From assembly GCA_015232555.1 (NCBI GenBank), contig JADFZJ010000017.1, positions 1 through 54,848 on the forward strand: DNA of 54,848 bases, in the 5' to 3' direction. The DNA comes from Desulfamplus sp. (lineage in GTDB: Bacteria > Desulfobacterota > Desulfobacteria > Desulfobacterales > Desulfobacteraceae). The translations under genes and the position numbers were made by a program. The notes beneath the pieces are model-generated. The model had not been told where the DNA came from. It was given only the letters and a program-made list of their open reading frames with translations, and ran no database searches. Positions within the stretch are counted from its first letter, which is position 1. Every line of letters begins with the position of its first letter. Positions 1-54,848 of the stretch are shown here, in pieces.

Positions 1-608
1 TTATTGTTACGTTCTGTCGCTAAATGTAAAACATTTGTCGGGTCTGCCTTATCCCTGTGAAGCCAGTTTGTAATGTTCTTGCCAAATCCGCTTCCTACTT
101 TTGAGTTATCACGAATTTTATCGGTTTGAGAGAGATTTTTTAATCTTGAATTTGCCCAATCGCCCATGGGAACCATAACTTCTTCTTGGTACATATTAAA
201 TTTCCGATTTTTATTAAACTGAAGAAGCCTCTCCCACGAGTCCCGAAAGCGATTAGGCCACTTTCCTGGATAGGAATTTTTTTTATGCCAAATAAACTCC
301 TCTGTCCACAACCATCCTTGTTTACGCATTTCTAAAATCAGTTCAATCACATAAGTGCTCCGTTCACCTTCCACCACCTTCTCTTTGATGTTTAAGATAA
401 AGGTTCCCGTTGGCTTTAAAACACGTAAAAGCTGTTCTGAAATAGGTAAAAACCAATTCACGTATTTATCATGACTAATACCACCGTATGTGCTTTTTCG
501 TTGGTCTGCATAAGGTGGAGATGTCACTATAAGATCGATAGAATCATTTTGAAGTAAATTTAATTCTTCTTTACTGTCTCCGTTATATATATTTGTAGTT
601 ATTTCCAT
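1..608 (-). CDS. DNA methyltransferase, beta-class TSPPY type (3' end beyond window)
   Basis: The reading frame opens with ATG at 608 and runs off the left edge, giving about 202 residues with no stop. Residues 29-33 read TSPPY, the catalytic motif IV of amino-methyltransferases. SPPY is more usual in N4-cytosine enzymes, and N6-adenine enzymes more often have DPPY. Next come a typical PTGTFILNIKEK strand and a WTEEFIWHKKN region. In beta-class enzymes motif IV precedes the target-recognition region and the SAM-binding FxGxG motif, so the SAM motif should lie outside the window. No restriction endonuclease is visible in the window. The ribosome site upstream of the ATG is weak. The gene reads in the same direction as the kinase gene upstream, 65 bp away. 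The family is confident; the base specificity is not. Confidence 0.85.
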   Translation of the reverse strand, partial: MEITTNIYNGDSKEELNLLQNDSIDLIVTSPPYADQRKSTYGGISHDKYVNWFLPISEQLLRVLKPTGTFILNIKEKVVEGERSTYVIELILEMRKQGWLWTEEFIWHKKNSYPGKWPNRFRDSWERLLQFNKNRKFNMYQEEVMVPMGDWANSRLKNLSQTDKIRDNSKVGSGFGKNITNWLHRDKADPTNVLHLATERNN

Positions 609-673
609 TTTATAATCACTTGTCAAAAAATTTTATATTGGTGCAGAAATATTCAAAATTAGAATTGCTCTAT

Positions 674-2428
674 TCATACAGCCATAGATTTAGTAAGAGG
701 CAGTTTTATTGTAAATGTACTTCCTTTACCAGGTGTTGAGGCAACTTTAATCAGCCCTTTATGATCCTCTGTAATGATGAAATAAGATATGGATAAACCA
801 AGACCAGTTCCGCTCTTTTTAGTTGTAAAGAACGGCTGGAACACTTTTTTACGAACGTCTTCTGGCATCCCCTCTCCATTATCAGAGATTTCAATAGATG
901 CCATATTATCGTCAGATATTCCAATGGTAACTATAATCTGCTTTGCTCCATTTGCTGACGCAGACTCTATATCTTGTTTATCTTCATTAATCTGACTAAG
1001 CTCACTACCATTGTTGTTATCATGCCATTTTTTGTTTTCTATAGACTGCAATCCATTTTTAAGAATATTTAGAAGCACCTGCTGAATCTTAACGGGCTGA
1101 CAGGAGACCAACGGCATATCTTTTTGATAATTTCTGATAATCTCAACATGCCCAATATCTTTCTCAGCTTTTGTTTTATAGTCAATAACGGCGAGCTTAA
1201 TGGATTTTTCCATAAGTTCCGCAAGATTTTCGTGTTTAAGAGTGCCTTCATTTCTGCGGCTAAAACTTAGCATATCATCAACAATTTGTGCTGCACGGTT
1301 GCCTGATTGATGCACAGAATCCATCATACGAAAAATTTCACGTTTCTCCATATACTGCCTTATAACATCAAGTGTTACACCACACTCTTGTGCAGCATGG
1401 TGGTTAGCAGGAAGCTCTCCATTAATCCTGTTTTTTATAACCTGAATATTTTGAATAATTCCAGCAAGCGGATTGTTGATCTCATGTGCCATACCAGCAG
1501 CAATTCCACCCATTGAGAGCATCTTTTCAGACTGAATAACAATCTCATCCATTTTAACCCGTTCAGTTACATCGTCAATTCTTATAACAGCCCCGCGTCT
1601 ATCGTTAAAACTGAAAGGGTAAATGGCAAAGTTATTAATAACCAGCCTGCCTTTAATATAAACAGGAATACGGTTTTTCTCAATCAGCTCTCCTGAACTC
1701 ATTCCATTTTCAATATTACTAACAATAAATCGGTAAAAAGGGAAAACAGCAGAAATATATTTTCCAGTTGCATCTTCTAACACGACAGCTTCTGATTTGT
1801 TTGACGCAAGACGAGCTAATCTATAGGCATGGCTGTTCATATCAGTTATTCTGCACTCACTATCTACGCTGATTAAAGACGATGAGATTGAGTTGATAAC
1901 TTTAATAAGATATGCCCTTGCCTGTTCTATCTCACGGGTTGCCTCAATGTTTCTCTTTATCTGCTCTTTAAGCTCTTCATTTGTCGTAAGAAGCTCTGAG
2001 GTTCTTTCAGCAACAATCTGTTCTAATCCATTTTTAATCTTATGAAGTTCTAAGAAGACATTGACCTTACTTAATAAAATGAATTTATTCAGAGGTTTGA
2101 AAATAAAATCAACCGCACCAGTACCGTATCCTTTGATCTCCTTTGCATCGTCTCTGTCAATTGCAGTTACAAATATAATTGGGATGTTTTCTGTTTTTTC
2201 GTTGGATTTGAGTATCTCTGCAACTTCATATCCATCCATATCAGGCATCTGGACATCAAGTATAATAATGGCAAATTCGTGCTCAAGAATACTTGCCAAT
2301 GCTTCATTACCTGATGATGCACGTATTACCTGTGCATCTGATTTGGTAAGAATTTTTTCCAAAGCAAAGAGATTCTCAGGAATATCATCCACAATAAGGA
2401 TTTTGGGCTTGAAGGTGTTGTTATTCAT
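674..2428 (-). CDS. Response regulator-histidine kinase (REC-PAS-HisKA-HATPase)
   Basis: This is a 584-residue soluble signalling protein. Residues 8-125 are a receiver domain (KILIVDDIPENLFAL, phospho-acceptor Asp in IILDVQMPDMDG, conserved Lys in FKPLN). A coiled coil and a PAS-like region (about 170-290) follow, then a HisKA dimerisation helix with the phospho-His in GMAHEINNPLAGII, then a HATPase domain (N box LLNILKNGLQSI, ISDNGEGMPE, TGLGLSIS). No membrane segment is seen. The N-terminal receiver suggests that an upstream kinase controls this kinase; the three-receiver hybrid kinase at 3939-7859 is the obvious candidate. The ATG overlaps the CheB stop by 4 bp, which indicates translational coupling. 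Input signal and output are unknown. Confidence 0.92.
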   Translation of the reverse strand: MNNNTFKPKILIVDDIPENLFALEKILTKSDAQVIRASSGNEALASILEHEFAIIILDVQMPDMDGYEVAEILKSNEKTENIPIIFVTAIDRDDAKEIKGYGTGAVDFIFKPLNKFILLSKVNVFLELHKIKNGLEQIVAERTSELLTTNEELKEQIKRNIEATREIEQARAYLIKVINSISSSLISVDSECRITDMNSHAYRLARLASNKSEAVVLEDATGKYISAVFPFYRFIVSNIENGMSSGELIEKNRIPVYIKGRLVINNFAIYPFSFNDRRGAVIRIDDVTERVKMDEIVIQSEKMLSMGGIAAGMAHEINNPLAGIIQNIQVIKNRINGELPANHHAAQECGVTLDVIRQYMEKREIFRMMDSVHQSGNRAAQIVDDMLSFSRRNEGTLKHENLAELMEKSIKLAVIDYKTKAEKDIGHVEIIRNYQKDMPLVSCQPVKIQQVLLNILKNGLQSIENKKWHDNNNGSELSQINEDKQDIESASANGAKQIIVTIGISDDNMASIEISDNGEGMPEDVRKKVFQPFFTTKKSGTGLGLSISYFIITEDHKGLIKVASTPGKGSTFTIKLPLTKSMAV

Positions 2429-3045
2429 TCAGATTCTCCGTCAACTCTTTTCATTATAGTTTCTATAAAACAGGGTATCTCATCAAGATTCATTATGTGA
2501 TCAACTGCATTAGTTCGGATAGCATAAGAGGGCATATAATCAACTTCTGCGGTTTCAGGATTTTCCGCAATAGTTATCCCTCCGAGGGACTTTATCTTTT
2601 TAATGCCATTGCTTCCGTCAAAGTTTGCCCCTGTTAAAATAACCCCTAAAAGAGAGGGTCCAAAAACTTCAGCAGCAGATTCAAACAGTACATCAATAGA
2701 CGGACGACAGTAACAGACAGGCGGATCAACAGAAAGTGCAAAATAGAGGCATCCATCTGCAATATCTTTTTCAACAAGCAGATGATAGCCTCCAGGGGCA
2801 ATATAGATAGTTCCAGATTCAATTTTTGTTTTATCTAACGGCTCTTTCACAGACATCTGGCATCTATCGTTTAACGATTCTACTAAATACGATTCTAAAT
2901 CAGCCCTTCTGTGCTGAACAACCATAACTGGTAGTTCAAAATCACGCCTAAACATGGGCAGTATCCTGTGAAGAGCTTTAAACCCACCTGCAGAAACCCC
3001 TATTACAACAGCTTTTAATGCAGGGCGTTTAATTTGACTTGCCAT
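2425..3045 (-). CDS. cheB: CheB-type protein-glutamate methylesterase domain, no receiver
   Basis: At 206 residues this is only the catalytic half of CheB, which removes methyl esters from (or deamidates) glutamyl residues of chemoreceptors. The catalytic residues are visible: Ser in VIGVSAGGFKAL, His in VVQHRR, and Asp in LTGANFDGSNGI. Full-length chemotaxis CheB has about 350 residues with an N-terminal receiver that gates activity, and that receiver is absent here. The gene lies 13 bp after cheR and overlaps the next kinase gene by 4 bp, so all belong to one operon. No chemoreceptor gene is in the window, so the substrate is unknown. It may serve a non-chemotaxis relay, or its substrate may be encoded elsewhere. 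Confidence 0.9.
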   Translation of the reverse strand: MASQIKRPALKAVVIGVSAGGFKALHRILPMFRRDFELPVMVVQHRRADLESYLVESLNDRCQMSVKEPLDKTKIESGTIYIAPGGYHLLVEKDIADGCLYFALSVDPPVCYCRPSIDVLFESAAEVFGPSLLGVILTGANFDGSNGIKKIKSLGGITIAENPETAEVDYMPSYAIRTNAVDHIMNLDEIPCFIETIMKRVDGESE

Positions 3046-3058
3046 ATCAGCTTCTCAG

Positions 3059-3946
3059 TTAATTATCATCTTTATGTATTGAACAGATAATATCTCTCTT
3101 CTTTTTAAATATTCTGGCTGTTTTATCAATTGTCTCATATAGTGAAGCACTTGTAGAAAATTCAAGACTCTCTTTTGTACCAAGACATAGAAAGCCATTG
3201 ATTCTGAGGCTTTTACTAAAAAGCTCTAAAACATGATCTTGCAATATTTTATTAAAATATATAAGCACATTACGGCAGAGAATCATGTTCATTTCACCAA
3301 AAACCCCATCTGTGACCAGATTATGATTTGCAAATACAATGTTCTTTTTTAAAGAGCTGTCAAAAATAACTGAATTATAGTCTGCATGATAGTATCCAGC
3401 AAAAGACTCTTTCCCCCCTGATTTCTGATAATTGGCTGTATTAAGTCTCATATCTGCTGCAGAATATATACCTCTCTTTGCAATTTCAAGCACATTATCA
3501 TTAAAATCTGTTGCATAAATGATAATATTCTCATCAAGTCCCTCCTCTTTAAAAAGAATGGCAAGAGAGTATATCTCCTCTCCTGTAGAGATGCCTGCTG
3601 CCCATATCTTGATAAATGGATAAGTTTTAAGATAGGGTATTATACTCTCTCTTATAGATAGAAAAAAAGGGGGGTCCCTAAACATCTCTGTTACATTGAC
3701 TGATATACTGTGGAGAAAAAATCTAAAAAAGTCATTATCATGGATTATAAGGGGGATCATGTCGGTAAGTCTTGCCAAACCGCTATCTTCCATAATTTTG
3801 TTAAGCCGTCTTTTCATTGAAGCTCGTGCATAATTGGTGAAATCATAACCATGCTTCAACTGGACAGCGTCAAGAATCAATTTTATCTCAATATCGTCTA
3901 TATCCATGACTCTTTGATGGAGTGGATAAGATGGCACGTTATTCAT
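3059..3946 (-). CDS. cheR: CheR-type protein-glutamate O-methyltransferase
   Basis: This 295-residue protein matches the usual CheR length. CheR uses SAM to methylate glutamyl residues. An N-terminal all-helical domain (about 10-80) precedes the SAM-binding fold. The SAM motif is KIWAAGISTGEEIYSLA, followed by IIYATDFNDNVLEIA and the late motif MILCRNVLIYF. The ATG overlaps the end of the upstream hybrid kinase by 8 bp, so the two are translationally coupled. The separate CheB follows 13 bp later. A hybrid kinase with CheR and CheB but no receptor or CheW nearby suggests methylation linked to a phosphorelay rather than the canonical receptor array. That role is inference; the enzyme family is clear. 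Confidence 0.93.
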   Translation of the reverse strand: MNNVPSYPLHQRVMDIDDIEIKLILDAVQLKHGYDFTNYARASMKRRLNKIMEDSGLARLTDMIPLIIHDNDFFRFFLHSISVNVTEMFRDPPFFLSIRESIIPYLKTYPFIKIWAAGISTGEEIYSLAILFKEEGLDENIIIYATDFNDNVLEIAKRGIYSAADMRLNTANYQKSGGKESFAGYYHADYNSVIFDSSLKKNIVFANHNLVTDGVFGEMNMILCRNVLIYFNKILQDHVLELFSKSLRINGFLCLGTKESLEFSTSASLYETIDKTARIFKKKRDIICSIHKDDN

Positions 3947-6900
3947 ACAGCCAAACCCTCAGAAGAGTCAGAAGTTTTGCTGTATCTAAAGGTTTGGACA
4001 GATAATCGTTTGCCCCGCATTTTATACACTCTTCTTTATCAGAAGACATTGCCTTTGCTGTAAGGGCAATAATTGGAAGCGTGCGTAAATCTTTTTGCTC
4101 TCTTATCCTCTTTATAGCTTCATACCCATCCATGACAGGCATCATTATATCCATAAGGATGATATCAGGTCTTTCACCATCTTCAACAAGGACTTTCAAC
4201 GCCTTTTCGCCGTTATTGGCAATAATTACCTCCATACCCTTAGATTTGAGGAACTTGTTGAGAGCAAAGGCATTTCTCATATCGTCATCAACTACAAGTA
4301 CCTTTTTATCTTTTAGAAAAGTTTGCTGATCCCGCACCTTTTTAATCATCCGTTTTTGATTTTCTGGCATTTCACTTTCTACACGATGGAGAAAAAGGGC
4401 TGTTTCATCAATAAGCCTCTCCATTGAAATGGCATTTTTCAACACAATGCTGGACGCATACTGTTCAAGCCTTCTGGTTTCGTCAGCAGTTAAATCTCTT
4501 CCTGTAAAAACAATAACGGGCAACATCTCTATCTGCGGGTCTTTACTGATTCTATCCATGATTTCAAAACCAGATATGTCAGGCAGCCCAAGATCAAGGA
4601 TCATGCAGTCAAAATGACGCTCTTTCAGCAGTGCGACAGCCTCCTCGCCAGTAATAGCAGAAGTAACCTTGATGTCGTTTGTTCCCATCAATTTAAGGAT
4701 GCTCAATTGCAGTTCGCCATTGTCCTCAACTACCAGCAGATGTTTAACATCATTTGAGAGGACTGTCTCAATTTTTTGGAGAGCCTTGTTAAGATCATTG
4801 CTTGATACAGGTTTAGTCAGATAGCCGACAGCCCCTTTTTCAAGACCTTTACGGCTTTGGTTATGACCTGACATAATATGAACGGGTATGTGTCGGGTAT
4901 CTGGATTGGTTTTAAGTTCATTCATAACAGCCCAGCCGTCAATACCCGGAAGTGAGATATCAAGGATAATCGCAGTCGGCTTGTTATCAAGCACATACTT
5001 TATTCCTTCTTCTCCTGTTGAAGCAGATACAGTGCTGTATCCATGTTTTTTAAAGAAGTTAGAGAGAATTTTTGCAAATTCAGGATCATCTTCAATGATA
5101 AGCATTGTTTTGGGATTTTCTTTTAAAGCAGAAAGTTCTGTTTGAGACTGAGGAACAGTTGTATAAGCCTTAGTATTAGATACTACATCTATAGTCTGAA
5201 GGGAAGAAGGTGTCGATGGTTGTTCAATCTTAGGTGAAACAGGCAAATTTTGCACATTATTCTCTTGCTCCTCACTCTCAAGATGCTCAGGAATATAAAG
5301 GGTAAATCTTGATCCTTTGCCAATTTCACTTTGAACCTTGATATCTCCTCCAAGCAGTTGTGCAAGCTCTTTTGATATGGATAAACCAAGACCTGTTCCA
5401 TCATGTTTTCTGCGAATTGAGCCATCTACCTGTTTGAACGCTTCAAACACTGCATCAAGTTTATCTGCTGGAATGCCAAGACCTGTGTCAATAACTGATA
5501 TTGCAATTATGTTGTTCGCTGCCGCATTTACAGGCTTATTGTTCTGCCCGATTTTATCTCTGATATTATTATTTACAATATTATTAAGCTCAGATGCTAA
5601 AGCTCTTGCAAAATTTAGTGTAATAGAACCAGTTTCTGTAAATTTAATAGCATTTCCAATAAGATTTCTGATTACCTGTTCAAGCCTGTGCAGATCGGTT
5701 GTTATAATTTCGGGCAGATTATGCTCCATATTCACCCTGAATTCTATCCCTTTTGCCTTTGCCATGTGCAAAAATTCAGATTTAAAATGTGCTCCTATCT
5801 CATCAATAGAACATTTGGATATATTAAGCTCAATCTTTTTTGCTTCAATTTTCGATAGATCAAGAATATTGTTGATAAGATGCAGAAGATTTTGACCGCT
5901 CCTGTATATTGAAGCGGCAGATTCAATCTGGTCAGGCGTAAGGTTATTCTCCTCATTTTCAGAAAGCATGTTGGCAAGTATCAACAGACTGTTTAAAGGA
6001 GTTCTAAGCTCATGCGACATATTGGCAAGAAACTCTGATTTGTATTGGGTCTCAATACGTAGTTGTGTTGCTTTTTCCTCAATCTCCATCTGTTTTGACT
6101 TTAGAATGTTGTTGCTCTTTTCAATCTCCTGCTTCTGTGATTGAAGTATGTTGGTTTTCTCTTCAAGCTCTTCGTTGCTTGCCCGTAACTCTTCTTGCTG
6201 TATCTGCAATTTCTCTTCTGATGCCCTTAGTATCCTTGCCTGCTCTTCAAGCTCCTCGTTAGTGGCTTTAAGCTCCTCCTGCTGTGCCCTAAGCTCTTCT
6301 GCCTGTTCACGGGTGTGCTCTAAAAGTTGAGATAATTTTTGATTAAAAATAGCCCCATTTATTGAGACAGCAAGAATTTCTGCTGCAATTTCAAGAAATT
6401 CAATATGAAGCTGAGAAAATTGTCCAGAAGTTCCAATCTCAATAACCCCTTTGACATCATCTTCATATATAACAGGAAGCACAATGATATTTTTAGGCGT
6501 AGCATTTCCAAGAGAAGATTCAATTCTAATATAACTTTCAGGGACTTCTGTAAAAATGATCGTCTTTTTTTCTAATGCTGCCTGACCATTAAGACCCTCT
6601 CCAAGTTTAAAACGGTTATATATTCCTTTCCTTGTTTTGAACGCATAGGATGCAACCATCTTAAAGTCATTGTCCGTCTCGCTTTTTACAAAAAATGTTC
6701 CTACGACTCCATTTATATAAGATGCAATAAATTCAATGGCTTTTCTTGAGATTGTAATTATATCCTGCTCTCTTCCAATTATACTGCCCAATTCTGCCTG
6801 TCCGTTTTTAATCCAGCTCTGATTCTGCTTTGTGGTATCTGCCTCTTCAAGGGTTTGCATAACTTTGTTAAGTGAAACTGCAAGCGGATCTTTTTCAGAT

Positions 6901-7859
6901 TCAATCGGGATACGCAAAGAGTAATCAGCATGGTCTATAGCTGTCTGTAGTGTAGAGAATAGATAGTTGAAACGCTCAAGATTTTTCTCAAGAGTTTCAT
7001 ACAATGAATTACGTTCTATCTCTTTCTGCCGTATCTGGTCAATCATGTTGACAAAGCCATTAACTAAAATACCAACCTCATCAATCCGATTGGACCGTTT
7101 AATATCTATAGAAAAATCGTTATCTTTAGCAATTTTTTTAAAAATATTTGCAAGTTCAAGTATAGGTCTGTTTATTTTTGCAGCCCCAAACATCATAACA
7201 GTAATAATAATAATCGTAGTTATGATGAACGCAAAAAGCATCCGACTGTTTGATTCAAGAATGGCATTGTCAATAAACTCTTCCGTGTAAAAGATTTCAA
7301 ATTTACCAACTTTTCTATCTTTAAAAATTATACTGTCTGTGATTCTTCTGATGTAAGTGGCATCTGACGGAATAGTGTATGGCTTTTTGACTGTTTCTAC
7401 TTCATATTCTGTATCTAATCCTCTGTCTATCTGGAATTCATCATTTACCTTATCTTTACTCTCTACATCTGCTTTGTCTTCTGTAATTGTAGGAGATATT
7501 TTTTTTCCTTGATATACCTTAATAGGAGATGTCTTATCTGATTGCTTCAAGATTTTCTTGACGTTACTTGTTAAAAAATTATTCATGTCAAATACATTGA
7601 CAGCAACAATTAGTTTATTTTTTAATATCACATGGCTCAGTCGGTTAACTTCTTCCTCATTATAATCCCAAAGCGGCTGACCGTATCCCATCTTTGAAAA
7701 ATGGACGGCATTTGATAGAGATATGTTAAGATATTCGGTTAGATTATTTTTGTTGATATGGTTAAAATAGAGGATAAATATTATGCTGATAAAAGTTACT
7801 ACAAATACAATCAGAGATGCGAGTTTTGCTGCTATTGTTTTTCGTATTTGATAAAACAT
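3939..7859 (-). CDS. Membrane hybrid histidine kinase with HAMP, GAF and three receivers
   Basis: This is a 1306-residue sensor kinase. TM1 is at about residues 10-31 and TM2 at about 199-223, flanking a periplasmic sensor of about 165 residues with no recognised fold. HAMP follows (about 225-280), then a GAF domain (about 350-510). A long coiled coil (about 515-620) is made of repeated EELRATNEELEE-like heptads. HisKA has its His in ANMSHELRTPLNS, and HATPase has NLIGNAIKFT, DTGLGIP and GTGLGLSIS. Three receivers follow, with acceptor Asp in IILDISLPGIDG, MILDLGLPDISG and ILMDIMMPVMDG. It heads the operon with cheR, cheB and the receiver-kinase. The ATG at 7859 is preceded by about 200 bp without a gene that contains an inverted repeat. 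Confidence 0.94.
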   Translation of the reverse strand: MFYQIRKTIAAKLASLIVFVVTFISIIFILYFNHINKNNLTEYLNISLSNAVHFSKMGYGQPLWDYNEEEVNRLSHVILKNKLIVAVNVFDMNNFLTSNVKKILKQSDKTSPIKVYQGKKISPTITEDKADVESKDKVNDEFQIDRGLDTEYEVETVKKPYTIPSDATYIRRITDSIIFKDRKVGKFEIFYTEEFIDNAILESNSRMLFAFIITTIIIITVMMFGAAKINRPILELANIFKKIAKDNDFSIDIKRSNRIDEVGILVNGFVNMIDQIRQKEIERNSLYETLEKNLERFNYLFSTLQTAIDHADYSLRIPIESEKDPLAVSLNKVMQTLEEADTTKQNQSWIKNGQAELGSIIGREQDIITISRKAIEFIASYINGVVGTFFVKSETDNDFKMVASYAFKTRKGIYNRFKLGEGLNGQAALEKKTIIFTEVPESYIRIESSLGNATPKNIIVLPVIYEDDVKGVIEIGTSGQFSQLHIEFLEIAAEILAVSINGAIFNQKLSQLLEHTREQAEELRAQQEELKATNEELEEQARILRASEEKLQIQQEELRASNEELEEKTNILQSQKQEIEKSNNILKSKQMEIEEKATQLRIETQYKSEFLANMSHELRTPLNSLLILANMLSENEENNLTPDQIESAASIYRSGQNLLHLINNILDLSKIEAKKIELNISKCSIDEIGAHFKSEFLHMAKAKGIEFRVNMEHNLPEIITTDLHRLEQVIRNLIGNAIKFTETGSITLNFARALASELNNIVNNNIRDKIGQNNKPVNAAANNIIAISVIDTGLGIPADKLDAVFEAFKQVDGSIRRKHDGTGLGLSISKELAQLLGGDIKVQSEIGKGSRFTLYIPEHLESEEQENNVQNLPVSPKIEQPSTPSSLQTIDVVSNTKAYTTVPQSQTELSALKENPKTMLIIEDDPEFAKILSNFFKKHGYSTVSASTGEEGIKYVLDNKPTAIILDISLPGIDGWAVMNELKTNPDTRHIPVHIMSGHNQSRKGLEKGAVGYLTKPVSSNDLNKALQKIETVLSNDVKHLLVVEDNGELQLSILKLMGTNDIKVTSAITGEEAVALLKERHFDCMILDLGLPDISGFEIMDRISKDPQIEMLPVIVFTGRDLTADETRRLEQYASSIVLKNAISMERLIDETALFLHRVESEMPENQKRMIKKVRDQQTFLKDKKVLVVDDDMRNAFALNKFLKSKGMEVIIANNGEKALKVLVEDGERPDIILMDIMMPVMDGYEAIKRIREQKDLRTLPIIALTAKAMSSDKEECIKCGANDYLSKPLDTAKLLTLLRVWLYE

Positions 7860-8060
7860 AAAACTTATACTCCTGTGCTTGTGAGTAATTAAATGAACTT
7901 TATGTTTTTAACATTTATAAAGTTTTAAATTGAAGTATTGGCATCCTTTATTTCAAACCAAAAATACTAAAAGATGCTGAAACTGACGAGTTCTGGAGTT
8001 AAGTTGGAAGTAAAGCGATCAAAGATGGACATTGTAAGCAAATTGAGAAAAATAGCACTA
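7860..8060. other. Gene-free stretch upstream of the hybrid kinase
   Basis: These 201 bp lie between the end of the HTH-EIIA gene and the start of the hybrid kinase. They should hold the promoter of the kinase-cheR-cheB operon and the 3' end of the motility operon. No clear -35/-10 pair or sigma-54 site was found. An inverted repeat at 7896-7924 (8-bp arms AACTTTAT and ATAAAGTT, with a smaller ATGTT/AACAT stem inside) is the only structure noted. Confidence 0.5.
7896..7924. repeat. Inverted repeat upstream of hybrid kinase
   Basis: The arms AACTTTAT and ATAAAGTT are perfect complements separated by 13 bases, and the spacer itself can pair as ATGTT/AACAT. It lies 36-64 bp upstream of the kinase ATG, a possible operator or 5'-leader hairpin. 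It is AT-rich, so chance occurrence is plausible. Confidence 0.3.
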
Positions 8061-8771
8061 CTACATTTCTCTTCTATCAATATCTCTTTCCATATCTTTT
8101 ATTCGATTAAGAAATAAATCTGCATCTGGCTTCTGATGAAGAAAAGCCATAAAGTTGCTGTCTCTCAGACAGAAAGAGAGCCGAGATAGCAGATTCAGGT
8201 GAGTCTCCACTGACGGGCTTAAAATAACAAAAAGAACTGATACAGGTTTATCATCAATGGCATCAAAATCTACAGAGTTTTCAAGAAAACAGGTGATAAT
8301 CATGGGGTTGGTAAGTCCATTAGCCAAAGGATTTCTTGGATGAGGGATTGCAACCCCCTTTCCAATACCTGTTGATGCAAGTTTTTCTCTCTCCATAAGC
8401 TGATGACGAATTTCATCTCTATCTTTTCCTGAAAAATCAGGAATTATATCAATTACAGCATCAATAACTTCATCTTTAGTTTTACCGACAATATTGTGAA
8501 ATACCCCGCCTCTTTTTAACGCAGATAAGAGAACAGATGGTGATAAAATATTTTCACTCTGATCATCTTGCTCTTTTTGCAGAGCGTGGTCATTGTTAGG
8601 GTGCATTTGAGTCTTTCGATGTTTTTCAGCCCAGCGATGAAACTCTAATTCATTATAAATACCAATGCTTCCATGTTTATTAACTGGTATTTTCCCCTGT
8701 CTTATCCATCTTTCTAATGTATCCAAATTCAATCCAAGATCATCGGCAATTTCAGTTAAAGCACGTCTCAT
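8061..8771 (-). CDS. Helix-turn-helix / PTS EIIA (PtsN-like) fusion regulator
   Basis: This is a 236-residue protein. An in-frame TTG lies three codons upstream, but the ATG at 8771 is preferred because AAGGA sits nine bases before it. Residues 1-55 look like a MerR/excisionase-type winged helix (ALTEIADDLGLNLDTLERWIRQGKIPV). The rest (about 80-230) is a PTS EIIA type-2 fold with the phospho-accepting His in GKGVAIPHPRNPL. EIIA-Ntr proteins carry phosphate from PEP via NPr and act mainly as regulators; no sugar permease is nearby. The gene lies 73 bp downstream of motB. The fusion suggests that EIIA phosphorylation controls DNA or partner binding (inference). Confidence 0.82.
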   Translation of the reverse strand: MRRALTEIADDLGLNLDTLERWIRQGKIPVNKHGSIGIYNELEFHRWAEKHRKTQMHPNNDHALQKEQDDQSENILSPSVLLSALKRGGVFHNIVGKTKDEVIDAVIDIIPDFSGKDRDEIRHQLMEREKLASTGIGKGVAIPHPRNPLANGLTNPMIITCFLENSVDFDAIDDKPVSVLFVILSPSVETHLNLLSRLSFCLRDSNFMAFLHQKPDADLFLNRIKDMERDIDRREM

Positions 8772-8844
8772 TAATAACAATCCTTATTGGTAATAACTAT
8801 AAAAACAATAGTTACTATTATCTTTCAAAATATTCTGCAAATTT

Positions 8845-9660
8845 CTATTTTTTCCCCTTATCTAAACCAACAAAATCACGGGCAATAATATCTCTGTCAT
8901 ATACAATTTCAACTCTTCGATTCCTTGCCCTACCCTCTTCCGTGTCATTAGTGGCAACAGGTTGATATTGGGCATACCCTTCAGCAGCTATATATTTAGG
9001 GTTTACACCGGTTTCAACAAGTAGTTTAACCACAGCACTTGCTCTGGCTGATGAAAGCTCCCAGTTGGATGGATATAGTTTGGAATCTATCTCAACATTG
9101 TCTGTGTGTCCCTTAACTTTTACATGATAGGCAAGTCTTGAAAGTACAGAGGCTACCTTTCTTAAAACATCTATTCCCATTTCAGAGAGCTGTGCCCCTC
9201 CTTTTTCAAAAAGAAGCATATCGGTCATTGTAATGACAGCACCCATCTCACCTTCAGAGGCTGTTACAAGACCACCAAGTTTGTTGAACATTACAAGCTC
9301 TCTCACCTCGCTCATAACATCTTCAAGTTCTTTTTGTATCATACCCCCCATCTCATCAACCTTCTGCTCTTCAGGAGGTGCTGCTGATGGTACTGCATGC
9401 ATGGTCAACCCTTCTCTACTTCCCGCCTCTGGAACAGCCGCAACACCCAAGGCACTTCGTAATGATTCGACAAGCTCCTTAAATGTCTCCTGCTGCGTGG
9501 TACTCATGGCAAACATGAGCACGAAAAAACACATCAGTAGAGTAACAAGGTCTGAGAATGTTGCCATCCATTCAGGAGCACCGCCAGGGCACTCCTGCTC
9601 CTCTTGTTTTGGACATTCGAGAGCTGGTGCTTCTGCTTCTGATGAGTTATCTTCTGCCAT
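8845..9660 (-). CDS. motB: Flagellar stator protein MotB
   Basis: This 271-residue protein forms the ion-conducting stator with MotA and anchors it to peptidoglycan. After a 30-residue cytoplasmic tail, the single membrane helix reads MATFSDLVTLLMCFFVLMF and contains the essential ion-binding Asp in FSDL. The C-terminal half (about 130-265) is an OmpA-like peptidoglycan-binding domain (VKVKGHTDN, LSSARASAVVKLL, NRRVEIV). MotA lies 43 bp upstream, as expected. The tail contains two Cys residues (ALECPKQEEQECP), an uncommon feature. Whether the motor uses protons or sodium cannot be decided from this reading. Confidence 0.96.
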   Translation of the reverse strand: MAEDNSSEAEAPALECPKQEEQECPGGAPEWMATFSDLVTLLMCFFVLMFAMSTTQQETFKELVESLRSALGVAAVPEAGSREGLTMHAVPSAAPPEEQKVDEMGGMIQKELEDVMSEVRELVMFNKLGGLVTASEGEMGAVITMTDMLLFEKGGAQLSEMGIDVLRKVASVLSRLAYHVKVKGHTDNVEIDSKLYPSNWELSSARASAVVKLLVETGVNPKYIAAEGYAQYQPVATNDTEEGRARNRRVEIVYDRDIIARDFVGLDKGKK

Positions 9661-9703
9661 TTTTATCTATCCTAAAATATATGTAGTAAAGTTTTAGAAA
9701 ATT

Positions 9704-10468
9704 CTATTTGCCGCCCTCTTTTGGTTTATTGGGACCAAGATATACATTGAGCTTCTCTTCTAACAATTTGGGATGCTCGCCCTCACGAATTGAAATCACC
9801 CCTTCATATATGATGTTCATATTGGAAATCTCTTCACCACAACGAATTTTCAGCTTATTTGCCATAGGTGTACAAAAAAGATTGGCAATAATTGCACCAT
9901 AAAAGGTGGTGATCATGGCAACTGCCATTGAAGGTCCTATACTTGCGGGATCATCAAGGTTTGCAAGCATCTGAACAAGTCCAATTAGTGTGCCTATCAT
10001 ACCAAATGCTGGTGCAAATGCTGCAAGGCTTGTAAACATTGCAGCACCAGTTCCATTTCCCTCTTTTACTAAATCCATTTTTTTCTGCATAACTGCGGCA
10101 ATATCGGCAGTTTTTACACCATCTACTGTCATTTGAAGAGCACTTGCCAAATAAGGGTCTGGAGTGTTTGCAATATCAGATTCAATAGATAGAAGTCCAC
10201 CTTTTCTGGCTTTATTGGAAATCTCAATTAAATTGGCAACTATGTTTTCAGGTTTTTCAACCTTAAACATGAAAACCTTCATGGTAACTTTTACAAGACT
10301 TAATACATCTTTGAGAGGATAACCTACAAAAACGCACGCAACCGTTCCGCCAAAAACAATAACTACAGAAGGGGTATCCCAGAAAAGCATTAAACTGCTG
10401 CCAAGAAGAATTGTCCAAGCAATAAATATTGTACCAGATAGCATTCCAACAATTGTTGCAATATCCAT
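9704..10468 (-). CDS. motA: Flagellar stator protein MotA
   Basis: This 254-residue inner-membrane protein has four hydrophobic segments: two near the N-terminus (TIVGMLSGTIFIAWTILL, VVIVFGGTVACVFVG) and two after the cytoplasmic loop (FTSLAAFAPAFGMIGTLIGLVQML and VAMITTFYGAIIANL). The loop has the charged segments known in MotA/PomA proteins (NKARKGGLLSIESD). It forms the stator channel with MotB, encoded immediately downstream. Upstream is the degenerate HD-GYP gene, 75 bp away. Length and order match the PomA/MotA family; the ion used is not determined. Confidence 0.96.
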   Translation of the reverse strand: MDIATIVGMLSGTIFIAWTILLGSSLMLFWDTPSVVIVFGGTVACVFVGYPLKDVLSLVKVTMKVFMFKVEKPENIVANLIEISNKARKGGLLSIESDIANTPDPYLASALQMTVDGVKTADIAAVMQKKMDLVKEGNGTGAAMFTSLAAFAPAFGMIGTLIGLVQMLANLDDPASIGPSMAVAMITTFYGAIIANLFCTPMANKLKIRCGEEISNMNIIYEGVISIREGEHPKLLEEKLNVYLGPNKPKEGGK

Positions 10469-10543
10469 AATTTTACTCCATTGATATAAATTGATTCTAT
10501 ATATTAGAAATAATAGCTAAACTGTTTCAGTTCACGATTTATT

Positions 10544-12244
10544 TTACTGTTCCAAGTCAACTTTTATAAATACGGTTTCATCAACTGGATACTCTTTACT
10601 GTATTTTTCCAGCATACGGATTGAATCAGAAGTTAAAGTTGTCCCTGAAGAGAAAAGTTTTGTTCCAGTTTTTGTAAATAATCCAGTGCCAAGAACCATT
10701 CCAGGTTTTAACTGATAAACAGCAACCTCTTTAAGCCTTAGATAATCATTGCTGTTTTGACGATAATCAGATTGATTATCATCAGTATTATCATCAGTAT
10801 TATCATCTCGGTTATCAGATTGCTTGTCATCTCGATTATCATCAAACTTATTAGACCGCTTTAATTCATTATGATTTATCCTAAAATTCAAAACGGTAAC
10901 TACGTATTTTTCAAGTATGTTGACAATAGTGGGATCGAGCCGCGATCCTGCGTATCCCTCAAGAATTTCAAGCAGTCTGCCAATTGAGGCATAAGGGTTG
11001 TCAATCCATATCTGATCTAAAACATCTGCACCTGCAAGTATTTTTGAGAGCAGCGGAATATATCGCTTTTTTAACCCTTGGGGGTACCCTGTTCCATCAG
11101 AATTTTCATGTAAATGGCGAATCACTTCAGCAACTTTCTCAAAACCAGGGCATTTCTCTAAATATGCTGCCCCGTTTGATGGTTGGTAAAGCATCATGCT
11201 TTTCTCATAATCTGACCATTCAAAGGACATTTTATTTAATATTGAAGATGGAATAAGCAGCATTCCCACCTCATGCAGCATTGCCGCATTTTTTAATAAT
11301 CTTAGAGATTTTGGCTCAAGCCCCTTTTTTTCTCCCACAAACTCTGCAATTTCAGCAACTCTTTTGGAGTGCCCTTTTTGATGCTCATTTCTCGATTCAA
11401 TCATGCTCCATAGGAATGAGTTCACCCCTTTTATGTTTTCAAATAGTTTAACACGAGATACATGAAGCTGATTTTTCATTATATCACGGTCATTTGACAT
11501 CATATTTATCTGTTTTAAAGAGTTATGAAGAATCTCATTCTCCCTTGACCACGACTTTCTTGTATCAACAATAATCTGCTTGAGATTATCAATATGGTCA
11601 ACCGCACGATTAAGAGTCTCTTTTTGCCATGCTACTCTATAGTTCAGCTCCTTTTGGTTTGCATGAAGCCCTATTCTAAATTTAAGCTCTTCAAATAGAA
11701 ACGGTAAAACCATCAGATCGCATCTGTTGTCAAGACATTGACGCCTAACAGCCATGCCAGGATCAGACTTAAATATAAAAAGTATCTGTCCTTTGTTGGC
11801 AATAGTTCTGATATGCAGATGCTCAGACAGATAATCAGGAATAATAATCGGTGGGAAACTTGTTTTATCGTCAGGGTATGGGTCTTCATTCTCTTGAACA
11901 TTTTCCGAATCATCTATCTCGTCAGAGCGAACCATTCGATTAGAGCCAATCATCTCTTCAGAGTTAGAAATGGAGTGAGCAGCATAATCTATAGATTCAG
12001 AATCTACAACATCATCAAGTTCAATAAGCATCTCAGGCTGAACTGAATTTGAAATTTTTCCGCTACAGTCAATCAATATCAGATCAGGATGAACAGCATC
12101 TACAATCTGCTCAAGAGTATCTGGTTCGCGGCACAATTTGAGCAGATAGCTCTCCTCGTTCTGCAGATACTCTACAATAGAAGAGTCTTCAGACGCACAG
12201 AAACAGACAAGTTTTGTAATTTCTCTATCCTGATATCTATTCAT
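10544..12244 (-). CDS. Degenerate HD-GYP protein with receiver-like N-terminus
   Basis: This is a 566-residue protein upstream of motAB. Residues 10-195 resemble a receiver (LILIDC near 58, MVLPF near 180) interrupted by an acidic insert of about 80 residues. A coiled coil follows (about 200-260). The HD-GYP domain (about 280-460) keeps GHSKRVAEIAEF and DGTGYP (383-388), but the metal-binding HD is HE (LHEVG, 324-325). The later single His position reads LYQ, and the HH pair reads LH. A low-complexity Asp/Asn linker (465-500) leads to a C-terminal strand-rich domain (LKPGMVLGTGLFTKTGT) common beside HD-GYP domains. HD-GYP enzymes hydrolyse cyclic di-GMP. The substitutions suggest a binding rather than catalytic role, perhaps controlling the stator encoded next to it (inference). 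Confidence 0.83.
   Translation of the reverse strand: MNRYQDREITKLVCFCASEDSSIVEYLQNEESYLLKLCREPDTLEQIVDAVHPDLILIDCSGKISNSVQPEMLIELDDVVDSESIDYAAHSISNSEEMIGSNRMVRSDEIDDSENVQENEDPYPDDKTSFPPIIIPDYLSEHLHIRTIANKGQILFIFKSDPGMAVRRQCLDNRCDLMVLPFLFEELKFRIGLHANQKELNYRVAWQKETLNRAVDHIDNLKQIIVDTRKSWSRENEILHNSLKQINMMSNDRDIMKNQLHVSRVKLFENIKGVNSFLWSMIESRNEHQKGHSKRVAEIAEFVGEKKGLEPKSLRLLKNAAMLHEVGMLLIPSSILNKMSFEWSDYEKSMMLYQPSNGAAYLEKCPGFEKVAEVIRHLHENSDGTGYPQGLKKRYIPLLSKILAGADVLDQIWIDNPYASIGRLLEILEGYAGSRLDPTIVNILEKYVVTVLNFRINHNELKRSNKFDDNRDDKQSDNRDDNTDDNTDDNQSDYRQNSNDYLRLKEVAVYQLKPGMVLGTGLFTKTGTKLFSSGTTLTSDSIRMLEKYSKEYPVDETVFIKVDLEQ
10775..10810. repeat. 12-bp tandem repeat encoding Asp-Asp-Asn-Thr units
   Basis: There are two identical copies and one near copy of ATTATCATCAGT in the linker of the HD-GYP-like gene. 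On the minus strand they encode DDNT repeats. Less regular, related sequence continues on the right to about 10850. This is a slippage-prone spacer between two domains. Confidence 0.7.
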
Positions 12245-12324
12245 GGTAATGCTCTAAAGTTTCTACGAGTGTGATTATTTGTTATGCCTATAAAGGCAGT
12301 TGGTTATAATAAAACATGATATCT

Positions 12325-12876
12325 CTATTCTGAGTAGTTTGTAAACCACCAGTCATCCCAACTTGAATCTATAATATTTTTTGCAAGTCTTCTGCCAATG
12401 TCAGTTTTAAGCCTTTCAACAATAAATGGCAGCCACTTTTCAGGAGATTTAGCTCCATTATCATGGCTTTTTTTAAGTTCGATTATAAAAGCCAACTGAT
12501 CCGCATCTTTTGCTAACTGTGCTTCACGGGTCTCTGCCTTATTAAATTCATGCAGCACTGAGATAATTTCGCTCCCAAAAGGCAGACCATCTGCCATATC
12601 TTCGGCAGCTCTATCCTCAAGCGAGGTGACATATTTTTTATTAACATAATTAAGATCACCAGTGCGTGCCTCTGGAAGATCGTGCATTAGTGCCATTGTA
12701 ATCAACCGTTCAGTATCAAGACCTTTTTCAATTCGGGAGATTGCAAAACAGATCATGGCTGTCATAAAAGAGTGTTCTGCAACAGTCTCTCGTCCAGAGC
12801 CAAGAAAAGCATAACCTGAGCGTATAAGCTCTTTTAACATACTGGTTTCAAATAAAAAATCTGCAATTTGCTTCAT
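12325..12876 (-). CDS. HD-domain phosphohydrolase (YfbR / HDDC2-like)
   Basis: At 183 residues this is a small, stand-alone HD-domain protein. The metal-binding pattern is visible: His in TVAEHSFMTA, the HD pair in MALMHDLPEARTGD, and a late Asp in LAKDADQLAFI. Members of this family include the 5'-deoxynucleotidase YfbR, so nucleotide monophosphate hydrolysis is the most likely activity. The substrate is not proved. It follows the GspE-like ATPase gene by 18 bp and is probably co-transcribed with it. A small hairpin (TGCCT/AGGCA) lies downstream at 12285-12298. Confidence 0.83.
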   Translation of the reverse strand: MKQIADFLFETSMLKELIRSGYAFLGSGRETVAEHSFMTAMICFAISRIEKGLDTERLITMALMHDLPEARTGDLNYVNKKYVTSLEDRAAEDMADGLPFGSEIISVLHEFNKAETREAQLAKDADQLAFIIELKKSHDNGAKSPEKWLPFIVERLKTDIGRRLAKNIIDSSWDDWWFTNYSE

Positions 12877-12894
12877 AAATTCAATAAACCTTAA

Positions 12895-14751
12895 TTAGAT
12901 ATTTTCCCATGTTACTTTAAGAACTTCTTGATAGGTTGTCTCGCCGTTGAGCATTTTTGTAATTGCTCTCTCTCGTAAAGTGACAAACCCTTCAATTTCT
13001 GCAATTTTTCTCAACTCTGAAATATTAACATCCGCAGATGTCATTTTTTTGAGATTTTCAGAATATGGCAGCACCTCAAAAACAGCCTTTCTACCCTTAT
13101 AACCTGTATATCTGCACTGAACACAGCCCTTTCCGCGTCTTAAGATCACATCTCCGTTACTGCTTATAGTTCCATTATGAGTCAGATGACCATTGTGACG
13201 TATTGTTCCATCAGCAGCCATACTAAAACCCAAGGCATTGAACTCGTCTATATCCATCTCAAATTTCTCGCCACAAAATGGACATATTGTTCTTACAAGT
13301 CTCTGGGCAATAATACCAGTAAGTGATGAGTGAACCAAAAACGGAGGAATTCCAAGATCAAGAAGACGCGTCACAGAAGAGACAGCATCGTTAGTGTGAA
13401 GCGTTGAAAGCACAAGATGACCTGTTAATGCTGCTTGAATAGCACTCTGAGCTGTTTGAAGGTCTCTTATCTCACCTACCATTATAATATCAGGGTCCTG
13501 ACGAAGAATGTTTCTAAGAATAGTATCGAAAGTAACATCTATTGCGGGTTGGACAGCAATCTGGTTAAAGTCTTCATGGATCATCTCAATCGGCTCTTCA
13601 ATAGTGGTAATATTGACCTCTGGAGAAGAGAGAAGCCTTAAGGTGGAGTAGAGTGTTGTTGACTTACCGCTTCCAGTCGGACCAGTAACTAAAATAATAC
13701 CATGAGGCATCTTTATCAATTTTTGGTATTTGCGATAATCATCATCCTCAAATCCAAGAAATTCAAGATTCTGAAACAGCACAGCAGGATCCATGATTCT
13801 CATTACAACCTTTTCACCAAAGGCAACAGGGATGGTTGAAACGCGGATTTCCACCTCAATACCGTCTTTTTCAGTCTTTATTCGTCCATCTTGAGGTCTT
13901 CGTTTTTCCGCCATATTAAGTCCTGACAGAGTTTTGATTCTGCTTATAACAGCGTTATGAACCTTTTTGGGAAGTTTGTAAACTGTATGCAGCACCCCGT
14001 CAATTCTCATTCTAACAACAGATGTCTCCCGTTTTGGTTCAATATGAATATCACTTGCTCTCTGTTCAAAGGAGTAAGAGAAAAGATGGTTGACCGCATT
14101 TACAATATGCTGATCTGTGGAAGGTAGCTCGTCTGAAGATGTGAGACGGACATACTGTTCAAAATTTCCAAGTTCAACACCTGTTCTGGAAAACTGATCC
14201 TCAGCCGCACTGATAGAGTGTTTAAAACCAAAACATTCTGCTATCATCTTTTTTATATCAGATTTTGCACTGAACACGGGCATCACTTTAAGGTTTGTTA
14301 CCCGTTCAACATCTGCGATAGCTTCCTGATTGAATGGATCAATAGTTGCAACAACTAAACGTCCCTCATTCATCTCCAGTGGAAGCAAAAGATGTTTCAT
14401 GGCAAATGATCTTGGTATAGTTTTTGTAACCAAATTCAAATCAAGTTTAAGAGGATCAATTTTTTTATAAGGAACATTCAGCCCAGCAGCGATTGCTTCA
14501 TACAAAACATCCTCTTCTACTGGAAGTTCTGGATTGTCAATTTTTTTAACTTTAAGTGCAAGAAGCACATCTACAAAGTCAATTGGAGTTTCAACCGTAT
14601 TTACAACCCCGGAAGTCTCTCTCTTTTTTTCCCTCTCAATCTGAATTTTGGTTCTGGTTATAACATCCCTCTGCAAAGCAATCTTTGCATGATCCGCTGA
14701 TATAACTCCCGCATTTACAAGTATAGAACAAATTTTCTTTGATGAAACCAT
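12895..14751 (-). CDS. GspE/PulE/PilB-type secretion or pilus ATPase
   Basis: This 618-residue hexameric traffic ATPase powers assembly of a type IV pilus, MSHA-type pilus or type II secretion pseudopilus. The N-terminal GspE domain (about 1-190) includes IPRSFAMKHLLLPLEMNEG. The ATPase core has Walker A ILVTGPTGSGKSTTLYS, the Asp box EEPIEM, Walker B DIIMVGEIRD and the His box LSTLHTNDA. A tetra-cysteine zinc site is present (CPFC with CVQC). The insert between the two CxxC pairs is longer than usual and contains an odd repeat (TIRHNGHLTHNGTISSNGD). No other pilus or secretion gene is in the window, so which machine it serves is unknown. Confidence 0.92.
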   Translation of the reverse strand: MVSSKKICSILVNAGVISADHAKIALQRDVITRTKIQIEREKKRETSGVVNTVETPIDFVDVLLALKVKKIDNPELPVEEDVLYEAIAAGLNVPYKKIDPLKLDLNLVTKTIPRSFAMKHLLLPLEMNEGRLVVATIDPFNQEAIADVERVTNLKVMPVFSAKSDIKKMIAECFGFKHSISAAEDQFSRTGVELGNFEQYVRLTSSDELPSTDQHIVNAVNHLFSYSFEQRASDIHIEPKRETSVVRMRIDGVLHTVYKLPKKVHNAVISRIKTLSGLNMAEKRRPQDGRIKTEKDGIEVEIRVSTIPVAFGEKVVMRIMDPAVLFQNLEFLGFEDDDYRKYQKLIKMPHGIILVTGPTGSGKSTTLYSTLRLLSSPEVNITTIEEPIEMIHEDFNQIAVQPAIDVTFDTILRNILRQDPDIIMVGEIRDLQTAQSAIQAALTGHLVLSTLHTNDAVSSVTRLLDLGIPPFLVHSSLTGIIAQRLVRTICPFCGEKFEMDIDEFNALGFSMAADGTIRHNGHLTHNGTISSNGDVILRRGKGCVQCRYTGYKGRKAVFEVLPYSENLKKMTSADVNISELRKIAEIEGFVTLRERAITKMLNGETTYQEVLKVTWENI

Positions 14752-14933
14752 AGTAAATCCAACAAGACCAATCCAACAAAAACAATAATTGCTGATAGGC
14801 TGCTTATATGCTTTAGGTTAATTATTTGACTTTTGCAGATTATCTATCTGAGTTTGATTTTGGAATTACACCAGAAAAGACATTTGTGCAAGGGTAAGGT
14901 TAGAGGGAAAATGCGAACGGCGGCTTAATACAC
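14752..14933. other. Gene-free stretch upstream of GspE-like ATPase
   Basis: These 182 bp separate the cohesin-protein stop from the ATPase ATG. The ATPase leader has TTGTTGGATT close to the start. No sigma-54 site, convincing -35/-10 pair or U-tailed hairpin was found by eye. Confidence 0.5.
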
Positions 14934-15800
14934 CTACCCTGATATTGATGACAATGGAAAGTCTATCTTTGTAATCTCTTTTGTATCTATCATCACCTTG
15001 CCTCCACTAATAACCAGATTATAACAGTCATCTGCAAAGCATAATTTTTGGACTGTAAAAGTAGCTGGAATCTTAATCAACGTTCCTGTGATTGAATTTT
15101 TTAAATATACAGTAGCTCCAGAACGATAAACCGTGAAATCAGAAGAGTTATCCTCAATATTGACAACATTTGAGCCGACAAAATTTCTTAACTCCACCCG
15201 TCCACCTGATTCAACATTAATAGTATTCACTCCGGCTGAACCAAACACCTGAACATATTGACCCTTAAGAATGTTCAATGGCAAGGAGTTGTCTGTCAGA
15301 ACCTTGTAGGAAGTCACATTTTCAGGCAGCTCAATTACTGGTTCATCGGTAAAAGAGATTTGTGCAGTATTTCCGGTAATTACAACTTCTTCTCCGTTAG
15401 GGTCAGCTCCAGAAGCTATGTTCTTAAGATATGCAGTTCCTGTTGAATTTTGTTTGATAGTTAGAATGAGATATGCAACCACACCATCGCTAATGATGTC
15501 ATTATTCGCAATGGATAAAATTACTACTCTTATTTTGTCGCCCATATCTTTAGACACAATAGTTTTTCCCGCATTTAAGCCAACAGGTCCAATCTCTGCA
15601 TTTGCAGATTCAAAAATATTAGAGTCATAGCTTATATCGGTGCTGATTGCAGATATCTGAGATGCTTGGCTTAGTGTCAAAGCAAGCTGAATGGTGCTGC
15701 CTGACTTTGCATTTTTACTCTCCAGAGTTAGAGTGTTAGCAGCAAATGCGTTGGTGCAAATTGTCATTATAGCAAATAGAAGAAATAGTTTTGTCTTCAT
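14934..15800 (-). CDS. Secreted cohesin-domain protein
   Basis: This is a 288-residue exported protein. The ATG at 15800 is chosen over an in-frame upstream start because AAGGGA lies ten bases before it and a signal peptide begins directly (KTKLFLLFAIMTICTNAFA, cut before ANTL). Residues about 22-135 are a cohesin-like beta sandwich (SGSTIQLALTL, ISTDISYDSNIFE, KIRVVILS, DGVVAYLILTI). The remainder is a strand-rich module with repeated short strands (VNTINVESGGRVELRNF, VYRSGATVYLKN) of no assigned function. The next gene upstream encodes both cohesin and dockerin modules, so the pair may interact on the cell surface or outside the cell (inference). Confidence 0.75.
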   Translation of the reverse strand: MKTKLFLLFAIMTICTNAFAANTLTLESKNAKSGSTIQLALTLSQASQISAISTDISYDSNIFESANAEIGPVGLNAGKTIVSKDMGDKIRVVILSIANNDIISDGVVAYLILTIKQNSTGTAYLKNIASGADPNGEEVVITGNTAQISFTDEPVIELPENVTSYKVLTDNSLPLNILKGQYVQVFGSAGVNTINVESGGRVELRNFVGSNVVNIEDNSSDFTVYRSGATVYLKNSITGTLIKIPATFTVQKLCFADDCYNLVISGGKVMIDTKEITKIDFPLSSISG

Positions 15801-15863
15801 GTTTATAATTTCCCTTGTATTTATGTGTTGCAAATAATTATATTTTATCATGTAGCATTATGG

Positions 15864-18083
15864 TCATGGCGTTGGTAAACCTAAGAATTTGTTGATTATG
15901 ATCTGCACTTCAGAAATATCAACAACACCATCTCCGTTCCTATCGCAGCAGCTTTGAACTAAATTTATATTAAGAAACATATTTATTGCTGCTTGCACTT
16001 CTGCAATGCTGACTGTCCCGTTATTATTGCAGTCTCCAAGTTTAAATAAGTTAGAAATATTAATCGTTCCATCAGTTCCATTGATTTCAACCTGATAGCC
16101 GGTTGCATCTGAACCCAATGCTGTTTGAGTTAAAGTCGTTACCGTACCATCAGGAACAGTAGGTTTGATTTGCAAGGTTATTTTAGCAACAACTCCATTT
16201 GAAATTGTATAATTGCCGAGAACATTGTAGTCATCAAGAATTGCAACCCTGAAGGTATCACTATCCACTAAAGCAGATGATATAGTCTTTCCTGAAATAC
16301 TACTACCAATTACTGCTGACGGATTTTCAAGCACATTCGGATCAAAATCAATGTCTGTGGATAAAGCGGCGATGTTAGTACCAAATACATTGGTAAGATT
16401 AAGATTTACCGTTACTGTCCCACCTGAATTACCTAAAGCTGGGTTAGGAGTAATTGAAAGAGATGGAATAGCCCCGCCTGCCAGCGTAGTAAATGTTTGA
16501 TTTGAACCATAAGTTGTGCCGCTGCTATTCCATGCAACCAATCTAAAGTTGTATGGAGTAATTGGAGTTAAACCTGTAATAATATCTGTTACATTGACAC
16601 TGCTTGTTACTCCAGCACCTGCATACTGAGTAGATGTACTATAACCGTAGTTTATAGTTTCACCATATTCAAAATAGTAGCTTGCAGGAGAACCATTGGG
16701 ATTTACAGTGCCATTAAGCACAGCAGAATTTTTCTTGACCGTTGCCATTGTTATTGGATTGGTAACTACAGTGCATAATGGAAGTAACTGTATCCAGTAG
16801 CTTTGAACTGGTACGAGGCTGTTGATATTCGTATTATCACCAAGTTTTCCGCAGAAATTATCCCCCCAAGCCCAAACCGTGCCGTCACTTTGCATGGCAA
16901 CTGTATGATCATAACCAGCAGAAATGTCAGAAACATCTGATATGCCTGTAAGCAGCACTGGCGTATTGCTGTCTGTATTTGTACCATCACCAAGCTGCCC
17001 TGATCCATTATAACCCCATGCCCTGACATTGCCATTATTGTCTAAAGCAACTGTATGGGCATTACCAGCAGCAATTGCTTTAAAGCCAAATGGAATAGCC
17101 GCAATTTGTACAGGTTCTAAACGGTCTGTATTTGTACCGTCACCGAGCTGACCTGAGCCATTATATCCCCATGCCCAGACAGTTCCATCATCTTTTAGAG
17201 CAACCGTATGTCCGCCAGTGCCTAAGAGAGGGGTAGTTGAACCTCCACCAGCGGTAATAGCAGTAATATTGGTAAGTAAACCTGAGGGTGATGATGTGTC
17301 TTTAACTTGAACAGGTATGCGGCTGTTTATAGTAGTGCCATTGCCAAGTTGTCCTGAAGTATTCTGTCCCCATGTCCAGACAGTGCCGTCACTTTTCAAA
17401 GCCACTGTATGATAATCACCTGCAGCAATAGCAATTACACCTGTAATATTTTTAGCCTGTATCATAATCTGTCTGTCTGGCATCCATCCGTTACCGAGCT
17501 GTCCATCACTATTACTTCCAGTACACCATACTGTGCCATCAGTTTTTAATGCAACTGTATGAGCATAGCCAGCAGCAATAGCAGAGACGTTAGTGAGTAA
17601 TCCACCGTAAAGTACTGGAACACCTGTTGGAGGAACAACCGTCCCTTGATGAACTTGTATCGGGATTGTTTTGTTTACTATAGTTGTATCACCAAGTTGT
17701 CCTGAACTATTATATCCCCATGCCCATACTGTACGGTCAGTTGTTTTCAATGCAACTGTGTGAGAAAAACCAGCAGCAATAGCAGAGATATTCTGCAGAA
17801 TAAATGGGCTCAAAAATGATACCACCTGCACCTGAAGACTACTGTTAATTGTCGTCCCATCTCCTAATTGTCCTAAGCCATTACAGCCCCATGACCAGAC
17901 TGTACCGTCTGTTTGAAGCCCAACCGTGTGCGATCCACCAGCCGCAATATTAGTAGAGCTTCCGATGCTTTTTTGTGGCTTTACGACAAATAAAGTCAGC
18001 ATAGCAAGCAGGCAGACACTAAACACCTTTATAGCTATTTTTGTATCCGAATTGTAAAATTCTATATGATGATTAGATTGCAT
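15864..18083 (-). CDS. Surface protein: RCC1 propeller, Fn3-like, cohesin and dockerin
   Basis: This 739-residue protein has an N-terminal hydrophobic signal or anchor (about 18-36). Residues about 45-435 hold seven RCC1 repeats ([30 protein letters not shown]), enough for a complete seven-bladed propeller. A fibronectin-like domain follows (about 440-535; [28 protein letters not shown]). A cohesin-like sandwich (about 540-675) comes next. The end is a type I dockerin with two calcium loops ([14 protein letters not shown] and [14 protein letters not shown]). Cohesin-dockerin pairs are known for building extracellular complexes. No carbohydrate-active domain is seen, so a cellulosome role is unlikely. 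It lies 20 bp after flhX. Confidence 0.88.
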
Positions 18084-18103
18084 GAGTTTAAGCTCCTTTT
18101 ACC

Positions 18104-18376
18104 TCATCTTTTCTTTTTAGCATTAAGCGAATATACAAATGCAAGCAGCTCTGCAACCGCAATATAAAGTGATGATGGAATTTCTTCATTTATTTTAAGT
18201 GTAGATAATACCTCAACAAGATCGGGATCGCTTTTAACAGGAATGCCGTGTTCTTGAGCAAGCTCAATTATATTTTCTGCAATCCTTCCGCTGCCTTTGG
18301 CGATCACCTTTGGCACTGATTCTTGTGAAGGATCATACCTAAGTGCAACGGCTTTTTTATCTTTGGTTTTTCTCAT
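18104..18376 (-). CDS. FlhX: stand-alone FlhB C-terminal-like export switch protein
   Basis: This 90-residue protein resembles the cytoplasmic C-terminal part of FlhB. Its AVALRYD, KVIAKGSGRIAENIIELAQEHGIPV and YIAVAELLAFVYSL segments align with AVAVKYD, MVIAKGSGSVAANIRRIAEEAGVPL and FQAVAELLAYVYKL of the full FlhB at 37969-39036. It begins just after the position of the autocleavage motif and has no membrane part. Proteins of this kind (FlhX or FlhB2) can stand in for the cleaved FlhB C-terminal fragment in substrate switching. Here it sits between surface-protein genes rather than beside a fliK gene. The nearest fliK-like gene is about 6.9 kb upstream. Confidence 0.88.
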   Translation of the reverse strand: MRKTKDKKAVALRYDPSQESVPKVIAKGSGRIAENIIELAQEHGIPVKSDPDLVEVLSTLKINEEIPSSLYIAVAELLAFVYSLNAKKKR

Positions 18377-18451
18377 ACACTTCTTTTCGATGACCTACGC
18401 GTACAATTTCTATAATCAATTTTATCTAAGTTCATCATAATATCCCCCTCG

Positions 18452-21400
18452 TTAGTTAAAAAGGGTTGAAATAAAACAGCCTCCACCACCACCTCCATCA
18501 TCTGACGGTTCTGGTGTAACGGGCTGCTGTGTCTTTGGTTTAGTTCCAAAAGCAATTGGATCGCTTATAATGCCATCAGGAACTCCGTCATCATCTCCTG
18601 TGCTGCCGTCCATTAACATCAGATATGCTTTAGTTCTGTCTGAAGAGAAGATTGTATGCTCAGCGTATGAATACCAACCTTTTGATTGACTGTATTTGTA
18701 TGCTGTAAACTCTTCACCTAAAGGCTTTGGAAAATAGATGATTAAATTGGCATCACCACCTTGCACAACTTTAATTTTAAACTCAACAAGTCCATAAAGC
18801 ATATTTTCGGGTTTATTTACGATATCTTTAATTGATTCAGGTTCAATAGGATTGATATAGACAATATCGCCGTCTCCTGAGATTTTTGCTCCAAGATGGT
18901 TAGTATGATCCGAAGTATGAAATGTTATAACATCTTGAGGATAGCCGACAATTCCATTATCTGATATATTTATAAAGAGATCATCAGAAGATCTGTTTCC
19001 ATCTTTATCTACAACAGTTAATCTGAATTTAAGAGAGGGAGAAGAGATTAAATCTATATCAGGAGCAACAAACATTGCATTTTGAGATGAATAATCTGAT
19101 AGTAAAACTTTGTTATTATCGTCTTCAACTATCTGACTCCAGTTCCATGATACAATTCCATTATTACCCTGAAAAGATGAACTTCCATCAAGTATAACAC
19201 CTGTTCCTTCAACAACATCTTTATCACTGCCTGCATCTGCTCTGGCAACATTATCTAAAGAGTCGGTTACTGTTACACTTAAAATCTCCGTGTCATTATA
19301 GTGATCAACAATTCTAAAAGTTGTTTTGCCAATAATTTCTGGAACAATACTTATTTTATTACCAATAATATCTATAGAAGCGATATGAGGATACTCTTTG
19401 TAATAGCGATAAGGCGGAGTTCCACCACTTATACCCACTTCTCCAATCTGCCCAAGCGGAATAGAGATATCACCTATTGAAAGTTGAAGCTGCTGGTTTT
19501 GTTCAGTTGGTCTAATTGTGATCTGTATCGTTTCTGTGGATGTCTTTCCACTACTATTTTTTGCAGTAAAGGATATTTTATGTACACCTTGTGAAAGGGC
19601 TTTTGATATATTTGCACCGTTTCCAATATAGCCATCAATATCAGATGTCCATGCAAGAGATAGTGCTGAAAGTTTTCCATCTAATGCATCATCTGCATAT
19701 CCTGAAAAGTTAATTTTTTCTCCTTCATCAAACACATCTCCATTTTTAGGTGAAGATATTCCAATAATTGGAGACGGTTTTTTTATGGTAATTGAAATAA
19801 AGTCAGAGCCTTTAACTCCATATTTGTTTTCCGCAGTAAATGTTATTAGGTGTTCACCAACTGAAAGTGTGTTGAGCTTTAAAATATTACCAGTTCCAAT
19901 TTGAGATGGATTCTCAATATTTGAAGTCCAAGTAAGCTTGTCACCTTGTATAGCTCCATCTGTATTGTCAGATACCTCTCCTTTAAACTCTATATAGTCA
20001 TTAATATCAAAAGCTGCTCCATCTGACGGGTTCAGAATTGCGACTTTAGGCTCTGCCACAACTGCGATATTTATTATAATTTGACTACTGTCTTGTAATC
20101 CAGTTTTGTCATTTGCAGTAAAAGTGATTGTGTGAGTTCCTTCTGCAAGATTATTTAAAGTCAAAGATGTTCCATATCCTAAGAATCCAGAGATACTTGA
20201 TGTCCATTTAAGGCTGTTACCAGTTAAAGTTCCATCTTCAGTATCTGTTCCGGTTCCTTTAAATTCAATTGAGTTTCCAAATCTATGAGAACTATTATTT
20301 GCAGGGGCGGTTATAAGTGTTGCTGGTGCAGCATTACCCACTTTTATTGTAATATTAGCACTACCAGTAAGACTTTTGCTGTCTGTAGCAGTAAGAGTGA
20401 TTGTATGAGTTCCTTCTGCAAGATTCTTTAAAGTCAAAGATGTTCCATATCCTAAGAATCCAGAGATACTTGATGTCCATTTAAGGCTGTTACCAGTTAA
20501 AGTTCCATCTTCAGTATCAGTTCCAGTTCCTTGAAAGGTTATATCTTTTCCCAAAGAGTGAGAGCTGTTATTGGCTGGGGATGTTATAAGTGCTACAGGT
20601 GATGCTCCAACTACTGTTATATTAATGTATTTACTATCTGTAAGTCCTTGGCTATCTGTAGCAGTTAATGTAATAATATGGGTATTTACAGACAGCGAGT
20701 TTGTGGAAAAAACTCCGCCTGTGCCAATTTCCTCATCTTTATCTGATGTCCATTTAAGGCTGTTACCAGTTAAAGTTCCATCTTCAGCATCAGTTCCAGT
20801 TCCTTCAAATATTATAGTTTCACCTACTTTATATTCTCTTTTATCTGATGGTGGTGCAGTTATAGTTGAAATGGGTGCACTGTTTGTAGAGTTACTAATT
20901 ACTATAGTAATATATTTACTATCTGTAAGTCCTTGGCTATCTTTAGCAGTTAATGTAATGATGTGTGTATTTACAGATAGTGAATTTGTAGAAACAACTC
21001 CGCCTGTGCCAATTTCCCCATCTTTATCTGATGTCCATTTCAGGCTGCTGCCAGTAAGATTGCCATCTTTTTCATCAATGCCAGTTCCTTCAAATATTAT
21101 AGTTTCACCTGTTTTATATGAACTCTTGTCTGATGGTGCAGTTATAGTTGAAATGGGCACATTGTTTGTAGAGTTACTAATTACTATAGTAATATATTTA
21201 TTATCTGTAAGTCCTTGGCTGTCTGCGGCAGTTAAAGTGATGATGTGTGTATTTACAGATAGTGAGTTTGTAGAAAAAACTCCGCCTGTGCCAATCACTC
21301 CATCTTTATCTGATGTCCATTTCAGGCTGCTGCCAGTAAGATTGCCATCTTCCGCATCAGTTCCAGTTCCTTCAAATATTATAGTTTCACCTGTTTTATA

Positions 21401-22396
21401 TGAACTCTTGTCTGATGGTGGTGCAGTTATAGTGGCAGTTGGAGAAGAGTTTTTAGCAACTGTTACAGAAATAGTTGAAATACCATCTTCGCCGCTGCTG
21501 TCTATAGCAGTTAAAGTGATGTTGTGAATGTTCTCAGATAGATTACCAAGTACAAGAGGGGAACCCGTTCCTAAAAATCCATCTTTATCTGATGTCCATT
21601 TCAGGCTGTTACCAGTAAGATTACCATCTTCAGCATCAGTTCCAGTTCCTGAAAAGGTGATTAATTTGCCAACTGCGTGGGAACTATTATTAGCAGGTGA
21701 GGTTATAAGTGCTACTGGTTCAGCATTGCCAACGGTTATTGAAATTTTGTAGATACCAGTTAAGCTTTTGCTATCAGTCGCTGTAAGAGTGATAATATGG
21801 GTTCCTATTGAAAGGTCATTTATAACAAGAGGAGAACCTGTTCCTAAAAATCCATCAATATCTGATTCCCATTTTAGGCTGTTGCCTGTCAGAGGTACGC
21901 CTAAAGTATCTTTTCCTGTTCCTGAAAAGGTGATTGGTTTCCCGAAAGCATGTGAACTATTATCCGCTGGTGAGGTGATCAAAGCCACGGGTAATGTATT
22001 GTTACCCACAACAACAGTCACTTGAGCATATCCTTTTTCTCCATTGCTGTCTGTTGCCACCAAAGAGATAATATGTGTGCCTGGTCCGAGATATGTATCG
22101 TCTCCTGGGGTAATAGAAGTGCTGAACGTTCTCTCAGTCGAAAGATCTCCAGCAATAGAAGAGTGCCACTGATAAGATGATATAGTTGCAGGAGAAGTGG
22201 TAGTTATATTAGCTGAAAAAATAACGCTCGTACCAAGACTCACATAAAATGGATTAGAAGGAGTATTTATTATTACCGTTGGGGGAGCGGAATAAGCCGA
22301 ATTCTTGCCCAAACCAACAAAAATCAACGCCAAACAGCTCACTCCAATCACAACAATAGTATTTTTACAAAAGCTATTCCAATTTAACTTTCTCAT
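18452..22396 (-). CDS. Giant Ig-like repeat surface protein, choice-of-anchor U
   Basis: This 1314-residue exported protein has a signal peptide at about 12-36 (NTIVVIGVSCLALIFVGLG, then SAYSA). Ten tandem bacterial Ig/PKD-like repeats of about 90-100 residues follow, each opening with a form of ITSPANNSSHxxGxxITF and ending in THIITLTATDS. Next are a divergent Ig-like module (LQLSIGDISIPLGQ) and a PKD-like module (ADAGSDKDVVEGTGVILDGS). A choice-of-anchor U type domain (LYGLVEFKIKV, WYSYAE, MDGSTGDDDGVPDGII) follows. The C-terminus is GGGGGGCFISTLFN, like the start of a CFI-box sorting signal but lacking the usual long tail. It is likely a surface filament or adhesin. It lies 35 bp after the next Ig-repeat gene. 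Confidence 0.86.
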   Translation of the reverse strand: MRKLNWNSFCKNTIVVIGVSCLALIFVGLGKNSAYSAPPTVIINTPSNPFYVSLGTSVIFSANITTTSPATISSYQWHSSIAGDLSTERTFSTSITPGDDTYLGPGTHIISLVATDSNGEKGYAQVTVVVGNNTLPVALITSPADNSSHAFGKPITFSGTGKDTLGVPLTGNSLKWESDIDGFLGTGSPLVINDLSIGTHIITLTATDSKSLTGIYKISITVGNAEPVALITSPANNSSHAVGKLITFSGTGTDAEDGNLTGNSLKWTSDKDGFLGTGSPLVLGNLSENIHNITLTAIDSSGEDGISTISVTVAKNSSPTATITAPPSDKSSYKTGETIIFEGTGTDAEDGNLTGSSLKWTSDKDGVIGTGGVFSTNSLSVNTHIITLTAADSQGLTDNKYITIVISNSTNNVPISTITAPSDKSSYKTGETIIFEGTGIDEKDGNLTGSSLKWTSDKDGEIGTGGVVSTNSLSVNTHIITLTAKDSQGLTDSKYITIVISNSTNSAPISTITAPPSDKREYKVGETIIFEGTGTDAEDGTLTGNSLKWTSDKDEEIGTGGVFSTNSLSVNTHIITLTATDSQGLTDSKYINITVVGASPVALITSPANNSSHSLGKDITFQGTGTDTEDGTLTGNSLKWTSSISGFLGYGTSLTLKNLAEGTHTITLTATDSKSLTGSANITIKVGNAAPATLITAPANNSSHRFGNSIEFKGTGTDTEDGTLTGNSLKWTSSISGFLGYGTSLTLNNLAEGTHTITFTANDKTGLQDSSQIIINIAVVAEPKVAILNPSDGAAFDINDYIEFKGEVSDNTDGAIQGDKLTWTSNIENPSQIGTGNILKLNTLSVGEHLITFTAENKYGVKGSDFISITIKKPSPIIGISSPKNGDVFDEGEKINFSGYADDALDGKLSALSLAWTSDIDGYIGNGANISKALSQGVHKISFTAKNSSGKTSTETIQITIRPTEQNQQLQLSIGDISIPLGQIGEVGISGGTPPYRYYKEYPHIASIDIIGNKISIVPEIIGKTTFRIVDHYNDTEILSVTVTDSLDNVARADAGSDKDVVEGTGVILDGSSSFQGNNGIVSWNWSQIVEDDNNKVLLSDYSSQNAMFVAPDIDLISSPSLKFRLTVVDKDGNRSSDDLFINISDNGIVGYPQDVITFHTSDHTNHLGAKISGDGDIVYINPIEPESIKDIVNKPENMLYGLVEFKIKVVQGGDANLIIYFPKPLGEEFTAYKYSQSKGWYSYAEHTIFSSDRTKAYLMLMDGSTGDDDGVPDGIISDPIAFGTKPKTQQPVTPEPSDDGGGGGGCFISTLFN
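20117..20559. repeat. 273-bp direct repeat inside the Ig-repeat gene
   Basis: Two segments, near 20117-20286 and 20390-20559, are almost identical over about 150 bases. They are offset by exactly 273 bp (91 codons), one Ig module. Three further modules near 20620, 20900 and 21180 share other long, near-identical stretches. Nucleotide identity this high suggests recent duplication or gene conversion. Confidence 0.75.
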
Positions 22397-22431
22397 AAGA
22401 ACTTCACCTCGTTATATTTTTCCTCTTTTTA

Positions 22432-24210
22432 TTAATTAGTAGTCGGCACTGTAATAGTTGCCTCAAGTCCATCTTCATCAATCTCTATATTACGGCTGGT
22501 AACGCCTGTGCTTCCCATGCTGTCAGTGGCAACAAGCGTTATCGAATTTATGCTGCCTGCTGCAAAATTTGAAAGATTTACACGTACAGCAGACGTCAAC
22601 CCGCCAGAACCTGCTACCTCCTGAGATGAAAGTTTTTCTGCCTGATTAGTGCTGTACCATTCAAGATGCTCACTTGTAAGCGAACCATCTTCAGCATCCC
22701 TTGCGGTTCCGTAAAAAGTAATAAAACCTGATGCTGGGAGAATAGTTTCTGTAGTTGGTGGATAGATAATTTCAGGAACAGGAGGCGTATTGGCTCCAAT
22801 ATTGATAATCACAGAATCAATGCCAGAAGCTCCCCACTCGTCTTTTGCCTCCAACGTGATAATATGTTCGCCATTAGTCATAGGTTTATTTCCAAGAGCA
22901 TCTACATTATCTGTTTTGATGTTAAGACTTTCACCAGTTCCAAGAAGTCCGTCAATTTGCGAATGCCACTCAAGGCTTTTGCCAGAAAGGTTTCCGTCTT
23001 CAGCATCTGTGGCAGTGCCCTGAAAATTTATAAACTCTCCCGGGGCAAAAGTTTTGCAAAGGGTATTTGTATCAGGGCAGGTGTCAGGCGGATTTACAAT
23101 CACTGCTGTTGGATTACTGTTCTCAACCTTGATTTTAATAAATGCTTGTGCTGTTCCTGCACTTCCAGTTGCTTTAAGGTAAATTGTGTGTTCTCCCTCT
23201 TTCAAAGGCTCGTAATCAAGAGATTCCACACTTCTTGTGTTGAGCTTAAATTCAGTTCCAGTAAAGAGCTTTCCGTCTTTGGAAGATATCCACTCTAATT
23301 TTTCACCTGTAATTGCAGTGCCGTCATAGTCAGTTGCATTTCCGACAAAGTTAATAATATCGCCTGCATTGACATCGTATGGTGTGGCAGCCTCTTGATC
23401 AGCGTTTGTATCAGCAGTTGAGTCAGATGTATAATTGTTGCTGTCAGCAGGACTTGTAATGCGGACAGTAGGAGCAGACGGCTCTGCCTCTCCAATAGTA
23501 ATGATAATAAAGGCACTTCCGCTGTTTCCTTTGGAATCTTTAGCCGTAAGAGTTATTGTGTGCTGCCCTTTTGATAGAATGTTGCTGGTTATAGTTGTTC
23601 CTGTTCCCATAGCACCGTCAATGTCTGAACTCCATAAAAGAGATGAACTACCAATATCAACACCTTTAGAGTCTTTTGCACTGCCTGTAAAAGTTATGTT
23701 CTCTCCTGTGTTAAAGGTTAAATCACCCGCAGGAGCTGTTATAGTTACATCAGGCGGAGTAGTTGATGCAGAAGAATCTCCAACTGTAACGGTTATGGAA
23801 TCAGCATCGACTGTGTTGCCCTTACTATCAGAAAGGGTAACTGTGATTTTGTGTGTTCCAGTCGTTAATGTGGCTGAGTTAAAATTGGCTGTAGTTCCAA
23901 CAGCTCCATCTAAACTTGAGTTCCAAGTATATGTATAGGTTTCAGTTGCCACAGCATCAGATATCTTGCTGACAAATGCAATAGAGTCGCCTTCAATAAA
24001 AGCCTGATTATTGGTGGGTGTAATTATTGCAATGCCTGCCGGCGGAGTCTCTGGTGCTACTGTGCTGTCGCCGCTGTCCCCGCTTGTAGCAACTATTGTG
24101 AAAAGACCAGTAATAATTGAGATTATTACTCCTATAAATTTTACAGCTTGTTTGCGATTGTTCTTAAAACCTTTAAAATCTCTATTGTTGGGGGGATTAA
24201 TTTTAATCAT
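22432..24210 (-). CDS. Ig-like repeat exported protein
   Basis: This 592-residue protein has a basic N-terminus, then a hydrophobic segment (FIGVIISIITGLFTIVA, about 26-42) acting as signal peptide or anchor. No lipobox Cys is seen. At least five Ig/PKD-like modules follow, opening at AIITPTNNQAF, TITAPAGDLTF, RITSPADSNNY, VIVNPPD and EIIYPPTTET. They carry the same TDAEDGxLxGxxLEW and GEHxITLxAxD motifs as the larger neighbour downstream. It ends without a recognisable anchor (EATITVPTTN). The gene pair probably arose by duplication and module exchange. The role is likely at the cell surface; no ligand can be inferred. Confidence 0.82.
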   Translation of the reverse strand: MIKINPPNNRDFKGFKNNRKQAVKFIGVIISIITGLFTIVATSGDSGDSTVAPETPPAGIAIITPTNNQAFIEGDSIAFVSKISDAVATETYTYTWNSSLDGAVGTTANFNSATLTTGTHKITVTLSDSKGNTVDADSITVTVGDSSASTTPPDVTITAPAGDLTFNTGENITFTGSAKDSKGVDIGSSSLLWSSDIDGAMGTGTTITSNILSKGQHTITLTAKDSKGNSGSAFIIITIGEAEPSAPTVRITSPADSNNYTSDSTADTNADQEAATPYDVNAGDIINFVGNATDYDGTAITGEKLEWISSKDGKLFTGTEFKLNTRSVESLDYEPLKEGEHTIYLKATGSAGTAQAFIKIKVENSNPTAVIVNPPDTCPDTNTLCKTFAPGEFINFQGTATDAEDGNLSGKSLEWHSQIDGLLGTGESLNIKTDNVDALGNKPMTNGEHIITLEAKDEWGASGIDSVIINIGANTPPVPEIIYPPTTETILPASGFITFYGTARDAEDGSLTSEHLEWYSTNQAEKLSSQEVAGSGGLTSAVRVNLSNFAAGSINSITLVATDSMGSTGVTSRNIEIDEDGLEATITVPTTN

Positions 24211-24247
24211 GTTAATCGTGCCTCTCTTTTCTTTGGTTTAGCAACTT

Positions 24248-24469
24248 TCAGGCTGCTTTATAAATTACGGGACAATAGCGGGGTTCTGGTATTGGTTTAC
24301 CAGATGATTTACACACATCAAGCCATGCCTGTTTTGCTTTTAATACCTCTTCCAATGCTTCTTGCGGAGTGTTTCCAAAAGCAGAACAATATTTTAAATC
24401 TGGTATATCTGCGATATAACCCTCATCATTTTTACTGTAAAATATATTAATGTGATAGTAATCTTCCAC
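24248..24469 (-). CDS. hicB: HicB-family antitoxin
   Basis: This 73-residue protein has the HicB fold signature: a strand pair YYHINIFYSKNDEGYIADIPDL, then the helix FGNTPQEALEEVLKAKQAWLDV, then PIPEPRY. The start is GTG at 24469, supported by GAGGA six bases upstream. It is only the partial-RNase-H core and lacks the C-terminal DNA-binding extension of longer HicB proteins, so autorepression may be weak or absent. It follows hicA with only 2 bp between them, the usual toxin-first order. Confidence 0.88.
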   Translation of the reverse strand: MEDYYHINIFYSKNDEGYIADIPDLKYCSAFGNTPQEALEEVLKAKQAWLDVCKSSGKPIPEPRYCPVIYKAA

Positions 24470-24471
24470 TT

Positions 24472-24723
24472 TTAATCCTCTTTCATTTCAAGGTTGTACC
24501 TTTCAATTATTTCCAATAGTTGTTTTATCTGATAATCTTTTGCTTTGCCTTTTACGTCTTGTAAATTAAGCAGCTCAACCACTTGAGGGTGGGAATAAAT
24601 ATTATGGCTGCCATTTATGCGTGATAATTTGAATCCAAATGACTCCGCACAGCCAGTTGCTTCTGAAAATCTTATATTTTTAGAATTGGAAAGAAGTTTA
24701 GTCAGTAATTTTGTTTTATTCAT
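24472..24723 (-). CDS. hicA: HicA-family toxin (mRNA interferase)
   Basis: This is an 83-residue protein. The ATG at 24723 is preferred to longer in-frame starts because it gives a normal HicA length and overlaps the stop of the upstream membrane-protein gene as ATGA. The dsRBD-like fold has AESFGFKLSRINGSHNIYSHP with the catalytic His in GSHNIY, followed by GKAKDYQIKQLLEII, typical of one HicA subgroup. HicA cleaves mRNA, and HicB, encoded just downstream, neutralises it. The pair sits inside the surface-protein island and may stabilise it (inference). Confidence 0.86.
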   Translation of the reverse strand: MNKTKLLTKLLSNSKNIRFSEATGCAESFGFKLSRINGSHNIYSHPQVVELLNLQDVKGKAKDYQIKQLLEIIERYNLEMKED

Positions 24724-25232
24724 TTGTAGTATTTTAGCATTAAGTATCCAAATAGACCACCTACAAAAATGGCGGCAATATCCCAAAAATCAAAGCACCC
24801 TGCAATGAAATAATCATCAACGGTTTTTAGCAACTCATATTGCTCAAACCAGTCTGGTACAAGTTTGACTGCAATAGTGTCAAAATATTGACCAATCTCA
24901 AACAGAACATTGACAACAGCCCAAATCATCGCAGCAGCAAGGCAGCCTCTTTTGGATTCTCCGATAAACGCTCCTGTAATCATGGTAAAAGAGAATGTGT
25001 GCAAAAATGAAGCCATACTTTTGTCTAAACTTCCAAACATGTCTGGAAAAGTTGAATATATGGATTGCCCAATCGTGTATAAAAATTTTCGTACAAACCA
25101 TGTAGATTCAGGCGGACGATCACTTAAGTATATGATACTACCTACAATCAATCCAGTAAAACCTATTGCAATATGTAGATACTGAATAGAACTCGTTTGA
25201 GGAATTTTTTTAATAATATCGTGCTTGTTCAA
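24720..25232 (-). CDS. VanZ-like membrane protein
   Basis: This protein is 170 residues from a TTG start at 25232; no upstream in-frame start is available, because a TAG stop lies just before it. About four membrane helices are visible (LHIAIGFTGLIVGSIIYL, SFTMITGAFIG, LAAAMIWAVVNVLFEIGQY, FWDIAAIFVGGLFGYLML). The pattern of a helix-borne His (FLHTFSF), FEIGQYF and a late Asp followed by a Gly-rich helix resembles VanZ-family proteins. The function is unknown. Its stop overlaps hicA, so all three small genes are probably one transcript. Confidence 0.6.
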   Translation of the reverse strand: MNKHDIIKKIPQTSSIQYLHIAIGFTGLIVGSIIYLSDRPPESTWFVRKFLYTIGQSIYSTFPDMFGSLDKSMASFLHTFSFTMITGAFIGESKRGCLAAAMIWAVVNVLFEIGQYFDTIAVKLVPDWFEQYELLKTVDDYFIAGCFDFWDIAAIFVGGLFGYLMLKYYK

Positions 25233-25259
25233 ATCTTCACTCTATATTTTACCCCTGCT

Positions 25260-26837
25260 TTAAATCATCAAACTCAATCCATGCTCTTCGGATTTTAGCA
25301 ATTCATTGATGATTGATTTTTCAGCCAACTTTTCAGGCTCAACCACACGGCACTCTATTCTGTGAACATTGTATTCATGAGTCTGTAGCCTCTCTTTGAG
25401 TTCTGGAAGCATAGAGTTGAAAAAATCGGCAGTCTCTTGATCAGCAACCTGAAATCCTCCAGTGATGTTGTTTTTAAGCACAGAAAAATCAGCTCTGACT
25501 GGTCCAAGATTGGTCATATCTAAGAAAAGAGAGACTTTAAGCAGAGAGTTCTCTTTTGAAGAGCCGTTTTCATCATCTTTATCTTTCTGCCCAAGATCAA
25601 TCAAAAGCTGACCAAAGCTGAATTGATCTCCGCTGAACAGAGGAAACGGAATTATATATTTGCCTGATTCTGAAAGATGGCTGTTGAGCAGTTGCACATT
25701 CTCAAGATTCTGGACAAATTCCTGAAATGAATGAATATCGTTTAAAGAGATTGATTCAGATGCTTCAAAACCTGAATTGGCTATAAAATTTAATACAGCT
25801 CCTTTTATATCTTCTTGAATAAAGGCGGCGGAATTAGCAGAAGAAGATTTAGTGGGAAAAGGTGCAATTTGGACAGAATTACTATTTTGGGGACTCTCGG
25901 TTGACTCAAATGATGATGAAGTTGAAGTCAAAAACGAAGTCGAAGTTGAAATTGAAGAAGATGATGATGATTGAAGTTTTTGAGAAATAGATTCAGATTT
26001 TTGTGATGTAGCTGAAAAATTTTTCATTTTTACTATATCTGCAAGTTTACTCTCCATCAAAATGCCGCTTTTTTGGAGCAATCGAGGTAAAAAATCAACT
26101 TCCACATTTTCTGACTTGAGTGCAACCGACATTAATAAATTTTTGATATCTGCTTTATCCATAAAAGGTTTATCTGTCGGAATCCGTTCTATTACATTTT
26201 TTAAAATTAATTTATCAGGCTGTAATGCTACTAAAGAATTTTTTGTAAGTTCAGAGGATTCTTTGGTTAAAACTGAAATCTCTTTTTTTGTAAGCTCAGA
26301 GGATTCTTTGGTTAAAACTAAAATCTCTTTTTTTGTAAGTTCAGGAGAGCCTTTAGTTAAAATTGAAATCTCTTTTTTTGTAAGCTCAGGGGATTCCTTG
26401 AGATTTGGAAAGAGTGCTGCTGCAAGTTTGGTAAATCCTTCAAAAGGTTGATTTTTTGCAAAAAACTGTAATGCAGAATCTGAAAGACGGGACAGGCTGC
26501 TATTAGGAACAGAGGTTGAGTGTATAACTCCTTGTGATATAACTTTTTCAGGTATTACCTTTAAAATATTCAGATGACCCTGATCCGTAACTTTAAGCTG
26601 AATAGTATCTCCTTTTGCTAAATTTGCTTTTGCCAAATTGGGAGATTCAGATGTGTCAGCAATAACTTTTTTACCTAAAATTAAAAGCTCTGCCTTTGAA
26701 GGGGATATCAATTTAAGCACTTTTGCATCAACAACCTGATTTTTTTCAAGAATGGGAAGAAGGGATTTTTTAAGAAGTGCCTCTGCATTATTCAATTTTA
26801 AGTCTGGTAAGGAGAGCATATTTTTTATCAAATTCAA
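25260..26837 (-). CDS. Second flagellar hook-length control-like protein (FliK2)
   Basis: This is a 525-residue protein from a TTG start at 26837, supported by GGAGA seven bases upstream; the ATG six codons later has no ribosome site. Residues 30-110 include a strand-rich region (VVDAKVLKLISPSKAELLILG). The middle is Ser/Thr-rich and holds a 15-residue repeat (ELTKKEISVLTKESS). The C-terminus (about 400-510) matches the FliK hook domain: LLKVSLFLDMTNLGPVRADF, then ADQETADFFNSMLPELKERLQ and VHRIECRV. It is distinct from the large FliK at 47116-49794. In related bacteria such proteins often pair with FlhX. Here FlhX is encoded about 6.9 kb further along the strand. Confidence 0.8.
   Translation of the reverse strand: MNLIKNMLSLPDLKLNNAEALLKKSLLPILEKNQVVDAKVLKLISPSKAELLILGKKVIADTSESPNLAKANLAKGDTIQLKVTDQGHLNILKVIPEKVISQGVIHSTSVPNSSLSRLSDSALQFFAKNQPFEGFTKLAAALFPNLKESPELTKKEISILTKGSPELTKKEILVLTKESSELTKKEISVLTKESSELTKNSLVALQPDKLILKNVIERIPTDKPFMDKADIKNLLMSVALKSENVEVDFLPRLLQKSGILMESKLADIVKMKNFSATSQKSESISQKLQSSSSSSISTSTSFLTSTSSSFESTESPQNSNSVQIAPFPTKSSSANSAAFIQEDIKGAVLNFIANSGFEASESISLNDIHSFQEFVQNLENVQLLNSHLSESGKYIIPFPLFSGDQFSFGQLLIDLGQKDKDDENGSSKENSLLKVSLFLDMTNLGPVRADFSVLKNNITGGFQVADQETADFFNSMLPELKERLQTHEYNVHRIECRVVEPEKLAEKSIINELLKSEEHGLSLMI
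26240..26405. repeat. 45-bp tandem repeat in fliK2
   Basis: Four copies begin with TTTGTAAG(T/C)TCAG at an exact 45-bp period (GTAAG at 26245, 26290, 26335 and 26380). They encode 15-residue units of the ELTKKEISVLTK type on the minus strand. Adjacent copies are nearly identical, so copy number may vary between strains. Confidence 0.85.
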
Positions 26838-26885
26838 GGCGATATCTCCATTTTTTCAAAAGTTACTTTTCTCTATTTCCAAAAG

Positions 26886-27647
26886 CTATCTCTCCATTTG
26901 CATAAATTTCTCTTTCAGACTTATTACCAACTGCACCTCTCCTCGAGGCATGGAGAGTTTTGATGCAATAGTATCAACATCAAGCCCCTGCTGATAGAAC
27001 TCAACTATCTTCTGCTGCTGGTCAATCAGACTATTTTCTGATTCTTCCTGAGTTGAATCATCTACAGTTGACCATGCAGAATTATATAAACCTGAAGCAG
27101 CACCAGAACAGCGAATATCTCCGTCATTTCCAAGACCTTGAGCACTGTTGCGACTGTTGTTATTATTCTGGTTCTGACGGCGATTTGAGGCAGGTTGATG
27201 CTGATATATGGATTTGTCCTTGGAATTTAATATAACCTCTGATCTGGACAATAGAAGATTGATACTGATAATTCGTGAATCAAGTGTATCATTTAGGTTC
27301 TTGATAAGACGCTGCTTTTCCTTTATCTGATGCTCAAAAGATGCGGCGGTTGATTCCGAACCTTTAACTAACGGCTCAAGCAGTTCAATAATGTCCTGAG
27401 CCGCACGGTCAACCATCTCTACAGCCGCTTTTTCACCCATATTGTGGAGAAGTTGGTCTATTCTCTCTACTACTTCCTTATGAATTGAGTCAGTCACAGT
27501 CTTGATATCATCACGCTTAAAAGTGTTGTGCAGTTCAGCCTCTGTTTTTTTCATCCGTCTGATAAACCGCCACAAAAGCATCACAAGCACAAGATTGATA
27601 AAGAGTTGGGCAGCAATCCATAATTCCATGATAAGCAGTCTGCTCAT
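26886..27647 (-). CDS. DUF2802-type flagellar-locus membrane protein
   Basis: This is a 253-residue protein. The ATG at 27647 is preceded by GGGGAGG. A single N-terminal membrane helix (IAAQLFINLVLVMLLWRFI) is followed by a long predicted coiled coil (about 35-150) and an Asn/Gln-rich linker. The C-terminal short helix-turn-helix-like domain (IVEFYQQGLDVDTIASKLSMPRGEVQLVISL) is characteristic of DUF2802 proteins found in flagellar gene clusters. The exact function of this family is not established. It lies 30 bp after the cytochrome gene and 48 bp before fliK2. Confidence 0.7.
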   Translation of the reverse strand: MSRLLIMELWIAAQLFINLVLVMLLWRFIRRMKKTEAELHNTFKRDDIKTVTDSIHKEVVERIDQLLHNMGEKAAVEMVDRAAQDIIELLEPLVKGSESTAASFEHQIKEKQRLIKNLNDTLDSRIISINLLLSRSEVILNSKDKSIYQHQPASNRRQNQNNNNSRNSAQGLGNDGDIRCSGAASGLYNSAWSTVDDSTQEESENSLIDQQQKIVEFYQQGLDVDTIASKLSMPRGEVQLVISLKEKFMQMER

Positions 27648-27677
27648 GCTTTATTAGCCTCCCCAACTTTTCTTTTT

Positions 27678-29027
27678 CTATTTTGTAACAACCGCTTTAA
27701 CTTCCTTCATAACCACAACAGGAATATTCATGCCTTTCAGCTCTTTCATACTGTCTGCAACCTTTTGAGATAGTCCGCTATATAAAAGTGAAGCCTTAAC
27801 AGTTACGCTGCCATCAAAATTTCCAATATCGATGTTTTCAACATGCTCTTTCATAGGCTCAAGTCTTTTGTCACTTATTATCTCTCTTGCCTTGGCTAAG
27901 TTATCTACAGGATTACCTTTCCCATCACCAAAAATAGTAGAATAGATTATTGTATTTTCAGGCAGATATCCTTTTGCATCAGGGACACCTGATTTATATA
28001 TGACAGCTCCTTTGCTGTCTGTTACTGTAACGTTAAGCCATACCTGACGGATATTGGTCAATCCAGTGGGAATTTGATGTCCTGCTCCATTGTTTATTAT
28101 TTTGATAATAATCTTACTACCTTTACCCGATTTATCCATCTCTGCTTTAGGCTCTATTTTAATATCAACTGCATTTTTAAGTCTCTCTTCTGCCATTTGG
28201 GCAAGAGCCGTGTTTTGTTCTTTTATAGGAATTGCCATATTTGCACCAACAAAATAGTGAGTAAAGATATGTTCTCTCTCAACCGAGCCTTCAGCCGCTG
28301 TCCCTGGATTTTTGGGTCTATCTGTTGAGCCTGTAGATGGATATCCTGGTCTTTGATACATGTGGCAATCTTGACACTGAACACCCTGTTTACTGTAAGT
28401 GCTATTTTTCCATTCCTGATAAGTTGTTTCAAGCCATGTTTTAAAAGTTACATGCTGGACATCATGGCATGTTCCGCAAAGTTCTGATTTTGTATGAAAA
28501 TCTGAAAATTCAGATTGATGGTAATCTGACTCAGAGTCTTTAAATGGACCTCTTTTAACTCCAGGGTCATCCTCTCCATTTCCAGGAGCATATTTAAATT
28601 TTGCATTATAAACAGAGTATGCCCCTGTAATTGAGTGGCAGTAGTCGCACTGAACACCCTGCTTTGCTATTTCCGCAATTTTTGTTTTGTCATCAGATGT
28701 TTTCAGAGGATACCCTGTTATATATCCAACCGGAGTATGGCATGTCTGGCAATGCTCAGCCTCCTCAATCTCATCTTTGTCTGTAAGCCCGACAAGTCCT
28801 GCATTGGCAACACTGTTATAAATTACATCATCGTATGCAAGTTTGTGCATTGAGCCTTGCCACTGCTCATATATTTGTTCATGGCAACCTCCGCAAGTTT
28901 CAGGAGAGATAAATTGGGATAGTTGATAATGGGCAGTCTTTTCAGAAGACCATGAATTTGAATTTTCGTAAAAGAATATGTATAAAACAACTAATGCGGG
29001 GATAAGTATAATAGTAATGTTTTTCAC
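27678..29027 (-). CDS. Five-heme c-type cytochrome
   Basis: This protein is 449 residues from GTG at 29027, preferred because GAGGG lies about eight bases upstream. A TTG at 29066 would add 13 residues with a poorer ribosome site. An N-terminal helix (ITIILIPALVVLYIFFY) acts as signal or membrane anchor. Five CxxCH heme sites are present: CGGCH, CQTCH, CDYCH, CGTCH and CQDCH. The spacing recalls the multiheme c554-like family. The C-terminal half (about 290-440) is a beta-rich domain (GAGHQIPTGLTNIRQVWLNVTV) seen in such cytochromes. It is periplasmic electron transfer machinery, unexpectedly placed within flagellar accessory genes. Redox partners are unknown. Confidence 0.86.
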   Translation of the reverse strand: MKNITIILIPALVVLYIFFYENSNSWSSEKTAHYQLSQFISPETCGGCHEQIYEQWQGSMHKLAYDDVIYNSVANAGLVGLTDKDEIEEAEHCQTCHTPVGYITGYPLKTSDDKTKIAEIAKQGVQCDYCHSITGAYSVYNAKFKYAPGNGEDDPGVKRGPFKDSESDYHQSEFSDFHTKSELCGTCHDVQHVTFKTWLETTYQEWKNSTYSKQGVQCQDCHMYQRPGYPSTGSTDRPKNPGTAAEGSVEREHIFTHYFVGANMAIPIKEQNTALAQMAEERLKNAVDIKIEPKAEMDKSGKGSKIIIKIINNGAGHQIPTGLTNIRQVWLNVTVTDSKGAVIYKSGVPDAKGYLPENTIIYSTIFGDGKGNPVDNLAKAREIISDKRLEPMKEHVENIDIGNFDGSVTVKASLLYSGLSQKVADSMKELKGMNIPVVVMKEVKAVVTK

Positions 29028-29066
29028 AGTAAGAACCCTCAACTCCTTAAATTTAGATATTATCAA

Positions 29067-29369
29067 TCAAGCCACTGTATCAAGCAGATTACCTGGCAGA
29101 TCAGGATCATTTTTTCTGGTTCTATTTTGTGCCCTCTTTTTTTTAGCAAGCATCTTTTCCTCCTCTCTCTTTTTTGTCTTTGTATCAATATTTACACCGC
29201 TCGATTTTTCAGTAGAGATAACGGTTGTCTGTTCTATATTTTCCCTCATCATCTGCTGATTCTGCAGATCGGCAGGGTCTGGCTGAACAGGCTTGAGGTG
29301 GTGAGTTGCCTCATGGGCAAGGTTTGACTGCTGAATTACATGAGTATGTGCACCGGGTATTGTTGTCAT
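29067..29369 (-). CDS. Small hydrophilic protein of the flagellar locus, unknown function
   Basis: This is a 100-residue protein with ATG at 29369 and a very strong ribosome site, AGGAGGT, just upstream. It is His- and Gln-rich at the N-terminus (GAHTHVIQQSNLAHEATHHLKP) and highly charged in the middle (KTKKREEEKMLAKKKRAQNRTRKN). No membrane segment or known domain was recognised. It lies 36 bp downstream of the FliL-type gene. The strong ribosome site and operon position suggest an abundant protein working with the flagellum, but the function is unknown. Confidence 0.6.
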   Translation of the reverse strand: MTTIPGAHTHVIQQSNLAHEATHHLKPVQPDPADLQNQQMMRENIEQTTVISTEKSSGVNIDTKTKKREEEKMLAKKKRAQNRTRKNDPDLPGNLLDTVA

Positions 29370-29405
29370 ATCTACCTCCTTTAGAGCAGCTTGATGTAAT
29401 GTTTT

Positions 29406-31142
29406 TTAGCCTGTCTTAAAGTTTACAAACGAAACTTTGTTAAGTTTCATATCAGGCAATGCTTTATTTAATGCATCTTGAACAATCTCAAGAAGTGTAC
29501 TCTCAGTAAGTTTATTGCCTTTATCTGATTTCAATGCCGTGTTAATAGCATTGTATATTACATCTCTATAGTATGGAAGCCTGCTGTTGATGGTATCAAA
29601 CACAGTTGAATGAGAGTATTCAATTGAAACATCTACAGAGATATAAGTTATGCCATCATCTCTCTCAGGGGCAAACGCTATAAAATTTTCCAACGTAATG
29701 GTACCGGGTGTCAGCTCTTGCGATTCCTTAATATTCATATCTGGCACCTCTGTTGCTACAGACTCAGTCTCTCCTATTTTTCCGGCTGGTTGAGACGACA
29801 TAAGAAGATTATCCACCTTCTCCTTAAAAAACATAAAATATACACCAGCAACACAACCAGCCATTAAAGTTAGAACCAGCAGCAAAATAATAATAATTTT
29901 AAGAAGAAAATGTTTTTTTACAGGCTTCTCTTCTGACATATCAATAAGATCAGCAAGCTGCCTGACGGTGCCGTCTGCAAGTGTAGCAGCAGGAACAACC
30001 GATTCTTCAAGAATAACCTGTTCATTATCATCTTCAGGAAGAGAACTTTCAATGTTCTTAACAAGGACACTATTACCTTTAATATCCTCGTCCATCTCCA
30101 TGTCTGCTAAAATATCTTCGTCTTCTTCGTCTGTTCCTGCAAGAAGTGCATCAATATCATCTTGAGATATTACATTTCTTACACTATCGTCTGTGCCTGC
30201 TGCAGAAGTTTCTGCACCCTGAGCATCATTATCGTTTAATGCCAGATCATCATCTAAAGTATTATCTTCACTCTGTTTTAGGAAACCATCAATATCATCT
30301 TGGGAGATATCATTAAGAAGATCATCCATATCTCCAGCAGCATCGTTAAGCAGATCGTCCAGATCGCTGTCATTATTTTCAAGAGCAGAGTCAGTTTCAC
30401 CTTCAGATAGATTAACCTGAAAAACCTCGTCTGCTAAAGGGTCAGCTCTATTAAACGGCTCCTTATCTAATATATCGGCATCCTGAGCACTTTTATTCAG
30501 CAGATTGTCAATAGTATCCTGAGTAATCAGGCAGTCTTGTATATTCCACGCTTCAGATGGATCAATAACCTCTTCAGTAGATATAGAATCGGCAGTAACA
30601 CTTTCAACTATTTCATTATCTGGTGCTTCTATATCACTTTCAAGATCATCCATATCTGCAATGTTGTCTGGCTCTTCAGACATATCGTCAGTAGCCATCA
30701 GCTTGTCAATATCATCTTGAGATATCAGATCAAAGGCATCAGCATCATCTGTACTCTCTTTATTATAATTATTGGCAGAAGCATTACTCTGGTCATCTGC
30801 GGCAGGAGAGTTGAGCATTTTCTCAATATCATCTTGAGAAAGCTCTCCAAGATCATCGTCATCGTCATCATCTTCTTTAAACTCTTCTTTAAATTCGCTT
30901 GCCAAAGAAGCTGGTTCTTCTGGTTCATTAGAGTATAATGATGCGTTCAAAAGCCTGTCAATGTCGTCTTGGGAGAGTTCGCCTATAATATCACCTTCAT
31001 CTTTCTTATCTTCTGAAGGTGTAATGTCTTCCACATCTCCTTTATTGGCAATACTCTCTTCAGCCTCTTCAATGGACTGGGCATTTAGAAGTTTGTCAAT
31101 ATCGTCTTGGGAAAACAGGGTATCGTCATTGGGATCAGACAT
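29406..31142 (-). CDS. FliL-type protein with seven FliM-like CheY-binding motifs
   Basis: This is a 578-residue protein. Residues 1-400 are an acidic, low-complexity cytoplasmic tail with seven copies of a SQDDIDxLL-like motif, starting at residues 11, 57, 102, 141, 207, 280 and 326; the fifth reads TQDTIDNLL. Two shorter LDDLLND/MDDLLND copies lie at about 261 and 272. One membrane helix (about 412-438, LLKIIIILLLVLTLMAGCVAG) is followed by a periplasmic FliL-like domain (TLENFIAFAPERDDGITYISVDVSIEY, RDVIYNAINTAL). FliL surrounds and tunes the stator. The motif matches the FliM N-terminus encoded at 41752-42735 (ILSQDEVDSLLAG), the segment that binds CheY-P. Multivalent CheY binding is inference. 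It starts 11 bp after fliA. Confidence 0.82.
   Translation of the reverse strand: MSDPNDDTLFSQDDIDKLLNAQSIEEAEESIANKGDVEDITPSEDKKDEGDIIGELSQDDIDRLLNASLYSNEPEEPASLASEFKEEFKEDDDDDDDLGELSQDDIEKMLNSPAADDQSNASANNYNKESTDDADAFDLISQDDIDKLMATDDMSEEPDNIADMDDLESDIEAPDNEIVESVTADSISTEEVIDPSEAWNIQDCLITQDTIDNLLNKSAQDADILDKEPFNRADPLADEVFQVNLSEGETDSALENNDSDLDDLLNDAAGDMDDLLNDISQDDIDGFLKQSEDNTLDDDLALNDNDAQGAETSAAGTDDSVRNVISQDDIDALLAGTDEEDEDILADMEMDEDIKGNSVLVKNIESSLPEDDNEQVILEESVVPAATLADGTVRQLADLIDMSEEKPVKKHFLLKIIIILLLVLTLMAGCVAGVYFMFFKEKVDNLLMSSQPAGKIGETESVATEVPDMNIKESQELTPGTITLENFIAFAPERDDGITYISVDVSIEYSHSTVFDTINSRLPYYRDVIYNAINTALKSDKGNKLTESTLLEIVQDALNKALPDMKLNKVSFVNFKTG
30150..31115 (-). repeat. Array of seven dispersed SQDDIDxLL motifs
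   Basis: The motif copies begin, in minus-strand coordinates, near 31112, 30974, 30839, 30722, 30524, 30305 and 30167. The codons are also alike: the complement of TCAATATCATCTTGAGA recurs with few changes. Spacers are 39-73 residues long, acidic and unrelated to one another. The conserved unit is therefore the short motif itself, as expected for a linear binding peptide rather than for duplicated domains. Confidence 0.85.
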
Positions 31143-31153
31143 TTGAGAACCTT

Positions 31154-31897
31154 TTAAGCCTCAAAATGAGTTTTTAATTTCGACTTCAATTTATTTAAAA
31201 TCGAGGTGTGAATCTGGCAGATTCTTGATTCAGTAAGATTTAGAACCTCTCCTATCTCTTTGAGGGTCAACTCTTCATAATAGTATAGGGAAACAACAAG
31301 TTTCTCCTTCTCATTGAGCTTGTTTATTGCATCTGTAAGCAGAGATTTCATCTCCTCCCTTTCAAACTCTTCGGAAGGGGTCTCTTTAACTTTTAAATTC
31401 GATAGAAATCTTGTTGCAGAAGATGTTTCATTGTTTTTTGTTTTCAGGAATGTATCAATACTTAATATTGTCGCACCATGAATCTGGGTGAGAATATCGT
31501 TGTATTCATCTATAGTTACACCTAACTCTGCGGCAATATCTTCATCAGAAGGCATTTTCCCTGTGCTCTCTTCAAGTCGTTTTGTTGCAGCAGCAAGTTC
31601 CTGAATTTTTTTTCGGACAGATCGAGAATACCTATCCATGCTTCGGAGTTCATCAAGGATTGCACCTCTGATTCTGTATTGAGCATAGGTTTTCAAGGTG
31701 GTGTGTTTGTCAGGATCGAACTTATCAACAGCATCAATAAGACCTAATGAACCTGCACTGATAAGTTCATCAAACAGCACGCTTGACGGAATTTTGCGGG
31801 CAAATCCTAAAGCAATCTGTTTGACTAAAAATGCGTATTCAATAATTCTTGCTTCCCGCCACCCGGGGTCTTTGTGTTTAAGATCATCCTTTTTCAA
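31154..31897 (-). CDS. fliA: Flagellar sigma factor FliA (sigma-28)
   Basis: This 247-residue protein is the RNA polymerase sigma factor for late flagellar and chemotaxis genes. Region 2 is visible (EYAFLVKQIALGFARKIP, LISAGSLGLIDAVDKFD, TYAQYRIRGAILDELRSMD), region 3 follows, and region 4 ends in LTLKEIGEVLNLTESRICQIHTSIL. The best start is TTG at 31897; no ATG precedes region 2, and the resulting length is normal for the family. It comes 88 bp after flhG and 11 bp before the FliL-type gene, the usual flhA-flhF-flhG-fliA order. No anti-sigma FlgM and no clear sigma-28 promoter was found in the window. Confidence 0.95.
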   Translation of the reverse strand: MKKDDLKHKDPGWREARIIEYAFLVKQIALGFARKIPSSVLFDELISAGSLGLIDAVDKFDPDKHTTLKTYAQYRIRGAILDELRSMDRYSRSVRKKIQELAAATKRLEESTGKMPSDEDIAAELGVTIDEYNDILTQIHGATILSIDTFLKTKNNETSSATRFLSNLKVKETPSEEFEREEMKSLLTDAINKLNEKEKLVVSLYYYEELTLKEIGEVLNLTESRICQIHTSILNKLKSKLKTHFEA

Positions 31898-31985
31898 TTT
31901 ACCGTGCCTATTTTTTTAAATTCAACTTTGTAAACTGCTCAATTCAGCAGATGGTCAATTTTTTGAGATAACCGAGTCAATTATT

Positions 31986-32897
31986 TCAATTAACTGCATC
32001 TAAAACTCTTTTCATAAAAAATTTGATATTGCCATCTGAAGATATCCTGATTGGCGACTCTGCTATCTTTAGGGCAATCTCTTTAATTGCCTGTGCTGAC
32101 GGGCAATCAGGTGCATAATCCATAACAGTGGTTCTATTTAAAACAGCCTTCTGAAGTTTTGGATCAGAAGGGATATTTCCAAGATATTCCAGCACCACAT
32201 TTTTCAAAAACCGCCCGAGAGCACTGTCAAGAGTTGCATAGACATTTTTGGCATCTTTTTTTGAATTTACCACATTGACTAACAGTTTAAAATACTTTGT
32301 TCCATATTCCTGAGACATTACCTTCATCAAGGCATAGGCATCTGTAATTGATGTTGGTTCTCGTGTTGCAATTACAATACACTCATCTGCTGCAGAATTA
32401 AAATACAAAACATTCGAGGAGATACCTGCACCAGTGTCAATCAGAATAATATCTGCCATATTTTCAAGAGTTTCGAACTCAGTCAGAAGATTGAGCTTTT
32501 CTCCGTGCGTCAACTGGGTCAAATTGGCAAACCCAGATCCTCCTGCAATTATATGAACACCATGATGAGTTTTGACCATAACTTCATGAAGTGTCCTCTC
32601 TCCGCTTATAACGTGACTGATATTATATTTTGGACGAAGGTTAAATATAATATCAATATTTGCAAGCCCGACATCTGCATCCACAATCACAACCCTTTTA
32701 CCAAGGGCATTGAGAGCAATAGCAAGATTTCCAACTATATTTGTTTTTCCAACTCCGCCTTTACCGCTCGTAACCGATATCACTCTTGGAACCCGCCGGC
32801 TGCCACCCAAAGAGACAGGGGAAGTTCTTCTTGATAAAGAATCTGTATTCACAATATTTCTTAACCCGCTTGCCTGATCCAATTTTTTATCTCCCAT
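31986..32897 (-). CDS. flhG: Flagellar number regulator FlhG (MinD-like ATPase)
   Basis: This is a 303-residue deviant-Walker ATPase (TSGKGGVGKTNIVGNLAIAL). ADVGLANIDIIF and the Asp in IILIDTGAGIS complete the active site. The short basic N-terminus with Gln (KLDQASGLRNIV) resembles the region of FlhG that stimulates the FlhF GTPase. FlhG limits flagellar number and placement with FlhF at the cytoplasmic membrane. In most related clusters flhG directly follows flhF; here a nuclease-like gene (32985-34556) lies between them. Confidence 0.93.
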   Translation of the reverse strand: MGDKKLDQASGLRNIVNTDSLSRRTSPVSLGGSRRVPRVISVTSGKGGVGKTNIVGNLAIALNALGKRVVIVDADVGLANIDIIFNLRPKYNISHVISGERTLHEVMVKTHHGVHIIAGGSGFANLTQLTHGEKLNLLTEFETLENMADIILIDTGAGISSNVLYFNSAADECIVIATREPTSITDAYALMKVMSQEYGTKYFKLLVNVVNSKKDAKNVYATLDSALGRFLKNVVLEYLGNIPSDPKLQKAVLNRTTVMDYAPDCPSAQAIKEIALKIAESPIRISSDGNIKFFMKRVLDAVN

Positions 32898-32984
32898 ATC
32901 TTGCTCTTACTAATTCTATTTATGGAGCTTTTATTATTTAATTACTCAGGAATTTCAATCCAACAATAATTGCAGCAAAGCTGC

Positions 32985-34556
32985 TTATGTTCGAGGTAAA
33001 GTCTCAACTTCAAACCCAACCACATTTCTCTCTTTTTTGGAGAACTCCACACCAATAAGATGAATCGGCAACCCTTCTGCTCTATATTTTTCAGCATAGT
33101 TTCTATTTTTAAGCTGCAAAATTGCACGTCCTTCCGGAAATAACTCAACCACCTTAAACTCAAACAGATAGATATTGTGGTTAAATTTTACTGTCATGTC
33201 AATTCGTCCGTGATTGGTAACATCTTCTAATCGAACATCAAGACCCAACGCTGCAAAATAGCTGTAAAAGATACTGGCATAATAGCCTTCATACTGTGCA
33301 ATCGGATTATTGTCATACCAGTGGTGAGGAATAGTTGCATAAAATGATTGAAACAGACCTTTAAGACCTTCTAAATCGTTAGCAGAAAGAAGCTGGTGTA
33401 GTCGATATATGTGATTTGATGGAGAGCTACTTTCAGGATTTAAGGCAAATAAAAGCTGTTCAGTAAGACCCATTCTAACCTCATGGTTTGGATACCTAAG
33501 ATGAAATATCTGCTTTGCACCTGTCCACTCCACATGGTCAATTGTCAGATAACCTGTCTGAAAAAGAAGGGCTTCGGTTGAAATATCGTTTACATCAAAC
33601 CGTGAAAGCAGATTTTCTATAGCCACAATATGCTCAAGAGCAGGAACAAACTGCTTTCGAGTTGTAAGAACTTTAATCAAAAACTCTGGAGTTCCAGTCT
33701 CAAACCAGAATGACCGAAAATCACGTTTCTGGAAAAGCAGCAACAGGTCAAACGGATTATAGACCGTTTCTCCAAGCCAATTATAACCGTTATACCAGTG
33801 ACGTATTTGTTCTTTTTCAATAGATACCAAAGCAAGAAGCTCTAACTCAGGGGCAAAAACAGTGTCAACCTCTTTTTGAGTGTAACCGCATATAGCTGAA
33901 TATGAAGCATCTACAGAAATATCACTAAGATTATTTATTCCTGAAAAAAGGCTAACCTTGCTAAATTTTGAGACTCCAGTAATAAAGCTGAAACGAATAT
34001 GTGCGTCCATATCTTTAATCACAGAGTAGAGATTTCTAAGACCTGTTCGCATGGCAATGGCAGTTGAACTGTCTGTTATATTATCAAGTATTGGTTTGTC
34101 GTATTCATCAACCAAAACAACAACACGACTGCCAAAGCTATCATGTGCATTGCGTATTAACTCACCAAAACAGCCAGCAACATCTTCAATATCCTGACAC
34201 TCAAGAGTAAGACGCTGTTGGTTAATACGCAGTAAATCACGGATACGACGATCAAGTTGTGCACGACTTTCTAAAACTCCGCCTCCAAAACTGATATGAA
34301 TTACAGGATTTGACTTGGTAAAATCCCATTTATCGTGAATATCAAGCCCTCTGAACAGCTCTTCTCTCCCCTCAAACAAATCTTTTAATGTGTCAAGAAA
34401 TAGACTTTTCCCAAAACGGCGAGGACGAGACAAAAAATAGTGTTTGCCCTCAGTTATAAGTCGATGGGCATAGGGGGTTTTATCAACATAGTAATAACCC
34501 TCTGTTATCATTTCAGAAAAGGTTTGAATTCCTATGGGTAATTTTTTCTTTATCAT
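32985..34556 (-). CDS. AAA-ATPase-like / PD-(D/E)XK nuclease protein (DUF1703 type)
   Basis: This is a 523-residue protein. The ATG at 34556 is preferred over a GTG at 34577 that would overlap flhF. The N-terminal AAA-like domain (about 1-280) begins with the family signature LPIGIQTFSEMITEGYYYVDKT and has a P-loop in FLSRPRRFGKSLFLDTL. The DEYDKPILD segment looks like Walker B. The C-terminal part has the PD-(D/E)XK pattern: GRIDMTVKF, then IYLFEFKVVE. These proteins occur as large, scattered families in Desulfobacterota and Bacteroidetes genomes, and their role is unknown. It interrupts flhF-flhG and looks like an insertion; a hairpin (GCAGC/GCTGC) abuts its stop. Confidence 0.87.
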   Translation of the reverse strand: MIKKKLPIGIQTFSEMITEGYYYVDKTPYAHRLITEGKHYFLSRPRRFGKSLFLDTLKDLFEGREELFRGLDIHDKWDFTKSNPVIHISFGGGVLESRAQLDRRIRDLLRINQQRLTLECQDIEDVAGCFGELIRNAHDSFGSRVVVLVDEYDKPILDNITDSSTAIAMRTGLRNLYSVIKDMDAHIRFSFITGVSKFSKVSLFSGINNLSDISVDASYSAICGYTQKEVDTVFAPELELLALVSIEKEQIRHWYNGYNWLGETVYNPFDLLLLFQKRDFRSFWFETGTPEFLIKVLTTRKQFVPALEHIVAIENLLSRFDVNDISTEALLFQTGYLTIDHVEWTGAKQIFHLRYPNHEVRMGLTEQLLFALNPESSSPSNHIYRLHQLLSANDLEGLKGLFQSFYATIPHHWYDNNPIAQYEGYYASIFYSYFAALGLDVRLEDVTNHGRIDMTVKFNHNIYLFEFKVVELFPEGRAILQLKNRNYAEKYRAEGLPIHLIGVEFSKKERNVVGFEVETLPRT

Positions 34557-34560
34557 TGCG

Positions 34561-35739
34561 TTATTTATCTCTCTCACTCTGCTCTGAACCTAACATGATA
34601 CTTAGAAGGTCTCTGGTATCAGGAATAATCAAATCTTCAGGTACTCTCTGCCCATTGGTAATAATAGATACTGGAAGCTGTAAATCATTTATCTGATCAA
34701 AAATTTTTCCACAGCGTCTTGTCTCATCAACTTTTGTAAACACGTAAGTTTCAGGGTTTAACCGTGAGAATGAGTTGACTACCTCCCTCATATCTAAAAA
34801 TCCAGTAGTAACACTCAAAACCAAATGAACCGAAATTTTGTAATCACTCCTGATAACCTCAGAAAACTCTCGCATTCTTACAGTGTCAGAGTGGCTGTGT
34901 CCCGCAGTATCAATGAGAACTACATCCATGCTCTCCATCTTTTTAAGGGCACGGATAAAATCTTCTTGATTAAAAGCAGCAATGCACAAAAGTCCCATGA
35001 TTGAAGCATAAGCCTTTAACTGCTCAAACGCACCAATACGGTAATTATCAATTGATATCAGCCCAACCCTTTTTTTCTTTTTGATGCTCAAATCTGCTGC
35101 AAGTTTTGCAATTGTAGTTGTCTTGCCAACGCCTGTAGGTCCAACAAATGCAGCTATATGGGGCATTCCTGAATCAAGCGGTCTTGCAAATACATCTCTC
35201 GTGTGGATATCTTTCATGCACTCTCTTATAACATATTTTTTTAGGGGCTGAACAATCCCTCTATGTCGGGATAGATCGCTATCCATTGCAATAGATGCAC
35301 GCTGCAAGATAAGATGTGACCGTTTCTCTGAGATTCCAGCACGAAGCAGGGAAGCCAAGATACCAGCAGACTCTGTGTGACTGCAAAGAATTGACTCCAT
35401 GCCGCTGCCAAACCCGACAAGTGATATTAAATCTTTGATATTGCTCAGTTCATCAATTATTGAAATATCAGAATTGGGATTCTCTCCGCCGTAAGCGTTG
35501 GAGGATAAACCGTTCAGAGGAGTAGAAAAGGGCTGAACAACATCAAGTTTCTCCTTTGTTCTTTCAACAGTATTTGGAGCAGCATCAACTTCAAACATAT
35601 CATCTGAGTATGGATCCCTTGGACTTTTGGGAATCCTACGGGTTGCAAGTATCATCGCATCAGATCCAAGTTCTTCTTTTATATCTGCTAATGCCTTCTG
35701 AATGCTTCGGGCTTTATATGTTTTGGTGTTAGTGCTCAT
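34561..35739 (-). CDS. flhF: Flagellar placement GTPase FlhF
   Basis: This is a 392-residue SRP-type GTPase. The N-terminal B domain (KTYKARSIQKALADIKEELGSDAMILATR) is followed by a variable linker. The NG domain has G1 AFVGPTGVGKTTTIAKLAA, G3 VVLIDTAGHSHSD and G4 TKVDE. FlhF marks the pole or site for flagellar assembly and is controlled by FlhG. Its ATG overlaps the end of flhA by 4 bp. The downstream neighbour is the nuclease-like gene rather than flhG. The family is confident. Confidence 0.95.
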   Translation of the reverse strand: MSTNTKTYKARSIQKALADIKEELGSDAMILATRRIPKSPRDPYSDDMFEVDAAPNTVERTKEKLDVVQPFSTPLNGLSSNAYGGENPNSDISIIDELSNIKDLISLVGFGSGMESILCSHTESAGILASLLRAGISEKRSHLILQRASIAMDSDLSRHRGIVQPLKKYVIRECMKDIHTRDVFARPLDSGMPHIAAFVGPTGVGKTTTIAKLAADLSIKKKKRVGLISIDNYRIGAFEQLKAYASIMGLLCIAAFNQEDFIRALKKMESMDVVLIDTAGHSHSDTVRMREFSEVIRSDYKISVHLVLSVTTGFLDMREVVNSFSRLNPETYVFTKVDETRRCGKIFDQINDLQLPVSIITNGQRVPEDLIIPDTRDLLSIMLGSEQSERDK

Positions 35740-37838
35740 TTATTAAGGGTCACCTTTCCACCTGCCTGAAGATTGATATCATCAACAATTTCAGCATGAG
35801 ATACCACAAACACTGACGGCAGGGCATGTTCGATAAGTTTTCTGAAATGGCGGCGTAATGCAGGAGAACACATAACCACCGGCTGAACGTCCATTGCAAT
35901 CTGCTTTTCAACCTCAGCACTTAAGGACTGCACAATCTGTTCTACTGTCTGAGGTTCAACTGCAAGATATGAGCCATGTTCAGTGTGCTTGATATTTTTG
36001 GTAAGCATCTCCTCAAGGGCACGATCAATAGTTATCACCTGAAGCACCTTATTAGGCTGAATGTATGGGGCAAGCATACCTTTTGAGATTCTCTGTCTGA
36101 CATATTCTGTCAAAAGATCAGGGTCTTTGCTCATCGGGGCGTAGTCAGCAAGGGTCTCAACAATTGTCAGCAGATCTCGAACTGATATTCTTTCCCGCAA
36201 AAGATTCTGAAGAACCTTCTGAACCATGCCAAGAGTCATAAGTGCGGGAATCAGCTCTTCAACAGCCTTGGGGTTAGATTTTGCAAGATTGTCCATAAGA
36301 TGCTGAACCTCCTGTCGTCCAAGAAGATCATAAGCATTTTTACGAATAACCTCTGTAAGATGAGTTGCCACAACAGTTGAGTTGTCAACTACTGTATAAC
36401 CTGAAAATTTTGCCTCATCTTCTCTCTCTTTGGGAATCCAGAGTGCTGGCAGATGGAATGCTGGTTCTGTAGTCGGAATACCGTCAATTCCACTTGCAAC
36501 GCCGCCTGGATCCATTGCAAGCAGATGGTTTATCATCAATTCACTTCCAGCAGCCTCAACCCCTTTGATCAGGATACGGTATTGAGCCGCACTCAACTGA
36601 AGGTTATCTCTGATATGGATAGGCGGAATAATAATGCCCATTTCAGTTGCAAACTGCCGTCTTATCGCCCTGATTCTTCCAAGCAGCATTCCATCTTGCT
36701 GCTTATCAACTAATGGAATCAGTCCATATCCCACCTCTAACTCAACTGTGTCAACATTGAGCAGATGTTCCACCTCTTCAGGTGAACCGGACTCTTCAGG
36801 TGTTTCTGCAGGAGCTGCTCCTGCATCAGATGCCTGTTCATCTTCTGTTTTCTTGGTTCCCCTTAAAAAATACCATGTTCCTGTGGCTAATATAACGGAA
36901 AGGCTCATAAATGGAATGGTCGGAAGCCCTGGAACAAGTCCTAAGCAGAATATAATGAATGAACCTATATAAACAGGAGTGGGACTTGCAAGAAGATGTT
37001 CTACAAAATCCTTGCCCATACGATTTTCAGAGCCTGCCCTTGATACCAAAAGACCAGATGCAGTTGAGATGAGAAGTGCAGGAATCTGTGATACAAGACC
37101 ATCTCCAACTGTTAGCAGAGTATAGTTCGTCAAGGCTTCCATAACCGGCATCCCCTGCTGGAGAACTCCAATTATAAAGCCTGCTCCAATATTGATAATG
37201 GTAATAATGATACCTGCTATGGCATCCCCGCTTACAAATTTACTTGCACCATCCATAGCTCCATGAAACTCTGACTCTCTTGCAATTGCCTTTCTTCTCC
37301 TCTTTGCTTCAGCTTCATCAATCATACCAGCATTAAGGTCTGCATCTATTGCCATCTGTTTACCTGGCATTGCATCGAGGGTAAAACGGGCAGCAACCTC
37401 TGCAATACGACCCGCACCTTTTGTTATAACCATAAAGTTGATAAGAACCAGTATGATAAAAATGATCATTCCAACTACATAGTTTCCACCAACAACAAAA
37501 TTACCAAAGGACATTATTATTGCCCCTGCAGCAAGAGGACCTTCGCTGCCATGCAGAAGAATCATACGGGTTGTTCCAATATTTAATGCAAGGCGAAACA
37601 GCGTTAGAACAAGCAGAAGCGATGGAAAAATTGCAAAATCAAGAGGTTCTTTGGTGTACATGGTTGTAATCAGAACAATTACTGACATGGTGATATTGAG
37701 TGCAAGAAAAAAATCGAGCAGAATGGCAGGCAGAGGAAGTATCATTGCCATCAGGATACTTACCATCGCAAGAACCATTGCAATGTCAGAGGACTCTTTT
37801 TTTAAACTTTGAAGGATTCCTGTAGTTTCTTCAGCCAT
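35736..37838 (-). CDS. flhA: Flagellar export gate protein FlhA
   Basis: At 700 residues this is the normal length for FlhA. The N-terminal half has about eight membrane helices (VLAMVSILMAMILPLPAI and others). The signature FHIPEP-type cytoplasmic loop includes RFTLDAMPGKQMAIDADL and GAMDGASKFVSGDAIAG. The C-terminal domain (about 350-700) docks export substrates and chaperones and contains PPIHIRDNL and HLTEVIRKNAYDLLGRQE. FlhA is the ion-driven core of the flagellar type III secretion gate. The leader between flhB and flhA (130 bp) contains a perfect 28-bp palindrome. An AGGAG ribosome site precedes the ATG. Confidence 0.97.
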   Translation of the reverse strand: MAEETTGILQSLKKESSDIAMVLAMVSILMAMILPLPAILLDFFLALNITMSVIVLITTMYTKEPLDFAIFPSLLLVLTLFRLALNIGTTRMILLHGSEGPLAAGAIIMSFGNFVVGGNYVVGMIIFIILVLINFMVITKGAGRIAEVAARFTLDAMPGKQMAIDADLNAGMIDEAEAKRRRKAIARESEFHGAMDGASKFVSGDAIAGIIITIINIGAGFIIGVLQQGMPVMEALTNYTLLTVGDGLVSQIPALLISTASGLLVSRAGSENRMGKDFVEHLLASPTPVYIGSFIIFCLGLVPGLPTIPFMSLSVILATGTWYFLRGTKKTEDEQASDAGAAPAETPEESGSPEEVEHLLNVDTVELEVGYGLIPLVDKQQDGMLLGRIRAIRRQFATEMGIIIPPIHIRDNLQLSAAQYRILIKGVEAAGSELMINHLLAMDPGGVASGIDGIPTTEPAFHLPALWIPKEREDEAKFSGYTVVDNSTVVATHLTEVIRKNAYDLLGRQEVQHLMDNLAKSNPKAVEELIPALMTLGMVQKVLQNLLRERISVRDLLTIVETLADYAPMSKDPDLLTEYVRQRISKGMLAPYIQPNKVLQVITIDRALEEMLTKNIKHTEHGSYLAVEPQTVEQIVQSLSAEVEKQIAMDVQPVVMCSPALRRHFRKLIEHALPSVFVVSHAEIVDDINLQAGGKVTLNK

Positions 37839-37898
37839 CTAATTTTCTCCTTATATAAAAAGATAATTAACAATTAATCTGTTTATATACACATTTTT

Positions 37899-37926
37899 GT
37901 AGAGACGCACGGCCGTGCGTCTCTAC
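37899..37926. repeat. 28-bp perfect palindrome (REP-like), copy 1
   Basis: The arms GTAGAGACGCACGG and CCGTGCGTCTCTAC are exact reverse complements with no loop. It is far more GC-rich than its surroundings. A related copy with the same outer arms lies at 53845-53872. The T-run is on the plus side only, so it is not a classical terminator for the minus-strand operon. It fits a dispersed REP-type element and could also form an mRNA hairpin between flhB and flhA. Confidence 0.85.
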
Positions 37927-37968
37927 TTTTATATAGAATTTGACGGACATGCCAAAAAAATGACATCT

Positions 37969-39036
37969 CTAAAGCCGTTTTCCCTTTAACTTGTAAACAT
38001 AAGCAAGCAGTTCAGCCACAGCTTGAAACAGATCAGGAGGAACTGCCTGACCTATATCAACCATTGAATACAAATTTCGAGCCAACTCTCTGTTTTCCAC
38101 AAGAGGAACTCCAGCTTCCTCAGCAATCCGTCTTATATTGGCTGCAACCGAACCTGATCCCTTGGCAATGACCATAGGAGCATCCATTGTGGCACCATCA
38201 TATTTGACGGCAACAGCAAGACGGGTCGGGTTGGTTACTACCACATCAGCCTTGGGGACGTCTGCCATCATCCTCTGACGGGCTGCCTGTGCCTGTATCT
38301 GTCTTATCTTGGATTTTATCTGCGGGTCTCCCTCTGTCTGTTTGAACTCATCCTTCACCTCCTGTTTAGTCATCTTCTGATCCTCAAGAAACTGCCATTT
38401 CTGATAGGCATAATCAAGAATTGCAAGCAGTGCCATAACCAAAAGAATTCTGATTACAATCGTAAATGATAACTCCATGATATACATAAGAATAAAAGAG
38501 ATGCTGTGATCATAAAGTCTTATTATATTGTCAAGTTCTCCTTTAACAACAGACCATGTTATTAAAAAGACAATCACAAGTTTAAGAACACTTTTGACAA
38601 GCTCAACTAAAGATTTAGGTGAAAATAGCCTCGTAAATCCAGAAAGAGGGCTTATTTTTGATAACTTAGGCTGGATTGATTCCCATGAGATATGAAATCC
38701 GACTTGAAAAAGGTTGGTTACAGCAGCAGCAAGAAATACCGCTGCAAGAATGGGTATAAGCATCAGAAACATGACTTCTGAATATCTAAAAAAAAGGTTG
38801 ATTATCTCACTGTCTGTCATAAGAGGCACAGCTTCAAATCTCAAGGTATCATCTAACATAGCAAGGCAATTTTTATATATCATGGAGGAAAACGAGCGCA
38901 GAGCTAAAACCCCTGCAAGAAGGACAAAGACAGAGGGTATCTCCATACTCTTTGTAACCTGCCCCTGTTCACGGGCTTTAGTCAGTTTTCGTTCTGATGC
39001 ATCTTCGGTCTTCTCTCCACCCTGACCTTCTGCCAT
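37969..39036 (-). CDS. flhB: Flagellar export switch protein FlhB, NPTR variant
   Basis: This is a 355-residue protein with four membrane helices (about 33-52, 88-110, 150-170, 180-205) and a cytoplasmic domain. It controls the change from hook to filament export after self-cleavage at Asn-Pro in the NPTH motif. Here residues 269-272 read NPTR (codon CGT), so the His is replaced while Asn and Pro are kept. The rest of the C-domain is normal (VAVKYDG, VIAKGSGSVA, FQAVAELLAYVYKLKG). It follows fliR by 3 bp and precedes flhA by 130 bp. Cleavage may still occur, since Asn and Pro carry the chemistry, but the rate could differ. Confidence 0.95.
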   Translation of the reverse strand: MAEGQGGEKTEDASERKLTKAREQGQVTKSMEIPSVFVLLAGVLALRSFSSMIYKNCLAMLDDTLRFEAVPLMTDSEIINLFFRYSEVMFLMLIPILAAVFLAAAVTNLFQVGFHISWESIQPKLSKISPLSGFTRLFSPKSLVELVKSVLKLVIVFLITWSVVKGELDNIIRLYDHSISFILMYIMELSFTIVIRILLVMALLAILDYAYQKWQFLEDQKMTKQEVKDEFKQTEGDPQIKSKIRQIQAQAARQRMMADVPKADVVVTNPTRLAVAVKYDGATMDAPMVIAKGSGSVAANIRRIAEEAGVPLVENRELARNLYSMVDIGQAVPPDLFQAVAELLAYVYKLKGKRL

Positions 39037-39039
39037 ATT

Positions 39040-39828
39040 TTAACCCCCTGCTGCCCAGAAGAAGATCGATAAGAAGAGAGCTTTTATACCGCCGATATAG
39101 TCTCTTGTAACCATTTTTATAATCTCAAGTGAGAATCCAAACAGCATAAGCCCTACAAGTATTTGAAAAGGAAATGCTACAGTCATTATGTTCATCTGAG
39201 GTGCAAACTTTCCTGTCAGTCCAAATGCAACATTTACAAATAGAAGAGCTGCAATAACTGGGGCACCAATTTTTATAGCAAGAACAAAAAGCTGGGTTCC
39301 CTGCTCTGTCAGTTTATCAAGAAGAACCTGTTGAAATATAAAAACTCCTGGGGGGAGAATCTCAAAGCTCTCTATGATACATAGAATAACGATATGGTGC
39401 CCGTTAAAGATGAGAAAAAGCAGAATAGTCATCCAGTAGGATATCTCTTCAAGAATTGAGACATTTGCTCCTGTTAGTGGATCAACGACATTAACCATAG
39501 AAAATCCCATCTGAAACCCTATAATCTGACCTGCAAACTGTACCGCACCAAGAAAAAATCTGATACAAAGAGAGAGTATCAATCCTATCATAATTTCAGT
39601 GAAAATAAGCAAACCTGTTTGAATAACAGTATCAGGAAACATTGATGAGTCAACTTCAACAACTGAGTAGAGCAGAAGAGATAGAACCATTGCAAGAGTG
39701 GTTTTGACAACTCGTGGAATTACCTTGGTGGTAAAAATGGGAATCATGAAAAGGACAACGCTGAATCGAGCAAGCACAAGAAGATAAACTTTAAGTTCGT
39801 CAACATTATAAAGATTTAATATGGGCAT
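39040..39828 (-). CDS. fliR: Flagellar export gate protein FliR
   Basis: This is a 262-residue protein with about six hydrophobic segments. Family landmarks include RFSVVLFMIPIFTTKVIPRVVK, FAGQIIGFQMGFSMVNVVDP and FGLTGKFAPQMNIMTVAFPFQI. FliR joins FliP and FliQ in the helical export gate. It lies between fliQ (89 bp upstream) and flhB (3 bp downstream), the standard order. Nothing unusual was noted. Confidence 0.96.
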   Translation of the reverse strand: MPILNLYNVDELKVYLLVLARFSVVLFMIPIFTTKVIPRVVKTTLAMVLSLLLYSVVEVDSSMFPDTVIQTGLLIFTEIMIGLILSLCIRFFLGAVQFAGQIIGFQMGFSMVNVVDPLTGANVSILEEISYWMTILLFLIFNGHHIVILCIIESFEILPPGVFIFQQVLLDKLTEQGTQLFVLAIKIGAPVIAALLFVNVAFGLTGKFAPQMNIMTVAFPFQILVGLMLFGFSLEIIKMVTRDYIGGIKALFLSIFFWAAGG

Positions 39829-39917
39829 ATCAACGCCAGTTCTTCAAATGAGATTATAGGATAAATTTTGACCCTGCCCATTTTTTTGAGCAGCTACAAG
39901 TATATTATCCGACTTTC

Positions 39918-40187
39918 TCATCTTATATATAAAGGAATATTCTCAATAATTCTTCGAGTATATTCTGTAAACTGTTCAAGCATCCATGGTGCAAAGAAGA
40001 GAAGTCCTGCAAAAACAGCAATGATTTTGGGAACAAACGATAGTGTCATCTCCTGAATAGATGTTACAGCTTGAAAAACACTAACCGCAAGTCCCACAAT
40101 CAGACCAAGCATCAGCATTGGCATGGAGATCATCAAAGTCATCATAATTGCCTCTTTTGCAAACTCAATTATAAATTCTGGGGTCAT
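39918..40187 (-). CDS. fliQ: Flagellar export gate protein FliQ
   Basis: This 89-residue protein has the two-helix hairpin typical of FliQ: MTLMISMPMLMLGLIVGLAV, then an intervening AVTSIQEMTLSFVPK, then IIAVFAGLLFFAPWML. FliQ and FliR wrap FliP in the export gate. The ATG begins one base after the fliP stop, so translation is coupled. The motif QEMTLSFVPK is strongly conserved in this family. Confidence 0.96.
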   Translation of the reverse strand: MTPEFIIEFAKEAIMMTLMISMPMLMLGLIVGLAVSVFQAVTSIQEMTLSFVPKIIAVFAGLLFFAPWMLEQFTEYTRRIIENIPLYIR

Positions 40188-40188
40188 A

Positions 40189-40977
40189 TTAAAAAGTTAT
40201 CCCAAAGCTCTTCATCATTGAGCCAATCAGCAGATTCCACCCATCTACCAGCACAAACAGCATCAACTTAAAAGGCATGGAGATCATAACAGGCGGAAGC
40301 ATCATCATGCCCATTGCAAGCAGAACCGATGCAACAACCATGTCAATAACCAAAAAAGGAACATACAGGACAAATCCAATTATAAAGGCTGTTTTCAACT
40401 CACTTATAACATAGGCAGGTACCAGAATAAGCAGCGATACATCATCCCTGTTTTCAGGCTTTGCCACTTTTGCCCCTTTGACAAACATGGCAATATCAGC
40501 TTCTCTTGTGTTGACCAATAGATAGTTACGTATGGGAATCTGAGCCTCATGAAAAGCCTCCTTATAGGTGATTCTGTTTTCAAGATAAGGGTTTAAAGCC
40601 TTGTCATAAATCTCTTGCCCAACTGGACGCATTATAAAAAATGTCATAAAAAGTGCCAATCCAACTATAACTTGATTAGGAGGGCTTGTCTGAGTGCCAA
40701 TTGCCTGCCGTAAAAAATGGAATACCACAATGATTCGGGTAAATGGTGTCATCAGAATCAAGATAGATGGAGCAAGTGAAAGAATGGTGAGAAGAGCCAC
40801 AATTTCAAGCACAACAGCAACATCTTCAGGAGTGCTTGCGGGTTCAAGACCAATTTTAAGCGAGGGGATAGGAAACGTTACAGCTTGTGCGATGTCGGGA
40901 GATAATCCAATAAAAGCGATAACAGCTAACAGGCAGGCAAAAAAAAGGATTAGAACTTTGACAGGTTTAAACCCCAT
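40189..40977 (-). CDS. fliP: Flagellar export gate protein FliP
   Basis: This is a 262-residue protein. The ATG at 40977 is chosen because a strong GAGGAG lies seven bases upstream; an ATG at 40992 overlaps that ribosome site. A cleavable signal peptide (VKVLILFFACLLAVIAFIGL) is followed by the FliP core: LSLAPSILILMTPFTRIIVVF, RQAIGTQTSPPNQVIVGLALF and MGMMMLPPVMISMPFKLMLF. FliP forms the centre of the export channel. The start overlaps the end of fliO by 11 bp. Confidence 0.96.
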   Translation of the reverse strand: MGFKPVKVLILFFACLLAVIAFIGLSPDIAQAVTFPIPSLKIGLEPASTPEDVAVVLEIVALLTILSLAPSILILMTPFTRIIVVFHFLRQAIGTQTSPPNQVIVGLALFMTFFIMRPVGQEIYDKALNPYLENRITYKEAFHEAQIPIRNYLLVNTREADIAMFVKGAKVAKPENRDDVSLLILVPAYVISELKTAFIIGFVLYVPFLVIDMVVASVLLAMGMMMLPPVMISMPFKLMLFVLVDGWNLLIGSMMKSFGITF

Positions 40978-41338
40978 TTTTAGTCTCCTCATTAACTGTA
41001 TTAACTATCTCTTTATACAGTTTAGATTCTGAATTAACGACCGTAGCAATATCAGGATTAATAGCTTCAGGAGATTCAATAACTGTAAGCGTATGAATGT
41101 TCTGAGTTGTTACTCCAATCAGAAGAGTTTTTCCCATAACCTCCATTAAAACAACTTTTTCCCTTGGTGAAAAATGGTGCATTGAAAGAATCTTGATATG
41201 ATTGTGTTTAGATTTGATAACACCAAGATTTGAAAATCGCTTTAACAGATAGATTAACAACAGAAGCGTTCCAATTACAAACAGAAGCATTCCAGAAGTT
41301 TTAAAGAAAGCAGCCCATATATCTGTAGAGTGTTCCAT
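40967..41338 (-). CDS. fliO: Flagellar biosynthesis protein FliO
   Basis: This is a 123-residue protein from ATG at 41338. One membrane helix (GMLLFVIGTLLLLIYLL) is followed by a small cytoplasmic domain with the FliO pattern (IKILSMHHFSPREKVVLMEVMGKTLLIGVT). FliO helps assemble the FliP ring. It sits between fliN and fliP as usual and overlaps fliP by 11 bp. The ribosome site is weak. Confidence 0.9.
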   Translation of the reverse strand: MEHSTDIWAAFFKTSGMLLFVIGTLLLLIYLLKRFSNLGVIKSKHNHIKILSMHHFSPREKVVLMEVMGKTLLIGVTTQNIHTLTVIESPEAINPDIATVVNSESKLYKEIVNTVNEETKNGV

Positions 41339-41396
41339 CAATTTGTCAAATTCATAAGTGTCTTTAGAAGATATTAGATTTGTTATAAAGTTAGAG

Positions 41397-41726
41397 TTAG
41401 TTTGTAAGACTTTTCACCCTATCCATAGGAGTTATAATGTCTGTAAGACGGACACCAAATTTTTCATTAACTACAACAACCTCCCCGCGAGCAATGAGCT
41501 TACGGTTGATATAAACTTCAAGAGGTTCTCCTGCAAGTTTATTCAATTCTACAATTGATCCCTGACTCAACTGTAGCAGATCATTTACAATCATTCTTGT
41601 TTTGCCAAGCTCTACAGAAAGCTCAAGAGGGATATCAAGGATAAATGAAAGCTCCCTTTCTCCAGACTCGTCTGCCTGTGCGGTTACTGCTTTTGTGTCT
41701 TGATTTGAACTATTTTCATCTTCCAT
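41397..41726 (-). CDS. fliN: Flagellar motor switch protein FliN
   Basis: This 109-residue protein ends in the SpoA (FliN/MOPN) domain: LDIPLELSVELGKTRMIVNDLL, SIVELNKLAGEPLEVYINRKLIARGEVVVVNEKFGVRLTDI. FliN forms the lower C-ring with FliM and helps set rotation direction and export docking. It lies 25 bp after fliM. Unlike FliM and the FliL-type protein at 29406-31142, it carries no SQDDID-like motif in its short N-terminus. Confidence 0.95.
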   Translation of the reverse strand: MEDENSSNQDTKAVTAQADESGERELSFILDIPLELSVELGKTRMIVNDLLQLSQGSIVELNKLAGEPLEVYINRKLIARGEVVVVNEKFGVRLTDIITPMDRVKSLTN

Positions 41727-41751
41727 ATTTACACACTCATAAATCTAATCT

Positions 41752-42735
41752 CTATTTCAATTTCAATTTCTCTTCAACCCTGAAAGCTTGAAAGCCCCGT
41801 CTTACACCTGCATATCCCTTTATCTTTGGAAGATCGCCGACAAATCCTGTGAGCATCTCAATAGCATCGTGATCTAACTGGATTACATCCCCTTTCTGCA
41901 TCAGCCACAGACGCTCTCCTGTTATCTCAGTTGCACCCAACTCTATTCTAAGCTCAATTGTCGATTCTAATATAACCGATTCTAACATTTTTCTCCATGC
42001 AAGGTCTGTCTGTTCTATCTCTGCCTGAAATCCTGAGGCTAACTTTGTTCTTAATGGCTCTATCATGGAATATGGAAGACAGACAATCAAATTTCCTGCA
42101 ATCTGCTCAAGTTCAATTTCAAACCGTGTAACAATAACAAGATCAGTGGGAAGAACTATTGCTGCAAACTGAGGATTCATCTCTGATCTTACAAGTGAAG
42201 TTTTGATTACTTCAATGGGACTCCATGCAGTTTCGATATTTTTAAGACATGCTACAACCACCTTTTTTGTGGCAACCTCTTCAATTTTTGTGAACTCCCT
42301 TCCCTCAACCCTTGCCTTGCCTGAACCTTCGCCTCCGAAAAAAGTGTCTATTAGGTTATAGACAAGCTGGCTCTCAAGGATAACCAGTGCAAGTCCTCTC
42401 AATGGTTCCATTCTAAACACATGAAGACTTGTAGGAACAGGAAGGCTTCTGACAAACTCGGAAAATTTAAGTGTATCTAAAGGGTTAGCACTAACATCAA
42501 CATTGGTTTGAAGCAGCGTTGACATGCTTGCACGAAGTTCTCTTGCAAGACGCTCGTTAATAACATCAAAGGTGGGCATCCTTGCTCTGACAACTTTATC
42601 CTGACTTGAGAAATCATAAAGTGGAACGCCATCTTTTACAGGCGGGGCTTCCGCCTCTTTTTCCGCCTCAACTTCACCGGAATCAAGACCCGCGAGCAGA
42701 CTGTCAACTTCATCCTGGGATAGTATTTCACTCAT
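41752..42735 (-). CDS. fliM: Flagellar motor switch protein FliM
   Basis: This is a 327-residue protein. The N-terminal peptide ILSQDEVDSLLAGLDSG is the CheY-P binding segment. The middle CheC-like domain (about 45-235) has the LASFLRTNV-equivalent STLLQTNVDVSANPL and the GGEGSG loop (FFGGEGSGKARVEGREFT). The C-terminal SpoA domain is ESTIELRIELGATEITGERL. FliM links CheY-P to the C-ring and so to rotational switching. A hairpin (CTTTTGG/CCAAAAG, 42765-42784) lies between fliL and fliM. This single CheY motif is a useful comparator for the seven-copy array in the FliL-type protein. Confidence 0.96.
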   Translation of the reverse strand: MSEILSQDEVDSLLAGLDSGEVEAEKEAEAPPVKDGVPLYDFSSQDKVVRARMPTFDVINERLARELRASMSTLLQTNVDVSANPLDTLKFSEFVRSLPVPTSLHVFRMEPLRGLALVILESQLVYNLIDTFFGGEGSGKARVEGREFTKIEEVATKKVVVACLKNIETAWSPIEVIKTSLVRSEMNPQFAAIVLPTDLVIVTRFEIELEQIAGNLIVCLPYSMIEPLRTKLASGFQAEIEQTDLAWRKMLESVILESTIELRIELGATEITGERLWLMQKGDVIQLDHDAIEMLTGFVGDLPKIKGYAGVRRGFQAFRVEEKLKLK

Positions 42736-42832
42736 TAAACAAAATTACTCACTTGTCTGCATTCCTTTTGGTTCTGCCCAAAAGACTAACACCTGAAAGG
42801 AGATGCGTTTGTGTTATTATTAGAAGATAGAC

Positions 42833-43465
42833 TTACTGTAACCAAAAATTGGTAAAATAGATATTTTTTACCATCCTTGAAGGCAATGCTTTGTTCAACT
42901 CTTGAATCAGCCTGTATTTAAAGTTGATTTTACCTTCAGGAGTTCTTAACAAAAGCCATGTCATTTTTTTTATTTCGGATTCAACTGTCTGCCTGATTTT
43001 TTCGCTATTAGATTCAATATCTTTTCGCATCTCAGGCTTTATTAGTTCAACTGAAATTTTAAGTGTAAGATAATTTAAACCTTCGCTCTCCTGCAACTTA
43101 ATTTTCTTAAATACTTCCAAATATACAATATCAGGAAAATCAGGCTCAGGCGGAGGAAGAGAAATCGGCTTTCCATCTTTATCGACTGCCCCTGCCACTT
43201 CCGCTGTTTTAGCACTCTCCTCTATTTTAGCAGATTCACCAGTATCAGTATTGTTTGGTTTTAGAAAAAAGAACCAGCCTGCAAATAAAGCTCCAGCAAT
43301 AATAACAATCAAAATAAAAAATATAACCATAAACTTCAAACTGAATATTCGTTTGAAAAATGATTTTTTTACTGGCTCTACATCAGATTGGTTATCTTTT
43401 TTAGATTTATCTGATATTGTCTCATCCTTAGCAGTGCTTTTATCTTTTTTCTTAAACTTAAACAA
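42833..43465 (-). CDS. fliL: Flagellar stator-associated protein FliL
   Basis: This is a 210-residue protein. The TTG start at 43465 is supported by AAAGGAG seven bases upstream. A basic cytoplasmic tail (FKFKKKDKS) precedes one membrane helix (LKFMVIFFILIVIIAGALFAGWFFF). The periplasmic domain (about 110-210) has DIVYLEVFKKIKLQESEGLNYLTLKISVEL and LIQELNKALPSRMVKNIYFTNFWLQ. FliL surrounds the stator and supports motor torque. This is the conventional copy; the second FliL-type protein at 29406-31142 has a much longer tail. Confidence 0.93.
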   Translation of the reverse strand: MFKFKKKDKSTAKDETISDKSKKDNQSDVEPVKKSFFKRIFSLKFMVIFFILIVIIAGALFAGWFFFLKPNNTDTGESAKIEESAKTAEVAGAVDKDGKPISLPPPEPDFPDIVYLEVFKKIKLQESEGLNYLTLKISVELIKPEMRKDIESNSEKIRQTVESEIKKMTWLLLRTPEGKINFKYRLIQELNKALPSRMVKNIYFTNFWLQ

Positions 43466-43501
43466 TACGAAACTCCTTTATAGTGTTATATTTTCATAGA
43501 T

Positions 43502-45790
43502 TTATCTCTTCATACCAATTACTGTGTTAAGCATATCATCAACTGTGGTAACCGTCTTTGAATTTGCCTGAAATGCTCTCTGTGTTGTGATCATGTTGAC
43601 AAACTCTTCTGAAATATCAACATTCGACATCTCAAGCGAATTGGGGCTAAGAGTTCCAAGTCCATTCTCACCAGGTTTGTTGGTAATGGCTGAACCGCTG
43701 TCTCGGGTCTCGCGGAAAAGGTTTCCACCAACACTAAATAATCCATTATTATTCAAAAACTTTGCAAGACCTACACGAAACAGAGGAAGCAATTCTCCGT
43801 TGGAATACACTCCTGTAATTGTTCCATCTGTTGAAATGTCAACTCCTTCAAGGCTTCCAGCAGCATAACCATCAGCATCTTGATATACAGTTGTTGATGC
43901 TTTGGCAAACTGGGTTGTTGACATAGCATCTTTTGTAAAAGTCTGATTAACATACTGAGTTCCCATATTAAGCTGAATCATAGATTCTGTTCCCCCGAAT
44001 TCTCCACCAAGAAAATCTGTCTTGAAATTAAAATATCCAGTCTCTTCAAGTTCTGGCTTATCAACTGTTGTCCATGCGTTTGACCCGTTTATGTTAAAGT
44101 AAATGCTACTGTTATTTGCCAGAGGGGTCGCAAAATCAAAAACTATATCCTCTCTATTATTAGTACCAGTTGATCCGTCTAAATTTATGATTGCCTTTTC
44201 TTTATCTCCAGAAATTGTTGCGTTAGGATAAGCAGCAAAAAAAGCAGGGGCAACCGCAGCAGTGGGAGTTGTTACAGGAACAGCGGGAGTAGGAACACCA
44301 GGTACATATACACCACCTGCATTAATAGTCGGAGCAGTCATAGTGCCCCATCCCCATACACCAAGAGCATCATACCAAACAATACCTTGAGGGGTCGCAG
44401 GGTTTGGGGTTACGTCTTTTGTCATCACCGTTGGATCGTTTATCTGTATGGTAGTATTTCCATCCTCAGTTTCTCCCTGATAAAAATCTCCAGCGACACC
44501 TTGAACATGAATATCTTGTTCAGCACATATATCAAAATTAATCTCGTTGCCTGTTACTGCTACTTTATCTAATTTAATTTCAAGATCACACTCGCCGTCA
44601 CCATTAAGATCAATCTTTACATTCTGAGTATCACTGCCTGGTAAAACATATACACCAAAAGTACCTGCTGCTACAGGTGGAACTGGAGGAAGACCCAAAC
44701 CAGCGACGCCATAATTTGGCATTCCTGGTGGTGCTACTGCTGTCCCATCAAAAGGATGCACTAAAGTCAAAGGAAGTGTTTGGTCATAAGTGATTGACCA
44801 GCCATTCGGGCTGGCAGCAGTGGGAGGGTCAACACATGTAAGGCTAAAACCATACCCATCTGCTTTCATTTTATCGCTGTTTAGAACTTTAAAATGAACA
44901 TTTTCCTCTTTATTCTCTCCGCCGTTTGTATCAAGATTTCCAATTCTGCCATTAAATCTGTACATGGTAAGATCAACAATATTACCGCTGCTTTTGCTGA
45001 AAGTAATTGTCCCTTTAGCTAAAAGTCCCTGCCCTTCAGTTCCTTGCACAAGTGCTCTTTTGTCATCTATCGGATTGGTCGCAATCATGTATTCCCATTC
45101 ATCACCATTAGCAGATGAGCCTTTTTTATCATAATAAATAGTTACATCATGTGGGCTTCCTAATGAATCATAAACTTTTACGACTGTTTGATAGCTGTAT
45201 TTTGAATTTTCCATGTTTGTTGTGGCTGTTACATTTCCATCCCAGAAATTTGCCATAACATCTGCCGCACTCTCCGCCTGGGAATTAAGATTTGCTATAA
45301 CCGTGATTTCGGTAGTTTCAGCAGGAGGAGATGTAAAACTTTTCATAACAATATCACCTATTGCCCCGACATCCTGACCAGTCTCAGAATCTAATGCCCA
45401 ACCTTGTACAACATAGCCTTGTGGATTTACAAACTGCCCTGTTTCATCGAACTTGAAGTTTCCCGCCCTTGTATATAGATTGGCACCCGCCTCATTTTTA
45501 ACAATAAAAAAGCCATCACCGCCAATTGCAAGGTCAGTTGTATTACCAGTGCTTTGTAATGAGCCTTGATCAAAAACATTAGCAACTTCTCCTATACCAA
45601 CGCCTCTTCCCACCTGCCCTACACCCGCCTGTGTTGCAATACTCTGGCTGAGTGTATCAGCAAAGGCTGCGGTACCTTTTTTAAATCCCAAGGTATTTGA
45701 ATTGGCAATATTATTACTGATAACCTGCATGGTGTTACCCATGTTTATTAATCCGCTGGTGCCTGTAAATAGTGAACTTGATAGTGCCAT
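43502..45790 (-). CDS. flgE: Flagellar hook protein FlgE (large form)
   Basis: This is a 762-residue hook subunit. Conserved ends are present: N-terminal SSLFTGTSGLINMGNTMQVI, NNIANSNTLGFKKG, and C-terminal MSNVDISEEFVNMITTQRAFQANSKTV. The middle is long, with several beta-rich surface domains and a Pro/Gly/Ala-rich stretch (about 360-380 and 490-525). Enterobacterial FlgE has about 400 residues, so nearly half of this protein is extra surface domain. A strong AAAGGAGG ribosome site precedes the ATG. It lies 157 bp downstream of flgD, across a gap with a small hairpin. Confidence 0.95.
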   Translation of the reverse strand: MALSSSLFTGTSGLINMGNTMQVISNNIANSNTLGFKKGTAAFADTLSQSIATQAGVGQVGRGVGIGEVANVFDQGSLQSTGNTTDLAIGGDGFFIVKNEAGANLYTRAGNFKFDETGQFVNPQGYVVQGWALDSETGQDVGAIGDIVMKSFTSPPAETTEITVIANLNSQAESAADVMANFWDGNVTATTNMENSKYSYQTVVKVYDSLGSPHDVTIYYDKKGSSANGDEWEYMIATNPIDDKRALVQGTEGQGLLAKGTITFSKSSGNIVDLTMYRFNGRIGNLDTNGGENKEENVHFKVLNSDKMKADGYGFSLTCVDPPTAASPNGWSITYDQTLPLTLVHPFDGTAVAPPGMPNYGVAGLGLPPVPPVAAGTFGVYVLPGSDTQNVKIDLNGDGECDLEIKLDKVAVTGNEINFDICAEQDIHVQGVAGDFYQGETEDGNTTIQINDPTVMTKDVTPNPATPQGIVWYDALGVWGWGTMTAPTINAGGVYVPGVPTPAVPVTTPTAAVAPAFFAAYPNATISGDKEKAIINLDGSTGTNNREDIVFDFATPLANNSSIYFNINGSNAWTTVDKPELEETGYFNFKTDFLGGEFGGTESMIQLNMGTQYVNQTFTKDAMSTTQFAKASTTVYQDADGYAAGSLEGVDISTDGTITGVYSNGELLPLFRVGLAKFLNNNGLFSVGGNLFRETRDSGSAITNKPGENGLGTLSPNSLEMSNVDISEEFVNMITTQRAFQANSKTVTTVDDMLNTVIGMKR

Positions 45791-45905
45791 GATGATATCC
45801 TCCTTTGTATAAACTTATGTAAAGGACAACTTAAGTTTGCCCTGACTTTAATATTTTAATACAATCATAAAACTCGTCTAATCTTTCAATATTGGAAAGC
45901 CTTAA

Positions 45906-45927
45906 AGCCTGTTTAAATGTTCAGGCT
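45906..45927 (-). terminator. Small hairpin between flgD and flgE
   Basis: Six-base arms AGCCTG and CAGGCT are separated by ten bases, 21 bp after the flgD stop. The sequence after the stem on the minus strand is TTAAGG, with no long U-run, so at most partial termination or an mRNA-stability hairpin is likely. Confidence 0.3.
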
Positions 45928-45947
45928 GTCAAAGATTACTTTTGATA

Positions 45948-47057
45948 TTAATTAACTCCTGTAATTGATGATATACTCACCAAATCGCTGTTATCTCCAG
46001 CCACGAGATACTGTGTTCCGTTAATATATTTAATTCCAGTTACATCTCCTGATTCAGCGACTTTGGCTTTGCCTGATGCTGATGAAATAGAGTATGAGTA
46101 TATGCCGTCTGCAACAGGATTTCCAGAACTGTCTGTTCCATTCCAATTGATAACATTTTCGCCTGTAGCTGTTTTGTCTGCCGCAATTTTAACACTGTTT
46201 ATAACATTGCCCTTTGAATCAAGAATATTAATAGCAACATCTTCTTGGCTTTCCAGCTCAAATTTGATGTCGCTTCCTGACACCTTGGCTTCTTGAACTG
46301 AAAATAGATGACCTGAATATGAGATATCTTTACCAAGATAATCAATAGCTGTCATTGAATTTTCTGGATCTGACTTGTCAGACGCAACCTTGACAACTGC
46401 GTCAGGGCTGATAAGAACACCTCCAATATCAAGATATGCCTTGCCGTTTTGGTATGTAATTCCATCTACTTTGCCAGTAATGGTTGTTGGAAGGGCAGCA
46501 TAACCAGAACCCGTATTTGCGAGTACCTGATAGGTATATGAGCCATCTTCAACAACATTGCCGCCGTTATCTGTTCCATCCCACTCAATGCCGTATTCGC
46601 CAGATGCCTGCTGCCCTGGGTAGAGAGTCTTGACAACATGTCCTTCAGCGTTGGATATGCTGACCATAACTTCAGCCTGACTCTCAAGAGTATAATAACC
46701 ACCTGAAGGAGCACCTGCACTTATCTCAATAGAATTGGCGTTGCCTGTAACTTCCTTTCCAATATAAGCAGTAGCATCTGTTTCTGAACTTTTTGTAAAC
46801 GCATCTGCCATAGATTGAATTGATTTATTAACATTTATCAACTGCTCAAGGGAGGAGAACTGTGCAAGTTGGGCAGAAAAATCGCTGCCCTCCATCGGAT
46901 TCAGAGGATCCTGATTCTGAAGCTGAGCAACAAGCATCTTCAAAAACGCTTCTCGTCCTAAATAATCCTCCTCTGCCTTTTTTTCTGTATCATTAGTTTT
47001 ATAGGAACTGGCAAGCTTTGCAAGGCTGCTGTTACCTATTGCGTCAGTTGTTGTCAT
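45948..47057 (-). CDS. flgD: Flagellar hook-capping protein FlgD (two Ig-like domains)
   Basis: This is a 369-residue protein, against about 230 in enterobacteria. The N-terminal FlgD signature is GREAFLKMLVAQLQNQDPLNPMEGSDFSAQLAQFSSLEQL. Two FlgD Ig/FnIII-like domains can be seen, with matching motifs GEYGIEWDGTDNGGNVVEDGSYTYQV and GENVINWNGTDSSGNPVADGIYSYSI, so this module has been duplicated. FlgD caps the growing hook and is lost when the hook is complete. The extra module may match the larger FlgE (inference). It sits 58 bp after fliK. Confidence 0.94.
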   Translation of the reverse strand: MTTTDAIGNSSLAKLASSYKTNDTEKKAEEDYLGREAFLKMLVAQLQNQDPLNPMEGSDFSAQLAQFSSLEQLINVNKSIQSMADAFTKSSETDATAYIGKEVTGNANSIEISAGAPSGGYYTLESQAEVMVSISNAEGHVVKTLYPGQQASGEYGIEWDGTDNGGNVVEDGSYTYQVLANTGSGYAALPTTITGKVDGITYQNGKAYLDIGGVLISPDAVVKVASDKSDPENSMTAIDYLGKDISYSGHLFSVQEAKVSGSDIKFELESQEDVAINILDSKGNVINSVKIAADKTATGENVINWNGTDSSGNPVADGIYSYSISSASGKAKVAESGDVTGIKYINGTQYLVAGDNSDLVSISSITGVN

Positions 47058-47115
47058 ATATTTTTACCTCCCGTTCGGGTGAAATGGTTATAAGCAAATC
47101 AATTTAATGTTTAAA

Positions 47116-49794
47116 TCAGGCTACAAAATGGAGATTACCATCTTCATTATTCAAAATGTTTTGAACGCCTTCAATCTCACCTGTAGATATTGAACTACGC
47201 TGTCCTGATGAGCTGTTGTTTCTGCCGGAATCTGTGCCATTCTGAGACTGCTGACCTGAATTTGCCATTGACTGTTTGAAATCGCTGCCCACCTCTACAT
47301 CAAAACTTCCAATACTAATCCCATTGTTAGCAAGAGATGATTTAAGATCATTAGCGTGTCCCGTCAGAATATCCTTTGCCGTCTGGTTTTCAGTCACAAT
47401 ACTTATATTGAGTGTATCACCTACAGTCTCTATTGTCATAAATATGCGTCCAAGCTCAGCAGGTCTAAGCTGTAGCCTTATCTCGTTTTCTCCACTGGTG
47501 ATTGCTCTGTTAATGCTTCTTACAACCTGATTTGTTACATAAGATGGAAGTACAGATGAGGCAGATTTATTTGTTGCTGCTCCAAGAGATGTGCCTCTGT
47601 TATCACTCTGATTAAAAAAACTGCTGTCTGATGACTGTTTTGAGTCAAAAAGATTTATAGATTGTTTTTTATCTGCCTTAGAGAGTATTGGATCTATCTC
47701 ATCTTCATTGTATTTTGATCCGCTTTGAGGATTATTTTTTTTACCTGAAATCAAAGTTTCACTACTATTGATTGACTGGATCAGATCAGACACTATGTTA
47801 CCATTAGAAGCATCTCCAATTGTATTTCTTCCTACAGCAGAGATAGAAATATTATTTCCAGCATTTGCCGTCATTCCAGCCATAATTTTACTACTTTGCT
47901 CTTTTTCTATTTCAGCATTATTTATTACCTTTTTTTGAGATATATCATTAAAAAACTCAGATGAATTTTTTAGAGTTGTTCTATTTGTTGAATTTGTCTT
48001 TGCGTCAGTATCTCCACTTTGTGGCACCACATCAACAACAGTTTCATCTGATTTTAATGTGGTATTGGAGGACGTAGCTGCTGATGCTGTATCAAACAGC
48101 TTTGCATTGTTCGCATTCGGATTGTCCCCATCAGACTTACTTTTTACAACTATACCAAGGGAGGCAAACAAATCTTTGATATCTTGTATCTTTGTTTTTG
48201 AAAGCGTTGAATCTTCATTTAATCTGAATGTCACATCAGAAGTGTTGATAGTTGATGCAGATGCCTCTGTTGCTATATTTGCTCCCGCAGATGCTGCTGA
48301 TGATTTTATATCCCTCAATTTTGCAGAACCATCATCAGACGTCTCTTTTACCACTATACCAAGTGAGGCAAACAGCTCTTTTAAATCTTTATCGCCGCTT
48401 TTTATAGATTCTGATAACTTGCTATCCATAGATGGAGCATCTACAGATTGATCATCTTGCGAAGTTTCTGATAAACCCATTAACAACTGATGGTTAGCAC
48501 TTTTCAAGGCACGGTAACGCATCTCTGTTTCAGTGAGCTGCTCTTCCTTAACTGCTTTTGCAGAGGTGGAAGCACTGTTGTTAATTTGAAGATCACCCAT
48601 AATTTTTTTAATTAACGTTTCTGATTCAGAAGTATCATCTTTTACCTGTGTATTTCCAGTAGCTTCAAGAAGTGAGAATGCAGTTTTTTGGCTTTGATTC
48701 AAACCATTAAGAAAAATTTCTTCTGACAACTTGGAATTTGATGAAGCCTGATTTTCCTTATCTTTAAAGGCAGTTTTTTGTCTTAAACCCTCAAGCGTAG
48801 ATACGAAATCTCCAAGAGAAACTCTATTGTTTAAATCGTTATTTTTATAAGTAATATCGCTGTTTTTAGCAATAATATCAGTGTTTTGAACAATACTATT
48901 TTTAACTTCGCCCTTTTCTACAGAGAGTTTGAGTTGTTGCAACATCTCTTTTATGGATTCGGCATCTGAAGAATTTTGAAAAGAAGTTCCTGTAAAAAAT
49001 GAGGTTTTCTGCAACGACTTAAGATCACTAATAAGGGTATTGAGGTTTACCCCCTCACCTTTAATCTCTGAATCTGAGATAATGGAACTTATCATATCAT
49101 CGGAAATTCCCAAAGATTTCATAATAGAGCTGACAAAAGGAATTGCAGATATATCAAGAATTTGTGTTCCATAATTATCATCAGCTTCTGAATTAGAACT
49201 CTCTTTATCAGATTTATTTTCTATAGAAAAAGCATCTGTATCTGTAATATCATTAGATACGGCTGAATCTGCTGTGGACATCTCTTCTGGATCAATATTT
49301 AGGAGTCCATCCATCAGTGCAGACATTGATACCTTTCCATCATCAGATTCAATTTTTAATGTATCTATAAGCTGTGCAACCTTTGAATTGGAAAATCCTG
49401 CCTTGTCAAGCAAGATTTTAACTGCATCCAATCCATCTTCACCTATCGACACACCGTTTAAATCATCATAACCTGATGCCATGAGATACTGTTTTAGTTT
49501 TGTTAAAAAATCAAACCCTTGAGTTTTATCTATCTTTTTGAGTAGATCATTTTTGACGCCCTCTGACAAAATATCGACTTTAGAAGATTCAGATGGCGAT
49601 GTTTTCGTTAAATCTATTTCTGAAGCCGCACTGTTTTTAATACCATTTTTGGCAAGAATCTGATTGAACTTTATCAGAAAAAGATTTGCAACAGCATCTT
49701 TGCCACTTGAATCCTGACCTGATGAAGTGCCCGCAGTACCAGATTTAAGATTTTTATTCATTGATATTTGGGGTGTAAGGAAATCAAAACTCAT
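47116..49794 (-). CDS. fliK: Flagellar hook-length control protein FliK (long form)
   Basis: At 892 residues this is far longer than the roughly 400-residue enterobacterial FliK. The N-terminal 700 residues are Ser/Asp/Lys-rich, mostly disordered-looking, with two copies of a KELFASLGIVVK-type segment. The C-terminal FliK domain (about 735-850) has NQVVRSINRAITSGENEIRLQLRPAELGRIFMTIETVGDTLNISIV and SSLANNGISIGSFDVEV. FliK measures the hook and triggers the FlhB switch. A longer ruler region would fit a longer hook (inference). It is the first gene after the sigma-54 promoter at 49868-49883. Confidence 0.9.
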   Translation of the reverse strand: MSFDFLTPQISMNKNLKSGTAGTSSGQDSSGKDAVANLFLIKFNQILAKNGIKNSAASEIDLTKTSPSESSKVDILSEGVKNDLLKKIDKTQGFDFLTKLKQYLMASGYDDLNGVSIGEDGLDAVKILLDKAGFSNSKVAQLIDTLKIESDDGKVSMSALMDGLLNIDPEEMSTADSAVSNDITDTDAFSIENKSDKESSNSEADDNYGTQILDISAIPFVSSIMKSLGISDDMISSIISDSEIKGEGVNLNTLISDLKSLQKTSFFTGTSFQNSSDAESIKEMLQQLKLSVEKGEVKNSIVQNTDIIAKNSDITYKNNDLNNRVSLGDFVSTLEGLRQKTAFKDKENQASSNSKLSEEIFLNGLNQSQKTAFSLLEATGNTQVKDDTSESETLIKKIMGDLQINNSASTSAKAVKEEQLTETEMRYRALKSANHQLLMGLSETSQDDQSVDAPSMDSKLSESIKSGDKDLKELFASLGIVVKETSDDGSAKLRDIKSSAASAGANIATEASASTINTSDVTFRLNEDSTLSKTKIQDIKDLFASLGIVVKSKSDGDNPNANNAKLFDTASAATSSNTTLKSDETVVDVVPQSGDTDAKTNSTNRTTLKNSSEFFNDISQKKVINNAEIEKEQSSKIMAGMTANAGNNISISAVGRNTIGDASNGNIVSDLIQSINSSETLISGKKNNPQSGSKYNEDEIDPILSKADKKQSINLFDSKQSSDSSFFNQSDNRGTSLGAATNKSASSVLPSYVTNQVVRSINRAITSGENEIRLQLRPAELGRIFMTIETVGDTLNISIVTENQTAKDILTGHANDLKSSLANNGISIGSFDVEVGSDFKQSMANSGQQSQNGTDSGRNNSSSGQRSSISTGEIEGVQNILNNEDGNLHFVA

Positions 49795-50047
49795 GGCATC
49801 ACCTGTTGTAATGGTTATATGTTCACTTTATATCAGTTATCTATAGTAATACTTGACAAAATAAGGAAGCAATGTTTATGCCATCGCATCTAAGAAAACC
49901 TTATAAAAAATTTTGTTATTAAATTAAGGTGTTATCTATTGAATAACAAACAGAAGATTGGGAAAAACAGTTCAAACAATTGAAGATATTGCCTGCTATC
50001 TTGAATTAGAGGAAAAAATTACACCCCACCTGACATCATCAATTATG
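49795..50047. other. Gene-free stretch between kinase gene and fliK
   Basis: These 253 bp contain the sigma-54 promoter at 49868-49883 and, at the right end, a CTGACAT/ATGTCAG hairpin next to the kinase stop. A 38-codon open frame without ATG (plus strand, about 49943-50056) is present but unsupported. No other structure was recognised. Confidence 0.5.
49868..49883 (-). promoter_or_regulatory. Sigma-54 (RpoN) promoter of the fliK operon
   Basis: On the minus strand the sequence is TGGCATAAACATTGCT, which fits the consensus TGGCAYRNNNNTTGCW at every fixed base, with the required spacing between the GG and GC doublets. Transcription should start near 49857, about 60 bases before the fliK ATG. 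The activator is not in the window. Sigma-54 control of hook and basal-body genes is well known in related flagellar systems. Confidence 0.85.
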
Positions 50048-50051
50048 TCAG
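50030..50051 (-). terminator. Possible terminator after CheA-like kinase gene
   Basis: Seven-base arms CTGACAT and ATGTCAG flank an eight-base loop and overlap the stop codon of the kinase gene. On the minus strand a run of six T follows about 11 bases after the stem, further than is usual for an intrinsic terminator, so support is weak. Confidence 0.3.
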
Positions 50052-52411
50052 CTTAACGGAATATAAAAATTAAAGCAGGTGCCACCCCCTACTTTTGTAT
50101 TAATTTCTACCCTTCCATTAAGTCGTTGAAGCTCTCTTTTCACAGCACTAAGTCCCATTCCTCTTCCTGATATTGCATCAATACAATTTTTTGTGCTTAA
50201 ATCATCAATAAAAAGCAGTTGAAGCAGTTCTCTTGCAGAGATGATATCTAACTCATTTAGAGTCATCAGCCCCTTTTCGACCATTTTTTTCTTAACAGCA
50301 TTAAGATCAACTCCTCTGCCGTCATCTGAAATAGAAATTTCAAAAAAACCTTGAAGTTTTCTAACCTTGCACTTAATAGCAGCATACTCATTTTTTCCAG
50401 CCTCAATACGTTCATCTGGCTCTTCAATACCGTGGTCAACCGCATTTCTGAACACATTCACAAGAGAGCGGATAAACGGGGTAAATGTGTCAGGATGAAC
50501 AGGAACATTATCTCCCTCCACTTGAAACTGGCTGATATATTTACCAAGTCTTTTGGCAAGACGGAGTGTACCTTCTATATTTGGCATTAAAAGAGATTTT
50601 ACATCAACATATCTAAGACACTTTACCTGTTCAAGAATATCAAGCGTCTCTCTGTCAATTTTTTCACCCATCATTGAAATCAGTGTTACTGCCACAGCCT
50701 CTATCTTTGATGCAAGCTCACTGCTGATAACAACATCCCCCTTGCGTTCAATAAACTCATCTCCAAGGAATTGACGGATAATGAGCAAATCCTGTTCAAG
50801 AACAATCTCTGTTTGGAAATCCTCCACAAAAGTTTTAATATCATCTCTAATAAGATTACTAATATCATCATAATCTTTAAGGCTGCTTTGATTAAAACCA
50901 TTATGCTTATCAACAGATATATCTATACATTCGTTGTTACTATTATCAATTAATCCTGATAATCTCCCGATAATTTTGGAGATTCTTGTTTCCATTTCAT
51001 GGAGAAATTCAGGAAAGGACAAAAATTCCTGCTGTGCAAACAACCCCTTGAATGTATGAACCTGCCTGTATATTTCATAAAGCCTCTCTTTGTTTTCGGC
51101 AAAACTAATACTAATTTGACCATTAGAATTAGTTTCTCTGCTGCTATTTTGTTTTTCACTGAAGTTCTGTTTAAACAGCTCTGCAAGATATGGCAGACGA
51201 TCTTGTTTGAAAGAGTTAAAATCCTTAATAATTTCAAATAAATCTCTTGTTTCGCGAACAGCAGTAATTACAAATTTAAGCCGTTTGCGTTCATTTTCCA
51301 CATGCTGCTCAAGAATTTTTTCACGGGTTATATCAGTTAAAATCAACATCATTTTAGTATCATTGGTAATGAGCTTATATTTTGCCTTCACATGCTTTTC
51401 TCCAATCTGATAAACAGGCTGAAGCAGTGAGATATAAAGTTCTCTCTTGAGATCAAAAGGTTCAGTAAAAATAAGTTCCAATGTTTTTTGAAAATTCTCT
51501 TTATTGATAGACGGCTCTTTTCCAAACAGAAGATCGCAGATATTATTCCCGTTGATAACCGCTTTGAAACCATTATCGAAAATTGCCTCACACTCATGGC
51601 TGTATTCTGGAGCAATAAGCATGTCTGAACCAAAAGATAGAAATCCTTCTCCAGAATTATCAAGAAATTCACTTCTTGCTCGATTGGCAGCCTCTGCAAC
51701 TGTTCTTGCTGCTGCACTTTCAGATAAGGCATCTGCTGCGGCACTAATAAAAGAGTTAATACCGCCAGACAACATACCAATTTCGTTATTAGCATGTACC
51801 TGTTCTATAGTAATACGTGAGTTTTCTCCTGGCTTGACCGAAACCACTTTATTTGCAAGATCGGAAACGGGTTTGCTTATAACTCTTCGAGAAACCCAGA
51901 CTATCAGCAGAGCCGCCATTAAAAGCTGAGAGAGCATCAGCAGAGTAAGAGTCATGGATGCTTTTGCAGCCTCACTGCGGATATGTTTGTTATTTCTTAC
52001 CAATGAGAGTGTTCCTATCCTCTCTTTACCGTCAACTGGAGAGAAGAGCGGGTAGCTCATCCCTTTTGCAAAATCAATATCTGATTCTTTATTTGATACT
52101 TTTTCTGATTCTGTAGTCTGCTCTACTCTGAAAAGCTCAGTAGATTCGATCCTTACACCTTTCAAAAGAGGATTGGTCAGAAGACCGTTGATAATATCAC
52201 GTCCTATCTCCTCATTGCTTGCAAATACTGCAACTTCTGCCTGAGACTGAATGGTACGAAAAAGCTGATTTTGAAATGTCAGACTCATTTTAAGCTGATG
52301 CTTGTATGAATATTGATAGGTGAATATTCCAGCAAGGAGAGAGAATACTAACAGCCCCAAAGTTACTTGAATCACTAATCTGTGTTGAAGAGTCTTTGTT
52401 GAATAGAGCAT
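50048..52411 (-). CDS. Membrane-bound CheA-like histidine kinase (HAMP, Hpt, HATPase)
   Basis: This is a 787-residue sensor kinase. TM1 is at about 12-32 and TM2 at about 152-173, flanking a sensor of about 120 residues. HAMP-like sequence (about 174-225) and a PAS-like region (about 250-365) follow. An Hpt-type phosphotransfer motif is at 448-456 (YRQVHTFKG, His452). The kinase domain (about 640-787) is of CheA type: NVFRNAVDHGIEE, DDGRGVDL and GRGMGLSAVKRELQRLNG. The CheW-like regulatory domain of true CheA is absent. It thus appears to sense signals directly rather than through chemoreceptors. The ribosome site is AAGGTG. It lies just upstream of the flagellar operon; its target response regulator is unknown. 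Confidence 0.88.
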   Translation of the reverse strand: MLYSTKTLQHRLVIQVTLGLLVFSLLAGIFTYQYSYKHQLKMSLTFQNQLFRTIQSQAEVAVFASNEEIGRDIINGLLTNPLLKGVRIESTELFRVEQTTESEKVSNKESDIDFAKGMSYPLFSPVDGKERIGTLSLVRNNKHIRSEAAKASMTLTLLMLSQLLMAALLIVWVSRRVISKPVSDLANKVVSVKPGENSRITIEQVHANNEIGMLSGGINSFISAAADALSESAAARTVAEAANRARSEFLDNSGEGFLSFGSDMLIAPEYSHECEAIFDNGFKAVINGNNICDLLFGKEPSINKENFQKTLELIFTEPFDLKRELYISLLQPVYQIGEKHVKAKYKLITNDTKMMLILTDITREKILEQHVENERKRLKFVITAVRETRDLFEIIKDFNSFKQDRLPYLAELFKQNFSEKQNSSRETNSNGQISISFAENKERLYEIYRQVHTFKGLFAQQEFLSFPEFLHEMETRISKIIGRLSGLIDNSNNECIDISVDKHNGFNQSSLKDYDDISNLIRDDIKTFVEDFQTEIVLEQDLLIIRQFLGDEFIERKGDVVISSELASKIEAVAVTLISMMGEKIDRETLDILEQVKCLRYVDVKSLLMPNIEGTLRLAKRLGKYISQFQVEGDNVPVHPDTFTPFIRSLVNVFRNAVDHGIEEPDERIEAGKNEYAAIKCKVRKLQGFFEISISDDGRGVDLNAVKKKMVEKGLMTLNELDIISARELLQLLFIDDLSTKNCIDAISGRGMGLSAVKRELQRLNGRVEINTKVGGGTCFNFYIPLS

Positions 52412-52468
52412 TTACACCTTCTAAGAAATTGGATTTTTTGAGAAATTTACTTTATTTACCGTTCAGAA

Positions 52469-52495
52469 TTTGACAATTTTCTAAAAGTTGTCAAA
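52469..52495. promoter_or_regulatory. Inverted repeat between divergent kinase and argC genes
   Basis: Eight-base arms TTTGACAA and TTGTCAAA are separated by 11 bases, which include TTTTCTAAAA. It lies in the 152-bp divergent region, 58 bp from the kinase start and 69 bp from the argC start. Each arm contains a -35-like TTGACA or TTGTCA, so the element could be an operator shared by both promoters. Confidence 0.4.
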
Positions 52496-52516
52496 TCTTA
52501 AAATATCTGATAAATT
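52488..52516 (+). promoter_or_regulatory. Candidate sigma-70 promoter of argC
   Basis: TTGTCA (52488-52493) and TAAATT (52511-52516) are separated by 17 bases. This would start transcription near 52523, about 40 bases before the argC ATG. In such AT-rich sequence the match is suggestive only. Confidence 0.35.
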
Positions 52517-52563
52517 AATTTCTATTTTTTTCAACAATATAACAAATTTACTCAGGATATAAA

Positions 52564-53796
52564 ATGATAAATACACAGTTAGAATCGCAAAATAGAAAGT
52601 GCCGCACAACAGAATCAGGAGATAATACAATAGATTCAATAGATAAAAAGGTCAAAGTGGCTATTGCAGGAGCGACAGGCTATACAGGTGCAGAGCTTGT
52701 CAAATTAATTGTTGGACACCCAAACGCAGAACTTATTGCAGTAACTTCTCGCTCATACGCTGGAGAATCTTTGGAAAATATCTTTCCATCAATGAGAAAC
52801 ATTGTAGATATTAAATGTGAAGATATGAAGCCAGAAGCTCTTTTTGGCAGAGTGGACTGCGTATTTCTTGCACTTCCTCATAAAGTCTCAATGCAGTATG
52901 CACCTGTTTTTTTAGAAAATAATATAAAGGTTATTGATCTTTCAGCAGATTTCAGATTCAAAAACTTGGCAGCTTATGAAAAAACATATCAGAAACATTC
53001 AGCCCCTCATCTGTTAGAAAAGGCAGTTTATGGATTAAGCGAGATATATAAAGATGAAATCGCTGGGACAAATTTGCCAGCAGACGAATTTGACATAGCA
53101 AAAAGTGCAAATCTCATTGGAAATCCAGGTTGCTATCCCACGAGTCTGCTGCTTCCTTTAATACCGCTCATTCGTGAAGGTGCAATCAAACAGCAGGGGA
53201 TTATTTCAGATTCCAAATCTGGTGTGAGCGGTGCGGGACGATCTTTGTCTCTTACATCGCACTACTGTGAGGTTGCAGAATCATTTAAACCCTATAAAGT
53301 TGGTGCTCATCGCCATGTTCCAGAGATGGAGGAGATTTTATCTGCCAATGCTGATTTGCATAGTAGTGCTACTCAATCAACTAATGCTGACTCTAAAATA
53401 ACAACAGAAGCTGCTGGAGAAAAAATAAATATCACCTTTGTGCCCCACCTGCTGCCAATGAGCAGAGGAATGCTTACCACCATTTATGCAGAACTATCAG
53501 AAAATATTAAAGATAATGGTTATCAAGCAATTCTCGATATTTTGCAGAAATACTATGAGAACAAATTTTTTGTAAGAGTTCTTCCTAAAGGAAAATTTCC
53601 TGATACTGCACATGTCAGGGGAACCAATTTTTGTGATATTGGTTTTTGGGTTGATGACAAATCTAAAAGAGTAATTATAGTCTCTGCCATTGATAATATT
53701 CTTAAAGGGGCGGCGGGTCAGGCAGTTCAAAACATGAACCTGATGTTTGGTATGGATGAGACGACAGGACTTAAACTTATTCCAGGAGCAATATAA
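52564..53796 (+). CDS. argC: N-acetyl-gamma-glutamyl-phosphate reductase ArgC
   Basis: This is a 410-residue protein, against about 345 for most ArgC. It catalyses NADPH-dependent reduction of N-acetylglutamyl phosphate to the semialdehyde in arginine synthesis. The Rossmann motif VAIAGATGYTGAELVKLI starts at residue 32. The catalytic Cys190 is in GNPGCYPTS, and the His251 region reads GAHRHVPEM. The extra length is a polar N-terminal extension of about 28 residues, an insert of about 10 residues before the catalytic Cys (GTNLPADEFD) and one of about 18 residues (SSATQSTNADSKITTE). The ATG at 52564 has CAGGA upstream. No other arginine gene is in the window. Confidence 0.94.
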   Translation: MINTQLESQNRKCRTTESGDNTIDSIDKKVKVAIAGATGYTGAELVKLIVGHPNAELIAVTSRSYAGESLENIFPSMRNIVDIKCEDMKPEALFGRVDCVFLALPHKVSMQYAPVFLENNIKVIDLSADFRFKNLAAYEKTYQKHSAPHLLEKAVYGLSEIYKDEIAGTNLPADEFDIAKSANLIGNPGCYPTSLLLPLIPLIREGAIKQQGIISDSKSGVSGAGRSLSLTSHYCEVAESFKPYKVGAHRHVPEMEEILSANADLHSSATQSTNADSKITTEAAGEKINITFVPHLLPMSRGMLTTIYAELSENIKDNGYQAILDILQKYYENKFFVRVLPKGKFPDTAHVRGTNFCDIGFWVDDKSKRVIIVSAIDNILKGAAGQAVQNMNLMFGMDETTGLKLIPGAI

Positions 53797-53844
53797 CGGA
53801 CATGACTTTACTGGCGGAAGTCAGATGCAATTAACAATCAAACT

Positions 53845-53872
53845 GTAGAGACACGCAGGTGTGCTTCTCTAC
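53845..53872. repeat. 28-bp palindromic repeat (REP-like), copy 2
   Basis: It has the same outer arms GTAGAGA and TCTCTAC and the same 28-bp length as the element at 37899-37926, but a changed, imperfect centre. It lies between argC and secA. A shared outer arm with a diverged core indicates a dispersed family of palindromic elements rather than a local terminator; no T-run follows it. Confidence 0.7.
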
Positions 53873-53904
53873 GTTCATATAAAAAATAAAGGCAAAAAAA
53901 CTTT

Positions 53905-54795
53905 ATGGTATTCCAACTACTTACAAAGATATTCGGGTCAAATAACGACAGGGCAATAAAAAAGATAATGCCCTTGATAGAACAGATTAACGCACTTGAA
54001 CCAGACATTCAGAAGCTCACAGACCAGCAGATGGCAGATAAAACTTTGGAGTTTAAAGAGCGTATCGCTAAAGGTGAAACTCTTGATGATATTTTGCCTG
54101 ACGCATTTGCGTTAGTGAGAGAAGCATCATTGAGAACTTTGAAGATGCGGCACTTTGATGTTCAGCTTATTGGCGGTATTGCACTTCATCGCGGCATGAT
54201 TTCGGAGATGAAGACTGGTGAAGGAAAGACCTTGATGTCAACCCTTCCTGCTTATCTCAACGCTCTGTCTGGTAGAGGTGTTCATATAGTTACTGTCAAC
54301 GACTATTTGGCAAAACGTGATGCAGACTGGATGGGTATCATTTATGGCTTTTTAGGTCTTAAAGTAGGCGTTATTCTCCATAATTTAGACGATGCTGAAA
54401 GAAAAGAGGGATACAGTGCTGATATAACATATGGCACAAACAATGAATTTGGGTTTGATTATTTAAGAGACAACATGAAATTTGACAAAGAGTCTCTTGC
54501 TCAAAGAGAATTAAACTTTGCCATTGTGGATGAGGTTGACAGTATTCTTATTGATGAGGCACGAACTCCTCTTATCATTTCAGGAGCTGCGGAAAAATCA
54601 ACCAACCTTTATCAGCAGGTAGATACAATTATGCCTGCATTTAAAGAGGAGATTGACTACAAAATTGATGAAGAGGCAAAGAGCGTTACCCTTACAGAAT
54701 CTGGTGTTGCAAAAGGTGAAAAACTGCTTGGTGCAGATAATCTTTATGATCCTAAAAATATCGAAATACTGCACCATCTTAATCAAGCACTCTAA
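53905..54795 (+). CDS. secA: Preprotein translocase ATPase SecA, N-terminal part with in-frame stop
   Basis: The frame encodes 296 residues of SecA, the motor of Sec protein export. DFALVREA-like [26 protein letters not shown], Walker [41 protein letters not shown] and Walker [21 protein letters not shown] are all normal. At 54793-54795 the codon is TAA, where SecA proteins have Lys or Arg (NQALxAH). After it the same frame continues with perfect SecA sequence (AHTMFKRDVDYIVKDNQ) to the window edge. One base (A to T) would explain it. A sequencing error, a nonsense mutation, or one of two secA copies are the options; secA is normally essential. Confidence 0.9.
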
Positions 54796-54848
54796 GCCCA
54801 CACAATGTTCAAGCGTGATGTGGATTATATTGTAAAAGATAATCAGGT
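54796..54848 (+). other. secA: secA continuation after the in-frame TAA
   Basis: This is the same reading frame as the secA start. It encodes AHTMFKRDVDYIVKDNQ, directly matching the next conserved SecA segment, and runs off the right edge. It shows that the upstream stop is a point change rather than a frameshift or the natural end. Confidence 0.85.

Follow-up and report, generated by a model that had tools for sequence, protein, structure and literature searches.

A motif array on a second FliL protein is a real, conserved feature of the flagellated Desulfobacterales. It is described here from a stretch of Desulfamplus sp. DNA of 54,848 nucleotides (hereafter the window), in which a gene at positions 29406-31142 of the reverse strand encodes a FliL paralogue of 578 amino acids, here called FliL2, with seven motifs of the FliM N-terminal type in its cytoplasmic tail. 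The open reading frame, its strand and its length are those given in an earlier note on this DNA. Sequence comparisons suggest that a FliL paralogue has likely been turned into a multivalent docking scaffold for CheY, a known fold and a known peptide being combined in a new arrangement. Three observations point to CheY docking: cheY lies beside 12 of 16 motif-free relatives of the array gene, array genomes in which no intact CheY was found have low motif numbers, and the CheY face is invariant.

Architecture and genomic setting of the array protein

All seven motifs counted in the earlier note are found in the tail, and all are encoded on the reverse strand: SQDDIDKLL (residues 11-19, positions 31086-31112), SQDDIDRLL (residues 57-65, 30948-30974), SQDDIEKML (residues 102-110, 30813-30839), SQDDIDKLM (residues 141-149, 30696-30722), TQDTIDNLL (residues 207-215, 30498-30524), SQDDIDGFL (residues 280-288, 30279-30305) and SQDDIDALL (residues 326-334, 30141-30167). 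The core, a hydrophobic residue followed by [ST]Q-x-[DE]-[IVL]-[DE]-x-[LM]-[LM], is present, with T at the fourth place of copy 5 and F at the eighth place of copy 6. The pattern originally proposed, SQ[DE][DE][IV][DE]xx[LM], catches six of the copies and misses the fifth, TQDTIDNLL. In the AF2 model a short helix is predicted at each of the seven motifs (residues 12-21, 58-67, 103-110, 142-149, 208-220, 281-289 and 327-335, respectively) within a disordered, acidic tail, D and E making up 32% of the first 404 residues. Spacing between the motifs ranges from 39 to 73 residues. Motif 5 is preceded by a conserved context of the SEA..(V/I)..CLITQ type, motif 7 is followed by a conserved acidic stretch of the DEEDEDIL type, and a further conserved element, QVxLEE, lies ahead of the membrane segment in the array proteins. 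The tail leads to a predicted long helix with a transmembrane segment (residues 410-448, positions 29799-29915, reverse strand) and then to a FliL/SPFH-like domain (residues 480-577, positions 29412-29705, reverse strand), identified by fold and profile comparison and expected to be on the periplasmic side.

The relation to FliL is distant at the sequence level. Searched as a whole, the array protein has no Pfam match at E<=1, and its NCBIfam FliL match is sub-threshold (1.6e-6; 27.9 bits vs. a cut-off of 187), although 9 of the 34 array family members match PF03748 unaided at E<=0.01. Profile comparison of the array family with canonical FliL (hhalign) gives 99.0% and an E value of 2.5e-18. 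The AF2 models have one membrane helix followed by the FliL/SPFH-like domain, and FliL leads the fold matches (Foldseek/VIA); stomatin/SPFH, prohibitin and unrelated folds rank lower in the lists. Because the curated FliL sequence cut-off is not passed, the protein is described here as a divergent FliL paralogue. The order of tail, membrane helix and FliL-like domain proposed earlier is thus borne out by fold and profile comparison, with the qualification that the domain is divergent and not that of canonical FliL. That the gene is a misplaced canonical fliL is ruled out, as a separate fliL (210 amino acids, 42833-43465, reverse strand) adjoins fliM. The FliM of the window (41752-42735, reverse strand) has the single N-terminal motif reported before, SQDEVDSLL, at positions 42694-42720.

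The upstream neighbour of the array gene, with a gap of 11 bp, is by synteny fliA (sigma-70 family, 31154-31897, reverse strand), and two genes upstream is flhG, encoding a MinD/ParA-type ATPase (31986-32897, reverse strand). Directly downstream is a gene for a small protein of about 100 amino acids with no family match over the cut-off, which recurs in many relatives (29067-29369, reverse strand). A DUF6115/DUF2802-type protein (26886-27647, reverse strand) is a conserved downstream neighbour. In relatives the gene order, where the contig reaches, is flhA-flhF-flhG-fliA-array gene-DUF2802-fliK-like; the gene for the small protein frequently follows that of the array. Upstream fliA is found in 34 of the 37 array loci listed; two loci (L049 and L069) start too late and one (L064) has none. 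A FlgE-type query (label u43502) was disregarded in the neighbourhood comparisons.

Several other genes of the window deserve mention. An open reading frame of 530 amino acids with AAA-ATPase_like and PDDEXK_9 matches (32985-34577, reverse strand) lies between flhG and flhF and overlaps the end of flhF, unlike in most relatives, where little or nothing separates flhF from flhG. A cytochrome c554-type reading frame (27678-29066, reverse strand) is located inside the flagellar cluster, as it is also in two other loci (L039 and L041); it was not found in L038. A FliK-type reading frame with Flg_hook (25260-26837, reverse strand) has direct repeats, in frame, of the ELTKKEISVLTKESS type.

Distribution and conservation of the motifs

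Arrays of 2 to 14 motifs are present in 36 of 58 genomes, spread over seven family-level groups of the order; among related species the motif counts span about a sevenfold range. The protein query matched 34 of the 58, the own genome included, and two more (G035 and G043) were added by reading the slot; the array of G043 leaves its contig before reaching the FliL domain. FliM is matched in 35 of the 36 array genomes, the exception (G019) being 81% complete. No array was found in six FliM-bearing genomes, namely G006 (52% complete), G027, G042, G046, G048 and G050. A named collection holds at least 37 array loci, all with at least two motifs and with two to thirteen by regular expression, a count that is biased since the scan patterns included the motif, and that is offset by the protein search of genomes and by a motif-free domain profile. 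These loci come from Desulfamplus, Desulfobacter, Desulfobacula, Desulfotignum, Desulfospira, Desulfobotulus and other genera, a few being placed only as Proteobacteria/Deltaproteobacteria.

When the 404-residue tail was shuffled 20,000 times, motif matches averaged 0.00025, with a maximum of 1. Six close homologues from its own genus (L009-L014) share with the window protein 94% identity in the motifs, 71% in the FliL domain and 46% in the spacers, which agrees with the previous description of the spacers as unrelated and the motif as kept. Since the motif columns are 94% identical while the spacers are 46% identical, it is the motif that selection retains. The shuffles and the conservation of motif vs. 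spacer together rule out chance or composition as the source of the motifs. Two loci (L033 and L050) have a tandem run of eight SQDDIDGLM units that are almost identical, so the array probably expands by unit duplication.

The earlier note had also named, as a refuting condition, that unrelated proteins of this clade carry the motif generally and with another partner. In the own genome (3.8 Mb, 96% complete) the strict DNA pattern Q[DE][DE][IV][DE]x[LF][LF] finds only the array reading frame (four matches) and FliM (one), with none in the control, and the motif is not a common genome feature by this pattern; elsewhere single copies do occur on zinc-ribbon proteins. A looser pattern gives 28 matches in the own genome against 11 in the reversed control, seven of them in the array reading frame and one in FliM. 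Outside the array, one such match (L075, C22:2620) lies within what by eye is a GGDEF-type protein and has L, not S or T, before Q, and over another (L076, C34:3895) no reading frame of at least 60 amino acids was found on that strand. Across the phylum, the strict pattern QDDIDx[LF][LF], which would miss variants such as that of G035, matches in 31 of 297 genomes, and the matches are clustered only in G000 and G054, in both cases in array genes.

Five loci from other families of the phylum (L255, L256, L257, L258 and L259) encode double-zinc-ribbon proteins with a single C-terminal SQDDIDALF/SLF motif; by eye, the other-frame sequence upstream resembles a response regulator-GGDEF gene. The single QDDIDxL on the C-termini of these proteins suggests that the CheY-docking-type peptide may be portable. 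Short proteins with an AQDDIDALL motif at the N-terminus are encoded at two further loci (L253:1438-1827 and L254), the former having no Pfam or NCBIfam match at E<=0.1.

Candidate ligands of the motifs

The reading that we hold to be the probable one, with moderate confidence, is that the motifs dock phosphorylated flagellar CheY and that FliL2 would serve as a multivalent scaffold by the stator. The FliM N-terminus is bound by the alpha4-beta5-alpha5 face of CheY. Between the chain of E. coli CheY and its residue numbering there is presumably an offset of one residue. Residues of E. coli CheY named as taking part in FliM binding are A90, K92, I95, A99, Y106, V108, K119 and K122 (PMC8225110). 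The flagellar CheY of the relatives has A, K, V, V, Y, V, K and K at these positions in all 29 readable loci of 30, the partial L227 being left out and two of the 29 (G006 and G014) belonging to incomplete genomes in which no array was found. CheY K119 is reported to pair with FliM Asp12 (PMC7012829), and D stands at the corresponding position in 232 of 268 array motifs. In all 268 a hydrophobic residue precedes S/T, at a place that the search pattern left free. Position 4 is D in 235 and position 5 is I in 248 of the 268, vs. E-V in all 30 FliMs read; such a consistent difference makes it less likely that the array was copied from the FliM peptide of its own genome.

Relatives of FliL2 in other lineages, where a second, longer FliL follows fliA, provide another line of evidence. 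Of 247 genomes searched in the phylum, 82 have a match to the motif-free domain profile, and many of the matches are canonical fliL beside fliM. Among the profile matches 16 motif-free loci were chosen by frame length, which is no census. These proteins resemble the array proteins in the slot after fliA, the FliL domain and the cytoplasmic extension (profile comparison with the array family, 99.4%), but no docking motif is found in the seven translated, and the majority consensus holds another element, KVELDLDDAPxL, instead. Flagellar cheY, an orthologue of the own CheY with 60-69% identity, is directly upstream of the motif-free gene in 12 of the 16 loci, the exceptions being L153 (from the same taxonomic order as the window), L159, L203 and L204. 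For ten of the 16 the choice by frame length was made with the neighbours still unseen, and eight of these ten have cheY upstream. One locus (L207) has cheY and FliL2 with no fliA in the stretch examined. Left out of the set were L212 and L213, for which no neighbour genes were found, and L214 and L215, which are canonical fliL beside fliM; L144 was counted neither for nor against cheY upstream. The last locus, likewise from the window's taxonomic order, has a receiver-TPR fusion in the place of cheY (L144:6091-7323, reverse strand), with fliA on one side and a short protein matching Pfam FliL on the other.

In none of the array loci did cheY turn up in the interval from fliA to the array gene, and in the own genome flagellar cheY follows cheX in a stretch that also has flgC, fliE, fliF and fliG. 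Because cheY is upstream in 12 of the 16 motif-free loci and was not seen in that place in the array loci, the cheY-fliL2 gene pair seems to be old, and the array lineage seems to have cheY elsewhere and to have gained docking motifs. The KVELDLDDAPxL element, which is cytoplasmic and conserved (L159, L164, L168 and A7), is possibly a docking site of its own.

Motif number can also be compared with the presence of flagellar CheY, which was searched in the 58 genomes with the own sequence at E<=1e-30. At this threshold it was not found in four array genomes (G013, G022, G025 and G033), and the copy of a fifth (G036) has in-frame stops. These five have two, four, four, three and two motifs, respectively, vs. 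a median of 7 (range 3-14) in the 31 other array genomes (Mann-Whitney P 6e-4, or 1.2e-3 when the motif pattern is made stricter; shared ancestry is ignored in both). On the FliL-domain tree (35 rows, G043 left out) the five represent five separate changes. They are lower than their nearest relatives in four of five comparisons only, and one comparison (G036 vs. G054) is a weakly supported long-branch pair. Two of the genomes are 80% (G013) and 90% (G022) complete, the array gene of G033 is broken by a frame change, and the flagellar locus of G025 shows signs of general decay (L064: of flhA no more than a fragment was found, and no fliA). Low motif number thus tracks CheY loss, but the link is not strict, because one genome with CheY (G012) has only three motifs; its sister G022, in which CheY was not found, has four. 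On these sequence data the pattern favours CheY-P as the ligand over FlhG.

FlhG is the strongest rival, since it is reported to bind the FliM N-terminus as well (PMC12826062) and is encoded two genes upstream of the array gene, a conserved position. The motifs would then bind this MinD-like protein and retain it at completed motors, where it would count flagella or guide C-ring assembly. FlhG and the FliM N-terminal motif are found in all five CheY-less array genomes and some array motifs persist there, so that an FlhG anchor could explain the two to four remaining motifs and the retained FliM motif; all of the five but G025 have a Flagellin_N match. CheA has no match in three of them (G013, G025 and G036), two in G022 and three in G033. 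The FliM motif being kept without intact CheY, in three genomes also without CheA, hints that the FliM peptide may have another partner there, such as FlhG. On the other hand, motif number is low without CheY though FlhG is present, and the motif-free FliL2 relatives also adjoin fliA and flhG, so that nearness to flhG is no predictor of motifs. An FlhG anchor is therefore rather unlikely in our judgement.

The receiver might be other than flagellar CheY, because receiver domains are matched at least 155 times in the genome, and some twenty of these matches fall in short single-domain frames. The array would in that case recruit further CheY-like proteins and link c-di-GMP or other signals to the stator. 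A precedent is CleD, described as binding FliM by a CheY-binding motif in Caulobacter (PMC7534056), and the array motif sequence is systematically unlike that of FliM. We nevertheless find this distinctly unlikely, since synteny and the loss pattern point to flagellar CheY, and the flagellar-CheY query finds no receiver in the flanks covered for 35 of the 37 array loci, those of the other two lying several kb away.

It is improbable that the array is a structural tether, the motifs binding FliG, FliM, FliN, MotA or each other and shaping stator assembly rather than signalling. By topology the tail would be at the C ring, and the conserved QVxLEE and DEEDEDIL-type elements suggest extra contacts. 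However, the motif is like the FliM signal peptide and resembles no structural interface known to us, its number co-varies with CheY, and the spacing of the motifs varies too much within the window protein to favour a fixed scaffold. Functionless drift of an unstable, expanding coding repeat, which the tandem units of L033 might bring to mind, is hardly credible given that the motifs are kept between unrelated spacers in the window protein and its close relatives and that arrays recur across the seven family-level groups.

Proposed mechanism and known systems

Docking of CheY on a FliL-fold protein, the core of the proposal in the earlier note, is the best-supported reading, and its consequences for speed and direction are of a more conjectural kind. 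From the comparisons above we infer binding, its dependence on phosphorylation, the location of the protein and an effect on the motor, be it as reservoir, buffer, brake, speed control or switch. S and T are residues that can N-cap a helix. Each motif would upon binding form an N-capped amphipathic helix and would be bound by CheY-P through its alpha4-beta5-alpha5 face, like the FliM N-terminus. FliL is described as forming rings around stator units (PMC10127578), and by analogy with canonical FliL the FliL domain of the second FliL, FliL2, would do likewise. In the Desulfobacterales its cytoplasmic tail would have grown to about 400 disordered acidic residues with several docking peptides, and every FliL2 ring would keep a cloud of CheY-P near the C ring and MotA. 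As a local reservoir or buffer, such a cloud could increase or even out the supply to FliM, with a possible second input to torque via FliL. As the CheA-less genomes keep two to four motifs, not none, a second partner or slow decay of the array is possible.

A more far-reaching version, in which FliL2-held CheY-P acts on the stator (speed, braking or load response) besides the FliM switch and motif number sets the sensitivity, is conceivable but doubtful. In E. coli stator recruitment is reported to promote CheY-P binding to the motor (PMC8440544), which makes a link between stator and CheY-P physiologically plausible. The N-terminal region of FliL has been proposed to restrain the motor, the role of FliL being debated (PMC10127578), and the array family would give this region an obvious candidate ligand. 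Among the papers listed from the open-access literature (PubMed Central) there was none on a FliL with CheY-docking repeats or on a direct stator tether for CheY-P, and the strings SQDDID and SQDEID did not occur among the matches listed.

The FliM N-terminal peptide is regarded as the main route by which CheY-P acts on the motor. If the proposed reading is true, the many copies of this peptide on a stator-ring membrane protein would give the signal a new point of entry, and would exemplify, in nature, how evolution tunes the valency of a signal. The range of motif numbers among related species would offer ready-made dose-response comparisons.

Among known systems, the polar landmarks HubP and FimV are membrane-tethered cytoplasmic scaffolds tied to flagella, acidic and rich in repeats. 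By this general description the FliL2 array can be likened to them as a membrane-tethered, flagella-linked cytoplasmic scaffold; the Pfam and NCBIfam scans gave no match to the FimV/HubP family. FliL itself (PF03748; Vibrio 6AHP/6AHQ, H. pylori 7SGN) shares the predicted single membrane helix and the SPFH-like domain. It differs in having 2-28 cytoplasmic residues in the eight species surveyed in PMC10127578, vs. about 400 and a motif array here; the array paralogue is also found in the same genome as a canonical fliL. The FliM N-terminal CheY-binding peptide with its EIDAL motif has in common with the array copies the core hydrophobic-[ST]-Q-x-[DE]-[IVL]-D-x-L-[LM], the helix prediction and the Asp that pairs with CheY Lys119; the array copies are many per chain, internal and on a stator-side protein, with D-I in place of the E-V of the clade's FliM. 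The Cle proteins at FliM in Caulobacter are similar in that a FliM-type motif is, according to PMC7534056, used by several CheY-like proteins. There it is the receivers that have diversified, whereas in the FliL2 array it is the putative docking site that has been multiplied.
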